64,000 bases of DNA from Fragilaria crotonensis (taxonomy: Eukaryota; Bacillariophyta; Fragilariophyceae; Fragilariales; Fragilariaceae), in contig JAKSYS010000072.1 of assembly GCA_022925895.1 (NCBI GenBank), forward strand, positions 80,401-144,400. Direction: 5' to 3'. Positions 1 through 64,000 of the stretch are shown here, one piece after another; the stretch's first letter is position 1; the number at the start of each line of letters is the position of its first letter. The notes beneath the pieces were generated by a model that was given only the letters and a program-made list of their open reading frames with translations, was not told the DNA's origin and searched no databases. Made by a program: the position numbers and the translations under genes.

Positions 1-1565
1 TTGCCGTCCGAGATCATTTTGTCGAGGACATAAACTGGACATCCCCAAACGTGGACATCCATCAATTTCTTTTGCTCCCAACGAGTCTTTGTGAAGACGT
101 CGTGCGGGGAAAGGCCAGTTCGTGGGTCAGGCATGTGATTCACTAGGAACACAGCATGCTTGACGGCGAGGGGCCAAAGTGTGGGGTCGGCGACATCCGG
201 CCAATGGATGGCCGAATGCAGCATCATGGTTCGTGCGATCGCCATGATGGTTCGGATGTTGCGTTCGGCGATCCCATTGTGATGGTGAGCACCGACGCCG
301 GCGAATCGGATGACTTGTTGGAACTCGGCGAGGTTGCGAGAGAACTCAGCGGACGTGAACGTTTTTGAGTTGTCGGCGAGATACTCTTGCGGCGTCACTC
401 CTGTGTTGCGACACATTCGCTCAAAACTCTCTTTTGCCTTGAGCGTTTCGTGGGAGTTCAAACTTACTTGATGCTCCACAAAAATAAACCCGGAGGCGTG
501 GTCAACGAAGATACAACCACCGGTATACATGTCGTCGAGTTTCGTTTTTCCAGCGGAGGTAAGTAGACGTCCACGAGTGCTGCAAATAAAATGATCGACC
601 GAAATGCGTTGGCCTGGGAGGAGATTGTCTGTTTTAAGAGCGTGCGCTCTATCTTTGACAACAGACGAAGGCGTCGTGCCAGGAATTGGACGTCGATGTT
701 GTTTGCCATATTGGCAGGCGGCGCATTTTGGGAACGAGGTAAGTCGACATGCGGCGGTTTGTAATCGGCGACTTTCTTCCGTTTTGCTGACGACGCCGGA
801 ACGCAGGATGAACTGGACCTTCTTGAAGCCGACGTGACCCAAACGATAGTGCCAACGAAGCAATTCTTTCTCTGCTTCATTGAGGTTGAGGTTTCGTTCG
901 TGAACGGTATTCACAATCGAAACGAGAGCGTCGGCGGCCTTGAAAGGATCGGTTGCGTTGTACGCTTCCGACGTTGGGAGATTGTTCTGCGGGTTGACGT
1001 TTGCAGTGACGGGTCCTCGGTTGACGTCGTTCGGGACGCCACTGAGCGTCAAACGATTCGGTTCGATGGTGATCGTTTCGTCAGGGTAAGTCTGGAGGAG
1101 ACTGGACGTCGAGAGGAGTCGGACTTTGATGTTGGGAACATGAAACGCGGGGACCTTGAGGAGTCGAAGGTTTCCAAGCTGATCGTGGACAGCCCAAGTG
1201 ACTTCGCCTTGGCCTTTAATTTGTAGACCCTTGGCGATGCCTTTTTAGCTGCGTGATCGTTCCGGGCGACGTGACGGGGCCTTCGAAATCGGAGATGTCG
1301 GGCGTGATCGAAATGCTTGCGCCCGAGTCCCAAATGATGGGGCTCGTGTTTGCTTTGGGTCCGAGGGCTTCTCGCATACGAGCGGGAGCCTGGAGAGCCA
1401 TGCGAAGCGGCGTCGAATGGCATGCCAGATGAACGTGCGAGAGGATTTTGTTGGCGGCGGCACGTTGGTGGAACGTGAGCGGAGCGATTGCGAACGGGTC
1501 GGGCGAGTTGGCGGGACGAACGTGGGCGTTTGGAGCACCAGGAAGGACACGAACGCTTGGTTTTG
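1..1565 (-). mobile_element. Ty1/copia retrotransposon pol (protease + integrase), partial
   Basis: Read on the minus strand, this is the front of a copia-type Pol polyprotein. The aspartic protease has a WDSGAS motif near 1316-1335. It is followed by the integrase zinc-binding region (HYRLGH near 860, CAAC near 715) and the integrase core, with acidic residues in SVDHF, YLADNSKTF and GIAERN. Protease before integrase, with no reverse transcriptase yet, is the copia order. The reverse transcriptase/RNase H part lies beyond the left edge. The protease frame differs from Gag by -1. Near 1242 the frame shifts again, by one base, in a run of five A (minus strand), so the Pol frame is interrupted. 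That second shift could be decay, an assembly indel or recoding. The family call is confident; whether this copy is active is unknown. Confidence 0.85.
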
Positions 1566-3674
1566 GTGTATCCCTCTCCCTTTTTGGCCTGTGGTAGGCG
1601 GCAACGGTGCAGGGCGACGAGAATTGCGAAGCGAGTCGGCACGACGTTGGAGACGGAGTGCGCGTTCCTTGAGAGTCGCGAAGTGACGAAAGTCGTCGCG
1701 CTCAGCAACCGTAGGAGGTCGCGAAGCGACATATCCCTGTTGTCGGAGACGGAGGGGGTACGAACGGTGTAGCTTGTTGAGGCGAATGCCTGAATTGAAG
1801 CGTGGCGGAGCGAACGACTTCTTGAGGAGTCGCGAGAAGCGACGACGTTGAAGACGAGTGAGCGGAGGCGAGGAGGGAGCCGTCGAAGCGACGGGAGGTT
1901 GCTTTAGGAGCGTTGAAGGGAAGACCGAGAGAAAGAGAAGGATGACCCAAACGGTAGGAGCGAACGCGAGCGTTGGGTGACGAAGAACAACTTGATGAAG
2001 ATTGTTCGCGACCCAGGCCAAAATGGTGGACCATGGGATCGCGGATGCCAAATAGATAGCAAGGTTAACCAAAATAGGAACCATTGCACAAAGGGCAAAG
2101 GAAAGAACAAGAAGTAGCCATGGGTTCGCACCTCGGATGAGGTTTAAGAGCGAACGAGGAGGAGACGTGACGTTTGGTTTGACTGGGAAGTCAAGCAACC
2201 ATACGGAGGGATCCGGCGCCAACATGCTGAGATTTGCCCGTGGCGATGGTGCCGGAGCGGGAGGACGACGTTCTCCACCGGTGTGAGTGGCGGTCGTGTG
2301 CGTTACGGTCCAACGACGACACTTCTCGCACCAGTTGAAGGTTTTATCCTTCACTTTCTTGGAATTGCTAGTTCCGGGAAGTGGTGGAATTGTGCGCCAG
2401 GATTTATGTTTGTTCGTGCGATCCTGGCGGGACCCAGAGGAGGAGGACGATCCGGACTTACGATTGAGCTCCGGACACTTGTTCGCCCAATGACCGGGCT
2501 TTCCACACTTGTGGCAATTGCCCTTCTTCGTCGTCGTTTCGGTCCCGGATGCCTGGGACTGAATCAACGTAAGTACCTCAGCTCGGGAGATACCTGCGGG
2601 GGCAGTTGCGACATTGCCAAACGTCGCAGACGGAGCTCGGACATCAGGTGCATGACTCGCTGGAGGCCATTCCTTTCTGTCAAATTGCGTACGGTACGCA
2701 TCTTCAGCTTGGCGACAAATATCTTGGAACGTCAATTTCTCGGCGACCATGTGAGCATGGGCGCCTGACTTTTCCTTGTATCCGATGTCGAGGAGCGCCT
2801 GGTCAAGCTTCTGTTTCGTCGAACGGAGAGGAAAGCGGAAGTCTTCGTTTCCGGCTCCGCCGGCCAGAAGAAAGGTCTTGAGCATCGTGAGCGTGAGGTT
2901 GTGGTCGTACTGACCTGCCGTCGTGAGCTCACGTGCGTCCTTGCGATAATCGGCGGCGAGGGCTTCAAGGTTTTCGCCGGCGTACTGGGACGGGTGGCGA
3001 GCCTTGATCGCGGCCTTCAGGTCTTCGAAACGCTCGATCGAAGTCGACTGAATCGTCTTGATGAGCTGGAGCCAGACGACGTGAAACGAGTCGTCGTCGT
3101 CCATTTTCTCTTTGATCTTGCTCATGAGAGCGGGATCGAGAGACGAGAGAAGAAACTTGGTGGCTGCGAGGTCGTTCGACTTGTCATACTTGTCGTAACG
3201 AAGAATCTGCTGGGAGCTGAGAGTCTTTGCTGTCGCGACGGTGTAGCGGGAGTGACTCCTGACAACGTTCGTCATCACGGAGGAGCTTTCAGGATCGGGG
3301 AGATAGGCGATGGTATCCATCCCACAATCGACGAGATGGTCCCAAACAGCGTTCTGAAAGTCGACGAGACTGCTCGCTTGGGTAAAGAGGGTCGTCATGC
3401 CGGTACGACGAAAATTGTACCCCTTTTGTGAGGCGGAGGCATGGACAGGTCGGAGTTGGTTTGGTGACGTGATGTCGTCGGCGGCGCTCGGATCGAGGCC
3501 GACCCAACCAGGAGCTGGCTTACCGCCAGTCCAAGCGGACCAATCATCCCTAGAAAGGGAGACAATGTTGCCCATGATGGGCTTATCGGGCCTATCAGAG
3601 GCGACGATAGGGTCGGAGACAGGTGGCGTCGGGGACGCGGTGACGGGGTCAGAAGTTGGTGTCGGAGACGCCAT
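1245..3674 (-). CDS. Copia-type Gag polyprotein with zinc knuckle and hydrophobic insert
   Basis: An 809-codon frame. Residues 1-350 resemble a capsid region (aromatic and charged, with WAxxx-type helices) as in the UBN2/Retrotran_gag families. A CCHC zinc knuckle (CHKCGKPGHWANKC) spans 387-400. A second Cys/His cluster (WCEKCRRW then two His) sits at 448-464. Two to three strongly hydrophobic stretches follow at about 517-545 and 571-592, which is unusual for a Gag. The last ~150 codons are Arg/Pro/Ser-rich and run out of frame over the protease, so true Gag probably ends by a -1 frameshift between about 1560 and 1690. A run reading CAA AAA GGG in the Gag frame near 1577-1585 is one possible slip site. 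The start at 3674 is the first ATG after the leader. Confidence 0.8.
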   Translation of the reverse strand: MASPTPTSDPVTASPTPPVSDPIVASDRPDKPIMGNIVSLSRDDWSAWTGGKPAPGWVGLDPSAADDITSPNQLRPVHASASQKGYNFRRTGMTTLFTQASSLVDFQNAVWDHLVDCGMDTIAYLPDPESSSVMTNVVRSHSRYTVATAKTLSSQQILRYDKYDKSNDLAATKFLLSSLDPALMSKIKEKMDDDDSFHVVWLQLIKTIQSTSIERFEDLKAAIKARHPSQYAGENLEALAADYRKDARELTTAGQYDHNLTLTMLKTFLLAGGAGNEDFRFPLRSTKQKLDQALLDIGYKEKSGAHAHMVAEKLTFQDICRQAEDAYRTQFDRKEWPPASHAPDVRAPSATFGNVATAPAGISRAEVLTLIQSQASGTETTTKKGNCHKCGKPGHWANKCPELNRKSGSSSSSGSRQDRTNKHKSWRTIPPLPGTSNSKKVKDKTFNWCEKCRRWTVTHTTATHTGGERRPPAPAPSPRANLSMLAPDPSVWLLDFPVKPNVTSPPRSLLNLIRGANPWLLLVLSFALCAMVPILVNLAIYLASAIPWSTILAWVANNLHQVVLRHPTLAFAPTVWVILLFLSVFPSTLLKQPPVASTAPSSPPLTRLQRRRFSRLLKKSFAPPRFNSGIRLNKLHRSYPLRLRQQGYVASRPPTVAERDDFRHFATLKERALRLQRRADSLRNSRRPAPLPPTTGQKGRGIHQNQAFVSFLVLQTPTFVPPTRPTRSQSLRSRSTNVPPPTKSSRTFIWHAIRRRFAWLSRLPLVCEKPSDPKQTRAPSFGTRAQAFRSRPTSPISKAPSRRPERSRS

Positions 3675-4300
3675 CTCGGAGAGTATGGAAAGAAGAGCGA
3701 ACTTGGAAAGGTCTTAAAAGGGGGAAGCACGGCGTACTTGTAGATAAAATGGGTAGCCTAGTTGGTAACTTAGGCGCTCGGAGAGACTTGCTTGTAGGTT
3801 GGAAACCGTAGGATAGAAGATGGTCAACGGAGTTGACTTGGGCTGCAGCGTGGACGATTGCGGAGCAATCGGGAAGTAGATCCTTGGAAAGGATCGACCT
3901 GAGTGTCCTTGGAAAGGAGACGACGAATTCCTTTAGAGAGGAATTGGCTTACCTGGAAGGAAGCGTGAGGGGGTTAGCCTATAGATTGGGCAAAATAACC
4001 ACTTGAGACTATCACCGGAGATGATACTCTAATCGTAGAAAATAGTACGTAGTACCGTAGGAAAATTACTGTAGGAAGGTTTCACACGAAGTACGTTCTG
4101 AGAAATTATAAGCTACAGTAAAATTCGGCACTCGATCGTATGAACGACAAACTCGTCGAACGTGTCAAATGGCATTTGACATTTCGGGTAGTTCGTACGA
4201 AATTAGTTAGAGACCGGACAGTACAGCGTATCATGTTTCACATTTCGATGGATGATCTCACAGTAGCACAGTACAACGATGGAATCGCAGTCTAGTGCAG
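3675..4300 (-). other. Putative 5' LTR/leader of the copia element
   Basis: No gene is visible. The tract lies directly upstream of gag on the element's strand, where the primer-binding site and 5' LTR should be. It is rich in short imperfect repeats around TCCTTGGAAAGGA (3887-3920) and related TTTAGAGAGGAATT sequence. The matching 3' LTR is outside the window, so the LTR boundaries cannot be fixed. A TGTGAAACC start on the minus strand near 4092 is only a candidate. Confidence 0.4.
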
Positions 4301-4387
4301 CGTAGGTTTCAATTCGTGGCTTATGATTTGAGATGGTGGTTGACTGGTTGACAAAAAAAAGAAGAAAGATTTGTTACTGTTTCCACA

Positions 4388-5530
4388 ATGGCAGATTTCG
4401 CTACGATGATCGACAGCCACAACTACGTCGAAGCCAACCTTCCTCCATCGATTGTGGAGAAATTGGAGGCGGGAGCCTTTCGATCTCTCTGCGAACATTT
4501 GAAGGAACGGAGCGATGAAGTTCAGAATCTTGATCTCATGACAGTGTCTGGCTTCTGTCGTAATTGCTTGGCCAAATGGATGGTGATTGAGGCGCGGAAG
4601 CTCTCCAAGGACCAAACTGGCCAAAACCTCGAGGCCTTGGATGCGCTGGGATATGATGAGGCGGCTCAATATGTCTATGGATGCGATTATGATGCGTGGA
4701 AGCAGCGACATGCCAAGAAGGCAACTGATGAACAAATGGCACGATACAACGACAGCAAACCAATTCATTCAGTTTTTGACAAAAATTTGCTCGCAAAAAG
4801 GATCGAGAAGCTCGCTTCACCTACAAGTGATGCAATTGCAACTGGTAGTTCTGCTTCCGACGGCAAGAAAGCTCTACTCTCCAATGTTTGCTGTCAAGAC
4901 GTCGACGAACAAAACCGTGAATCGCAGCCTCCTGCTCCCCCTTCAGAGGTTGTTAAATCCAATCCAAAAGCTCGCACACTTCCTCCTTTTCTTCCTCCAC
5001 AGGCTCCGTCTGGTGGTATCGCTTTCTCAGTCGCCATCCTTACGGTGAGTGACCGCGCATTTAAGAATGAGTATGAGACTGGTGACCAATCTGGTCCGGC
5101 CGTGCAACGAGCCGTACAGCTGTGTACGAATACGTTAAGCACCTCTGAGACTCCAGTGAGTTGCACCATGCAAGAAATAGTAATTATTCCGGACGATATT
5201 GAGGCTATACAAACCAAACTTCGTGAATGTGCCGACGCAGGCGTGGACTTAATCCTCACGACTGGTGGAACCGGATTCTCAGCAAGGGATGTTACACCAG
5301 AGGCGACCGTGGCAGTGGTGGATCGGGAATGCCACGGCCTAATGGCATTTGTGACAACGGAGTGCTCCAAGATTCAGTCACTTGCATCCCTGTCCAGGGG
5401 CACAGCTGGTGTTCTGGGCAAGACAATGATTTGTAACCTTCCTGGCAATCCCAAGGGCGTGGAAGAAATCGTTCCAATCTTGTTGCCGATAGTGATTCAT
5501 GGTATTTACGAAATGCAGGTAGAGAAGTAA
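4388..5530 (+). CDS. DUF1244 - molybdopterin adenylyltransferase (MogA/Cnx1G-like) fusion
   Basis: A 380-residue intact protein. Residues ~1-125 match the DUF1244 family: helical, with GFCRNCLAKW, ALGYDEAAQYVYG and a trailing D(A)WK; these are small domains of unknown role. A Ser/Pro-rich linker (~140-215) leads into a MoaB/MogA-type domain at ~217-375. Landmarks there are ILTVSDRAF, SGP, DLILTTGGTGF, RDVTPEAT and NLPGNPKG. That fold (gephyrin G / Cnx1G) adenylylates molybdopterin before molybdenum insertion into the cofactor. The two halves are in one uninterrupted frame with no visible intron. The start ATG at 4388 is preceded by CACA, and the N-terminus agrees with the DUF1244 family start. 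Catalysis is inferred from the family; what DUF1244 contributes is unknown. Confidence 0.85.
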   Translation: MADFATMIDSHNYVEANLPPSIVEKLEAGAFRSLCEHLKERSDEVQNLDLMTVSGFCRNCLAKWMVIEARKLSKDQTGQNLEALDALGYDEAAQYVYGCDYDAWKQRHAKKATDEQMARYNDSKPIHSVFDKNLLAKRIEKLASPTSDAIATGSSASDGKKALLSNVCCQDVDEQNRESQPPAPPSEVVKSNPKARTLPPFLPPQAPSGGIAFSVAILTVSDRAFKNEYETGDQSGPAVQRAVQLCTNTLSTSETPVSCTMQEIVIIPDDIEAIQTKLRECADAGVDLILTTGGTGFSARDVTPEATVAVVDRECHGLMAFVTTECSKIQSLASLSRGTAGVLGKTMICNLPGNPKGVEEIVPILLPIVIHGIYEMQVEK

Positions 5531-5874
5531 GAGCATTGATAGAGTCGTTCTCTCCGAGTTGATAAACCACTAGCGAATCCAGCGCACAGACTCTTTGGTA
5601 AACCAAGAAATGGACTCCATTAGAGGTGCTAGAACGACGGAACTCGAGCAGTGATAGAGCTATACTCTCAGCGTCGATGAACCACTAATTTCACACTTTC
5701 CAGTGCACTGACTGCAATGTCTTACCAAGCAACTCACTCAAAGTAGGGGTGCTGGCACGACGCAACTCGAGCAGTGTCAGAGCCACTCTCACAGAGTCGA
5801 ATCACTTTCCAGCACTCTGACTGTATGTCCTACCAAGCAACTGAGTCACACTAGAGGTGCGGACACGATGGACT
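5531..5874. repeat. Three degenerate ~115-120 bp tandem repeats
   Basis: Starting right after the stop codon, three head-to-tail units run at about 5531-5644, 5645-5767 and 5768-5874. Shared landmarks in order are GAGCAGTGATAGAG, a CTCTCnnnGTCGAT block, TTTCCAGyrCnCTGACTG, TACCAAGCAACT, and GGTGCTrGnACGACG. Unit 1 is the most diverged. Nothing coding is supported in them. Confidence 0.75.
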
Positions 5875-6212
5875 TCGGCATCGGCGCAGTCACGGTACAC
5901 AACGAAATACCCAACAAGAGTTGTTCGGTCATTTTGCGTGAACTGTACAATAAAATACATGCGAGAGCTTTGAGTGGACTGCCACGAGCAACACGATCCC
6001 CAAGATCCGTCGAGACGCTATCGCGCTTCAGGCTGAAATGGATCGGGCAGTGTTTCCCGTTGTGTGCGTTTTTTTTCTTTTTCAAATGTTTGGATGCTCT
6101 TTCTTTTTTATTCACTTATTTTTTTTTCTTTTCGTTCACCTTTCTGTTCTCCGATTATACTGCAAATGCACTTGCCGCTGCCAGCGATGGATCTGAACAT
6201 CAGTCACATCCT
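5875..6212. other. Intergenic, T-rich tract
   Basis: Gene-free spacer between the MogA fusion repeats and the 3' end of the RGG gene. It contains pyrimidine runs at about 6069-6150. An open frame crosses it but shows no recognisable protein features. Confidence 0.5.
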
Positions 6213-8161
6213 TCAGCCTTGAGCAGCATCTCCGTCTCCACCACCGTTGCCCTCTGCTCCGCCACCAGTGGCACCTCCTGTTTCGCCGTCCTTCTTGCGG
6301 ACCCACTGCTTGGACGCTAGAATGGTCGCGACATGCTGGTAGCTACCGCGACCGCGACCACGCCCTCCTCGGTAGAATCCACGCCCAGCTCCTCGTCCAC
6401 CAAAGGCTGCAGCAACAATTGGAGAAGGATGTACTGCTGCTGCATCCGCGCTAGGATCGCGTCCAGCGGACTGCTGACCTTCTCCTCCATCACCTTCCTC
6501 AGTGACGCCAACTTCTTCGCCCTCACCATGGAAACGGCCACCTCGGCCTCGCCCTCCGCCTCGACCCAACGAGTGAACAAAGCGCCCTCGGCCCCTTCCT
6601 CGACCAAATCTACCACCCCTGCCATGGTAGCCGCCGTGATAACCTTGGTAGCCATATCCTCCGCCATACCCGTCATCGTAATAACCTTGATCATAGTAAC
6701 CTTGATCGTAATAACCTTGATCGTGATAACCTTGATCATAATAACCATCGTCGTGATATCCTTCATCATACCCACTTTCTTGGTGGGATAAGTCGGTTTG
6801 ATTTTCACCATTGTCTTCACCTCCTTGTCCCTCACCTCCCTCGTCTACTCGCTGACGCTTGACAGGTGGACCCCTCCCAGGCGCCCACTCGCGACCACCG
6901 CGTCCGAAACGCCCACCGCCGCGTTCAAATCGACCACCCCCACCTCTTTCGATATGGCTATCGTGTAAGCCTCCTCTAGCACCGAGTCGGCCTCCTTCGC
7001 GCCCTCCGCCTCGGCCTCCTTCGCGCCCTCCGCCTCGGCCAGCTGGAATGTAATCAACATCTTGATTCAAAGCAACATCCTGCTCACGACCACGTCGATA
7101 GCCAGAGATTCGCCCTCTCCCACCATCTCGGCCTCCACCCCATCCCGCAGAGGTGAAGTTATCGCGTTCTACTTCTTCCCCACTTTCGGCCCCGCGACGC
7201 TTCCCTGAATCATCGCGTCCAGCCCCTCGTCCTGGACCATCGGCATGCCTCCCACCTCGCCCTAGGCGATCACCACCGCCTCCACCTCGTCCTCCTCGGT
7301 CATCACGACCAGCTGCTCGCCCAAGCCTACCATCATTTCTTCCACCTCGCGCTCCTCGATCATCATGTCGTCCTCCACGATCATCATGTCGTCCTCCGCG
7401 ATCATCATGTCGTCCTCCTCGCCCACCGCGATCGTCACGACCATGACCCCGTCCCCCTCGACCGTCACGTCCAGCAGCTCGTCCGCTATTTCCTCCGCCT
7501 CGTTCGTTTCTCCTTTCGTTCCGTCCGTCATCACGGTCGCTACCGGCGTTACGCATGTCTCTGGTGTCTGAATTCGTCAAACGTTCAAAGGCTTTCTTGT
7601 TTCGATCATGTCCTTCGTTACGTTTTTCCGCGTTGTTGGTAGCCGGCTTCGCATGGACCGCCTCGCTCTTGGTTTCTTTCTTACTGCCCGCACCATTGCG
7701 AGAAGATCCCAACGCGCCAGACATGGTGAGTGCATTGCCAGCTCCTGACGCCTGACGAAGTGTTTGAGTCGGTGCTTCAAACAGAATGGGATGACGAAAA
7801 AACCAATGACTGTTCTTACCTTCACGGACACCACGCGAGCCGATGTTCCACCTTCAACCCCCTGTTCTTGTTGTTGTCCAACGTCATCAACTGCAGCCTT
7901 GCCTCTTCGAAAGTAGTTATTTAACAAGAGCCCAATGCGTTCAGCACATTCTCCACCATAAATGTCATCCAATTCGTTTTCCATTTCCGGTACACTTTTT
8001 CCATTTTGAATCATCACGACCGTAAAGTTGAGCAAATCTGACATTTCTCCATCATCTTCCACCAACTCCTTGAGGGATTCGTCGAATATTTGACGCAGGC
8101 TTTCCACCTCGTTCGGACCCAACCGAATGCTTTCGCGGCGTGCGGTGGATGCGTTTGACAT
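6213..8161 (-). CDS. PWI-like / RGG-rich RNA-binding protein, two exons
   Basis: Exon 1 is 8161-7820 (114 codons). A 68-bp GT-AG intron (7819-7752) is phase 0 and joins exon 2 at 7751-6213, giving about 626 residues. Residues ~10-85 resemble the PWI-like N-terminal fold of Nab2/ZC3H14 (EVESLRQIFDESL, LLNFTVVMIQNGKS, IGLLLNNYF). The rest is low-complexity: RGG/DDRGG boxes, an 8-residue GRHDDRGG tandem (~7340-7420), a GYYDQ tandem repeated about five times (~6680-6770), then GRGRGR and a conserved-looking KQWVRKKD near the C-terminus. Such proteins bind mRNA or poly(A) and often phase-separate. A role in nuclear mRNA handling is inferred. An ATG at the start of exon 2 (7724) could give a shorter RGG-only protein, but the phase-0 splice is preferred. 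Confidence 0.8.
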
Positions 8162-9178
8162 TCTTTTTGTATTGCGTGTGTTTGCGTGTATGTATGTTGA
8201 TCAAAATCAAACTCGACAGCGTTTCTGGCGTCACTGAGAATTGAGTTGGGTGGCAAAGGTCGCGATGAATGCGGTGTTGTAGGTGTCAACCGAAACGACG
8301 ACCCTTCCAATGAATCTCGCGGACTGTGTCTCTATATGGTGGGGAATTCGATACGATTCGGGATCCAACCAAATGCGGAGTGAGGGGTATCAATCAAGTG
8401 TATGAGGTGCTGTTGACTGCAGAGGTACACCTTCGTGATAGACATCTAATGTACTCAAAGTATGGCAACACCGATGCACGACGTGCTCAAAAAGTCTAAC
8501 TGTGTAGTTCGCTTCACGCATACGGAGACACACCTACAGGCGTCTGCACCGATGGCAGGTGGCAGGGTGGCCCGGAAAGCCCAAACATGGAAACCATGAC
8601 AAACCATTCGTAAGCAGGACCGATGGCCAGACGACAAAGAACACATACTGTACAGCTTACAGCCAATCGCTAATCGCTCTATCAGTTAACATATCTCTGT
8701 GATTTATACATGTCTGAAGAATGTATGACATAAAACAGTAGTACTGTAGTAATTCTGGTAATACTACGGCCTACGATCTACGGTAATACATACGTAACTG
8801 CACTCTACAAGTACTCCAGTACAGCACTACAGTCGTTTGTTCACCGTTCCCCTTGCTGATGTTACATGTCCTTCGGGGGACATAGCGGTGTCGGCCTAAG
8901 TCGTCCGAAGCATTACGAAGTTTCGAATAAAGATGTAACACCAACGTACGGAACCATATTCGCAGGTGTTCCCTCTAGTTCAAAGTAATGTTCCCCTGAA
9001 GGATCCCCGGAGAATGAAAGACGTTGAACGGAGCAGATACATTATCATGATCGACAGGCCCTGAAACCGCAGGAACACACATGTCCCCTTGCACTGTGTG
9101 CAGCACTTGCACAAAAACACGTGTTGCTCTGACAACTAAATGCTGCCTAATCTCAGTCCGCCGAAGCCTCAGTATGTC
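8162..9178. other. Intergenic, no gene seen
   Basis: About 1 kb between the promoter side of the RGG gene and the 3' end of the CtpA gene. It has several short GTAC/TACGTA-rich patches (8720-8830) and a small hairpin with ATGTCC/GGACAT arms at 8866-8883. No protein or RNA gene can be supported. Confidence 0.5.
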
Positions 9179-10623
9179 CTACAAGACACCCTCCAGACAT
9201 ATGGAGGCTGCCACTTTTGCCTCGCACTCGGGCTTCACGAAATCGGGTACAATTCCCACTCCTTGTATATCTCTACCATTGGGAGTCAGATACTTTGCCT
9301 TTGTAATGGCAATCCCACTTCCATCTCCGAGCGGTCCCTGCACATTTTGAATCCGACCCTTGCCGAATGTTTTAGCTGCCGACCCCACCACGGTGGCTCG
9401 ACCATTGTCTTGGAGGGCCGCCGTGAGAATTTCGGATGCACTAGCGGTGCGCTCGTCCACTAGCACGTAGAGCGGATCCATCGTGTCGGCGCCAACACCG
9501 TCGGCAGTGTATGGAACGGAATTCGCGACGCGATCCGACGATTCCGTCATGATGAGCGCCTGTCGAGGGAGGAATAGTTGTGCCACCTCGACGCCGGCGG
9601 GCATGTATCCTCCAGCGTTGCCACGGAGGTCTAATACTAAAATTGAAGCACCCTGATCTTTTACATCCTTGAGGGCTTGCATGACTTTGGACACTGTCTC
9701 TTGTTGAGTGAAACTAGAAATTTTGACAAGGCCGACTTTCTTGTCGTTCTTGGAACGAAAGACGGAACTTTCCACTGACTTGAGCTGGATGGGAGCCCTC
9801 ATCACTGTGAGCTGTGTCGTGGGCGAACCTGACGAAATGGTACCATCTTGTCGAATGGTCAGAGTCACAGTCGTTCCTGCCTCTCCGCGACACATGGCCG
9901 CGACAACTTCTGCCGTGGCACTTCGGACGTCAACACCATCCACTTGCACTACAATATCCCCGGGCAGAATTCCTGCCTTTGCCGCTGGCCCATCAGTGAC
10001 TGTATTCAGTATCATCACGTGACCCGATCTGGGATCGAGAAGCAGCTGCACCCCAATTCCAGCTGACGTGGTCGGCGTGTTCCGCGCGTAGGCCGCCGTG
10101 AGAGCTTCGTATTGATCAGGGGTCAAGAAACGAGTGTAAGGGTCTCCCAAGGCTTTCAGCATCGTTCGAATCGTTGCATAGACTTGTTCAGAGTCATCAG
10201 GTCCTAAATAAGTTACTTTTGGACAGCTTCAAGTCGTTTTTGTCTCCAGCCAGTCTCACCCAAGCCATTGTAGGTCTTGTCGACGAACTGTCTCGTCACT
10301 TCCTTCCAAACATCGTCGACGAGCAATTGTTGTTCGGATAGGGCGGAGGCGCGAGCGAGTTGGATGGAAGCAATGGGTTGGTGGTGATGTGGGACGTGTA
10401 GTTGAATATGAACGGGTGCTATTAGGGTTGTCAGAAACAACGCTGCCGCAGGGAGAAAGGCCACTGTCGATTGGCGTGGGATCTCCCGAACCTCAACTGA
10501 TCGTACAGGAGCATCTGTCGTTGTCTTCCAACGAGGTGTCACCAATGCAGCAATTGTATTCGGTGCTGCATGCACAAGGTTGGACGCCAACAGTACCCAA
10601 ACAAGCAACCTTTCATGTCTCAT
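9179..10623 (-). CDS. ctpA: Thylakoid-type C-terminal processing peptidase (S41, CtpA), frame break
   Basis: This family trims the C-terminus of the D1 protein in the thylakoid lumen. The N-terminal part (10623-10216) has a hydrophobic signal (LLVWVLLASNLVHA). A second hydrophobic segment (~55-72) fits a lumen-targeting presequence. After it comes the family's WR..RLEAVQ segment. The main frame (10206 down to 9179) carries MLKALGDPYTRFL, a PDZ domain (GIGVQL through VQVDGVDV), LVLDLRGNAGGY, the catalytic Ser in ERTASASE and the Lys in TFGKGR. The two parts are one base out of register at a four-A run (minus strand, 10217-10220). A 56-bp GT-AG intron (10259-10204) would also restore frame but would delete the conserved WR segment, so an indel is favoured. 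Both catalytic residues are present. Confidence 0.85.
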
Positions 10624-11668
10624 TGTCCAGAATCAATGATGCAACCAAAGATTGATGGCAGTTGACTGATGTCATGAATGTCGGTGTCCTTCGGAGTCCC
10701 ACGTCCAGCGAGCGGACAGTGTACCGTGTATGACGATGCCACTGTCCGCTGTCCAGCGGTACGTAACTCTACCTAGAACCTAGAACGTCGTGCAGCTCCG
10801 TATACAGTAAATGTAGTGCCAACGGGGCCGTGCGGATCGCATTTTGTTTGCAACTGACGACATGACGACAGCACGGTTCGTGATTACTTTACATAATAAG
10901 ATTTTCTTTTCGGTCCGGACGAAATACTGCCGTAGCCCAGATACGGAAAGCCCGGCCAGACAATTGTCGTCCCAGTCATTTAACGTCTCTATTGGCGTAC
11001 GAAACTATTAGTACTCACTTTACATAATAAAGCCCGCCCGGCCAGACAATTGTAGTCCCTGTCATTTAACGTCTCTGTTGCCGGACGAAACTATTAGTAC
11101 TCATTGCCGTAGCCATACAGTGTATGTACCGATACTACTGAAGCAATGAGTACCGATACTACCGGTCCGGACGAAATACTGCCGTAGCCCAGATAGGGAA
11201 AGCCCGGCCAGACAATTGTCGTCCCAGTCATTTAACGTCTCTATTGCCGGACGAAACTATTAGTACTCATTGCCGTAGGCATACAGTGTACCGATACCAC
11301 TGAAGCAATGAGTTCCGGCGATACTACTACGAGCACAAGTAGCCCAGCAGCGGCCTTGGGCGACATATCCACATTAATATATAGTTTTAATAGTTATAAA
11401 CTCATGACTCATGACCAAAATTTAAAACCTCGAGCTGAAGTGCGCCAGCGACTCTCCAACACGACACCAAGTGCCCCGTTCGCACTGAGAGGTGAGAGCC
11501 GACGTACTTCAAGTCGAAACAGAATACGCCAATTACAACATTCAAGAACAGGCAACACACAACAAGCCTAATGAGGATAAGATAGAGATTGTTCTGTCAC
11601 ACACAAGCCAACACTGTACCTCACATATCGGTTTCTTTGCTACATTTGTCCGTCGCTGTATTGTGCTG
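10624..11668. other. Divergent promoter region, repeat-rich
   Basis: Spacer between the divergently transcribed CtpA gene and the next gene on the plus strand. Apart from the direct repeats at 10950-11269, nothing coding is supported. A short ORF at 11308-11571 has no protein-like features. Confidence 0.5.
10950..11269. repeat. Three direct copies of a ~65-bp intergenic repeat
   Basis: Three near-identical copies at about 10951-11017, 11037-11103 and 11203-11269. Each begins CCCGGCCAGACAATTGT, continues through CATTTAACGTCTCT and ends GAAACTATTAGTACTCA. A longer unit starting GGTCCGGACGAAATACTGCC (10915 and 11164) and a trailing CATTGCCGTAGsCATACAGTGTA (11103 and 11269) show that a larger segment was duplicated. 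No terminal inverted repeats are evident. Confidence 0.8.
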
Positions 11669-12624
11669 ATGGTCCTTCCTTTCTCAGCAACAGCAGCACT
11701 TGCTGTCGTCGATGCGATTAGCCGTGCTCCCAGTGGCCGGAATGCGCTCATCCTAGAGGAACTTAGAGGTGGCGCCCGTGTTGCCGCGGTTGCCATTCCG
11801 TGTCTATCACCTCGACATCGCTCCCCCAGCCACTTATATCATCGAGTCTCCACTCAATTTTATGATCATTGGCCCGAACCACTCCGATTCTTTGTCAGTG
11901 GGAATGTCGGCAATGTCATATTCTTTTCATTGGAACGCTTGCTGCATTCCCTCCTGAATCACAATCTGAAACGACTGCCGGCCTTGTTGATCGAATACAA
12001 GGATGGTGCATCCTTCATGATGGCGTATTTTCTGCATATCCTCGCTCAACACTGGTTACATGCCTTTTTAGTTTACGGCATGCATACCATCTCCACTCCA
12101 CAAAAGTACCTTAAAACCTTGATTGGGTGCTATTCCACGTAAGTCAACACGCGTGGGAGTTTGTTTCAAACCTCTGTGTTGAGTGCGTACTGAACGACTC
12201 CTTCCTCCATACTTCCTTCTCACCGCATTATCTTGTTTGCTACAGTTACATGGGTGCCATGGTCGGATCCACAATACTCAACTCTAAACTGATTAAATGG
12301 GGCTTCAGTCGCACCCTCGCATTCGTCCTGACCGTGTGGACCTTTGCCTGTTTCAACTTTTTCATTCTCAAATTCCTCCACACGATTGGAGCTGAACCAA
12401 CACAACTAGCCGATTCGCCTGTGAAGACAACAAACCCAACTAACATTGGAAAGGATGCCACAAGACCAAGGAGCAACATATCCACTCTTGAGCCAACGAC
12501 ATTGTTGAGGCGCATGCGAGGAGGTGATGATGGCTCGTTGTTTTCGGTTGTTGCTGGAGGTAATAGAAGTATCCACGACTTTGTATGCTCTGTTGGAGTG
12601 CCTATAAAGATACAGGATAGCTGA
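11669..12624 (+). CDS. Polytopic membrane protein, possibly GtrA-like, two exons
   Basis: Exon 1 is 11669-12138 and exon 2 is 12246-12624. They are joined by a 107-bp GT-AG intron (donor CAC/GTAAGT, acceptor CTACAG) that restores frame, giving 282 residues. About four hydrophobic helices are visible: FFVSGNVGNVIFFSLE, GASFMMAYFLHILAQHW, YMGAMVGSTILNS and LAFVLTVWTFACFNFFILK. Four short helices with an initial G-N motif recall the GtrA/DPMS family, but similarity by eye is weak. The tail is polar and Ser/Thr-rich. The ATG at 11669 was chosen over an upstream in-frame ATG (11492) because the extension is polar and compositionally unlike the rest. Function unknown. Confidence 0.65.
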
Positions 12625-12905
12625 CAATTTCAATCGAGCCCTAATTGGTTGGAGGGTTGTTTGCTACGCGACAAAATACTAGCTTTTCCCTTCATATTAT
12701 ATGTTCTTCAGGGACTCACTTGCCATCTAAGTGAAGCTGCGTTTGTTGTCTGCTCCATACTTTCCGCTTTCATTTCACTACATGTTGTAGAAATTCTAAC
12801 TAAAGAGTATCAACGTATCAACTAGGTGTGGGTTTTTGGACGGCACCCAATGGTTGGATCCTAATGATCGCCCTTCGCCAGCTATTCAACAGTCGGCCCT
12901 CAGTT

Positions 12906-14392
12906 TCATTTCTTGTCCGTCATGGTCATAACATCGTTTACATACTTGAGAAGCATCTGATCCAGCTTCGCCTGTGGATCAAACAAAGGATTGACTTGAC
13001 CGCCCTTCAAACCACATACCAAGTGATTCACATCGCGGTGCTCCGCTTCATCCGCTCGGACCGCCTTGATCAAATCCAAGACGGTGCCATCTTCTCCCAA
13101 CTTCCAGTAAGAAATGGCAATCTTGGGTGCACGGTCGTACTTCCACTGCGCCAACTCAGTGCCTTCGGGAGCGTGCTCAATTGCTTCGATAATCTTGGTG
13201 TATGTGCTGCACGCCTCCTCTTCGATATACCCAACGAAGCGATGGCAAAAGGCGGGGCTAATCAAGTACGCGGTGAGGAATGCCAATCCAAAACCGAACT
13301 GACCACCAATGACAGCGGCTCGAAAAAGTCGGGATGGGTCTCTCATACTGACAAATGTGAGGAGACTGCCAGTAGAATGCGAGGTGAGTTAACGTATGTT
13401 ATCGTCCCATACGCGAGATAGGAAAGATTATACAACGATAGAGACTTACTGCATGCGTTCATTGTTGGCTTCCTCCAAGAACATTTGAAGCATGCCGCCA
13501 TCGCGTTCCATGGTTCGCAGACTCCTGAAGTGACGAACAATAGCGGCAACCATTCCAGGTACCGCTGCTACAGTCTCCAAGTAGATTACGCGATTCAAAA
13601 TGTTGGGAATTGTGATGCTGTCGTTCTTCCAACCAGTCGCATTGTCGAAAAAGAATCGTACAACCTTGACTGCGTTATAAGCCAGCTTGTCACGAATACC
13701 GACAGGCTCCAAATGCGTGAGCTTGACATCCAACTCTTCTGGAGTGTAGAACCCATGCGACTTGCCGGTCATCATGTACTCGGCAGCACATCGTCCCACA
13801 CCGAGGGGATGCCTTTCACCATCCTTGAAGTGTTCCGAGTCCTTTTCCTGCTTGTTGGCTGCAACAAAGTCGATAGCTTCGATGAATCGATCAAACGAGA
13901 CAGATTGACCAGCCTTGCCGGCATAGAAGAGCTCTCCAATCTCGTGAATTTCTTCCTCTGAAAACGAGCGATTGTGCTTGTAAAGGAGGCGTTTGAGCTC
14001 CTCCGAATCGATCCTAGGATAGGGATGCCCAGTCAGCAAAGGTTGTCTAAGAAACCCATTTGACCTCACTGCAGGCCAGGACTTCTTCATATATGAACTT
14101 GCCTTCCGTCCGAGTTGGCGTCGACTTCCATCAACTCGGCTTTAATTTGACGTACGATTGCCATATCGAGGGCCTTGAGAGTTCTTTCTACCTTGCCAAC
14201 TTCCTTCACAGGAACATCAAGACCTCCATCAACGCTGACAGTTGAGTGGAATCTCGGAGTATCAGGGAATCGGAGGAATGTAGTCTGCGAGTAGTTGGCG
14301 ACAACAGAAAGCGTCTGCGGAGTGAATGCACGCTTTAGCGCTTGAACAGATGGACCCTTCGTGACTAGGCGCATAGCCGTGGTAGAGATCAT
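12906..14392 (-). CDS. AOX: Alternative oxidase with N-terminal EF-hand, three exons
   Basis: A mitochondrial di-iron ubiquinol oxidase that bypasses complexes III and IV. Exons are 14392-14103, 14013-13450 and 13365-12906; introns of 89 bp (GC-AG) and 84 bp (GT-AG) restore one frame of 437 residues. The N-terminus is basic and hydroxylated, like a mitochondrial presequence. Residues ~85-110 form an EF-hand loop (DANSDGRIDSEE) assembled exactly across intron 1, followed by a degenerate second loop. The oxidase follows with its family motifs: LETVAAVPGM, NERMHLLTF across intron 2, YIEEEA and RADEAEHRDVNH. These supply the Glu/His iron ligands, and all are present. The EF-hand suggests Ca2+ control, which is inference. 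Confidence 0.93.
14014..14102 (-). other. GC-AG intron inside the AOX EF-hand
   Basis: The donor reads AAG/GCAAGT and the acceptor TATCCTAG/G. Splicing here gives AGG ATC GAT, completing the loop DGRIDSEE. The only nearby GT (CAA/GTTCAT) would put exon 2 out of frame. A GC donor with otherwise perfect consensus is a known minor class. Confidence 0.8.
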
Positions 14393-15363
14393 AGTGGTGA
14401 ATTGGTTGGCGACGTTGGGGTAGGTGATGGTTTTTGTTACGTTTTCAGTGGAAAGTTATGTCGTCAGAAAGTTGGCAACCCAATAATGGCGAAGAACTAT
14501 ATCTTGTCATTAACGAGTACATTACGCTGAGTCACGTGGAACGTGCCGTATGCCGAGATAGGCCTCGGAAATCCCGGAAGTTCACAACACGACCAAAATC
14601 AGTCAATCGAAGTAGGTGACGTCACCGTCCAAGAATCATTTGATCATTTCGTTTCTCCGATTTCATTTTTTTGTCGTGCATGGGGGAAGTACGTCTGAAA
14701 GAGGCCCTTCCCGGAGAAATCCCACGTCGTGATAGGGATGCATAAATGCAAAATGAAGCAACAGGTATGCAGGTATGGTAGATGGTAGGACTCCTACTAC
14801 CGTTGGCTACTGTTCATACTGTGTACTCCGAGTATGAAGTATGAATGGATGTGACCAAATGCAGCCAATTCGGCATTCCATTTTTATTTAAAAAAAGAAA
14901 TGACGCACACAAATGCGCACTGCACTCAATACGGCAGGTGGACAATAAGTACTTACGTATACCGTATACCAGTTACTCGTATGCCGTTTGCCGTATATCA
15001 TACGTCGTACAGAATGTGATAAAAAGGAAGAGGACGCTGTACAGCTAGCTGTACATACGCTCACACGAACTCCCAGCTCCCAGCATCTCCCACCTACCAC
15101 TGACGTACGACAGTACATTGCACATGCAGTCCCATGGTGCCACAGCACTACAGTACCAGGTGTTTCAGTGTTCAGTGTGAAGTGTTCGCATATATTGCAA
15201 TCTTCGCCATCACACGGATCATGTAGATTTCGCCTCTCTCACATTCATCGAGCCGATTGACAGAGTCTTCGCAGCATACTTGGCACGACCATCATCGACT
15301 TCCCTCTTCCACCATTTAATTTTTCCTGGGCCCTCCAGTGGTTGAAATTCATTTCGTTACAAT
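14393..15363. other. Divergent promoter region AOX / WDR24
   Basis: Gene-free spacer of about 970 bp between two divergently transcribed genes. It is rich in GTAC and CGTAC patches (14930-15020). No RNA or protein gene is recognised. Confidence 0.5.
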
Positions 15364-18300
15364 ATGAGTGAACAGAGAAATCCAGTTGTTGCCTCCTTGG
15401 CAACCAGATCGCAACATCCTTACACCTCCATCGCTGTGTCGCCCGATCGTACACACGCCATTGCTGCGGGAAAGGACACACTGCGAGTTATTTCAGTTGT
15501 TCCTCAAGGATTGAAAGAGATCAGGTCACTCCGGATATCGCAGGTGAGTGTGGTGTGAGTCGCGATTTGTGTTGGATTGTGGATAACCATTCTTGGATGT
15601 TGCTGATACCATCGCGTTTACTTCATCCGTGTGAAGCATTTTCAAAGCAAGGCGGTGTCAACTGCACCCCGAGCTCAACCTCGTTACCGGGATGTCAGAG
15701 ACGCTTTTCAGAAGCCGCCGTCGCCACAAAACTTGGTATCGTCGGCATCAACCACGCTGATATACGATGTTGCATGGAGTTTGCCCCAGGATGCTGACGA
15801 TCCGGATTCTTCTGTGGTAGCTGCCGCTGGATCAAACGGCATTGTCGTTTTGTGGAATGCTAAGCATGCTTTTTTGAACTCAGAGACAACTGCTGCGATG
15901 GGACCGCCTCCAGACGCCGTCTTGAGCCAGCATTCCAGGGCTGTGAATCGCTTAGCTTGGCATACTAGTGAGAGGACGCCAGGATATCTGCTAACAGCAT
16001 CTCAGGATTCTACTGTGAAATTATGGGAAAGGCGTGCTACCTCGTCTTCTGAAAAAGTCGACAATCCAAGTCCTGTTATCTCGTGGTTCGGCCGTCAATC
16101 GTCAAAGGCAAAGCATCGTGAGGAATCAATATCGTGGCATTGTGCGGCTACATTTCAGCCAAATGCTGAGGCGGTCCGTGATGTTTCCTGGAGTCCTTTT
16201 CATGACGATGTTTTTGCGATGGTGACGGACTCTGGATCCTTGATTGTATACAACATTCGCGTCCCCGCTACACCGTGGGTCAGAATTCAAGCGCATCACG
16301 GCGAAGCAACTACTGTCGATTGGCACCCAACTCGACCTTACACTGTGGCTACTGGCGGTGCTGTCGATCGATGCGTCAAAATATGGGACCTTGAGGCCAT
16401 GATGTCTCTCCATTCGGGCCGAGCCGACCGAGCAACTAATTCATGGAGCTTAACTTCTTCCGTGTCCGATCGGTCGAACGATTCTGGCAATGACGAGACG
16501 AACTTGCGATCCGCGACACTGTCATTAGGTGCCAATCATGGTATCGCACATGCTTTGGCATCTCAAACGACAGGAGGCGCCAGTAAGCTGACGAGCTCGA
16601 GTGGACCTGGGCAGACCAGACAGCCCCGTGCAAGGCATACATTGAATGTTGCGGCTGCCGTTACTAGAATATCATGGAGACCGCCTGCTGGTATGTTCTC
16701 CCCCACTGATGTCCATGACAGCATGATTGCAGTGGCGATGGCTCCGATAAAGGGTCCCTCCTCAGGAGGAAATGGATTGCTGAGTTTGTGGTCACACCAT
16801 CGACCGAATATGGCTCTTAGTGTCGTCGAGGGGCACAAGGAGGGCGCAGTAACAGATTTCGCGTGGTTGGATATCCCAGTTGATGATGCTACCGTGCCGA
16901 AACTGAAGGACAAATTGATGCAAGACACCAACGAGCCTCTCCGGGAAGCTTCGTCGAGACTCGGCACTCCCGTCTTTCCAAACGAAGGGAGCATGCGTTC
17001 GAGAGATCAGAGCATTACGCCACTGATGGGATCAGCGAGTAGACGACGAGCTAGTGGCAGCTGGAATACAGGAGGTTCCTCGAATTCCACCCGCTCCCGA
17101 GCTGATCATGACGACGGGAAAGACAAAGAAGGTGACGTTCTTCTGGACCACTCGAGCTCGTTGGAAGGTACTTGGCAGCATGTGCTAAGCGTCGGCCGAG
17201 ACGGCCGCTGCGTTATACAGAGTTTGGCTCGAGGAGATAGACCCATTTCTCGGGTCCCCCCGTCTTGTTTTGCCATGGCAAACTTGTCTCCCTACCAGCG
17301 GGGTTATGGATCATTACAAATCTTCTCTGTCCATCAAAGTGTACCTGGCGGAAAGCAAGATGATTATGCTCTTACTGGACTTCGCCAAGACTTCGCTACG
17401 TCACGGGCTCCCGGCGTTTTTCGGGAGCCGATGATATCAACCGTTCGCGACGGTCAAACACAAGATGGTCAAACGACATTCTTTGGAAAGAGGCTTCCTG
17501 ATCAACCGCCTCACCTTGTTTTCAACGTTATTGACCAGGGCGACCTTGATGACGAATTGAAACCTGTCGAAGCGCAAACAACCATCACAGTTGCGCCAGA
17601 GGTGGTTCACATGTCTCGATTTGCAGACTCTTACAAGTTGTATCCAGACGACGAGTTTCCTACGAGGGTATCTCTTTGTCTTCACAATGCAAGCGTTGCT
17701 CAAGAGTTAAACTGTGATTCTTTGGCACGAATGTGGGGCATGGTTGCAGCGCTGCTTAAGGGGTCAGGTATGGATCAGTTGCCTCCTGAAGGGGCGAAAG
17801 CATCGAACGCCCTGCAGTTTGCTCTTGTGCCGTGCGTGGGTAAGCTCCTTGAGGATCGCGCCAACGCCGGAGATGTACAGACATGCGTTGCCCTTTGTGA
17901 GATTCTTCAAGTTATTCAAATCAACTCAGGTGAAGTCACGACGTGTATTCCTGGTTTGCAAATAAAGTTCGTGAGGGAATGGTATCTTTCCTATATTGAT
18001 TTACTCCAGCAAATGTGCCTTTTTTCTCATGCCACATTTGTAATCGGCAAGTGCAAAGATAATGTTGTCGGGGCACTTAATCAACAGTCAACAACGATTC
18101 ATGAAGCTTGTCCGCATTGTGGCAAGGCTCTGTTGGTCGGAGAAGGTGAAGATTTGCAAGACAGATCGACTTCCATCTTGAGGCGCTCTTGTAACAGTTG
18201 CCGACGCCGAATAGGGTTCTGTTTCCTCTGCCATGAACCCGTCGCTGGTGTTTTTGTATGGTGCCCTGGGTGCGGACATGGTGGGCACCTTGACCATGCG

Positions 18301-18453
18301 TTAGCGTGGTTCGGCGGCAGGGATGGCAAACCCGTCCGTGAGCTGTGCCCGACAGGTTGCGGCCACAAGTGCAATATCTCTCAGCAGATGAATGCCTTGT
18401 CGCCGGAACCGTCTTGGGCGTCCCTGAAGTGTTTGCCGGTGTCTGAGAACTAG
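15364..18453 (+). CDS. WDR24: WDR24-like GATOR2/SEACAT subunit, two exons
   Basis: GATOR2 relays amino-acid status to TORC1 at lysosomes or vacuoles. Exon 1 is 15364-15543 (donor CAG/GTGAGT). Exon 2 probably starts at 15637 after TGAAG, giving a 93-bp intron and about 998 residues. The N-terminal half is a WD40 propeller with visible repeat ends: VVLWNAK, TVKLWERRA, VKIWDLEA and LSLWSHH. A long polar, Ser-rich region lies between the propeller and the C-terminus. The C-terminus is a Cys/His zinc module (CPHCGKALL, CNSCRRRIGFCFLCHEP, WCPGCGHGGH, CPTGCGHKC). A propeller plus this RING-like end is shared by WDR24, WDR59 and Mios; overall order and the CPTGC ending favour WDR24/Sea2. The exact acceptor is uncertain by a few codons. 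Confidence 0.85.
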
Positions 18454-18488
18454 GATTAAGCGGACAACTAAGCCCTGATCCACGCCAC

Positions 18489-21400
18489 TCATCTCAGTGA
18501 CCAGAAACGAGCTAGCATCGCTCGCCGTCCTAGTTTTCCGCTGTCTTTTGATACCCCTCCTGAATCAGCCCTCGAATCGTCGTCAAGGTTGTTTGCACCT
18601 GTTTGTGCTTCTCCCGCCACATTTCCGTCTTCGACAGCGAGAGAGTGGGCGCAACTCGAAACTGAGCGCTTTCCTGCGTCCCAGTCCACAGGTGCGGAAC
18701 GAGACAACAATGCCGGGTTCTTGTATTGATTTTTGAATTCGCTGAAGTCGACCCTGCGGACCTGATTGAGATCATCTTCTTCAACACAAGTGCTCGCTGC
18801 CAGAAATGTTGCAGCTGAAAACAAACTTTCTTTCAGATGAACAATGTAGAGTAGGGTCCCAATAAGAAGGGGAGCCATCAGGGGCGCCGCGACAGCCGAC
18901 TTTTTTAACACCAAAAATCCCACGATGGTTAGCTGAGCAATGATCATGCACGCAAGCAGACAATCCAGAAAAGGCAAAAAAATCTTCCCGCCGGAATCAG
19001 GGCTGTTCGGATAATTGAATATGAGCTGGTGGCGATAGACACTGCTCACAAAGCAGAAGAATATCAAACAGAACCAATTTACGAGCGGACTTATCGTGGA
19101 GTAGACGAACATGACAATGAAGTACAGTAGGTAGGCGGAGTGTAGCCGGGAGAAGTAGCATTTGTCAACGTTCGACAGGGCTCGGAACATTCCAACTTTC
19201 TGTTTCAATTCTTTTTCCGTCAGGCGCCACCCAATATGGGCTCGGACAATGGAATAGAATAAAGGAACGACTCGGAAGAGTTCATTCAAAGTACCTAAGC
19301 ATGTCGACACGATGAGAAGTTGCATGAAGAATACGCTTTGCTGGGGCAAGGTGTTAGCCAAGAGTGCGATAAAGTCCCCGGGACTCTCCAACAGGTCAGC
19401 GAGTTCTTGAACGATGGAACCCGTTATAAGTGAGACACTGAAGTGAAGTGTGAGTTGAAACGGTGTATAAAGAAATCACAAGTAGAACTACGCATACAAA
19501 TGATAACTCACAAGAAGGTTTGGATAATGGTAAAGGCCGCCATTTTCCAAAATGCAGAAGCTTCCAACAAGGAGTCAGATGCAGGAAATTCCAGTCGGCT
19601 CACAGCTTTGAGAATGACGGGGAGGAGGCCGGAATTAAAAATTTGCAAGATCAGAGGGGACAAAAGGGGAAGGAGCGTCTCAAGCCATCTATTCGACTCC
19701 ACGGTTTCGCCCACGAATGTAACCGCCACTGATACTTGTTCGACATTTGCCATATTGACGATGAAAGTGACGACAAAGGTCCAGAAAAAACAAATTACGA
19801 TGGTAATCGCAACTGAGAGAAGACGGCCTATCCGCAATACTTCCGTTCTTCTGTCAACATTGCCCCAGAAAATATCAAGGGGATCTGGAGCTTGTGAAAT
19901 TCTCATGGCGTAGGGCTCAGGTCGGTGCTTCATCTGAAGAGCTCCTTGTGTTGCAACTATACTACTGAAAGTAACGAAGCCAGCGCCACCGAAAACGTTC
20001 TTTTCTGCTCCAGCAAAGGAAGTATTTGTTCCATTTGTTGCCAAGCTGGACACATTTCGGTCGAGCTTCACTTCTCCTCGGCTTGAGTTCCATACGTCTG
20101 CCTCGTTGGACATCGTTGCTGTCTCGTTCACAATCAACGTTGCAGTTTGGCCGCCATCCGTCCCAAAGTGTCCAGAGAATGCACAGTCTAGAGAGCTGCT
20201 TCCTTTACTAGCCGTGACACCGCCTGGTGTCGTCGATGATGCGCTCGACACCAGTTCAGTCACAGCAATCGAACTTTCCTGCTTACCACTACTCAAACCT
20301 GAATGATTAACATCGTCATGCAAAGCATTACTTCTGGAACCATCGAGGTGCCCCATCGTGTCGACGGCACTGTCGCGACCAAAATGTACGTCCGAAGGTC
20401 GTGGACCTGAGCCAACTGCTGAGACTTGTCCAATCCTTGCAACCTCAACCGGTCGGCCTGCATGTCTCTCAATAACATCGATTTTCTCGCCGATTTCGTC
20501 ATTCAGGTTGTTTAGTTCAGAAGTGTAGTAATCAATGGCATCCAACTCCGTTTCATTGCGTTTAGCGCGGTTGGTTACACCCATAGCCTGCAAAACTAGC
20601 AATTTCTTGGGTCGCGTTCCTTCAATTGCAAATTGAGCCAATGAGTGTTCTAAAGCTGAAATGCATGAGTTTCGTTTCTGGACCAAAGCTTCCAAGTCTG
20701 AAATGCGAACCAACAGATGTGCCTCGAGGACTATGGGAGATAGCATCGAACATTAGAAACGACATCAACGACGAAATTGCTGCACGTTAATTCAGTAAAA
20801 CACATGCACTCACCCCGACGCGCCCCGAATAATCGTTGGAAATGCGCCAGCAAATGTGCGTCAGAACGAAGCTCGTTAGGAATGTTGCGCACTAACACGG
20901 AATAATTCCTTTGCTTAAATCTTCGCATCCACATCTCACGCTGGGTAATCAACCAAATGCATTCTTTCTGTATCGTGTACATGGTAAAACCAAAGAAAAC
21001 ATAAGCAGCAATGACAGTAGCGACGAAACGCGCTGACCCATCTTGCAGATCGTTGAATGATACGTCATTGACGACGGCATCGTGTTCCGGAGCATCCGGG
21101 CTTTTTTCTGCAGTTCCATACACCGGGAGGAGCCAGATGCTATTGAATGCTCCAACACACGCCAGGCGAAAGCCCATATTGAGCAGTCGTAAAAAGCAGA
21201 GTGCGTCCAAACCGACAATTTCTTGTAATTCGTCTGCGGAGAATGAATATACTTTCCACAGCCAGCTGATGTAGCCAAATTGATCATCTGCGGCTGGAGT
21301 TCTGATTTCAGGAACCCATTGGCGCACTGCATAAGTTCGCGGAAATCGTTTTCGAACATAGCAGTACACGACGAAACCGACGCAGAAAATGCTTCCATAA

Positions 21401-21546
21401 AACTTCAAAGCATCTATCAAAGGTTGCTGACTTGACTCTGTGGATTGCAGATAGCGGTGGAACATCCTGTCAAGTTGCTCATACAACGATCTTACTTGCG
21501 CCAACCTTCGAGATTTGGAACCTTGAACATCAAATTCACAGCTCAT
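18489..21546 (-). CDS. OSCA/CSC1/TMEM63-type osmosensitive cation channel, three exons
   Basis: Family members are mechano- and hyperosmolality-gated cation channels of plasma or endomembranes. Exons are 21546-20814, 20730-19512 and 19437-18489; introns of 83 and 74 bp (both GT-AG) keep one frame of about 966 residues. Visible parts: an N-terminal helix (FYGSIFCVGFVVYCYV), helices around ~120 and ~190, the cytosolic segment with YSVLVRNIPNEL (RNA-recognition-like fold of the family), and the pore half. The pore half includes DIFWGNV, TFVVTFIVNMANVE, LPLLSPLILQIFNSGLLPVILK, SLITGSIVQEL, LANTLPQQSVFFMQ and YFIVMFVYSTISPLVNWF. The cytosolic loop after exon 1 carries a ~150-residue polar, Ser/Thr-rich insertion. 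Assignment is strong; gating stimulus unknown. Confidence 0.85.
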
Positions 21547-22693
21547 GACATCCTCTCTCTCGTAAACGTTCGATTTCTGTTCTTCGGGGAGGATAATGGC
21601 AATTCAGGTCAATTCAAATTAAATCAACCGACATGTACTGTTGTATGACAGAGTAGCATGACTACGGTAAAAGTATATACTGTAGTCGTGATGTCGGATG
21701 TCGAACGTCGAATATCAACCCCCAAAACCCATGTCAAGATGTATCGGAGACAAATGACCATCAGATTAGGTCGGCCTTCTTGACGTAGCTTCTACGTCGT
21801 GTCAATCGCAAGAACTTTCCGGATGTCCCAGCGGCGGACAACAGATATCAGAATGTGCCGGAATCTTCGTGTAGCTAATAGGTCGACTACATTACCAGCA
21901 ATGTGCGTTTTTTTAGCTCTCTTCGTTCCAGTTAAAAGCCTTCCTTGCTGGTTCTCATATGTATGGTTGGGCGGACGTGAAGTTTGTACCAGTACTCCAC
22001 ATATGCTCGAGAAAGTGCACTTGATTCGTTTCCATTCTATAGAGCCTATGTCATATAACTTCTTCAAGCGAGGTGGCCGGGTGCAGGGCAGCTTAGACAC
22101 GAAAACCATCAGCCAAAATTTGTTGGACATACGCCGAGTTACAATTTTGCTCAGGAGAATTCGTACCCATTCCACGCAGTTCCATATTTCTTGATTCTGT
22201 CAGTCTTGAAATTACCACGTGTGCCAAGTATCCCTAAATGAATGGGAGGAACTTTACTGAACGCACTCTTCAGGACGCAAGTTTTTCCCCTGATTTAGAA
22301 TTCCTCCCGAAACACTTAGGTTGACAATTACGTCGAGTAAATAACGCTACTTAAAAATCGCTTAAGTATATATCCGGGTTTGAAACACCTCATTCGTTGA
22401 GGGCAATAGACACCGAGCGTGATGCGCAAGCGTCACATCGAACAGTTCCTTCAAAATTCCAAATTAGACCAGCATACGCCGCCTCGCTGAAGAGTAAAAA
22501 CGACCTCCCGCCGGTATGGCTTATAAAATCATCCGCACGCATCTTCATCCGTTATCCCTTCTTCCCAAAAATCGTCCGTGTCTTTCCACCCGTGGATCAC
22601 GAACGAGGCACACGCAACCTGATATGCCATCTGCTTTACTCCAGTATTCGAGCATACCTTTACATAGTTCCCTCGAAAATAGGATCCAACACG
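21547..22693. other. Divergent promoter region
   Basis: About 1.15 kb between the OSCA-type gene and the next plus-strand gene. Open frames (21799-22194 and the 22397 extension) lack protein-like composition. No RNA gene seen. Confidence 0.45.
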
Positions 22694-24105
22694 ATGACAA
22701 CCCCCAAGGTGTCCGTAGCTTACGACCTTCAACGAAAGCATCGACTGAAGCGACGCTTGCTCAGGACGCTAGCAACCTCTCGGAAGCAGCAGAAGGAGCA
22801 TGAAGACGCTGCAACTGATTCCGATGACTCCGAGGTCGAAGTGCGTCTGGCGGACCAAAAGAAGAACTTCTTCCAGAACAAGCGACTGATGGATCAATCT
22901 CTTGAAGGAAAGTTGTTGAAACAGTCATTAGGTTGTCCCATCAGTCGGCTTCTACCACTCGCAGAAGCAGAAATCGAGCCTGATGACATTTCGGACTTTG
23001 GTCGCTTCTTAAAGCGGCAAGATAGCAACTCCACCATACAGACTCTGGACTCGATCACTGCGCGTCTCGCGGAGACGAATGAATCGCCAGAAAGACCCCA
23101 GAAGACCGTGCTCATTGAGAAGTTGTCACGGATCGGAGCGAGAGATGAATTCAGCGAAATCTTTACCGATGACATCGAAGGTGACAGCGCATCTGGTAGA
23201 AAGAGGAGTAAGAATCTGTTTGTTCGATTCGCTGACGAACATGGCGAACAACTTGAAAATGTCCACTGGACATTGACCATGTACTCTCAAGAAGAAAATG
23301 ACTGGGTGCGAGTTATCATCCTGCTCCTGAGCCCACTCAAAAAGAAGTTTGAGTTTCTTCATGTATGCTTTAATATCTACGACAAAACGTCAGTTGGAGA
23401 CGTTCTCAACCAACTCCCCGAGATTGCGACGGACGAGGCACTAAAAGAGCAGAACTATGTTGGGTTGGTTCGAAAGGATGGAGAGCGTGAACTTATCAAC
23501 ACTGTGTCCCTACAAAGTTACTGTATGAAGAAGAACGAACTTTTGCTCGCGGTAGTTGATGGGCACTACGGAAAGGCCATGTTGAGAATGGCGAAGCCAC
23601 TCTTTTCGGACAAGAAAATTATGAAAGCGGTAAGTCTGCATCTCGAAGAATGACAGCTTTACAGTCGTTCACGAAACCTAACCCTGATTCGGTCGATTGA
23701 TTACAGGTCACGAGAAGCAAATCAAAGAAGATTCATGTCACAGAACTCAACCCCGTGCAATCAACGAGCGTCAAGAGTACGCGAAAAGGTGAGCGAGTCT
23801 CCGATTCGTACGATGAAGAGATGTGCGACATTCATAAGCACGAGATGACGACCCGCCCGGAGTTGGATGTTTGTGCGAAGCGTGCACGCCATGTTCTTCG
23901 CCATTTCGATGATAATGATCATGACATCCCGGACATGAGCGCATCGTTTCAGCACCATGCATATGACGAGGATAGTCACCGAAACTATCTTGCTGATGAC
24001 GGGAACAAAGACAAAGTGACCCTGACTCGATTCTTGAATGCTGGTATTATCACGGCCGTCGTTTTCGGACTGCAAAAGCGATTTCACAGAGGAGGCAAGC
24101 GATAG
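22694..24105 (+). CDS. Unknown protein, two exons
   Basis: Exon 1 is 22694-23629 and exon 2 is 23707-24105. The 77-bp intron (GCG/GTAAGT ... GATTACAG/GTC) is phase 0 and gives 444 residues. The N-terminus is basic (RKHRLKRRLLRTL) and then acidic. The middle (~200-310) looks like a folded beta-rich domain (NLFVRFADEHGEQ, VHWTLTMY, FEFLHVCFNIYDKTSVGDVL, YVGLVRKDGE) of a ubiquitin-like or PH-like kind. The tail is His/Asp-rich, with a short hydrophobic stretch (FLNAGIITAVVFGL) before a basic end. I recognise no family. The ATG at 22694 (ACACGATG) begins the charged, coding-like part; the longer frame from 22397 looks like 5' UTR. Confidence 0.65.
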
Positions 24106-24776
24106 CTACGCTCCACCTTTGTGTTGAGTAGCTAGCGGAATGTTGGTCGTTGAAATAGTTTACACTCATTCTCAGATTGATTCCCTGTAACGAATTACAG
24201 GTGACCGAAGAATGCTTTTCCATAACAGTCTGGTATCGGAAGGTCAAGTAACACGGGGAAAACATCCTTGACGTACTATCAGACGTGTGGGAAGCTTATG
24301 CTTAATATGAACGTTACGGCTGTCATCGTGTTGTGGCAGAAAAAGTATCGTAAATTACATCATCTACGGGTAGCTGCTCTAAATGCATTTCGAATGGCAT
24401 CTACTAATTGCCAAATTACCTTGGATCAAACAATCTAAGTTTGTGGCGCACTCCTCAACATGCAGCAAGAAAAGCCCACTTCCTAAACAAACATCTCTTG
24501 GTATGACGCATTTGTGCCGCTGATACATCAACGTTGGCGACGCAAATCTTGTACAATCCTTCGGTTCAACAAAATCAAATCAATTCCTCAAGCTCAGTTT
24601 GTGAATGTTACGAACGACGAATTCGGCACCAGAAACGTTTCTTTCCTTCATTCGTGAATCGTCGGACCGCCCCCTCAAGGTCATTGTATCGAATAAGTTT
24701 GAAGTCAGGAACATACAAGGAAGTTGTCGACGACAACATCCATGAACCTATTAGCACAGCACATTCGTATCCCCGT
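24106..24776. other. Convergent intergenic spacer
   Basis: Between the 3' ends of two convergent genes. A plus-strand frame from 24534 overlaps the peroxiredoxin and is its shadow. Nothing supported. Confidence 0.5.
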
Positions 24777-25421
24777 TTAGCTCTGATTCATCTCTTCGCA
24801 CTGCCTCTCTGGAAGAGGGGAATCCATCTGTGCCTTGATTGCTTCAATAATAGCTGGAGCACACGATGCTTCCGGATTGGCATCACCCGCTGGATCGTCG
24901 TCACTTTCACTGACCGCCACGTACTTGACGACATTGTTCACCACATGCATGGCGAATCGTTTGCACCGTCCGATAATCCCATTCGCTGCTGGACGAGGAT
25001 CTGTCAGTTCCATTCCGCAAAGCTTGGTGAACTCTCCGGAAGGATCGCCCATGAACGTGATCAAGTTGTTTTCCTTGCCAAAGGTGTCAAGTTGTTGCTG
25101 GTTCCAATTGGCCATAACTGCACCATCGTTGACACAGTAAACCACAACCTCGTCAACACCAACAGCTTTCAGTGCTTCTTGATTCTCAAGGTAGCCTGGA
25201 ACCTGAGTGCTGGAGCAGGTGGGTGTAAAGGCACCTGGGAGACCGACGATTACAACGGAGCGACCTTGACAATATTCAGGAACATTAATGAGCTTCGGAG
25301 GGAATCCCCAATGGAGATCTGCCCACGGAATCTTGGACCCGGGCGCAATAGGCGCAGCAAATGAATCTCCCTGAGCCAAGATGGCAAGGAAAGTGGCGGC
25401 CACGTATCCACAACGCGTCAT
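24777..25421 (-). CDS. Plastid-type peroxiredoxin (PrxII/Prx5 subfamily)
   Basis: A thiol peroxidase that reduces H2O2 and organic peroxides. The peroxidatic Cys sits in GAFTPTCSSTQVPGY, preceded by VVIVGLPG. Further landmarks are VYCVNDGAVMANWN and FMGDPSGEFTKLCGMEL. From the ATG at 25421 it is 214 residues. The first ~18 form a hydrophobic signal (CGYVAATFLAILAQG) ending GDS/FAAP. This fits the diatom signal-peptide/Phe plastid entry motif, so plastid or periplastid location is inferred. In-frame codons upstream of 25421 would disrupt this presequence and are rejected. C-terminal residues after ~195 are polar and probably disordered. No intron. Confidence 0.88.
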   Translation of the reverse strand: MTRCGYVAATFLAILAQGDSFAAPIAPGSKIPWADLHWGFPPKLINVPEYCQGRSVVIVGLPGAFTPTCSSTQVPGYLENQEALKAVGVDEVVVYCVNDGAVMANWNQQQLDTFGKENNLITFMGDPSGEFTKLCGMELTDPRPAANGIIGRCKRFAMHVVNNVVKYVAVSESDDDPAGDANPEASCAPAIIEAIKAQMDSPLPERQCEEMNQS

Positions 25422-26064
25422 GGTGAATCTGAATCTGGGTGAGATTGAGCAAGATTTTCGAAACTCCAAGAGAGAATGAGAGGTGACACTGACTGTCCTA
25501 TGTAAAATCCCAAATCCGAACGCTCCCATCGGCTCCTATCTCCTATCCATCAATCTCGAACCTCGAATCGCAAGGCTGCTGTTCTTCGGTCACAAGAACG
25601 ACCGTCGACCAATACTGTTACAGCACTTCGCCTACTGCTGTAAAGCAGCAAAGTACAAAGTACTGAGTACCAGGTACCACTGTACCAGGTACAGGAGCAT
25701 ATTAAATATTTAATCATACTGGAGTAGGTGTAGTAGAATAAGGTGTGCACCGAGCACTACAATTCCATTGTTTTCATCCAAAAATCTACGCCTCGTATGT
25801 ATGATATGTACAGTATGTGCTACAAGTACCTGGTATGCCTACTACTGGAGCAAGTATGTACTCATACTCGGAGTAGGAATGAATGAACACGACGTACAAC
25901 GAGCACTATTTCGGCAAAATGCGATTGTGGAGCATTTTGCCTTGGGATTTGGGGCAATACCGTATGAAGTCATATGTCCTTGATGAAGACACAGTGCCAA
26001 ACGCCTGACGATCAGGGCTGGAAAGAAATGACTACAAGATTTACCTACTCAGTCAACAAGAAAA
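25422..26064. other. Divergent promoter region, GTAC-rich
   Basis: Spacer between the peroxiredoxin and H+-pyrophosphatase genes. It contains many short GTAC/ACCAGGTAC patches at 25640-25900 and no supported gene. Confidence 0.5.
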
Positions 26065-29000
26065 ATGAGCACACTTGCCGTCAATGGAGAAGCATCGTTT
26101 CCAGGTCTTTCAAAACCCAAAAGAACAGTGAGAGGCACGAAGCTTGTTCAGAGGTGTTGGTGGTTACTGCTTCCTTTGATCGCCCTTGCCACCACCATCG
26201 TTTTTCTGCCGCCGCAATTGAAACCGGATTTGGTACGTCGTTGTGGCAATTGCGGATTCGTGTTAGAAATTTGAATACAGTTATCGAGATTTCTTGATTC
26301 AGATTCCTGATTCCACTTTCGTCCACCTCGGACACCGGAGGAACGCGTCATCCCATTTGTATCGTGGAACACGGTCCCTGGTATCCAGGTATCGTACGAA
26401 ACATACGGAGGCAAGTTGCGAGCCTGTGCGAGCTGTGAGGCATCACCACAAATCTTTCGTTGACACCTGTTCAAGATCCGCTGTCATTAACACGGCACTG
26501 AATCAACAGCCACCATAAATTGGAAACCCGATTCTCGTGTTGTAGTTGTCATAGCGAAAGACTATTGTTCACCGCGCAATGGTGAGAAAGATAGTAGTTG
26601 TTGTGATCAGAAGGAATGCGCCACTCTCTCGAAAGGAGCCACGTATTTGTTGGACAGCGTGTGTATAGGTCGTTGTGCATCGTAAACAATGACCCTCGAC
26701 ACATGGAGACAACGGAGATTGAATTCGTCGACTTTCGCCTGACTTTCACTCCATCATTTTGTTGTACTCACAACTCTGTTTCTATTACTAGTTTTCAGCA
26801 ACTGGAGTGATCCTTCTCGCCGGGGCTGTAGGTCTTGTGTGGGCCTTCCTCAACTTCCTCACTATTACCCGAATTGAGATCAAAGCTAGTGGATCCAGCG
26901 AAACCTCTGCGCTCTCGGGAGGTGGCAACGATGAGCATACTACCGCTCGCCTTGTTGAGATCTATGAAGCTATCTACGAGGGAGCTGAGAGCTTCCTGCG
27001 TGCCGAGTACTATGTTTGCTTTTGGTTCGTATCGGCGTTCTCCGTCCTTGTGTTAGTCCTTGTCAGCTGGGGTACCGGATGGGACATGGCTCGCGGTCTC
27101 TTCACTGCTCTTGCCTTTCTTTTGGGAGCTGGAACTTCCATGGCCAGTGGCTATCTTGGAATGAAGGTTGCAGTATATTCCAACGTGAGAACAACTGTGT
27201 CCGCCCAAACTCCTGGCTACACTGCGTGCTTCAACACTGCCTTCCGCGCCGGCGCCGTCATGGGATTCGCTCTCTGTGGACTTGGCATCATCATGCTTTA
27301 CGTCACCATGCTTGCTTTCCGTATCCACTACCCAGCTGCTGAGGACTGGATCTATTTGAACGAGTGCATCACTGGTTTCGGTCTTGGTGGATCCGTCATT
27401 GCCATGTTCGGGCGTGTCGGAGGAGGAATCTACACTAAGGCTGCCGATGTTGGCGCAGACCTTGTCGGGAAGGTCGTCCATGGAATCCCCGAGGACGATC
27501 CACGCAATCCTGCCACCATCGCCGACAATGTCGGTGATAATGTCGGCGACGTCGCTGGAATGGGATCTGATCTCTTTGGATCGTTTGCCGAGTCCACCTG
27601 CGCTGCTCTTGTAATTGGTAGCAGTATTGGAATTTCTGGAGGATGGGATGCCATGGTGTTCCCGATCGTCGTCTCTGCTGTCGGAATTTTCGTCTGCTTG
27701 ATCGCGTCTTTTATCGCCACTGACATTAGACCAGTCAAGGGTGAGAGCCAGGTCGAGGAAGCCCTCAAGATTCAACTCATCAGCACCACCATCCTGATGG
27801 TCCCTGCAGTATACTTTGCTGCCACGTGGTACCTTCCCGCCGAATTTATCTTGAAGGCAACCGTTGGCCAGGGCCATTTCACCCTTACTCCACTCCTTGC
27901 ATTTTACTGTGTTGTAATGGGATCCTTCGGAGGTCTCATTATAGGCCTTGTCACTGAGTATTACACTTCTCATTCCTACGCTCCAGTGCGCGAGGTTGCC
28001 AACGCTTGCAAGACTGGTGCTGCCACCAACATGATCTATGGTATTGCTCTTGGATACAAGTCAGCGATCATCCCTGTCATCGTGTTGGCCCTCGTTGTAT
28101 ATGGATCATTCTCGATGTGCGACATGTACGGTGTTGCTCTCGCTGCCATTGGATTCCTTTCCAACCTTGCCACCGGCTTGACGATTGATGTCTATGGACC
28201 TGTATGTGATAACGCGGGAGGTAAGAGCGCTATTGATCTTGTATTGTGATTGAAATGGCATAATCACTAACTTTGGCTCATCCGTTTGCCAGGTATTGCC
28301 GAGATGGCTGAACTGGACCCATCCGTCCGTGAGAAAACTGATGCACTCGACGCAGCCGGTAACACCACTGCTGCCATCGGAAAGGGATTCGCAATCGGCT
28401 CTGCCGCTCTCGTTTCTCTGGCTCTCTTCGGAGCGTTCGTCACCCGTATCCGCCACGCGTCGAACGACAGCCTCTTCAAGGATGGCGTTAATATGCTTAG
28501 CCCATTGACCTTTGCCTTCCTCATCATTGGAGGCATGATCCCATTTGCCTTTGCCGCCATGACCATGAAATCTGTCGGTCTCGCTGCCATGGAGATGGTT
28601 ATGGAAGTTCAGCGTCAGTTCGATGAAAAGCCTCATTTGCTTGACGCCAACCCAACTGAACGCCCTGACTACGATGCTTGCATTGCAATTTCCACCAAGG
28701 CCTCGCTCAAGGAGATGATCCCTCCTGGGGCCATGGTTATCTTCACCCCACTTCTTACGGGCCTCTTGTTTGGAGTTACTGCTGTCTCTGGACTTCTAGT
28801 GGGCTCCCTTATTGCCTCCGTTCAGCTTGCGATTTCCATGTCGAACTCTGGTGGAGCATGGGATAACGCAAAGAAATACATCGAGAAACAAACTCCAGAC
28901 TCGGAACTCAAGGGCAAGGGAAGTGACATCCACAAGGCAGCTGTTGTCGGAGACACTGTTGGCGATCCTTTCAAGGATACTTCTGGACCTGCCCTCAACA

Positions 29001-29092
29001 TCGTGATGAAGTTGATGGCAGTCTTGTCCCTAGTGTTTGCTGATTCCTTCTTCGCTGTCAACAGTGGAAAGGGCCTTTTCAACCTTGGCTAA
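26065..29092 (+). CDS. VPP: Membrane H+-translocating pyrophosphatase, K+-dependent type, three exons
   Basis: Couples PPi hydrolysis to proton pumping into the vacuole or related compartments. Exon 2 (26792-28220) and exon 3 (28293-29092) are secure, joined by a 72-bp intron within [13 protein letters not shown]. Exon 1 (26065-26232) is proposed because its GT donor and the TTACTAG acceptor at 26791 are both phase 0. It adds 56 residues with one extra hydrophobic helix. That intron would be 559 bp, long for this window. The total is 798 residues. Motifs: [38 protein letters not shown] (in two parts), [10 protein letters not shown], whose Ala marks the K+-dependent class, and [16 protein letters not shown] near the C-terminus. 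About 15-16 helices are visible. Confidence 0.93.
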
Positions 29093-29337
29093 ATTACAGT
29101 CCATCACTGTTTCTATTATAGACTTTTGTTTTGAGCATGCGTTCCTTTTTCCTGCTTAGTATTGTCTTTGGCGATCGACGCACCCGTGTTATACTCCTTT
29201 ATGTAAACCGGGCATGGAAAGGTGGATTGAGTTTTGTAGAGCATACTGAGAGGTCTTGGGATGCCATATAAAATCGGCGTCATTCGCCATTCAGTTAGCT
29301 GGGGTCGACACATGTTAAAAATTATGCTACCCAAACT

Positions 29338-30375
29338 TTATCGTGTTCGCCCGTGACCTCGATAGTTCGTCTTTGCCTTGTTCGAGACTTGCTCATAAAC
29401 CTTCACAATCTCTTCGCCTTCATATCCAGCAGGTAGAATGGTGGACCCCGAATAGTGTGCCCCCTTGGGAGGCCTTGGTGGTGCACCGCGTTGGAGAATG
29501 GCGGATCCTCGAAGCGGCCATATTCTACAAAGGCCTCGACCGACAATCAAGGCTGCAGGAACCGGACCATAATTCCTAGAATCTGCTGAATTCATGGAAT
29601 TGTCACCCTCAATCCAAATGTGACCATCTGGAATGACGAGGAGACCGGGTTGGTAATTTGGTCCTCTATTTCGACTGCGTCGCATCGCTGCGGGCGGTTT
29701 AATGACGAAATCTCCCGGAAGACCCAAAACCCGTTTGCACACAGTCCCTTCCCGATCTGGATGTTGGACTACCACGACATCACCGACCGATATTCCGGTT
29801 GATACTTGATTCCACAGCCGACTCCACGCTCCCGTAGTCGGCAATTCATTGACCGGAACCCTTGGTTCGTGCCATTGATACAATTCTGTGGATGCGACGG
29901 GACCATTGTTGTTGGAACCAAGTACTGCCTGTTGTTGTTGATGCTGTTGTTCGCGCAATTTCCGCCACGCGTCTTGTCGCATTCGCGCCGCCTTGGCACG
30001 GTCCATTCCCACACAACCTCCGTCGATCCCACACCATCGAGGCGAAAACCTGTCAATGAGAATGAGTTCGCCGTACGGACGTATAGTCGGATTCATGGAG
30101 GGACCTTCGCACAGAGTCAGTGAAATCCCATATTCCGAGAGCACATAGAGGGTCGTAAAGGCGGATACAAGACGTCCAAGTATGGACGGTATCCAACGAA
30201 ATTCTTCCAAGTATGTGCGAAGAGTACTGGACGAGAATGTCGATTGGTAGCGTTTTGAACCGAGTATGGATGACCAATCTTCTCTGTGATGGTTCAGTCT
30301 TGGCGAAAATACCTGTTTCGGAGGCAGTATCATCCGGCAATTTCGCCAATTTTTCCGGATCAGTGTTGACAACAT
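29338..30375 (-). CDS. Mitochondrial inner-membrane signal peptidase (IMP/S26)
   Basis: A type I signal-peptidase relative that removes sorting signals from intermembrane-space proteins. The catalytic Ser is in CEGPSMNPTI and the Lys in TVCKRVLGLPGD. The family's IEGDNSMNSADSRNYGPVP box follows. From the ATG at 30375 it is 345 residues, about twice a typical IMP1. The excess is a basic N-terminus that fits a mitochondrial presequence, a Gln/Asn-rich insertion (~145-175) between the catalytic Ser and Lys, and a C-terminal tail. A single hydrophobic helix precedes the Ser. The open frame extends upstream to 30447 but has no ATG there. Plastid leader peptidase is an alternative, though the GDNSMNS spacing favours IMP. 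Confidence 0.8.
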   Translation of the reverse strand: MLSTLIRKNWRNCRMILPPKQVFSPRLNHHREDWSSILGSKRYQSTFSSSTLRTYLEEFRWIPSILGRLVSAFTTLYVLSEYGISLTLCEGPSMNPTIRPYGELILIDRFSPRWCGIDGGCVGMDRAKAARMRQDAWRKLREQQHQQQQAVLGSNNNGPVASTELYQWHEPRVPVNELPTTGAWSRLWNQVSTGISVGDVVVVQHPDREGTVCKRVLGLPGDFVIKPPAAMRRSRNRGPNYQPGLLVIPDGHIWIEGDNSMNSADSRNYGPVPAALIVGRGLCRIWPLRGSAILQRGAPPRPPKGAHYSGSTILPAGYEGEEIVKVYEQVSNKAKTNYRGHGRTR

Positions 30376-30447
30376 GACTTTAATCCGTCGAGAATGGAGC
30401 GCTCTTTCTTCCGTGTAGAATGGCTGCCTGTGGAATGGTGTTTGCAA

Positions 30448-30861
30448 ATGCGATGACTAAGCAATTCCTTCTGATTCACCAGACTGGTAGCTACGTCTAG
30501 CTCAGGTTCCAATTACAGCCGACGGCAGAATCAACAACTCCCACAACAGGCATTAAATGTTGCTGTCGTCTGCATGATCATGTGATCACGCAATTGATTT
30601 CACCAAAAGCACAGAATACTCGCGACGTCGTAAAAATCATACTCCACTACTACGGTAGGAGTATACTGGGAGTACAATATCGGTAGTGTACGTGCAGAAA
30701 TCCGTGAACAAGGGAGCATGGGAGTTGACAGATAACAGATGACGGAAATCGGAACAGAAAACCTTTGCCACGCAACACTCAACTCTCATCACTCATCCCG
30801 TTTCCCGACAGGTCAGACTTCAAGTTGCATATTTACACTGCCAACAAACTAAACGCACTTG
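30448..30861. other. Divergent intergenic region
   Basis: About 410 bp between IMP and the first TLC gene, both transcribed outward. No gene seen. Confidence 0.5.
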
Positions 30862-31758
30862 ATGAATCAAGAGAAGGCCCCTATCCCAGCTCTGGCTAGA
30901 CTATGGTTGCTTCTATATCATGCTGTCCCCAAAATCAGATTCCCCGGCTCCACCATTGATTGGGGCTTCTCCTTCGTCAGCATGTGTTTCTTTTGGGTGG
31001 CTCGCCTTGTGCTGCTGCGCGTATTGTACCGCTTCGGCTGGCCGATTGGGGCTCTCATTACCAAGAATGCCGCCGCCTCTCTGTCGGGGGGTCTCTTCCA
31101 CTCACCCAACCTGGTTCTCTTGTCATTCGTTTTGATGCGATCCGTGCCGACCTACGATCCTGCGGGACCTGCCAAGGACATGCCAAAATGGTGGCAAGAT
31201 GCGGCAGATGCCATTATCCAACTGTGCACTGGGTACATGTTGTGTGATACAATCGTGGGTTTCGCGTTTGATCGTTGGGTCCCTGGTCAAGGCTTGGTTT
31301 TTGACGGAGAAGCGTGGTTGTTTCTAATACACCACATTATCAGTCTCTTGTACCTAGTCTCCACACGAGTTCTCGGAGCAGGACAACAATCGATGCTCAT
31401 GTGTTTTCTTATCGGCGAGGCATCGAACCCACCATTTTGTGCCTACCTCGTTTCCCAAATGGCAATCACATTGGATTGCTGCTCAGGTCCCTTTGCCATG
31501 CAGGTGGTGGCGGTCGTCGAAGTGATCAATGCGCTCGTTTACATTCCCTTTCGAGCCTTGATTGGTCCCATTATCGGGACGCATATGAGCTACCTTATTC
31601 TTACCAGCAAATCGGCTCAAACAAATCTCCCCCGGACCATTCGAATCCTGTGGACGATGATTCTATGGGGCATTGGGATCGGATCAATTCCTTACGTACT
31701 CAAGTTTTCAGACGACCTCAAGAGACATTTGGGAGGTTCAATAATGCAGGAGTTGTAA
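30862..31758 (+). CDS. TLC-domain multi-pass membrane protein, copy 1
   Basis: 298 residues with about six hydrophobic helices. The TLC core is recognised by FLIHHIISLLYLVSTR and MLMCFLIGEASNP, the His-His being typical of the TRAM/LAG1/CLN8 (TMEM56-like) group. These proteins handle lipids, and some are ceramide synthases. The ceramide-synthase Hox and extended Lag1 motifs are not evident, so no catalytic role is assigned. The second copy at 35.6-36.6 kb shares FPG(S/T), FGWP/CGWP, KWW(Q/R)DA(A/T)DA, (V/I)PGQG and the C-terminal QEL. The start ATG at 30862 is the only one preceding the conserved start. Confidence 0.75.
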   Translation: MNQEKAPIPALARLWLLLYHAVPKIRFPGSTIDWGFSFVSMCFFWVARLVLLRVLYRFGWPIGALITKNAAASLSGGLFHSPNLVLLSFVLMRSVPTYDPAGPAKDMPKWWQDAADAIIQLCTGYMLCDTIVGFAFDRWVPGQGLVFDGEAWLFLIHHIISLLYLVSTRVLGAGQQSMLMCFLIGEASNPPFCAYLVSQMAITLDCCSGPFAMQVVAVVEVINALVYIPFRALIGPIIGTHMSYLILTSKSAQTNLPRTIRILWTMILWGIGIGSIPYVLKFSDDLKRHLGGSIMQEL

Positions 31759-32564
31759 CACGTTGTGATACTGAATGCGTCCGTCTTGGTAAACACCTCT
31801 CGCTTTTCCACTGGTTCGCTTATTGGTTTTTGAGACACCACCATACTCCTTCAGGAATCGACGACAAGGATGCTACTTTCTGTTTAATGTCGTCATTAAA
31901 TCTGATATTTCATATCTTAACGTGAAATACAAACTGCTCTATCGGTATTCACAAGTACTGCTGATTTTTTGTTTCGTTTATGCGCAGAGAAGACGAAGCG
32001 CCTTTTGAAGAACTACGTTGCTTCAATTGGACCGAATCCTCCTACACCTTCTCGCCACGCTACAGCCAAGTTGGCATGTGCGACGTTGTTCCTTTTGGCA
32101 CTCACAACCGGCATGGGTCCTCCTCTAATTTTGTTTTATAGCTACTACATTCTCGGAGTTCCGGGTACAATACCTGGTACTATGATGATGCAAACAACAA
32201 GTTGTTCAACTCTCTACTAGCTAGAGATGTCAGAGATCAAAATACAAATCACACTACCTGTACACTGCACACTGTATACTCTATGATCTGTAATCTGTAT
32301 GACATACCTGGTACAGTACACGTACGTATACTGTGTATGAATAGAGCGGTATGGTAACAACGAAAGACGTTAGGTTTCAGAACCGCTACTGGAGGTTTCT
32401 ACTGTTCTGGAGTCTCGAACTCGCGGTCAAGAATCTTCCTCTTTTTCGCGGGGCTTCCTTTCCATTCGAGGCGACAGTTGCCTCGTTGTTTCTGGACGGG
32501 GATAAACCAGTTCTGTCCATTCAGTAAGAGAGCACTCGCAATACTAACACTACTTGAGATAAAC
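31759..32564. other. Intergenic; one weak small membrane ORF
   Basis: About 800 bp before Rpt6. A frame at 31969-32220 (83 codons) contains one hydrophobic stretch (KLACATLFLLALTTGM and onward). It has no recognised family and ends in a GTAC-rich stretch, so it is not called as a gene. Confidence 0.4.
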
Positions 32565-33758
32565 ATGGCGACGACCGCAACACTTCCCTCCCAATCAAGT
32601 ATGGCCGAATACTATGCCTCCAAGGTCGGCGAATTGAGTGAAACCGTTCAAGAGAGACTTGCTGATTTGCAGCGACTCAAAGCCAGACGCAACGAACTGA
32701 ATGCTAAGGTTCGTATGCTGCGAGAGGAGTTGCATCATTTACAAGAACCTGGATCTTATGTCGGAGAGGTCGTCAAACAAATGGGACAGTCCAAAGTACT
32801 GGTCAAGATTCACCCTGAAGGCAAGTACGTGGTTGACTTGGATCCGGGGATGGATATCAATGCTTTGAAACCAAACACACGCGTAGCCTTGCGCAATGAT
32901 TCCTATACACTTCATAAAATTCTACCAACCAAGGTTGATCCGCTTGTGTCGCTCATGAAAGTGGAGGCTGTTCCAGACTCGACTTACGATATGATCGGTG
33001 GTCTGGAGAAGCAAGTTATGGAAATAAAAGAAGTCATTGAATTGCCAATCAAACATCCCGAGCTCTTTGAATCCCTCGGAGTTGCGCAACCCAAGGGTGT
33101 TTTGCTATACGGTCCCCCCGGAACGGGAAAGACATTACTGGCACGAGCTGTTGCTCACCATACCGATTGTACCTTCATTCGTGTCAGTGGTGCGGAGCTT
33201 GTTCAGAAATACATTGGTGAGGGCAGCCGAATGGTTCGCGAGCTCTTCGTCATGGCCCGCGAGGCCAGTCCGAGTATCATTTTCATGGATGAGATCGATT
33301 CGATCGGTTCGTCCCGTGGCGACGGTGGTGGTGATAGTGAAGTGCAACGTACCATGTTGGAGCTTTTGAATCAGTTGGATGGTTTTGAACCAGCTCAGAA
33401 TATTAAGGTCATTATGGCAACGAATCGCATCGATATTTTGGACGCGGCCTTGCTCCGACCTGGACGCATCGATCGTAAGATCGAATTTCCTAATCCGAAT
33501 GTGGAGAATAGAATTTCAATCATGAAGATTCATTCTCGCAAAATGAATTTACTTCGTGGCATCGATTTGCATATCATTGCGGAGAAAATGCTGAACGCGT
33601 CCGGTGCAGAATGTAAGGCTGTGTGTACCGAGGCGGGTATGTTCGCATTGAGAGAAAGACGAGTCCATGTCACACAAGAAGATTTCGAAATGGCGGTTGC
33701 CAAGGTCATGAAGAAGGATTCTGATGCGAACATGAGTTTGCAGCGCTTGTGGAAGTAA
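32565..33758 (+). CDS. RPT6: 26S proteasome regulatory ATPase Rpt6 (PSMC5)
   Basis: An AAA+ subunit of the 19S base that unfolds substrates into the 20S core. It is intact, intronless and 397 residues, the usual length. A coiled coil at ~15-60 ([18 protein letters not shown]) is followed by the OB domain. The ATPase has Walker A GPPGTGKT, Walker [12 protein letters not shown], the arginine-finger segment [14 protein letters not shown] and a C-terminal ...LQRLWK tail. [18 protein letters not shown] and [20 protein letters not shown] match Rpt6 in particular. The ATG at 32565 fits the family N-terminus; an upstream in-frame ATG at 32478 adds a Cys/Phe-rich segment and is rejected. Confidence 0.96.
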
Positions 33759-34037
33759 ATATCTAAAACTCATGTCACTTAGTGGAGGGAGTTACGTGAT
33801 CTATTGAACTCATCTCATATAGGCACTCAGCTACCCGTAGTATGGACTATGGGCATGTGAAAAGCGACAACATAAAGGAATATGGCGCTTTTGACTAGAC
33901 GTACTGATCAATGATCACAATGTGGTGGTGTTATGTGAAGATTGGATATGAGACGTGATGACATGAGAGCATTGCGAATACATCTTAATGATTCGTTTTG
34001 CAAGCTTTAGATAAAACTTTGCCGTTGCTCCCATCAG
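33759..34037. other. Spacer upstream of 5S rRNA
   Basis: No gene seen; carries the flank of the Pol III gene. Confidence 0.4.
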
Positions 34038-34155
34038 GAACGACCATACCACGATGACAGCACCGCTTCCCGTCTGCTCAGCGAAGTTAAGCATCGTCGG
34101 GCCCGGTTAGTACTACGGTGGGGGACCACGTTGGAATCCCGGGTGTTGTTCTTTT
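34038..34155 (+). rRNA. 5S ribosomal RNA
   Basis: About 115 nt matching the eukaryotic 5S consensus throughout: CGACCATACCACGATGACA, CCGCTTCCCGTCTGCTCAGC, GAAGTTAAGCATCGTCGGGC, CCGGTTAGTACTACGGTGGG and CCCGGGTGTTGTTC. The 5' end GAACGAC pairs with the 3' end GTTGTTC to close helix I. The internal Pol III control region (box A around AGTTAAGC, box C around GGTTAGTAC) is intact. A TTTT stretch at 34152-34155 is the Pol III terminator. It is a single copy between protein genes, not a visible tandem array. Confidence 0.95.
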
Positions 34156-34683
34156 GCTTTCGTGGGACAAAATCTTGAACGTACGCTCCCGATGGGTCTT
34201 TTACGTGGTAATGTATTAACGTTCACGGAGCACCGTGTACTCGCAATCATGCTTTTGGTACTTCGGACTTCCGACAAAATCGTGGAAGCAATGATTTCGT
34301 ACGTCGTACCATCTGCATTGTCCAGGACGTACAGGTACTGTAGTTTTCCAGTCGGACGGTACTGCAAACTGCAAACAGTAGAACACTCCAATTTTCTGAT
34401 TTGTTCCAGTACAGTATGTGAAAACAAGTAACATACGAAGCACTACACGTTACCGGTACAATGTACCACTACCATGGTAACATTTGTATGCAAATTACTG
34501 AACGGCATATGCCCATATTCCATTTGCTGCAAGAAAGGACGACAGGTTACGCGTGTCGGTCGTCACGCCGATTATCCTCTCTCGTACGAGACGGCTACTG
34601 TCGACGTGATTGGTGTGTTGTGTGTTCGACGAGAAGTTTCTCGTGACAAATGGGCCAATTGGAAATAAAAATACATGGTCTTA
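34156..34683. other. Intergenic spacer
   Basis: Between 5S rRNA and the TIR element. Two short overlapping frames (34461-34668) have no protein signature. Confidence 0.4.
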
Positions 34684-35399
34684 GGGCCACCGTTACGTAA
34701 TCACATTTCACGAAAACGAGAAGTTTTGACTTCTCGTTCATGTAAAATGCTCGTCCCCACCGTTACGTAAAAAGCAGTCCACAAATACGAAAACATCAAG
34801 TCGACTGAGTCAAGATAGGAATCTTGATGTGAAACACATGTATGTTCCAATCGTTCGCTCCATCCTAGTCGTACTGTGTACTGGGTACGTCTACAGATAC
34901 GGTAAAGTTGTACGAATTGGAACCAAAATTATTAGATCGTCGCTCATCGAAATCCGACAATGACGACCATTTTGACAATGTTCCTCATGTAGAACACCAC
35001 AAACCACCGCACTAGCATCGATCGTCGTTTCTACGGCGCATGCAATGGTAGAAACGACGTCTTCATCTGATCATTATCTGGCGAGAAAACCACGTTCATG
35101 TTTGATGCCAGCAGTGACAGTAGACAGTAGCATCTGTCAACAGGGCGAGTTAAACGCACGTAGCAATAGACCTACCAGAAGGAATCCAGAATCTTGAGGA
35201 TATTTCGAGGAAAGGCTGTGTTTTTCGCGGATCAACGAAAACCTCGGCAGATTTTCGTTGACGATGGGATATGAGGCGCATCTGAGTGATTTCCTGAAAG
35301 TTTTTGGGGACCCGTTTTCGTACGTAACGGTGGTAAAATAGACCCTCGAAAACGAAAAAGTTTTCGTTGTCGTGAAATGTAATTACGTAACGGTGGGCC
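34684..35399. mobile_element. PIF/Harbinger (Tourist)-like MITE with TTA target duplication
   Basis: A 716-bp element without coding capacity. The left end GGGCCACCGTTACGTAAT and the reverse complement of the right end GGCCCACCGTTACGTAAT are inverted repeats. Similarity extends ~40 bp through CACATTTCACGA. Both ends are flanked by TTA (34681-34683 and 35400-35402), the target duplication of PIF/Harbinger. The core ACCGTTACGTA recurs inside each end (34757 and 35320), a subterminal repeat as for transposase binding. Each end can also fold on itself (AACGAGAAGT with ACTTCTCGTT on the left; AAAACGAAAA with TTTTCGTT on the right). Confidence 0.8.
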
Positions 35400-35641
35400 T
35401 TAGAGGGTCCGTGTCAGTCAACACGAACTAATGACGGATTAGCACTCATCGGCATTGCTGCATCTCAGAGGGCAACAATATACACTCCAAGAGCCAGGAA
35501 TTACAATTTATACGCTCGATAGTTCTTTCGTCTGACAAACTCACTTGTCTTCATACTTGATACACATCGCATCAAGTCGGCGCTTGTCAGATTATACCTG
35601 GACGAGAGGGATCACTTCTCTGTCCATTCGGAATGCTTGCT

Positions 35642-36554
35642 ATGAAGGACAACACAACCAATAATGCATGTGAAGGTATTCCGCACATCGTGAAGGTGTA
35701 CGTTGGATTTTACGAGGCCATTCCCTCTTTTTTGTTTTCCAGGAACAAAGCTTGACATAGGGTTCATGCTTTTCTGGATGGCCTGCTTCTTTGCAATCCG
35801 ATGTGTTGTGGTGCAAATCTTCTATGCCTGCGGTTGGCCGGAGGGCAATGTATCTACATTGGATGCTGCAGCTTCTTTCGTTGGCGGCTACTTTCATGCG
35901 CCACAGGTTGTGTCATTATCATATGCGTTGATCACTTCCCAGAAGCCCTATAATCCGGCGGCTGCCTCGAAGGACGATCCCAAGTGGTGGCGAGATGCTA
36001 CTGATGCAACTCTACAGATATGCACAGCCTTTATGGTGTTCGACTTCTTATTTCTCGTCTGGACCCGTTACATTCCTGGTCAAGGCGTTGTGCTCGATTT
36101 AGAAACGATATTGTTCATGGTGCACCACTTCATGACCTCCTTCTACATGACAACAAGTCGCATCTACGGGGCTGGCCAATCCTCAGCGTTGACATGCATG
36201 TTTTTGGGAGAATTCACAAATACACCATTCAACACCTATTTCATTTTCTACGTGGCGCGACGAGCGGGAATGAGCTTTTCACCCTTCTACGCACAATTCG
36301 AGACTCCGATCGAACTTCTCACCGCCGTCTTGTTCCTGCTATTCCGCGTTGTCCTATCCCCTGTAGTTCTATCGTACGCGGCGTACTGCCTTCTGACGGA
36401 CCCAAAAGTGAGCGCGTACGTACCGATCGCAATGCGTCTACTATGGACGGCTATGATGGCAGCAGTCATCTTCGGATCAGCTAACCAAGATATTGCGTTT
36501 TACAACATGATCATGGAACACATGGGGTACGACGTGGTGGCACAAGAACTTTAA
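35642..36554 (+). CDS. TLC-domain membrane protein, copy 2
   Basis: A paralogue of the gene at 30.9-31.8 kb. The secure part is 35743-36554: FPGTKLDIGF, CGWPEG, KWWRDATDATLQ, IPGQG, FMVHHFMTSFYMTTSR, FLGEFTNTP and a C-terminal QEL. A 67-bp intron (35676-35742, donor GAAG/GTATTC, strong pyrimidine tract, TTTTCCAG) joins a short exon starting at the ATG at 35642, giving 281 residues. Translated in the first frame, the proposed intron resembles copy 1's N-terminus at the same spacing (IP, Y.A.P, F), with one surplus T. Either the T is an error or mutation, or former coding DNA is now spliced out. Role as for copy 1. Confidence 0.72.
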
Positions 36555-37066
36555 ATGTAACGTAATGCTTCGTAAATGTAGAACCAACATTTTCGTTTCT
36601 CGCCTGCGCCAATCCAAGCGTTATGCCGAACGAACATGACAAATGGCGACACGATACTCGACAGAACTAACTGCAAAACCTGAAAGTCAAACGCCCAGCC
36701 TTATCAACGAGAAAGTGAAACTTCCAGGCTTGAAGAGATCGATCAGACCATGAGGGCCTGAGTCGCATGGTTTGATCCTCGCCCACCCTCTGTTCTCACG
36801 ACTCACGACTGTAAGTACTGCGTACTGTACTATTGGAGTTCGGTTTTTAAATTTTAGAATTCAGTATCCGGGGAGAGTCCCAACTTATTGATCACTGCTC
36901 GGCCACGTTTGAATCTCACCGATCAAGTGCTTCACAGCAATACTTATCGTCCCTTGTTCAGCGATCGTCACTCTGTGACCTTACAATTCTCAACAGCGAC
37001 AAGACAAACATCAACAGATGACTCGCGGAAACACTTCATTGTCAATGTCGGGATCATCAACCGGTG
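36555..37066. other. Intergenic spacer
   Basis: About 510 bp; no gene supported. Confidence 0.45.
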
Positions 37067-38141
37067 ATGCATTCGGAAGCCTACAAGGCGTATTCCCATA
37101 GTCACTACAAGACGCACACATTTTCTCGTGATATGCTCATGGCAGCCACGAATCGAGTTATCGCTTCTCTGGGAAAAACGTCTCGTCCCTTCCGACTGGT
37201 AGATCTCGGACCAGCAGACGGCACCAACTCGATGACCACCCTCAAGTTTCTTGTGGAATCGATGCATGAGTCCAAGCCGACGTCGATGCACATCACCTTT
37301 GAGGAGCACCCGATTCTGATGAACAATTGCTTCGCGACGTTTTGCAGTCCCACCAGGAGTGGTTTCAGCGGCACAGTATTGAATTCGATGTTCTGATGAA
37401 ATCATTTTATGAGCCACTCGTTGAAAAAGACTCGGTTGACATGTTCATATCGTACATTTGCCTTCATTGGCTCGATACTGCAAATGCCGACCGCGGTATC
37501 TCCTCGTGGAAACGATTTGGTGGAAACGAGAAGACTGATTTTATTTTTGCCCAAGAGAATGGAGTTCCAGAGTCAGTGGCAGATCGATGGAGGGAGGAAC
37601 TTGCCATGCCACACCTTGCCAAGTTTTTTACATTGAGGGCTCAAGAATTGCGAGTTGATGGCGAAATGGCACTCGTTATGGTTAGTGCCCCATTTGCATG
37701 GATCATGTCACCATCACTACGTCATCTGTCGACCCACAACAGCCATCACTCCTGACGGAAGCCATACGACGGTGCGTGGAAGCGGGTAGAGTTCGGTCGC
37801 AGGTGTTGAAAACCTGTATTGTACCCTATTATCTCCGCTCGATGGAGGATCTCAACGACGCATTGGCGCTAAGCAACCAACAATTGGGGGATCGACAGCT
37901 TGATATGGTGGAAAGTCGACAGCTAAAACTGAGTTTGGGAGTAGGGGATGAGGTGTCCATGGATCATGCCTTTCAAATGCTTTGGTCGGTTCATCAAGGC
38001 GCAATACGAGCTGGTGGTGCTTCTGACGACGAAATGAATTACATTCGGGACGAGGCATCCAGTGTAAGCAAGCAATGGTTCGATCCCTCAACAGGTGTTG
38101 AGGTGACGTACTTGGCATGCACAATTCGACGATCACGGTAG
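37067..38141 (+). pseudogene. SABATH-type S-adenosylmethionine methyltransferase, two frame breaks
   Basis: Relatives methylate carboxyl or amine groups of small acids. The protein is spread over three frames. First, 37067-37310 has MHSEAYKAYSHSHYK and the SAM-binding RLVDLGPADGTNSM. Second, 37311-37690 has SFYEPL, ISYICLHWLD (the family's substrate-site region) and FAQENG. Third, 37698-38141 carries the C-terminal cap (CIVPYYLRSMEDL, ending YLACTIRRSR). Each junction lacks one base, at CCC (37309-37311) and near CCCC (37688-37691). Together the parts span about 358 codons, the normal family length, with no lost motif. It may be a functional gene carrying sequence errors or a young pseudogene. 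Confidence 0.65.
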
Positions 38142-38198
38142 TTAGACTCATTCGTACAATGCGTGACTATTAGCCTAAAGAGTTTGTAGTGCCTTCCC

Positions 38199-39012
38199 TC
38201 AAAGGACTCGACGAACCCGTACCGGAGGTTGGGTTGCATTTCGAGATGTGCTTGCAAGTGCCTCGTTCACAATTTGTTGGGCAATGTCAACTTGAGCAGA
38301 TTGGCCAGAAGAATCGCCGTCTGTTATTGGAATTGTTGAGTTGGGAGGTGTGGTGTTGTTCTGTGCTTGTGAACCTGATGTGCTGGATTGGGGGTTCACT
38401 GTCTCAACAGGTTGTGATGACTCGACTTGAGATTGATTCCCGTTACCTAGTGTTATGCCAAGAGCGACACTTAGAGTATCAGAAGGAGGATTGTCGCGCA
38501 TGCTATTTGATAAGATCGCCTTTTACACCGTTGCCGTTCGGCACGCGACATTGGGCGAAGGATGCCTCCAAATTTGTTTTTTGACGACGAGTCGCCAGGA
38601 ATCTTTGGAGATTGCTCATCCTGGAGGTATCCGGACGAGGCACTACTTTGATCGAGCATTTCCTGGATTGATTCAGAAGCCATTCTCTCGCCTTGTGGGG
38701 CTTCTAGGTATAGATCGTCGTAAAACGCGTCTTGCTTTCCCGTTGTTTCGTCATCCAAATAGGGATGGGAGTTTGTGATGCCTCGATTTCCTTTTACGAA
38801 ATGTTCATCGTAACTTTCGAGGTCGTCATTCATCCAGTCACTCGTTGCAGATGACGCGACCAATCCTTTACTCCTGATCCATGCTTAACTGAATGTGAGA
38901 TCGGAGAGAGTCTGGCATCGCTGATGCAATCCCTGTTTGAGTAGCTCTCATAAGAGCTCGAGGAATCACTTTCAACAGAACTGGTATCGCGATGATGGTC
39001 GGATTCGTACAT
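38199..39012 (-). pseudogene. Single-pass membrane protein of unknown family, two frame breaks
   Basis: Starts at the ATG at 39012 with an acidic, Ser-rich segment. It continues in a second frame (about 38890-38471) containing DDLESYDEHF and a basic stop-transfer stretch (RAERQRCKRRS) before a hydrophobic helix (ACATILLLIL). A third frame (38501-38199) holds the rest of the helix (VALGITLG) and a Ser/Thr/Gln/Asn-rich part. The -1 breaks lie near 38850-38895 and 38471-38480. An acidic cytosolic start, one helix and a Ser/Thr-rich stalk suggest the N-terminal part of a surface protein. The frame ends only 58 bp from the end of the methyltransferase on the other strand, so its usual ectodomain may be missing. 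Confidence 0.5.
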
Positions 39013-40810
39013 GATTTCAGAGTCGTTGAATGCACCTAGTTTGTGGGTACAGCTGAAAAAATTGTCAGCAGCTTGTTCGTGGAACGAGGGAAGAGATTTC
39101 TACGGAAGTGACGGTTGACTTCCTGATTCCAGAATGACTGCGTGGGTCGTCGGATCGCTTCTGGTGCTAAACGAGGTCATGTCAAATGCGAAAAAATGCC
39201 AACTGCAATCGTCATTAAACCGTCATTTACCAGTCCTTCGACGAAACAAGTTTCGATTTATATCCCTCCACGTCTCCTCGAACCATCCAAAGAACTTGCT
39301 TACATATCGTGAACCGTGATCCCTGGTCATCGGAGCTATAAATCGTTGACACGATTCACCGGATGTGGCGGCGTCGTTGACACGATTCACCCGCAATGTT
39401 TTACTGTTGTATAACAGAGCAACAGAACAAACGAGTCAATCAGGTGTCATGTAGCATCGCTTCCATCTGGTTTCGACACTACTAGACGAGGGATCACCTC
39501 CTAGACAGAAGTGCCTTGCAGCATATCAATCGCTGGAGCCGTCTAGTAACGGGGTTTTATTTCATCTTACGAAGACACTCAATTTCAAGACGTTGTACAT
39601 GTATGGTGAAGTTGAGCGCTGAATTGCAACGCAACAATCTCCTCTGCTGGAGCAATGAACTGACCAATGAGCAGACTGCTGAGTTGTGAACATCACTATA
39701 CAGTGAGGGTTGACAATATTTTGCCCCTCCAAATTCTCACCCCATTGATTGTCCAGCATATTATATAACCATGCACGTTGATGGAAGCAAATCTGAATTG
39801 ATGCCCCCCATCCATGGTACACAATCCCAGCAGGACATGCTGCACATTGTCTAGCACTGCCAGAATGAAAATTCGGAAAAAATTTGTTTCTAGATCTGGT
39901 AATCTTATTGAAGTGCTTGGGGTCCATCATTGTAAAAGATGAGCTTCACAGATCAGGAACCATATACTAGATAGTCAAGAGCACCATGGCACAGTTCCTT
40001 TAAGTGAACTGCAATGAAATCAGAGAGTCTTTGAGCAAGATATTGTTCTGACACAATGGGGTTAAGCAATGGCTCTTGACACATTTAGGGTGGAACAGCA
40101 GTCGTTAAGTCATGAGTGGTAGTGTACAACTTTGATCTTGGTGTCCTCTTTCATTCTTATCTTGGTTGTAGTGAGCGGCAGTAAAATGCTTGTACAACAA
40201 CTTCAGTACTAGTCCCGTTATGCTGCTTCCCCATAAACCCAAACTTTGCAAAAGCAATATCACTTGAAAGCCTTTTAATCCACCAACAGACATCACCCTC
40301 CAATTCCCCACATGTGTCCTGTCACATATTTGTTAAGTGCCACCATGTTGCAACTGTTGTTGCAGGTCCTGGTTTTCAAGTGGGAGCAACATTGACTCTG
40401 AAACTTCATTGCCGTCATCAATGGAATAAGACTCTTATGTTAACTCCCCCACCACTCCAATCTTGTGAAAGCAAACCTGCAAGACTCAATAAATCCTGGA
40501 TTGAATCAGTCCTTTAATGAAAACTCAGAAATAGCTCATAAGTGAAACAAGAAACTAGTAGAGTTACAAAGCATCCTTGTTTGACCAATTCCGGATTTTC
40601 ACCAAACCGTACTGGAGTACGCAGCAATCCGCAGTTATCACGCCGTCTATGACGTATGTCGACTCTGACTTCTCAGCATTCAAGTAGACCTGCTATCAAT
40701 GAATACTATATACTATCATACTACTGTGCCTACTGTGATCTAAAATCCAAGATCCAAGGTAGTACCTTGTACCTTGTACCATAATACGGTACTACTACAT
40801 GTACTTTGTA
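39013..40810. other. Long non-genic tract, possibly decayed mobile DNA
   Basis: About 1.8 kb without a supportable gene. The stretch 39540-40560 differs in feel from its flanks, with fewer CpG/GTAC patches and more TTG/CAA. It holds a 122-codon minus-strand frame (39562-39930) that I cannot assign. No terminal repeats were found around it. Confidence 0.35.
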
Positions 40811-40818
40811 CTCCGGGT

Positions 40819-41434
40819 CAGGCCGTGTAAAATTGGGGTATACCCCAAAAACCCCAGAATAGGCTATTTCTGGGGTGAATTTGGGTCTTCAAATGGGGTG
40901 CAAACTGGGGTGCACCATTTCCACGCTTAATCCGAGGTCCCCGTCTATACTAATAGACATGTTTACGACGTAGACCACACTAACCTGTCTTTTATCTTTA
41001 AATTTTTATCAATACACCGCTTCATATTGTTAGCTAAACCAAACGATTTGAAGAAATGTTTGAAGTGTAGGATCCCCAAGAGGGAAAGATCAGTGAGACT
41101 ACGGTAGTACAAAAACAGACTCAACAGCAGCGGTCGCAGGGAAAACAGTTGCGAGACCACCTAAGAACCACTTTTAGTGGTTCAAAATGATTGTTGTTGA
41201 ATGGAGCCCAAGCCTCGGCAAATAAGCCCAACATAAAACTCAAAATACGCAGAATCAACTCCATGCTCCATGGTTTCCCTCCAAATCACAACACAGGGGT
41301 CCTTCCGCCAACCCGCCAATACTATCATACTACTTCCTACGTATTCTACGTGATTTTGAATTGGGGTAGATTTCATGTTCAAATTGGGGGAAAAACCCCA
41401 GTTTGAGGAAAATACCCCAATTTTACACGGCCTG
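40819..41434 (-). mobile_element. Decayed hAT-like element with 8-bp target duplications
   Basis: 616 bp flanked by perfect 8-bp direct repeats CTCCGGGT (40811-40818 and 41435-41442), the hAT target-site length. The left terminus CAGGCCGTGTAAAATTGGGG is repeated inverted at the right end. CAG...CTG termini and many subterminal TGGGGT copies fit hAT. On the minus strand (~41145-41030) a hAT C-terminal dimerisation signature survives in two frames: FPATAAVESVF, then LTDLSLLGILHFKHF. This is a relic only and cannot encode a transposase. It lies 163 bp upstream of the mevalonate-diphosphate decarboxylase ATG. Confidence 0.85.
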
Positions 41435-41597
41435 CTCCGGGTGCATACATACTTGATCTTGGACGGCATTGGTCGCTCTCGCCATCATACACATGCAAAT
41501 TGCATATATGAATTATGAATACATGCACACCTGTCGGCAACGAAACACAAAACCCCAAAAGGAATCAGCAATACACTCCAATCTAGCAACAATCATC

Positions 41598-42842
41598 ATG
41601 TCTGACGAACATCCCATTATAATGGAAACGGTGTCTGCCCCGACCAACATCGCCTGCATCAAGTATTGGGGAAAGGCTAATGTTGCGTACAACACTCCCA
41701 TCAACTCCTCCGTCTCGGTCACGTTGGACCAAGTCGATTTGCGTGCCGTCACTACGGCAGCTACCTCCCGGGGTTTTGACAAGGACCGCTTATGGCTCAA
41801 TGGCGTCGAAGACCTGAATGCTGCAGAGAGCAAGAGATTTCGCGCTTGCATCGATGGGGTGAAAGCATTGGCGACTGATCGTGTCGATGAGGATGGTACA
41901 ATTGTAATCAAGAAGGACGAGTGGAAGGATCTCAAGATTCACATTTCCAGCTACAATACCTTCCCTACTGCTGCTGGTTTAGCGAGTAGTGCTGCCGGCT
42001 ATGCCGCTCTTGTGGCATCAGTTGCCAAGCTCATGAATGCTAAAGAAGAGTATGAGGGCCAGCTCTCTACCATTGCTCGACAAGGGAGCGGATCAGCCTG
42101 TCGATCACTTTATGGTGGATTCGTCGCCTGGCGCATGGGCGGCAGCAAACCGGATTGGTCGGATAGTCTGGCGCAACAAGTTGCGGACGAGAACCACTGG
42201 CCTGAACTCAGGGCTTTGATTTTGGTCGTTTCAGATGCCAAGAAGGATACCTCGTCGACGGCTGGAATGAGCACTAGTGTTGCAACATCAGAACTCTTGA
42301 AGCACAGGGCCGCGTCTGTCGTTGACAAACGCATGGAAGCGATCGAAAAGGCTTATCTCGAAAAGGACTTCGCGACATTTGGTCAAATTACCATGGCTGA
42401 CTCGAATCAGTTCCATGCAACATGCCTCGATACCTATCCACCTATTTTCTACATGAACGACATTTCCCGCTCTGCTATCCGTCTCGTGCATGTGTACAAC
42501 ACGTGGGCTGGCGTCGTGCGTGCGGCATACACATTCGACGCCGGTCCAAACGCTGTCATTTATACCTTGGACGCCTTCGCTGTCGAGCTTGGAGCTCTCA
42601 TGTTGCACTTTTATCCTGAATATGGCGATAAGTATGTCAACAACACCGAATACTTCGCTCAAATTAAGGCTCATCATCTCGACGCTGGTCTACTTGAGGC
42701 GGCTGAGAAGACGGGACGAACACCAACGACGGGTGACGTCAAAATGATATATTTTACCAGGGCTGGCCCTGGTCCACAGACGCTCCCCATGTCAGAAGCG
42801 AATCTTGATCCCACGACTGGTCTCAATACTTATCATCCTTGA
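41598..42842 (+). CDS. MVD: Mevalonate-diphosphate decarboxylase
   Basis: The last step of the cytosolic mevalonate route: ATP-dependent decarboxylation giving isopentenyl diphosphate for sterols. The 414-residue protein has no introns. Family marks are APTNIACIKYWGK (substrate/Lys site), NSSVSVTL, FPTAAGLASSAAGYAAL (GHMP ATP loop), RQGSGSACRSLYGGFVAW, TSSTAGM and YTFDAGPNAVIY with the catalytic Asp. The start ATG at 41598 was chosen because the family motif follows within ten residues; the longer frame from 41469 runs through the hAT element's flank. No peroxisomal or plastid signal is evident. Confidence 0.95.
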   Translation: MSDEHPIIMETVSAPTNIACIKYWGKANVAYNTPINSSVSVTLDQVDLRAVTTAATSRGFDKDRLWLNGVEDLNAAESKRFRACIDGVKALATDRVDEDGTIVIKKDEWKDLKIHISSYNTFPTAAGLASSAAGYAALVASVAKLMNAKEEYEGQLSTIARQGSGSACRSLYGGFVAWRMGGSKPDWSDSLAQQVADENHWPELRALILVVSDAKKDTSSTAGMSTSVATSELLKHRAASVVDKRMEAIEKAYLEKDFATFGQITMADSNQFHATCLDTYPPIFYMNDISRSAIRLVHVYNTWAGVVRAAYTFDAGPNAVIYTLDAFAVELGALMLHFYPEYGDKYVNNTEYFAQIKAHHLDAGLLEAAEKTGRTPTTGDVKMIYFTRAGPGPQTLPMSEANLDPTTGLNTYHP

Positions 42843-42887
42843 AGGATGGGTACAGAACGTATTCACGATCGCCTAAGAGTGTCAACT

Positions 42888-45569
42888 TTAACAATCATCA
42901 GGTAATCTCTCACTATCACCAGCTCTTTGGACCATTTTGTGATAGTATCCACTTGCGTTCTGCATCAGCGCCTCATGAGTACCTTGCTCGACCACTCTGC
43001 CGTCATGGATGTAGGCGATACAGTCCGCATGTCGCACGGTCCGCAGCCGGTGTGCCACCACAATGGTCGTCATGTCTTGGCTCGTGAGTCGGTCAAGAGC
43101 TTCTTGGACGACGGTTTCAGATTCGGCGTCAAGGGCGGAGGTAGCCTCATCGAGGAGTAGGATCGAAGGGTTCTTGACAATTGCTCGAGCAATAGCGATG
43201 CGTTGTTTCTGGCCTCTGTTTATTTGTTTGCGAGGAGACAGAAAATATGAACATCCACAGTCGACAACATCACACCTACAATGCACGATACCAGATGCAA
43301 ATTCAACTTACCCACTGAGAGCGACACCCCGCTCACCAACCTCAGTATTGTATCCGTCAGGGAATGACATCACGAAGGAGTGCGCGTTGGCCAGCTTCGC
43401 CGCGTCCATGGCATCCTCCAATGTTGCTCCAGGACAGCCATAGATAATGTTTTCAAGAATGGACCCTGTGAACAGAACGGGGTCTTGAGTCACAACGCCA
43501 ACATGCCGCCTATGTTCCTTGATGTCCAAAGATCGAAGGTCTTTGTCGTCGATGTAGATCAGTCCTGATTCAGGATCGTAAAATCTCTTGAGCAGAGAAA
43601 CAATCGTTGACTTTCCGCATCCGCTTGACCCAACCAGAGCCATGGTCGACCCAGCAGGAATAGTTAGATTCAGGTTTTTGAGAACTGAATGAGTAGGGCG
43701 AGTGGGATAGACAAAACAAATGTCTCGGAGTTGAACGCTGCTACGGCGTTGCGTCATCACGCCATGGTCATCAGCAGGGCAGTCGTCAGGTTGCTCGGAT
43801 GTCATGACAGTTGGGCTTCCAGTGCCCGGCGGTGGGGGATTCGATCCAGCAATTGAAACACCTTATCTCCCGCTCCTGAACTCTTGATCAATGACGAGTA
43901 GGAGTTAAACAGGTTCATCGTCTCGTTTTGAAGCTGTCCTTGGTACAGCATGAAGGCAAGGAGGATCTCACTGGTCAATCGACCCTCACGAATCAGTTCC
44001 ACACCAATCAGTAAGAGTGCTGACTGAACCACGGTGTTGATCAGGAAGGTGGACACTACCATGTAATATATTCCTGTCATCATCAATTGGAGTATGTTGA
44101 GACGGTAGTGTTCGTCTATCCTCTCGGAATACTTTCGAACCTCGGAATCTTCCGCAGCAAATGCAATAACGGTTCGGACACACGATAATGCTTCCTGAGC
44201 TGCTGAGTTGGCTTGCGCTAAGGCGTCTTGCACTTGCATAGCATTCTTTCTCAACCAATTGCCATACAGCTTGTTGACCACAGCAACAACTGGGACGATG
44301 GCAAGCGCACATCCGCCGAGCGTTGGACATCGCACTAACATGTATGTTGCGATGCCTGTGATTCGAACGACGGATTCAATGCTGAACCGAAAGAACCAAG
44401 TGAGATCTCCTGCCATTTCACCACAATCGGAAGTGAGGCGGGAGGAAAGATCTCCCGTCGTGTGACGATCGAAGAAACCAACGTCTTGGCGGAGAATAGC
44501 AGCGAGTAGATCGACGCGCACCCCTCGAACGATGCGTTCCTTGGCGAAGCCAAACAAAAAGACGCACCAAAAATCAAGAACTGCATCCACAGAACCCAGA
44601 ACGAAAAGGAGAAGGATGTCGGCCTTTGCTTGTCGAAAATCACCGCGTGACAGAGCTCCAAGGGTCGAACTGACAAAGTGTGGTATCGAAAGCGAAAAGG
44701 GGAGACGCACCAACAAGACAACACATCCCAAATACAGGTAGCCCATTTGCGGTGCTGCAAGCTTGATGAGACGCTTGGTGCCTTGAATTCGTGACTGGTC
44801 GTTGAGCTCGTCATGAGTTTCGGATTGTTGCACATCACCAGCTGCTTCCGAGGCGGGAACACTGTGATCACCTCTTGCACTTTCGTCTTCCGTCAACAAA
44901 GGCTCGAGTAGATCTTGTCGAGTGTCAATTTCGCTTCTAGAACAAAAAAAGGGACAACGCCAACACGTTCGAGGAGGCTGATCCCTATCGAAATCTTGAT
45001 TAGTGGACTTGACAGGCCAGAAAGACACCATCAATCCAATGCAGGAAAGGATCAGAGAAATGCCACCGACAACAAGGAGATATTCGCTCTGAGCGGTTTG
45101 ATCATCATGATCGTTGTCCGATGGAAGAAGCCGGACGTTGATCATACTGACGAGGACTAAGATTAGTCCTAGCATGGCATGAGAGCAGAGGGGAAGCACG
45201 ACAGTTGGTGATCGGTGCCGTCGAAGAACGACTTAAAGCGACCAGCAAAAGTGAGGTAAAGGATACCGACAGAAAGAGACCGCCGGTTATTCGAGCCATT
45301 GTCAGTTCAAGAGCGGTCGCGACGGCGACATCGTGACTGTGCAGGCCAATGCCAAAGACGAAGTCTGGAAATATGAACAGAGCTACTCCCACCGTACATG
45401 ACAGGAGTGACGTCAATAGGGATAGTGCTATAGCTAGCCATCGAATTGCTGGGTTGACTTCGGGATCAGACGGAGGCTCCATCGTCGGAGTGTCGGATTG
45501 CCTTGGTTTGATCGATGTTGGACAAGCAAGAATCGTTGCGTGACGACACAGCTGACATGTTTCAGACAT
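42888..45569 (-). CDS. TAP-like ABC exporter half-transporter, two frame breaks
   Basis: An ABCB-type half-transporter (TAP/TAPL-like), expected to dimerise. From the ATG at 45569, extra N-terminal helices come first. Then a frame from about 45225 to 43802 holds the six-helix domain ([45 protein letters not shown]). A frame from 43805 holds the ATPase: Walker [12 protein letters not shown] and Q-loop VTQDPVLF. A 96-bp GT-AG intron (43311-43216) splits LSGG/QKQR, and the last exon has Walker [12 protein letters not shown] and VVAHR. Breaks lie near 45200-45225 (+1) and 43802-43808 (one base missing). The second makes an ATGA overlap that imitates two genes. All ATPase motifs are intact. Substrate unknown. 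Confidence 0.85.
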
Positions 45570-45599
45570 TTTCGGCAAGATCACTGTATTTACCAGCTA

Positions 45600-45958
45600 C
45601 AGTATAGCGTAGTACTGGAATGCTAGTTCCTACTCCGTACATGTACGACGTATGATACTAGTATTCACGTGCATAATGTCATTATGTCGAAACGAAAGTA
45701 AGAACATGAACTGGAATGCTCCGTAGAACGGTACTTCGGAGTACGTGAACTCCGTCTACTGTAGCGTACCACCTTGTACCTGGTACCACCTACAGTCTCA
45801 CCGTCAAAGTGTACTGTTGTATATGCATACAGCGTCCAGGTGGGTTATTCTATGCAAAAAAAGCTTTCGAAGATTCGATTTTGCGCGCCAAAATACAGAA
45901 TTGTGTATAACTTTGCCACACGTCCCACGGTGATCCGGCGACAACACAACTCCTGACT
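45600..45958. other. Divergent promoter region
   Basis: About 360 bp between the ABC and RecQ genes; GTAC/GGTACC-rich, no gene seen. Confidence 0.5.
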
Positions 45959-48900
45959 ATGTTGTTGCGAAAGGTTCGTATTATACATTTAATCCTCTTG
46001 CCTTCGACCTTTATTACCTTTGCGCCGTCCTGTCACTGTTTTTTATTGCCCCGACAATCATCGATCATCATGGCAGACGAATTTGGCGACGACAACTTCT
46101 TGGACGATTTTGATGTTGACACTGCGGTCCTTCAGAAGCGAGAGTCGTTGAGCCCTGCAGCTCGCGGAGATCAAAATCCATACAAGAGACCCAAGCGTTC
46201 TCCTCTCCGTGCTTTACCTTTTAATAAGAGAATAACGGTGGGAACGAAGGTTGATTATCAACAAGAAATCGTTGCGTCTGAAGGGTCACAATTATACATT
46301 GACGAATACCGAGAGGATCCCCTGCCCCAACAGGTCTCTGTCAAGCCGTTGCTAACGAAGGCGTTGACACAGACGCTGCAAAAGTATTTTGGATACTCTA
46401 ATTTCCGTTCCGGTCAGTTGGAGGTCATTCAAGCGAGTCTGGCGCAACGCGATGTGGGCGTGTTTTGGGCCACAGGTTCTGGAAAATCACTTTGCTATCA
46501 AATTCCAGCCCTGCACACGGGACACATTGCGGTCGTCGTCTCGCCACTTATCTCGCTCATGGAAGATCAAGTGCACAAGCTTAACGGGTTGAGTGAACAG
46601 CCCCTGGCCACATTTTTGGGTACGGGGCAAGTCGATACATCCATGGAGGACCGTGCATTGGACGGACAATTTCCCCTTGTATACGTCACGCCGGAGAAGT
46701 TGTTGTCGTTGAACTTCCTCGACCGACTTGCGCACCTTCATAAGAACAAAAATCGTCTCTCTGTCATTGCAATTGACGAATCACATTGTGTCAGCGAATG
46801 GGGTCATGACTTTCGACCGGAGTATAGAAAGCTTCATTTGATTCGATCCCACAGTGGTTTGGACGACGTTCCGATCATGGCGCTGACAGCAACAGCGATC
46901 CCGCGCGTTCAACATGATATTGTCACAAATCTCGCACTTCGCGAGCCTCACATTGACCGACAGTCGTTTGATCGTGATAATTTACAGATTACTGTCCAAC
47001 GCAAGAAAACTGGAGGAATCGCAGCAAACATGCGACCTCTGTTATCAAAACTTGGGGATAAGGCCAGTACTATTATATACGTACCGACGCGGGACCAAGT
47101 TGAAGAAGTTTGCTCCTATTTACAACGAAATTTACAGGGCGTTCAGGTGGAAGCTTACCATGCTGGCATGCCACAGGACCAACGAACTCTGGCACACACG
47201 AACTTTCTCGTCGGCAAAACGAGCATTATTTGTGCTACTGTGGCGTTCGGTATGGGTATTGACAAGCCTGATACGAGGCGTGTTCTACATTATGGATCTC
47301 CCAAGACCATGGAGGAGTATTATCAGCAGATTGGACGTGCAGGTCGTGACGGACTCCCAGCAGAGTGTCTTTTGATAGTGAGTGACGGAGATTTTGATCG
47401 ATACCGCTCGGACTTCTACACGGGGAAGTTATCACAGAGGCTAAAGCTATCTTCGGAACGTCGCTGGATGCCCTTCGCAACTTTGCCATGGATTCTCAAA
47501 CGTGTCGTCGCAAGTCCTTGCTTACCTTTTTTGAAGAAATACCGAAATTTGGTGATCGATGCGGAACCTGCGACGTTTGCTTAACTCACAAGCAGCACCC
47601 TGACGACTTGGAGCGTGATCTCGGACCGATGGGAGCTCGTGTTATTTTGGAGGCGGTGCGCTCCTTGCGGGAGCAGGGTTTATCGGTGCTTGAGAAAGTT
47701 ATCGCTGGAAACACTGTTGAAGCCTATCGCTACTCACCAGGGACCAACGCGACCGAGGTTCAGAAGTGCATTCAAGACGCCAGGACTAATATGGAAAAGA
47801 AAAGGCCTATCTCTTATTTCCGAGAACTTCTAGCTCCCATGGTGACCAAGGGATATTTGCTTCAGAAAAGCAAGAACATCCAAGTTCCCGGCCAGACCTT
47901 TTCCAGATCGTACACCTTTATGAGGTTGCAGCCAAGGGTCGCGAGGTCTTGGCCGATCCCAGCATGCCAATCATGCTTCCGGTGCCTCAGTCTGTGCGTG
48001 ACATTGAGATTGAATTGGAAGAGAAACGCCAGAAGACGCTTGCATTGCTGGAAACATCAGGCGTTGACATCACGCTTATCCCCGAAAAGGAAGTCGAGCT
48101 TGGCGATGGCGATGTCATACGGGCATTCACGAAGTGGCATTCCTACCTCGACGGCCTGGTCAAGGCGGAAAGGCATGACCGTATTCAACAGTTGGAAGAC
48201 CTGCGACTTCGCATCGATGGCTGGCGTTTGGATACGGCATCCAAGTACCGTGTTGCCCCGGCCAGTGTCATTGCGGAACACATTGTGGTCTTGATTGCCT
48301 ACACGGTGGCCTCCATGAAACCCGGCCAGAAGGTGGAGAAGGAGGCGTTGGTCGGTGCTGGAGTGCGAAGCAGAGAGATTGACTCTCTTGTTGATACCCT
48401 GCACGAGTGGGTTGATGAGGTGCAGCCAGCTTCGGAATCGTCTACAGGAGCCTCAGCTTCGTCGGTGATTGTGTTCGACGATGCGCCGTTCACACCAGCC
48501 AAAGCATGGGAGTATTCTTCCTATAAACCAAAGAAAACAACGGGCATGGCAACGTGGGAGTCTTCGCACAGACGATTCCTCGCTGGTGAACACCCGCAGG
48601 CAATAGCAATGACGCCAGAGAATGGTCGTCCCATCCAGGTCGCCACAGTCATTTCCCATATTCTTCAAGGTTTGGAGCTTGGTTATCCCGTACCTCTGAA
48701 AAAGCTGGCTGCAGTGCTTCCAGCTCCAACCGAAGACGAATGGAACGAATTAGCTCGCGTTGAACAGCTCACATCCATGAGTGTGGTGGGCGATCCAGAT
48801 ACCTCTGGAGTTGATGGCGGCAAGTTTTTTAATGACCGAGTTCCTCCGCCCAATCATGGGAGATGCCTTTGTGGATGCGCCGTACAATTTGCGTTCGAGT

Positions 48901-48996
48901 CACGAAAAGGCCAAATTCGGGAAGTGGTGTGAAGCGTTGCGTTGGTATTGTGCACTTAAACGTGTCGGCTTTGAACCGACATTCACTGGTTCGTAG
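45959..48996 (+). CDS. RecQ-family DNA helicase, three frame breaks, possible plastid presequence
   Basis: A 3'-5' helicase for recombination and replication repair. Helicase motifs are in the first frame: FRSGQLEVIQA, WATGSGKSLCYQIPA, VVSPLISLMEDQ, IDESHCVSEWGHDFR, ALTATAIP, FGMGIDKPDTR and QQIGRAGRDG. The RecQ zinc Cys cluster (SQTCRRKSLL, GDRCGTCDVC) and helical C-terminus continue in other frames. Each junction lacks one base: ~47430-47437, ~47891-47895 and a T6 run at 48825-48830. The end is at 48996. The first ATG (45959) adds a hydrophobic signal ending CHC/FLLPR, like a plastid presequence; starting at 46070 instead gives an acidic nuclear-type N-terminus. An HRDC domain is not clearly seen. 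Confidence 0.85.
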
Positions 48997-49379
48997 GTAC
49001 TCCTGCCATTTCACCCATGCCAGAAAATTGCGCATTGTCAATTATCGAAATGGTCAGCGTCAAATCTATAAAGAGTTGCAGAGCGCTGGGGACGCCTACA
49101 TGTGTGCACCTCTTTCTTACTGCGAATGCGCTACGCATGAGGATTCGATATGGAGGAAGACCACGACGGTTGTCCTGCTGTCTACGCGCCTTCTATAGTT
49201 GAGACTCCTCACGAAAGCAAAGTAGCAGGTACCGCAACGTACGTATCTATCTCTGCGCAGCGCCAAGCGACTTGAATCGCATGTCGTGAAATTGTGTGAC
49301 AGTCCTTCGTCGTTTGCTCCTAGATTTTATGTTAGTCACTAAATCTGAAGTAGAAATGGTGTCTGCACCAAATTACAAT
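48997..49379. other. Convergent spacer
   Basis: About 380 bp between convergent 3' ends; nothing supported. Confidence 0.5.
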
Positions 49380-50413
49380 TTACACAGTGTATACTTGATC
49401 GAGATATTTAACAATTTCGGCTCCCTCGAACATCTCGATACCAGTATTCGGATCCACGAGGAACGGGACCTGAAATCTCCCAGTCTTCTCAATCATCTTA
49501 TTGCGATTCTCGGATCCTCGGGAACAGCTAACGAAAACGTGTGGCAAGCACAGAGTGGACAGTTTCTCACGAACCGGAGCCACAAAGGGCGAACATTCGT
49601 ATCCCCACAGCTCCAAAGGAATCATTTTGGTGTTGTCTGGTCGTGCATCTTCTTGGCGCCTTGCTCCTGGCATGTCTTGTAGGACAGCGGCGGCCACGGA
49701 TGTTCCGATGGAAAACCCCTCAAACGTGATTGGCCAGAGTGCTTTGCGGTCGAACGACTCTGCAGGCGGTCCATATGTTTCTAGCAAATACTCAATCTGA
49801 TCTCCGCTTTCAAACATTTCGACACCGGTGTTTGGATCTACAAGATATGGAACTGTCCTTCTTCCAGATCGATCAAAGAGCTCGTCTGCGAAACCTGCTC
49901 TAGCACCTGGGCATGGACGGTACTCCACCGTCAGGTCGAGCAAGTTGATCGTTTCACGAACTCGCTTGCAGAATGGCGACGCTGGATATTCGTACAGAAT
50001 AAGTGGTTTCTTAGGTCTTGGGGCGTCCTGTAGAACAGAGCTAGAGTCTCGGATACGAAGCGGTCCAAGAGCCAGTGCATATTTGCCATCGTCTGGTGCC
50101 AAAAGACTATCAATCTTCCACCCGAGGACGAAGACTCCGTGGCAAGTCTGACAACAAGAGCCACACCTGCCTTCAAGGCTTGTCCCAAATCAGCCGATTC
50201 CGTCAATGTCAAAGGTTGAGGCTCAGGTGGCACGAAATCCTTCGGTGCGGAAACTTTGGGTGTTTGCTTAAACACTTGCAGGTTATCTAACAATCCCATC
50301 TTGAGCGCCGACGCAGTCGATCGCTGCTTCCCAGTGTGAAGATGGGGCGAAAAGGACAAGGCTGGAGCTAGCAACAGCAGCACGGGCATCGTGCAAAATC
50401 GAAGTACCCACAT
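49380..50413 (-). CDS. Plastid-targeted protein with tandem GST N-terminal (thioredoxin-like) domains, one frame break
   Basis: The N-terminus MWVLRFCTMPVLLLLAPALS/FSPHL is a signal peptide plus Phe, the diatom plastid motif. After ~110 residues the frame slips by one missing base near 50138-50142 (CCACGGA) and continues to 49380. The body holds two thioredoxin-fold GST-N domains. The first has LYEYPASPFCKRVRE and VPYLVDPNTGVEMFES. The second has LWGYECSPFVAPVRE and VPFLVDPNTGIEMFEG. Only the first keeps the CxxR-like SPFCKR site; the second has SPFVAPVR, so its Cys is displaced. No helical GST C-domain is present. A redox or glutathione-related role is inferred. Confidence 0.8.
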
Positions 50414-51052
50414 CGTTTACAGAAAGCCTCTACCACGTGAGACGCTCAAAGATAATGGTACAATAGACTTTCGATTAGATATCGACAGCTCATCTTCTTG
50501 GCGCATCCGATGCCTCACTCGTACAGATTTGACACAAACAAACACGTCGAATTGCTGACTCACACTGAAACTCGAAAACTGATGACATTTGCAGGGGTTA
50601 GGGTCTTGAGTCGTGAGTGCGGGTCACTCGCAACTCACAACACGTTTCCGATATAAGAGTGGAGGGATGCATGGACTCGTCCAGCGTACTTGTATTGTAG
50701 ACAGTGCATAGCGCATAGTATATCGGAGCGATCGGAGTACGAGTATGTCAATGTCATACCGTCATACCTGGCACAAGTCATACAGCGTAAGGCCTGTACT
50801 GGAGTACCAGGTATCCCATAGTTCACGGAGTATGCATGAACGTGGACTGACATGTGGAGGACGAGTACAAGCGTTCTACACAGTGGCACAGTATCGCCAT
50901 AACCTGCCCGTCCTTCCCCTCCCAGTTCCCAGAGCCAACGATTCTGAAATATGTTCTCCGGTTTTTAAAGGTTCTGTAGGGCAGATACAACATGCAACAC
51001 ATCTGCACACCAATCTCCCCAATTCATCTGAATCGACGACAAGGAGTCCAAG
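50414..51052. other. Divergent promoter region
   Basis: About 640 bp; GTAC/GTATAC patches around 50700-50830. No gene supported. Confidence 0.5.
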
Positions 51053-53896
51053 ATGGTAGTCACGAAAACAACTCGCATTGGCGGTCCAATGCTGGGCCAT
51101 CGCACGGTATACTCAAGACGCCAGAAAGACTTTGATCCCCTCTCATGGGGAGTGATGGAACCTCTGATTACCTCCGGGGACGAACAATTCATCCTTTTAC
51201 CGAATCGTCACTTTGTCGGTGTCGTTGCCTATGCGACGGGCAAGAAAGTTGCGTCGTTGGTACCATTGATGGAGGGGGAGACGGGAGAAGTCATCATTGA
51301 GAGTGCCACTCTGGCGAGATATCCGAGGCAACGCCAAAATCTAGAAGTTGTACTAGGGAATAACCTTGCCGACGACGAGGTCCATGCCAGATTCGAGGAG
51401 GTCCTCCTTGTAGGTTGCGGTGACGGTACTGTGCGAGAGTTTCTCTTGGCCAGTATCGTTAGTGCGAAGAATAAGTCCACTGGGAAGAGTTGTGGACGCT
51501 ACTTCCTCCCTGGAAAGTGTATTGGACCAAGACGAGTGATCGACATTACTCGTACACAGGCAATCAAGCATTTGTCGGCGCCATCTTTGGAAACAATCGG
51601 CGGGGTTGTGCTCTATGCCATTGTCGAGACACATGCGGATGGTGCCACTGTCCATCAGAAGTTATGCCGCGTCGTCCTGCCTCCCTTTGACAACAAAGCG
51701 GCGTTGAAATCCAACTTATCTGAGCAGGTCGAGATTGTGGAAAAGTACAAATGTCAAGTCGGTAGGAACGAGAAGAAAAAGAAATTCGAGAATTCGATTC
51801 CATTTCGTCTCTTGATGATCACGAAGAAGGCAAAGAAAGGATTTGCTGCCGACGATGATCCAGATCGTGATATTTTGATTGTCGTGGCTAGAGCCAATGG
51901 GCTCAGGGTTTACCACGAGCGCCTTGTTGTAAACGACAATACCATAACAGCGGCGAGGTCGAAAGCTTTGATCTTCGACACACCTTCACCATTGTCAGCG
52001 GTAACAGTCTCACCTAACGGAAATGACATCGCTTGTGGATTCTGGGAAGGGGAAATGAGTATTCTCAACAATGCCTTTCCGGCTGTGGTCGACTACTTCG
52101 CAAAACTTGAACGAGGGGAACAAACCAAGCACCCGAGTCACACAATCTTAGTTCGAAAGATGCATTGGCACGCTCATCCAGTGACAACACTCTCCTACCA
52201 GCAAACTGATAGCTCCGATCCCCTGCTCTACAGTGCTGGAGAAGAGTCAGTCCTTGTTGTATGGCAACTTGCGCGAGGTACTTCAAAACCTGCCGATACT
52301 CTGCCTCGTCTGGCGAAAGGGGGAGTGGCACATATTTTGGCAGCCGGCGAGAGCACAACCCCAGGTATTCTAGTGTTCTGCGAAGACAACTCCTTGCAAC
52401 TCTTCCAGTCACACAATCTCAAGCCAGTGTGGAAGCTGCAAGGTCTCGCGCCTTGTACGCCTAGCACGATGATCCGCAGGGACGGCAACTCGCTTCTCAT
52501 GTCAGGTTTGTCTGGGGCCACTGGATATCTTAATTGGTTCAATCCTCGATCGCACTCTGTTGAGTCGCTGTTGGAAGTTGTACCTTTCAACCGGGTGTCG
52601 AGAACCGAAGATGGTGACGCGCAAATGCCTCCTCCGACAATCACTCATACGGCCTTCAGTGATGACATGACACAAATGGTTACAGTGGAGACCGTTCCAA
52701 CTGAAAACCCAGCCATCGGTAGGGCGCATTCAATAAAGTATGGTACAAGGATAGGTGTTGTTACGACCATCAAGTTTTGGGCGAAAACACCTAGGAGCAC
52801 AAAAGACCCAGCGAAGCCATACTTCATCACTGCGTCTATGACTTTTCCTCATGGTGAGCGACACAGGATATCTGCTGTTGCCATGTCGAGGAACGGGCAG
52901 TATGTATGCACTGTCAGCAACGACGAGAAAGCCTTTCGCTTGTGGCGACAGACTCTAGAAGTCGACGAAGAAGACTCAAGTCGCCGGCGCCCCGTCTGGA
53001 TCTGTCAATACAAAGTATCTAGTCCGGCTGGGTACGCTAACTTTGACACTCCCTCGCAGGGTGTCGATTTTTCATCCGACGGATCAACTCTGTGCATTGC
53101 TTATGGTACCACGATGACACTCTGGGATCATCAAGAAGCGACTCTTTTGAATTCGTTGCGCAACATTGACAACGAACCGATCGAACAGGTGCAATTTGTC
53201 AATACAGATTTGGTTCACGATTCACTCTTATCGCGATCAAAGGCTGGGGTCAAACTGCAATCCCCCTACGGGGAAAAGAGCAAGAATGGTTGGTCGGCAT
53301 GCGTGCCCAACGATGGCACTGCCATTATTACTGACGCGCAGGCAATTAACGGCGAACAAATCAGCATTACCATCTACTTTCCAAAGGAGCGAATGAGCAA
53401 AATTCTCTTCGTGAATACCATAACCGGGGAGCCTAGATCGAAGGGATCAGAAGTCGAGGTTCCATTCAAGGTTCAGGGCGTCGTCCTTGCAGGTCCTCGC
53501 TTCGAGCGCAAGGCAGGCTTCCGTAAGCTTGGAGAGGATACAGTGACGAATGACGAGCCTCCAATTTGTGTGTTTGTCATGTCGGTTGCAGGGGAGCTCT
53601 TTCTGATTCAGGAGGAAGGCGACCAGTTTTCTCTGTTCAATTCTACGTTGAATCCAACCTTTAAGATCAAGAATGCCCTTCCTAGGATTCACATGCCGCC
53701 TAGCAGGAAGCGTTCTGCAGAGGCTGACGGGAATGAGGACGACGAGCCGCCAACCAAGAAGGCTGCCATAACCTCTTTTATTGGCGAAGACGAGACTGCA
53801 CCGATCGCCACGTCGGAATTGCCGTTCATTTCTGGGAATTTCTTGCGTGCGTTTGTGGGACGCAATCTGGCGAAGCGCGAAGAGGAATACGAGTAA
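51053..53896 (+). CDS. UTP17: WDR75/UTP17 small-subunit processome WD40 protein
   Basis: A t-UTP component of the nucleolar U3 complex, needed for pre-18S rRNA transcription and processing. It is an intact, intronless frame of 947 residues. Tandem propellers are suggested by DGTVREFLL, LSAVTVSPNGNDIACGFWEGEM, MHWHAHPVTTLSY, LLYSAGEESVLVVWQL, NGQYVCTVSNDEKAFRLWR and VDFSSDGSTLCIAYGTTMTLWD. The HWH..PVT.L plus SAGEE.VLVVWQ segment is the most family-specific. The C-terminus is charged with a nuclear-type basic patch (PPSRKRSAEAD ... EPPTKKAA). The start ATG at 51053 follows CCAAG. Confidence 0.85.
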   Translation: MVVTKTTRIGGPMLGHRTVYSRRQKDFDPLSWGVMEPLITSGDEQFILLPNRHFVGVVAYATGKKVASLVPLMEGETGEVIIESATLARYPRQRQNLEVVLGNNLADDEVHARFEEVLLVGCGDGTVREFLLASIVSAKNKSTGKSCGRYFLPGKCIGPRRVIDITRTQAIKHLSAPSLETIGGVVLYAIVETHADGATVHQKLCRVVLPPFDNKAALKSNLSEQVEIVEKYKCQVGRNEKKKKFENSIPFRLLMITKKAKKGFAADDDPDRDILIVVARANGLRVYHERLVVNDNTITAARSKALIFDTPSPLSAVTVSPNGNDIACGFWEGEMSILNNAFPAVVDYFAKLERGEQTKHPSHTILVRKMHWHAHPVTTLSYQQTDSSDPLLYSAGEESVLVVWQLARGTSKPADTLPRLAKGGVAHILAAGESTTPGILVFCEDNSLQLFQSHNLKPVWKLQGLAPCTPSTMIRRDGNSLLMSGLSGATGYLNWFNPRSHSVESLLEVVPFNRVSRTEDGDAQMPPPTITHTAFSDDMTQMVTVETVPTENPAIGRAHSIKYGTRIGVVTTIKFWAKTPRSTKDPAKPYFITASMTFPHGERHRISAVAMSRNGQYVCTVSNDEKAFRLWRQTLEVDEEDSSRRRPVWICQYKVSSPAGYANFDTPSQGVDFSSDGSTLCIAYGTTMTLWDHQEATLLNSLRNIDNEPIEQVQFVNTDLVHDSLLSRSKAGVKLQSPYGEKSKNGWSACVPNDGTAIITDAQAINGEQISITIYFPKERMSKILFVNTITGEPRSKGSEVEVPFKVQGVVLAGPRFERKAGFRKLGEDTVTNDEPPICVFVMSVAGELFLIQEEGDQFSLFNSTLNPTFKIKNALPRIHMPPSRKRSAEADGNEDDEPPTKKAAITSFIGEDETAPIATSELPFISGNFLRAFVGRNLAKREEEYE

Positions 53897-53949
53897 TAGT
53901 ATTACAGAACGATGGTTGCTGCTGTTAAGTATTTTGATTCGATCATTGT

Positions 53950-54822
53950 CTACACTTGGACCTTGTCAATGAAGTTGCAAATTCTAGTGTTTTCCATCAC
54001 TTCAAGCAAGTCTTCATCCACGTGGCTGCAAAGAGCGTGGTTAGGAGGTGGCGCGGCGACCGTGTCTTTGCCCGCGATGAGATGTGCCGACTCCACTACC
54101 GATGGATCAAGGAAAGGTTTCACCATTTCCCAGATCCAGAGTGCTGGCCTGGGAAGTGGATATAGGAAGAGCTTGTCTAGACGCTCTGGGTAATGCTGAT
54201 GCAATAAGTTCCCGACCGCCTTGATGAAAGGCATCATGTTATACGCTGGTGGGTTCGCCCAACCCTTACCAGGACGGACATCCAACATCACGAAGAATAG
54301 GTCTAACTTGTTTCGGTCCTGTTTGTGGTCAAGGTATAGGGACAACGCGAGGGCGTAGGTTTCAGCTGATGCGAGCTTCTTATTGATACGAGCTGGCATG
54401 ACGTGAAGAAGACGGCGCCCGCTTTTGCTTGTCATTGGCAAGCCTTTCTCATCCGTGTATGCGAACACAATCTGAGGTAGTGCGAACGAACTCAGTGACT
54501 TTGTCGAGTCAGAAGGCGATGACTTTTTCTTCAGGCTTTCTTTGCCCAGTTTTTCAATGTGCTCCACGGCTTTCTTGCAGGAAAGTAGCCAATCTTGCTC
54601 GTCACTGCTTTGTCCCAAACGGGTATCTGCGTACTCCGGGAGATCGAGCCCGTGCAACTCTCGCCAGTCATAGTACGCCTGGAGCTTGACGGTAGCCCCG
54701 GTTACGCTTCCTTTACAAGCCCTTAAGAAGCGCAGCCTTTCAGAATATGGTGAGTTGGGGAATTTTTCCTCTAATGCAGCCACCCGTTGGTCCTCTGTCA
54801 GCTGTACATCATCGTCCGACAT
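53950..54822 (-). CDS. CRAL-TRIO (Sec14-like) lipid-binding protein
   Basis: 290 residues from the ATG at 54822. A helical CRAL-TRIO-N part (ERLRFLRACKGSVTGATVKLQAYYDWR) precedes the lipid-binding lobe (IVFAYTDEKGLPM, LDLFFVMLDVRPGKGW, FIKAVGNLLHQHYPERLDKLFLYPLP, MVKPFLDP). Relatives carry phosphatidylinositol, tocopherol or similar lipids between membranes; the ligand here cannot be read. The open frame extends upstream to 55119 but lacks conserved sequence, and the acidic MSDDD start fits better. No introns. It converges with UTP17, with only ~50 bp between stops. Confidence 0.8.
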   Translation of the reverse strand: MSDDDVQLTEDQRVAALEEKFPNSPYSERLRFLRACKGSVTGATVKLQAYYDWRELHGLDLPEYADTRLGQSSDEQDWLLSCKKAVEHIEKLGKESLKKKSSPSDSTKSLSSFALPQIVFAYTDEKGLPMTSKSGRRLLHVMPARINKKLASAETYALALSLYLDHKQDRNKLDLFFVMLDVRPGKGWANPPAYNMMPFIKAVGNLLHQHYPERLDKLFLYPLPRPALWIWEMVKPFLDPSVVESAHLIAGKDTVAAPPPNHALCSHVDEDLLEVMENTRICNFIDKVQV

Positions 54823-55518
54823 GTTGCTTTCTTGAGTCGCGCACGAATGACAGTCCTTTGTAGCCCCGTTTTGTCGTGCTAAAGCGATTAGTGCTCGAAC
54901 AAGTTTATACTTTTTTGTTGTCCAGCTTCCAGTTTGACCTAAGGATGGCAGCTGCAATTTTACCTTCGATAGGAGTTGCGATCTCATGTGTTGTGAGTTG
55001 TCTCCACACACCCGCTGCCCGCTAATTCTTCTTTTGTGGACACAACTGTGTTGGGTCACATGTCGATCAGCGATCCGTGACACAAATGCATCACTGATTT
55101 GAAGGTCATAGTAGCCCATACTCCGTAGTAGTATACCAGTACCTTTAACTTCCGATCATACAGAAAAGGGTACTATCGTCTGTAGTACGTGGTGGTACTC
55201 TACTACAGTATTGTGAACGTAGTTCCAAATTCAATCTGCTTTATCATTAAAAGTGTCATATTGCCCGTGTTCCCCTCGGGACATTCGGAAACATACATTG
55301 TACAAAACTTCACACTCCTGACTGGACTCGCAAATTCGAAAGCCAAGCTTCATCACGGACGCAAAACCATACTCGAAACGCGTTTCACCTAAAACTTGTG
55401 CTCAACGTACAGTACTATGTCGGTAGTACAAGTACTATTTCCCTTACTTTGGCCTTCGGACGCCACGGGTCAACGAGTAATCCCACCCGTATTCTCGATT
55501 CGGGTATTGGTGCTACCA
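54823..55518. other. Promoter side of the CRAL-TRIO gene
   Basis: No gene seen. Contains a GGGACATTCGGAAA motif at 55277. Confidence 0.4.
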
Positions 55519-56155
55519 GGTACCTGGGACATCCGGAATTCCTTCTTGAACCTCACTTTACCGAGAGTTTTTTTGGGCTGTCAAATCGAGTCACGTGACA
55601 CACGACCGCTTAATAAATAACGTCAATCGATACTGGCTGGCGTCATGAATGCAAGTGGGGGCTTGGCAGGCTCGGAGGTTATTTCTTCTCGTAAATAAGT
55701 CCACGATTAGAAAGCTTCTCATGTATAAGTTGATGAGAAGATTTCATCTCTTAAATAAGTTGATGAGAAGATTTCTTCTCGTAAATAAGTTCACGATTAG
55801 ATACCTTCTCGTTTTTAAGTTAGACTTCTACGCGAAAGTGTATTGACAGGATGAAATCTTCTCTTAAATAAGTTCATAAGAAGATTTCTTCTTATGAATA
55901 AGTTCATGAGAAGAATTCTTCTCGTAAATAAGTTCACGAGAAGATTTCTTCTCGTAAATAAGTTCACGATCAGATTTCTTCTCATAAATAAGTTCGAAAC
56001 GATGCCACGCTGGCTCGCACGCTAGCCAATACTCTTCCGACGTCGCAATGAACATATTCAGTTTTGAATATTGATGAAATTTCAGTTTTAAATCTACGTA
56101 TATCTGTGTCACGCACTAACATCATAAGAAGGAATTCCGGATGTCCCTGGTACCG
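55519..56155. mobile_element. Possible TIR element enclosing a minisatellite
   Basis: A ~30-bp inverted repeat bounds the segment. The left end reads GGTACCTGGGACATCC then GGAATTCCTTCTT. The right end is its reverse complement with one change. If the outer GGTACC is the target duplication, the repeat proper begins (T/A)GGGACATCC. No transposase is present. The interior is mostly the 30-bp tandem repeat and AT-rich DNA. It may be a small non-autonomous transposon or a foldback. Confidence 0.5.
55674..55998. repeat. 30-bp minisatellite
   Basis: About ten imperfect units of 30 bp containing TTCTTCTCGTAAATAAGTTC and ACGAGAAGAT. The array decays at its left side. On the minus strand it stays open over several units as a 10-residue repeat (ELIYEKKSSR), but there is no sign that this is a real protein. 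Confidence 0.85.
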
Positions 56156-56404
56156 GAAGTCCTCGGAGCATATAGATTTAATTGATACGTATTTAGCAAA
56201 TTGCAAACAGCAGATGAGCACCAAGTGCATTCTTTGAAGGTTTGGACTTTGGACCTACTGTTAGATGCCAAGCGTGATTCCTGCGACACTCAAATAGTTG
56301 ACCTTCCTGGAGATGCCGACCCCATGCAGGAATTCATCCCAAAATTCTCAGAAACTTTTACAATTGAACAACTCCCAACAAGAATGCGCGATAATCGTCC
56401 ACCT

Positions 56405-58171
56405 TTATGCCGCCTGTTGAAGCTCAAGATCTGTTGCAACTCCATCCGACGGTGCAATGTTGGATTCGGGCACATCTGACTTGGACGACCTCTTCGGTTT
56501 TTTCTTCTTCTTTTCCTTTTTCTCTTTCTTTTCCTTTTTCTCCTTCTTTTCCTTTTTCTTGGCCTCTTTTGAAGACGTATTGAGGATGTGAGGTGGCAGC
56601 AACTCTGGAGCTATTGAATTCATACCAGCCCCAGGAGACAGCATGTATGAACTAGTTGCACTGCCCAAGATAGCAACAACTCCGTCCTCAGCGTCATCAT
56701 CGTCGTCGTCATCATCTTCGTCGTCATCATCATCTTCCTCCTCTTCTTCCAAGATAGGAGACGCATTAATGATACTTTCCACCATGTACCGGTCGAAAAT
56801 TCCTGATGACCGAACATGGGAAACCATGTTGGGGTCCTCCAGCAATCGCACCAATGAGAGCTTTCGGGCTGCCGTGGCTCTGAGAAAGCTGACATTCTCT
56901 CGAGTTGCACCGCACAGTTCAACCCACTTTTCTAGATAAATGAGCATTTCCGAGTCGGTACATTCGAGGCCATCCAAAAGTGTAAGCAGGCGTTGTTGAC
57001 TGACTGATTTCAAGGCGTTGGTCTCAATCAACAGATCGGGGCAACGCGCCTTAATAAATTGTAGGAGAAATTCTTCAATGAGTTCTGCTTCGCTTCCAAC
57101 TGAATCGTAGCACGCAGTGGCAAACCACGGCGATGCATTGATGAGTTGGTACAAAATGGAATCAGCCTCACCGTACAGTGGCTCAAACCCGTACACTTTT
57201 GCCAAGCACGCAAGCTCAACTAAGCCTCGGGCAGTTTCTTGATTCTTTGTGGTTAGCAATCGGGAGCTTTTAATTTCACCTGTATGGCAGTACTCCTTCA
57301 TTGCTCGAATGGCGTCTTCTCCGTAGTTTCCAATGAAAACCTCCACTTGTGTAGGGTCTCGGTAAAGCTTCTCTTGCAAAACTGGGCTTCGGCAGGCAAG
57401 AACAAACTTGGCAGCCCGGACTCTGGCGCCATTTTTCCCAAGGAGAGTGACATCTGTCATCCGGTCGTTTTCCATACCGCTAATAAGCGCATCTACGATT
57501 TGACTCTGGCTAGCCGCATAACTGCCCATTGTTGTTGACCCAAGGGAGGCAGGCGAATTTGGGGAGGCATTCTGCGCCACACTATTGGAGAGAACAGAAA
57601 TTTCGTCATTTGAGGAACGAAACCTTGCGGAATCGACCAAGTCACTTTTATCAACGCTGACTTCGACTTCACGCGGTGGCGTCTCAGTTTCAGTTGGCGC
57701 TGCAGGAATGCACACGGCGTCAATGTAAGAATTGTTCGGCCTTGTGACGACCATTTCGGCGACACCTGGAAGACTCTGACTAAGATGATTTCTTCCCGAT
57801 CCCGAGGTAGAGCTAGTTGAGGAGTTCGAGACCGTACTCTGGGATAGAGACGGATCTGACGATGACTTGAACCAACCCGTCTTTTTCTTTATGCCCCCCT
57901 TTTTGTCCTCGACAACCCCGCGCACGTTCGCCTTCTTACCCTTGCCTCCTGTTCAAAACAAGAAAGTAAGTCAGCGAATTTAATTGTAAAGGGAAGAACT
58001 ACTCGACTTCGCTGACTTGCTTTTGTGAACATTTTTACTCAATTAAAAACTCTCATTCCCGAATTAGGCTGGTCCTGAAAACACGTGTATTTATGGATTA
58101 CCCAATTTCGTCGCCATCACCCGTCTTGCCCGGTTCCCGATTCATAAGCGGCAATGTAACGTACCTAACAT
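56405..58171 (-). CDS. BTB/BACK-domain protein with acidic and Lys-rich tail, two exons
   Basis: Main exon 57948-56405. A 7-nt first exon (58171-58165, ATGTTAG) with GTACGT donor and a 216-bp intron is proposed, because the main frame has no ATG upstream of its conserved part; total 516 residues. A basic start and Ser-rich region lead to a BTB domain at ~150-260 (MENDRMTDVTLLG, KFVLACRSPVLQEKLY, EYCHTGEI), then helices like BACK. The C-terminus has a Glu/Asp run and a long KKEKKEKK run. BTB proteins often bring substrates to cullin-3 ligases; that role is inferred. The micro-exon is the weakest part; an ATG further in is possible. Confidence 0.72.
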
Positions 58172-59204
58172 GCTCAGTTAGTGCATAAATCGCGATCAGT
58201 TGGATGATATCAAGTGATGGAGACTATTGGTGGCGACTCGTAAGCGTTTGGAGGGATGTTGTCGGACGAACGCAGAACGCAGGGTACAAAAGGCACAGGC
58301 ACAGAATCGGAGGTCATGTCCCCTACTCAAATTCCGACCGCAAGTCCCGCGATTCACCATAGTAGGAAACGCCGGCTGCTCTTGATTGCTCCAGAGTACA
58401 GAGAATTAAACAGCTCCCTGATATATATTATCAAAAATGGTCCCCACCACGGATTGTATTTAATCCTTACCCGCAGGCTATTTTACACTTGGTCCTAGTA
58501 TGGTGCTGCAAGCAATTTGAATCCTATGTGTACCCAATCACGAACTGTAACTATCTTCCCGAAACCACTTTCAAATGCTCAGGGGACATTCGGAAATGCA
58601 CCTTGCCATGCCTGACTGAGCTGTGTACTGTAGACACTAATTATTGATACCTGTATTTGTGGGTTGTCCGAGAACAAGGATGCATCAACCCCATGCTACT
58701 AGAGACTGTCAAATGGAAACATTTATAGAGCGGCATTCCAGTAACCCAAAAGCGGATTTCTTGTGGTTTTGCAATACGAATGTCATGTGACTTCTGAAGA
58801 TAGGCCTTGCTCTACTATCGCTGTCTGAGATTCTCATATACCATCAGCCTTCTCCCGAATGCTCCGAGCCTTTAATCGAAGAACGTCACTGGATGGATAA
58901 AGATGGACAGCGGAGGAGACAGACACGAGGTATGTAGAATAAGAAATAAGCACCTAAGCAATGTCATGTGATGACGTACCGTACCAAAACCTACGATCTG
59001 ACTACTACGGAACCGAGTTAGTCCCGAGTCACGGGTCACGAGCCTTGAGGTGAAAGTGAAACGACGATAGACGATGCACGATACGGGATGCACGTGCAGG
59101 CGAATCATGCTCGTCCGTCGTCTCAACGAGATGTTTTTGTCGTGAACATTCATGAACAGGATGATATCACTGATCAACTCTTTGACAGTTCTTAGCAAGC
59201 AAAG
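58172..59204. other. Intergenic, no gene seen
   Basis: About 1 kb between divergent genes. A GGGGACATTCGGAAA motif occurs at 58582. A short ORF at 58256-58498 has no support. Confidence 0.5.
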
Positions 59205-59930
59205 ATGAAGACACTTTGGGGTTTAGCTCTTGCATCATCCCTCCTCCTTCATGCTGCATCGTCGCTGATGGTCCTGTCCATGAAGGTGCAGCCCATGCAC
59301 CGTATGGATCCAGAAAGGCAACTTCGCAAACGAGGCTTCCGAATCATCCTTGGCAGTGATGAGAGTGGCAATGGGTGCATTGCTGGTCCTGTCGTGGTGG
59401 CAACTTGTGGCTTACTACGTGCGGATGCAGAACCGATCGAAGGTGTAAATGATAGCAAACTGCTTTCCAAAGATGAAATCAAACGAATATACGAAATTGT
59501 TGTTGGCGACAAGGAACTTTACGTCTGGAATACTGTTTTGGCAAGTCAAGAGGAGATTGACAACGTCGATGTTCCCACTGCTACAAAGGAAGCCATGAGA
59601 AAGTCTATCGAGAATCTGGTTCTAGACAATAACTTGCCTGTGGAAGTGACCTACTCCATTGTTGATGGTCACAAGACACCTAAACTGAATATTGCACTCA
59701 AGTGTCGGCCCTGGGTCAAGGGTGATGCCGAAGTGTATACGGTCGCTCTCGCCTCAATTCTTGCCAGGCACACACACAATTTGCTGCTTCAGGAGATGCA
59801 CGGCATGTACCCACAATATCGCTTTGATGAAAACCGGGGTTATCCGACGCGAGATCACATTGGTGCAATTCACACGCACGGTCCATGTCCGATTCATCGA
59901 AGGAGTGCCAAGCCTGTGAAGGGTCGATAA
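59205..59930 (+). CDS. Ribonuclease HII
   Basis: Cleaves RNA of RNA-DNA hybrids and single ribonucleotides in DNA. The 241-residue protein has no introns. Active-site boxes: GSDESGNGCIAGPVV (Asp-Glu), VNDSKLLS, YSIVDGHK (Asp), KGDAEVYTVALASILAR (Asp) and NRGYPTRDHIGAIHTHGPCPIHRRS. The first ~28 residues are hydrophobic with HAASSLMVLSM, suggesting a signal or transit sequence, so an organellar copy is likely. This resembles bacterial-type RnhB more than the larger eukaryotic RNase H2A, which fits plastid use. Confidence 0.88.
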   Translation: MKTLWGLALASSLLLHAASSLMVLSMKVQPMHRMDPERQLRKRGFRIILGSDESGNGCIAGPVVVATCGLLRADAEPIEGVNDSKLLSKDEIKRIYEIVVGDKELYVWNTVLASQEEIDNVDVPTATKEAMRKSIENLVLDNNLPVEVTYSIVDGHKTPKLNIALKCRPWVKGDAEVYTVALASILARHTHNLLLQEMHGMYPQYRFDENRGYPTRDHIGAIHTHGPCPIHRRSAKPVKGR

Positions 59931-60249
59931 GGAGCAGGACCAAGGGCTCGATGCACTTCTTCAAGTCTCTGTCGTTCACTATGTCGTGATTGGACGTGTA
60001 CTTGTACCCGCTATGTACTATACACTCCATTCTGCTACAGTACTTCAATACAGTGTACAGTAGCCCAGGATTGGGAAATCAAACACGAGATGTCTGTGGT
60101 CGGTGGACAGACGACTGACTCGTTCATTGTTTCAAGCCTTCACCATCATGCATTCCATTCACCATCATGCATTCCATGCTTGAACACTTGAAAGCATCTG
60201 ATGGTTCTTAGAGGCATCGGATATTTGAGCATTGCATCAGTGTTTGACC
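59931..60249. other. Spacer with short tandem duplication
   Basis: About 320 bp. A 19-bp unit CACCATCATGCATTCCATT is repeated head-to-tail around 60139-60176. No gene. Confidence 0.5.
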
Positions 60250-61144
60250 ATGAAACGGAGGAACCTCCGAATCTTTGTTGTTGCACTGTTATCGGGGCCT
60301 TCACATGCTTGGAATGTTGCCGCTAAATTGTCGAGAAGGGATTTGTTTCAAAAATTGACAAGCTCAGTTGCTCTCATATCATCGGCCACTGTGTTACCCT
60401 TGCCTGCCGCTGCAGTGTACAGAGATCCCAAGACTGGAATTCTCCTCCCTGAAAAGGGAGAAATATCGGCCGATTCCCAGCGATTGGACTGGAGTTGAGA
60501 ATCCCCTGGCTGTCGACGACAAGAGCATTCTGGGCAGACTAGATTCGTCCCCTGATTCCATCTTTTACGCCGATCCGCGGTTTGTGGAACACGTGGACGA
60601 GAATGCAGTCCAGCTTATGACTGATTTCATTTCGAACAGAGCAGTTAAGAATGGTGATAGCGTCTTGGACTTGTGTTCCAGTTGGACCTCGCATTTGGAC
60701 AAAAATCGGGTGACGTTAAAACGCATGGCTGGATTGGGCATGAATGAGAAGGAGCTGGCCGCAAATCCTGCTCTGACAGACTGGACCGTGTCAGACTTGA
60801 ATGTTAGCCCAAAGCTCCCCTTCGAGGATGCAAGCTTCTCAGTAGTACTGTGTCAGCTCAGTATTGACTACCTGACCCGGCCACTCGAGGTCTTGAAAGA
60901 AGTTGGTCGCGTTTTGAAACCAGGAGGACGAGTTCACATCGTATTTTCGAATCGCTTGTTTATCCAGAAGGCTGTGGCGCTGTGGACTGGAGCCGACGAT
61001 ATTGATCATGCATACACAGTTGGTTGCTACCTTCATTTTTGTGGTGGTGGTTTCAATGATATCACTGCGGAAGACTTGTCGACGCGCAAGGGCGAAAGGA
61101 TTGCTGGTGATCCACTATACGTCGTCTCGGCCATCAAAATATAA
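60250..61144 (+). CDS. Thylakoid-lumen-type SAM methyltransferase, one frame break
   Basis: The N-terminus shows a signal peptide (IFVVALLSGPSHA/W) followed by a twin-arginine signal (SRRDLF plus a hydrophobic run ending PAAA). This is the tripartite route into the thylakoid lumen via TAT. One surplus base near 60474-60481 (CCC) shifts the frame, after which the enzyme continues to 61144. There are class I methyltransferase features: SVLDLCSSWTSHL, DLNVSPKLPFEDASFSVVLCQLSIDYL, VGRVLKPGGRVHIVFSN. The usual glycine motif I is replaced by DLCSSW. Substrate unknown. Downstream is the convergent glycosyltransferase-like gene, 33 bp away. Confidence 0.75.
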
Positions 61145-61177
61145 CAGCAGAAAGGCAAGAAAGACCTTTATTATACA

Positions 61178-63103
61178 CTAATTCGTGCTTTCGTATTGTG
61201 CGCATGCTTGGCGATATTGCAGGAGCCAATTGCGTCCCACGGGAGCTCGATGCTTTGCGCCATCTGCTCCACTTTTCCATCTACCAGACAGATGCATTGA
61301 CGAATGCGAGAAGTGGATCGCAAGCTTGCCCTGTAGCTGTATGCACGTCTCACGACTGATCACTGCGTCTCGTAGCACGGTAACACCCAAGACTACGTTG
61401 TTCCCCATCTTGTAAATGATCCACCAGACTGTCGGAACAGGTCTTGCAAGGCTTTAACGTCACTCCAATGAGATTCCGCCCGGTGGGCCAGGGCGTTTTC
61501 CACTTGTGCTTTTGCCAAGCGGTACCACTCAGCCGCATTTCCCGAGACAAGCGACGGCACTCCGCCAGCGTCGCTCTGTTCGTGGACGGTCAGCTCGCCG
61601 CTATTCGGAAGAAAGGATGGGTCGCCAGTGGTGCTGAAAGTTGCTGCGAGGAGTGGAAAGGTATCGAAGTCCGACAACCAACCGCCTCCAACCATGCCCA
61701 TGGCCAAGGAACGGTAAAAACATATTCTTTCAACTCTGTTGAAGGGCAGCTGCTGAAGGTAACCGTCGTACAGTGCAAACTCAGGATGACCGCGAGCTGC
61801 GTTGACATCCAATACCCTGGGATCCCACCCAATTTCAAACCAAGATCGTGCCCATGCCTGTATAAGTTCGAAATCGTCCTCCGGTCGCATTCCCGTACGA
61901 TGTATGTCATCGGCATGCTCATAGAAGGTAAAAATTATCGGCTTACCAGCTAGTGGAGCCGTCGCACTTTCCATGACGATTGGTGGCTCCGATACCGAGG
62001 AGCCCGACGCGAAACTTCCGTCCGAGACTGAAAGCGCAATTGGCTGTTGCTGCTCTTGCGGCTGCTGCTGCTCTTGTTGTTGCTGCTGCTGCTGTTGCGG
62101 CGGCTGCTGCTGTATCCCGTGTACTGCACAATTTTTTCGCCACCCTTTGAGCCACTCTTCCGCGACTGGTGCGCGAGCTTGTGGACCGCTCGGTATGCCC
62201 TCTGGCAGGATACCCTTGTCGACGGAATAATGCGAGAAATGAACGGCAAACGATGTCGAAGCGCGATCGCAGGTGTCTTGTGGATATCCCCTACCATGAA
62301 GGACGGCCGTCCCAGGCAACACCGCGTTCGTCATGACGTACGCCTCCTGTCCACTTTGCTGATAGATGTCTTGCATCGCCTTCATGTCACTCCAGTGGGA
62401 TTCATGTTTATGACTAACAGCATTCTCGACGAGGGCCCAAGCAAAACGAAACCACTCATTTTCGTTTGCTGATAATAGTGAGGGTACCCCTCCACTTTCA
62501 GTGAATTCGTAAACTGTCAGCCGTCCGCCGTGAGGTAACTTATCTGAGTTCCAAGCTAGAGGGAATGTGTCGTAGTCAGCTAAGAAACCACCACCAGGTT
62601 GATTGGCCATTGCCAGCCAGCGAAGAAAACACAGGCGCTGTTCAATAGTGAGTAATTCAACGAGTATCATGGCACAAGCATCTGTTTCCGGGAACAACAG
62701 CAGGAGTACGTACGTCATACATTTTGAAGGGGAGACCATCAAGCATTGTATCCAAGGTTCTAAAATGAGGATGTTGGCGTGCATCTTCTAAAGTTAGGAC
62801 CCGAGGAATCCACCCAGCAGTGGCCCATTCCCCTTTCCAGATTTTTAGGAGCACCTGATCCGTTTCCGAGGTCATGCCTGTCCCACTACCTTCTGCTCCA
62901 TTGAACTCGTGGTAAAATGTATGCATGACAGGTTTCTGCGTCGTTCTTGCCGAACGTGCGTTTTGAGCGCCGTCGCCCGTTTGCCCAAATAATCGCCTCC
63001 TCAATATGGGACCATTGTCTTGACCGAGGGATGCGATTTTAAACAGAGCAACAACGGCGAACGTAGGGATTCCAAACAGAAGTGATACTCGGAATGAAGG
63101 CAT
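61178..63103 (-). CDS. Type II membrane protein with two DXD glycosyltransferase-like domains
   Basis: Exon 1 is 63103-62714. A 76-bp GT-AG intron (62713-62638) is phase 0; exon 2 runs from 62637. The frame slips by one missing base near 61409-61415 and ends at 61178. Residues ~6-28 form a signal anchor (FGIPTFAVVALFKIASL). The first domain has HTFYHEFN, IPRVLTLEDARQHPHF, GGGFLADYDTFPL and NAVSHKHESHWSDM. A poly-Gln linker with a CTG/CAG run (62040-62112) follows. The second domain repeats the pattern: FTFYEHAD, DPRVLDVNAARGHPEF, GGGWLSDFDTFPL, NALAHRAESHWSDV. DYD/DFD in this setting resembles the GT32 DXD sugar-binding motif; Golgi glycosylation is inferred. Confidence 0.7.
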
Positions 63104-63585
63104 CAATTCAGTTTTGAAAGTTCGCCTCCTGGAATAGACAAGCAACCAGTGACACGTGCTTTAACTTCTACAGAGTTGGCGGCAAGAAGCGGAAGAGGGG
63201 ATGGTACCGGGAGACCTATTGTCGTTGTCGACACGATGTATTCCGACGAATGGGTTGGTTGCTTAGTGGGAGTCAAGCTCGAATGCGGTTTTACTCGTAC
63301 TCGACGATCAAGGAACTGATGGAGGAAATCGGAAGACGGATCGAAATTTACGGCATCTCGAAAAAAAAAGGTCATCACGCGGTCATCGAAAATTCAACAC
63401 CACTTTTTTACGAATTCGAGACGTCAAGATATCGTTCACCGCATATACAGTGTACTACCGGTAGGGATGCTGTCACCTATGTTCACAATGATTCGGATTC
63501 CAAGTATAGAGCTGTAAATCTGCACAGGACGGCATCCAAGAGGAAGTTGTAGATTATGTATGCGCAATACATTTTATAGCTGGAT
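63104..63585. other. Spacer between tandem glycosyltransferase-like genes
   Basis: About 480 bp; no supported gene (an open plus-strand frame 63250-63552 is unassigned). Confidence 0.4.
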
Positions 63586-64000
63586 TCAACCGGATTCAGT
63601 TTCCCCATCGATGCACGAGGATCGCCATGTCTTGAGCCATTCCTGAGCAATCTCAGCTCGTTGCTCGGGACCTGCACCCTCTATCGCTCCTTGCTCAATG
63701 GCGAAACGCGAAAAATGAATTGCATACTCCATTTGTTCGTTTGCAGATCCGATCCATCTGAGTCTGTTTTGCTACTACGTGAAATGGTATCACATTCGTT
63801 GGATCAGAGCGAATGAAACTGGTACCTCCTGACGAGACGAACTCATCATGGAGTGCAAACATATCGCTCCAACTGGCTTCATTTTTGTGAAGAACAGCGT
63901 TGTTGATGAGAAGGGCTGCAATACGATTGAATTCGTCCTTCGATCCGGATATTAGAGAAGGATTCCCGCCATTCTTGGTGTACTCGTGAACAGTCAGTAC
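63586..64000 (-). CDS. Second DXD glycosyltransferase-like gene, 3' part only
   Basis: Runs off the right edge. The C-terminal half of the same domain is visible: LTVHEYTKNGGNPSLIS, NNAVLHKNEASWSDM, YAIHFSRFAIEQG and AQEWLKTWRSSC, ending at 63586. It matches the first domain of its neighbour (AVHFSHYSVDKG, AEEWLKGWRKNC). One extra base near 63749-63753 shifts the frame. It is tandem with, and in the same direction as, the 61.2-63.1 kb gene, so a local duplication is likely. No polyQ is visible in the part present. Confidence 0.65.

Follow-up and report, generated by a model that had tools for sequence, protein, structure and literature searches.

A mitochondrial-type alternative oxidase with a predicted N-terminal EF-hand pair in the diatom Fragilaria crotonensis

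Could an alternative oxidase (AOX) carry its own calcium sensor? The question is raised by a gene in a 64,000-nucleotide stretch of the Fragilaria crotonensis genome (the window; assembly GCA_022925895.1, contig JAKSYS010000072.1, positions 80,401 to 144,400), in which a preliminary description had placed an EF-hand loop and a degenerate partner ahead of a complete AOX. The diatom assignment agrees with the plastid rbcL gene of the genome, for which the nearest rubisco chains are 7yk5, 5n9z, 5mz2 and 5oya, all diatom entries. AOX is a membrane protein on the matrix side, controlled by thiols and keto acids in plants and by nucleotides in fungi and protists.

The gene lies on the reverse strand at 14392–12906 of the window, and this span proved exact for the coding sequence, with the ATG at 14392 and the stop codon ending at 12906. 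Its spliced product has 437 residues from three exons and two introns, and runs from a putative presequence through a predicted EF-hand pair to a complete mitochondrial-type AOX. Exon 1 (14103–14392, −) encodes the putative presequence (residues 1 to ~76), the first EF helix and the first half of the Ca-loop; exon 2 (13450–14013, −) encodes the second half of that loop, a degenerate second EF-hand, a linker and the AOX core as far as the second base of the H285 codon; and exon 3 (12906–13365, −) encodes the remainder of the core, the tail and the stop codon. Intron 1 (14014–14102, −; 89 nt) is of the GC-AG type, with donor AG/GCAAGT and acceptor CCTAG, and intron 2 (13366–13449, −; 84 nt) is GT-AG. 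Both introns split codons at functional sites, intron 1 at R97 inside the Ca-loop and intron 2 at H285, an iron-ligand position. Elsewhere in the window, a single open frame at 4379–5530 (+) combines DUF1244 with a molybdopterin-binding MoCF_biosynth domain, a pairing that is unusual to our knowledge, and a frame of 822 residues at 1245–3713 (−), which contains a CCHC zinc knuckle, possibly encodes a retroelement gag-type protein.

The catalytic core (residues 190–400; 13020–13736, −, with intron 2 within the span) matches the Pfam AOX family (PF01786) at E = 4.3e-81 over profile positions 5–213 of 216, and the window protein is 48% identical to the trypanosomal AOX (PDB 3vv9) over 212 aligned positions. 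Residues E243, E282, H285, E333, E391 and H394, which we take to be the AOX iron ligands (four Glu and two His), are all identical in the trypanosomal enzyme in this alignment, so that the two proteins agree in catalytic core and iron-ligand positions. The trypanosomal PDB chains align only from residue 188 on, however, leaving the EF region unmatched; compared with mitochondrial AOX, the window protein is longer by ~110 residues in the region that separates presequence from core, and these hold the EF-hand pair. Thr (9), Ser (6) and Arg (4) are abundant in residues 1–55, against 2 Lys, 2 Asp and no Glu.

The EF-hand pair occupies residues 77–146 (13866–14164, −, with intron 1 within the span). 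Its first loop, DANSDGRIDSEE (residues 91–102; 13998–14122, −, coded by 14122–14103 joined to 14013–13998), is 12 residues long with ligands at positions 1, 3, 5, 7, 9 and 12, Gly at 6 and a hydrophobic residue at 8, and matches PROSITE PS00018. No continuous frame of the window contains a loop match of this type, so the canonical loop requires the GC-AG splice. A script restricted to GT donors produced, within the ranges set, 15 in-frame models (five versions of intron 1 by three of intron 2); the GT-AG versions of intron 1 were rejected, the first half of the loop being lost in 15/15 of the models found. A routine gene caller might therefore overlook the EF loop. For intron 2 there were three candidate acceptors, a single one of which yields NERMHLLTF as in a paralogue elsewhere in the genome. 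We chose the GC-AG model for intron 1 because this paralogue carries the same loop unspliced and in frame with the oxidase.

That paralogue (contig C679, locus L001) is the second AOX gene in the 62.1 Mb, 881-contig genome that we searched, and has no intron at either of the intron positions of the window gene. Its single open frame of 351 residues (344 translated) contains a putative presequence, the loop DANSDGRLDADE, which also has the features of an EF loop, a degenerate hand, a linker and the first two iron-ligand motifs, and is colinear with the window protein over ~327 of the 344 translated residues, up to the first frame shift. In Pfam this frame matched AOX at 1.3e-54 and EF-hand_7 at 2.1e-4 (22 bits against a cut-off of 30). 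The copy has two single-base frame shifts, the first ~327 residues in, and we are unsure of its integrity. Because C679 has both parts in one open frame, EF-hand and oxidase belong to one product; the worry attached to the preliminary description, that the EF exon might belong to another transcript, is answered in this way, and the fusion is real. Contig C113 (L007, L008) contains the C679 AOX locus once more, its frame broken in many places; to judge from the sequence this would be a noisy duplicate, whether assembly noise or an allele.

An EF-hand that arose as an artefact, from a wrong splice joining unrelated exons or from a chance loop match, might be expected to need a non-standard donor, to vanish from GT-only models and to score below the Pfam EF-hand cut-offs, all of which is so here. 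The same loop nevertheless stands in one frame with AOX in C679, the PS00018 loop pattern arose in 35 of 20,000 shuffles of the window protein, and Pfam EF-hand_5 matched that protein at E = 9.9e-6 (25.3 bits, just short of the cut-off of 25.9). We therefore give an artefact hardly any credence, the C679 open frame largely contradicting both of its forms.

The second loop, AGKAGQSVSFDR (residues 128–139; 13887–13922, −), is degenerate and lacks the usual ligands, although it is largely conserved in C679. EF-hand_7, the Pfam model for the pair, has an alignment that spans the two hands but scores below its cut-off; no match in either gene reached the curated EF-hand cut-offs of Pfam, and an NCBIfam scan returned no significant match (best E 0.044). 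In a PDB search with a profile built from just the two EF segments, the whole-sequence E value was 2e-10 for EFCAB6 (a sum over its repeats), 8e-8 for troponin C and at best 1.7e-5 for calmodulin, with no single stretch passing. The best match with a passing stretch was a troponin C fragment (5.6e-6, profile positions 19–51), the stretch covering loop 1 and the helices that follow it but not the second loop, and the best profile matches depend mainly on the first hand. A structure predicted for the paralogue EF domain (85 residues, mean pLDDT 76) has helices at 4–23, 30–40, 46–60 and 64–82, in the order expected for an EF pair. Foldseek matches to the same model were all non-significant, the best at E = 1.3 and those to calmodulin chains at E 3.6–4.3, and a longer structure model was poor (mean pLDDT 42). 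We read the domain, modelled from two sequences only, as a genuine EF-hand whose partner is degenerate.

The two genes also indicate how the domain has been treated by selection. Between them the EF segment (residues 77–146) is identical at 48 of 70 positions without gaps, compared with 13 of 59 aligned positions (17 gapped) in the presequence (residues 1–76), 24 of 43 in the linker and 159 of 211 in the core, for which the part beyond residue 334 comes from joined frames. Non-synonymous divergence (dN, by NG86 on unbroken frames only) was 0.247 for the EF segment against 0.228 for core residues 190–334; dS was saturated and not computable, and of the comparable fourfold sites 13 of 18 differed within the EF segment and 32 of 46 within the core. 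By this comparison the EF segment evolves at about the same slow pace as the catalytic core. In loop 1 none of the six ligand positions (1, 3, 5, 7, 9 and 12) differs between the genes, changes being confined to loop positions 8, 10 and 11. Since the dN of the EF segment is close to that of the core and the ligand positions are unchanged, the EF domain appears to have been constrained since the genes separated. This conservation refers to two paralogues of one genome, and the concern that the EF exon might not be conserved in related AOXs is answered to that extent, within this genome only.

We found two mitochondrial-type AOX loci in the genome, and both have the EF domain. Three other loci of the AOX family (C295, C79 and C561) we take to be PTOX-like, and the window protein is nearer to mitochondrial AOX (48% identity) than to the PTOX-like frames of C295 (29% over 161 aligned positions) and C79 (24% over 140); C561 had a score equal to that of C295. 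PTOX belongs to the same Pfam family as the window AOX but, unlike the window protein, the C295 and C79 frames contained no EF-hand in the parts scanned, which were 304 residues of C295 and a partial, 202-residue C-terminal frame of C79. A genome search for a donor gene with a 124-residue query returned the AOX loci C701, C679 and C113 and one other match, at E = 1.8, and so found no donor of the EF pair.

Further afield, we kept 80 of 393 confirmed AOX relatives from viral contigs and 80 of 307 from bacterial and archaeal genome contigs. The EF loop pattern was found in none of these 160 loci, at least 80 residues preceded the core in three of them, and the highest identity was 46%. A stop fell within the aligned stretch in 10 of the 160, and in the six inspected the stop was at a point where the alignment runs past a gene end. 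A weak-pattern scan of viral contigs gave 51 stretches and no relatives. In the AOX literature, judged from full-text search listings and passages, there was no report of an AOX with EF-hands, and passages of PMC12699882, PMC7730656, PMC9546453, PMC11314055, PMC8185151, PMC3129679, PMC4587368, PMC11085791 and PMC11663583 place no EF-hand on AOX. Protein databases may already contain EF-hand AOX entries that have gone unremarked.

What might the domain do? In plant AOX, the regulatory cysteine region is located N-terminally. In the window protein the first cysteine is C172, where the paralogue has Asp, and the two genes have no cysteine in common upstream of the core; they differ in this from plant AOX, and a regulatory cysteine of the plant N-terminal type was not found. 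The EF-hand domain occupies the place of the plant cysteine region.

There are precedents for EF-hands on bioenergetic proteins. Passages of PMC4587368 describe plant NDB1 as having an EF-hand plus an EF-hand-like motif and as activated by Ca2+. These plant NDB-type type II NAD(P)H dehydrogenases resemble the window AOX in being respiratory bypass enzymes with one EF-hand and one EF-hand-like motif. They act at the entry of the bypass whereas the window AOX acts at its exit; their EF domain is internal rather than N-terminal, and they face the intermembrane space whereas the window AOX would face the matrix. The F. crotonensis genome has three type II dehydrogenase frames (L177, L178 and L179) with Pyr_redox_2 and NDH2_C domains, and no EF-hand was found in these frames, upstream exons lying outside the view and family matches being lower bounds. 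On the strand opposite L177 there is one loop-pattern match, outside the dehydrogenase frame. In diatoms themselves, KEA3 and DSP proteins have EF-hand pairs, and KEA3 without its EF-hands reportedly acts like a knock-out (PMC11663583). Like the window AOX, these are bioenergetic proteins with an added EF-hand pair; both are located in the plastid, have their EF-hands at the C-terminus and comprise a transporter and a PGR5-like protein rather than oxidases.

Given the position of the domain at the plant cysteine region and these EF-hand precedents, including diatom KEA3 and DSP, we favour, with some confidence, a mitochondrial-type AOX in which the N-terminal EF-hand pair would serve as a Ca2+-dependent regulatory domain. 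The sequence suggests that calcium could switch the AOX respiratory bypass. The protein would be imported into mitochondria and sit at the matrix side of the inner membrane, and because AOX is a matrix-side membrane protein, the EF sensor would face the matrix. There the canonical hand would bind one Ca2+, with the degenerate hand as its structural partner, and binding would change how the N-terminal domain packs against the oxidase dimer or near the quinol channel. By analogy with the EF-hand domain of plant NDB, Ca2+ binding would raise AOX activity, and the direction of the effect is thus probably activation.

Ca2+ gating has to be weighed against a purely structural role, in which the pair carries a permanently bound Ca2+ (or Mg2+), or no ion at all, and helps in folding, in dimer formation or in docking to the membrane, with no part in signalling. 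The usual ligands are missing from the second loop, as might suit such a role, and conservation reveals selection on the segment and not on switching. A survey also reports the mitochondrial Ca2+ uniporter (MCU) to be absent from all diatom species analysed (PMC11085791). This reported absence, together with the matrix-side location of AOX, is one point against a simple scheme in which stress Ca2+ drives AOX. Our own search of the genome for MCU gave no match, but neither did a control query anywhere, so that search is uninformative alone; the genome does have a match to the LETM1 family. Ca2+ might reach the matrix in some other way, or else the hand might have a structural role. Against the structural reading, the unchanged ligand positions of loop 1, despite saturated synonymous sites, argue for retained ion binding, and neither the trypanosomal AOX nor any of the 160 viral-contig and bacterial AOX frames has such a loop. 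We consider a structural role unlikely, if still worth weighing.

An alternative to which we attach considerably less weight is that the EF domain brings AOX to a binding partner, or adjusts its import or turnover in a Ca2+-dependent manner, with no direct change in catalysis. The domain is N-terminal, adjoins the presequence and is joined to the core by the variable linker, and EF-hand pairs often bind helical peptides.

A Ca2+ sensor in this AOX would mirror the EF-hands reported for diatom plastid KEA3 and DSP (PMC11663583), and would pose the problem of Ca2+ entry into the matrix when MCU is, as reported, absent (PMC11085791). More tentatively, in this diatom lineage the Ca2+ control point of the bypass may have moved from its entry, where plants have NDB-type enzymes, to its exit, making AOX a Ca2+-gated matrix valve in mitochondria with no uniporter and with type II dehydrogenases that have no EF-hand. 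AOX would then be regulated in a third way, in addition to cysteine and keto acids and to nucleotides. AOX helps diatoms to discard excess reductant passed from the plastid to the mitochondrion, and a Ca2+ sensor within the oxidase would tie Ca2+ signals directly to this electron overflow.
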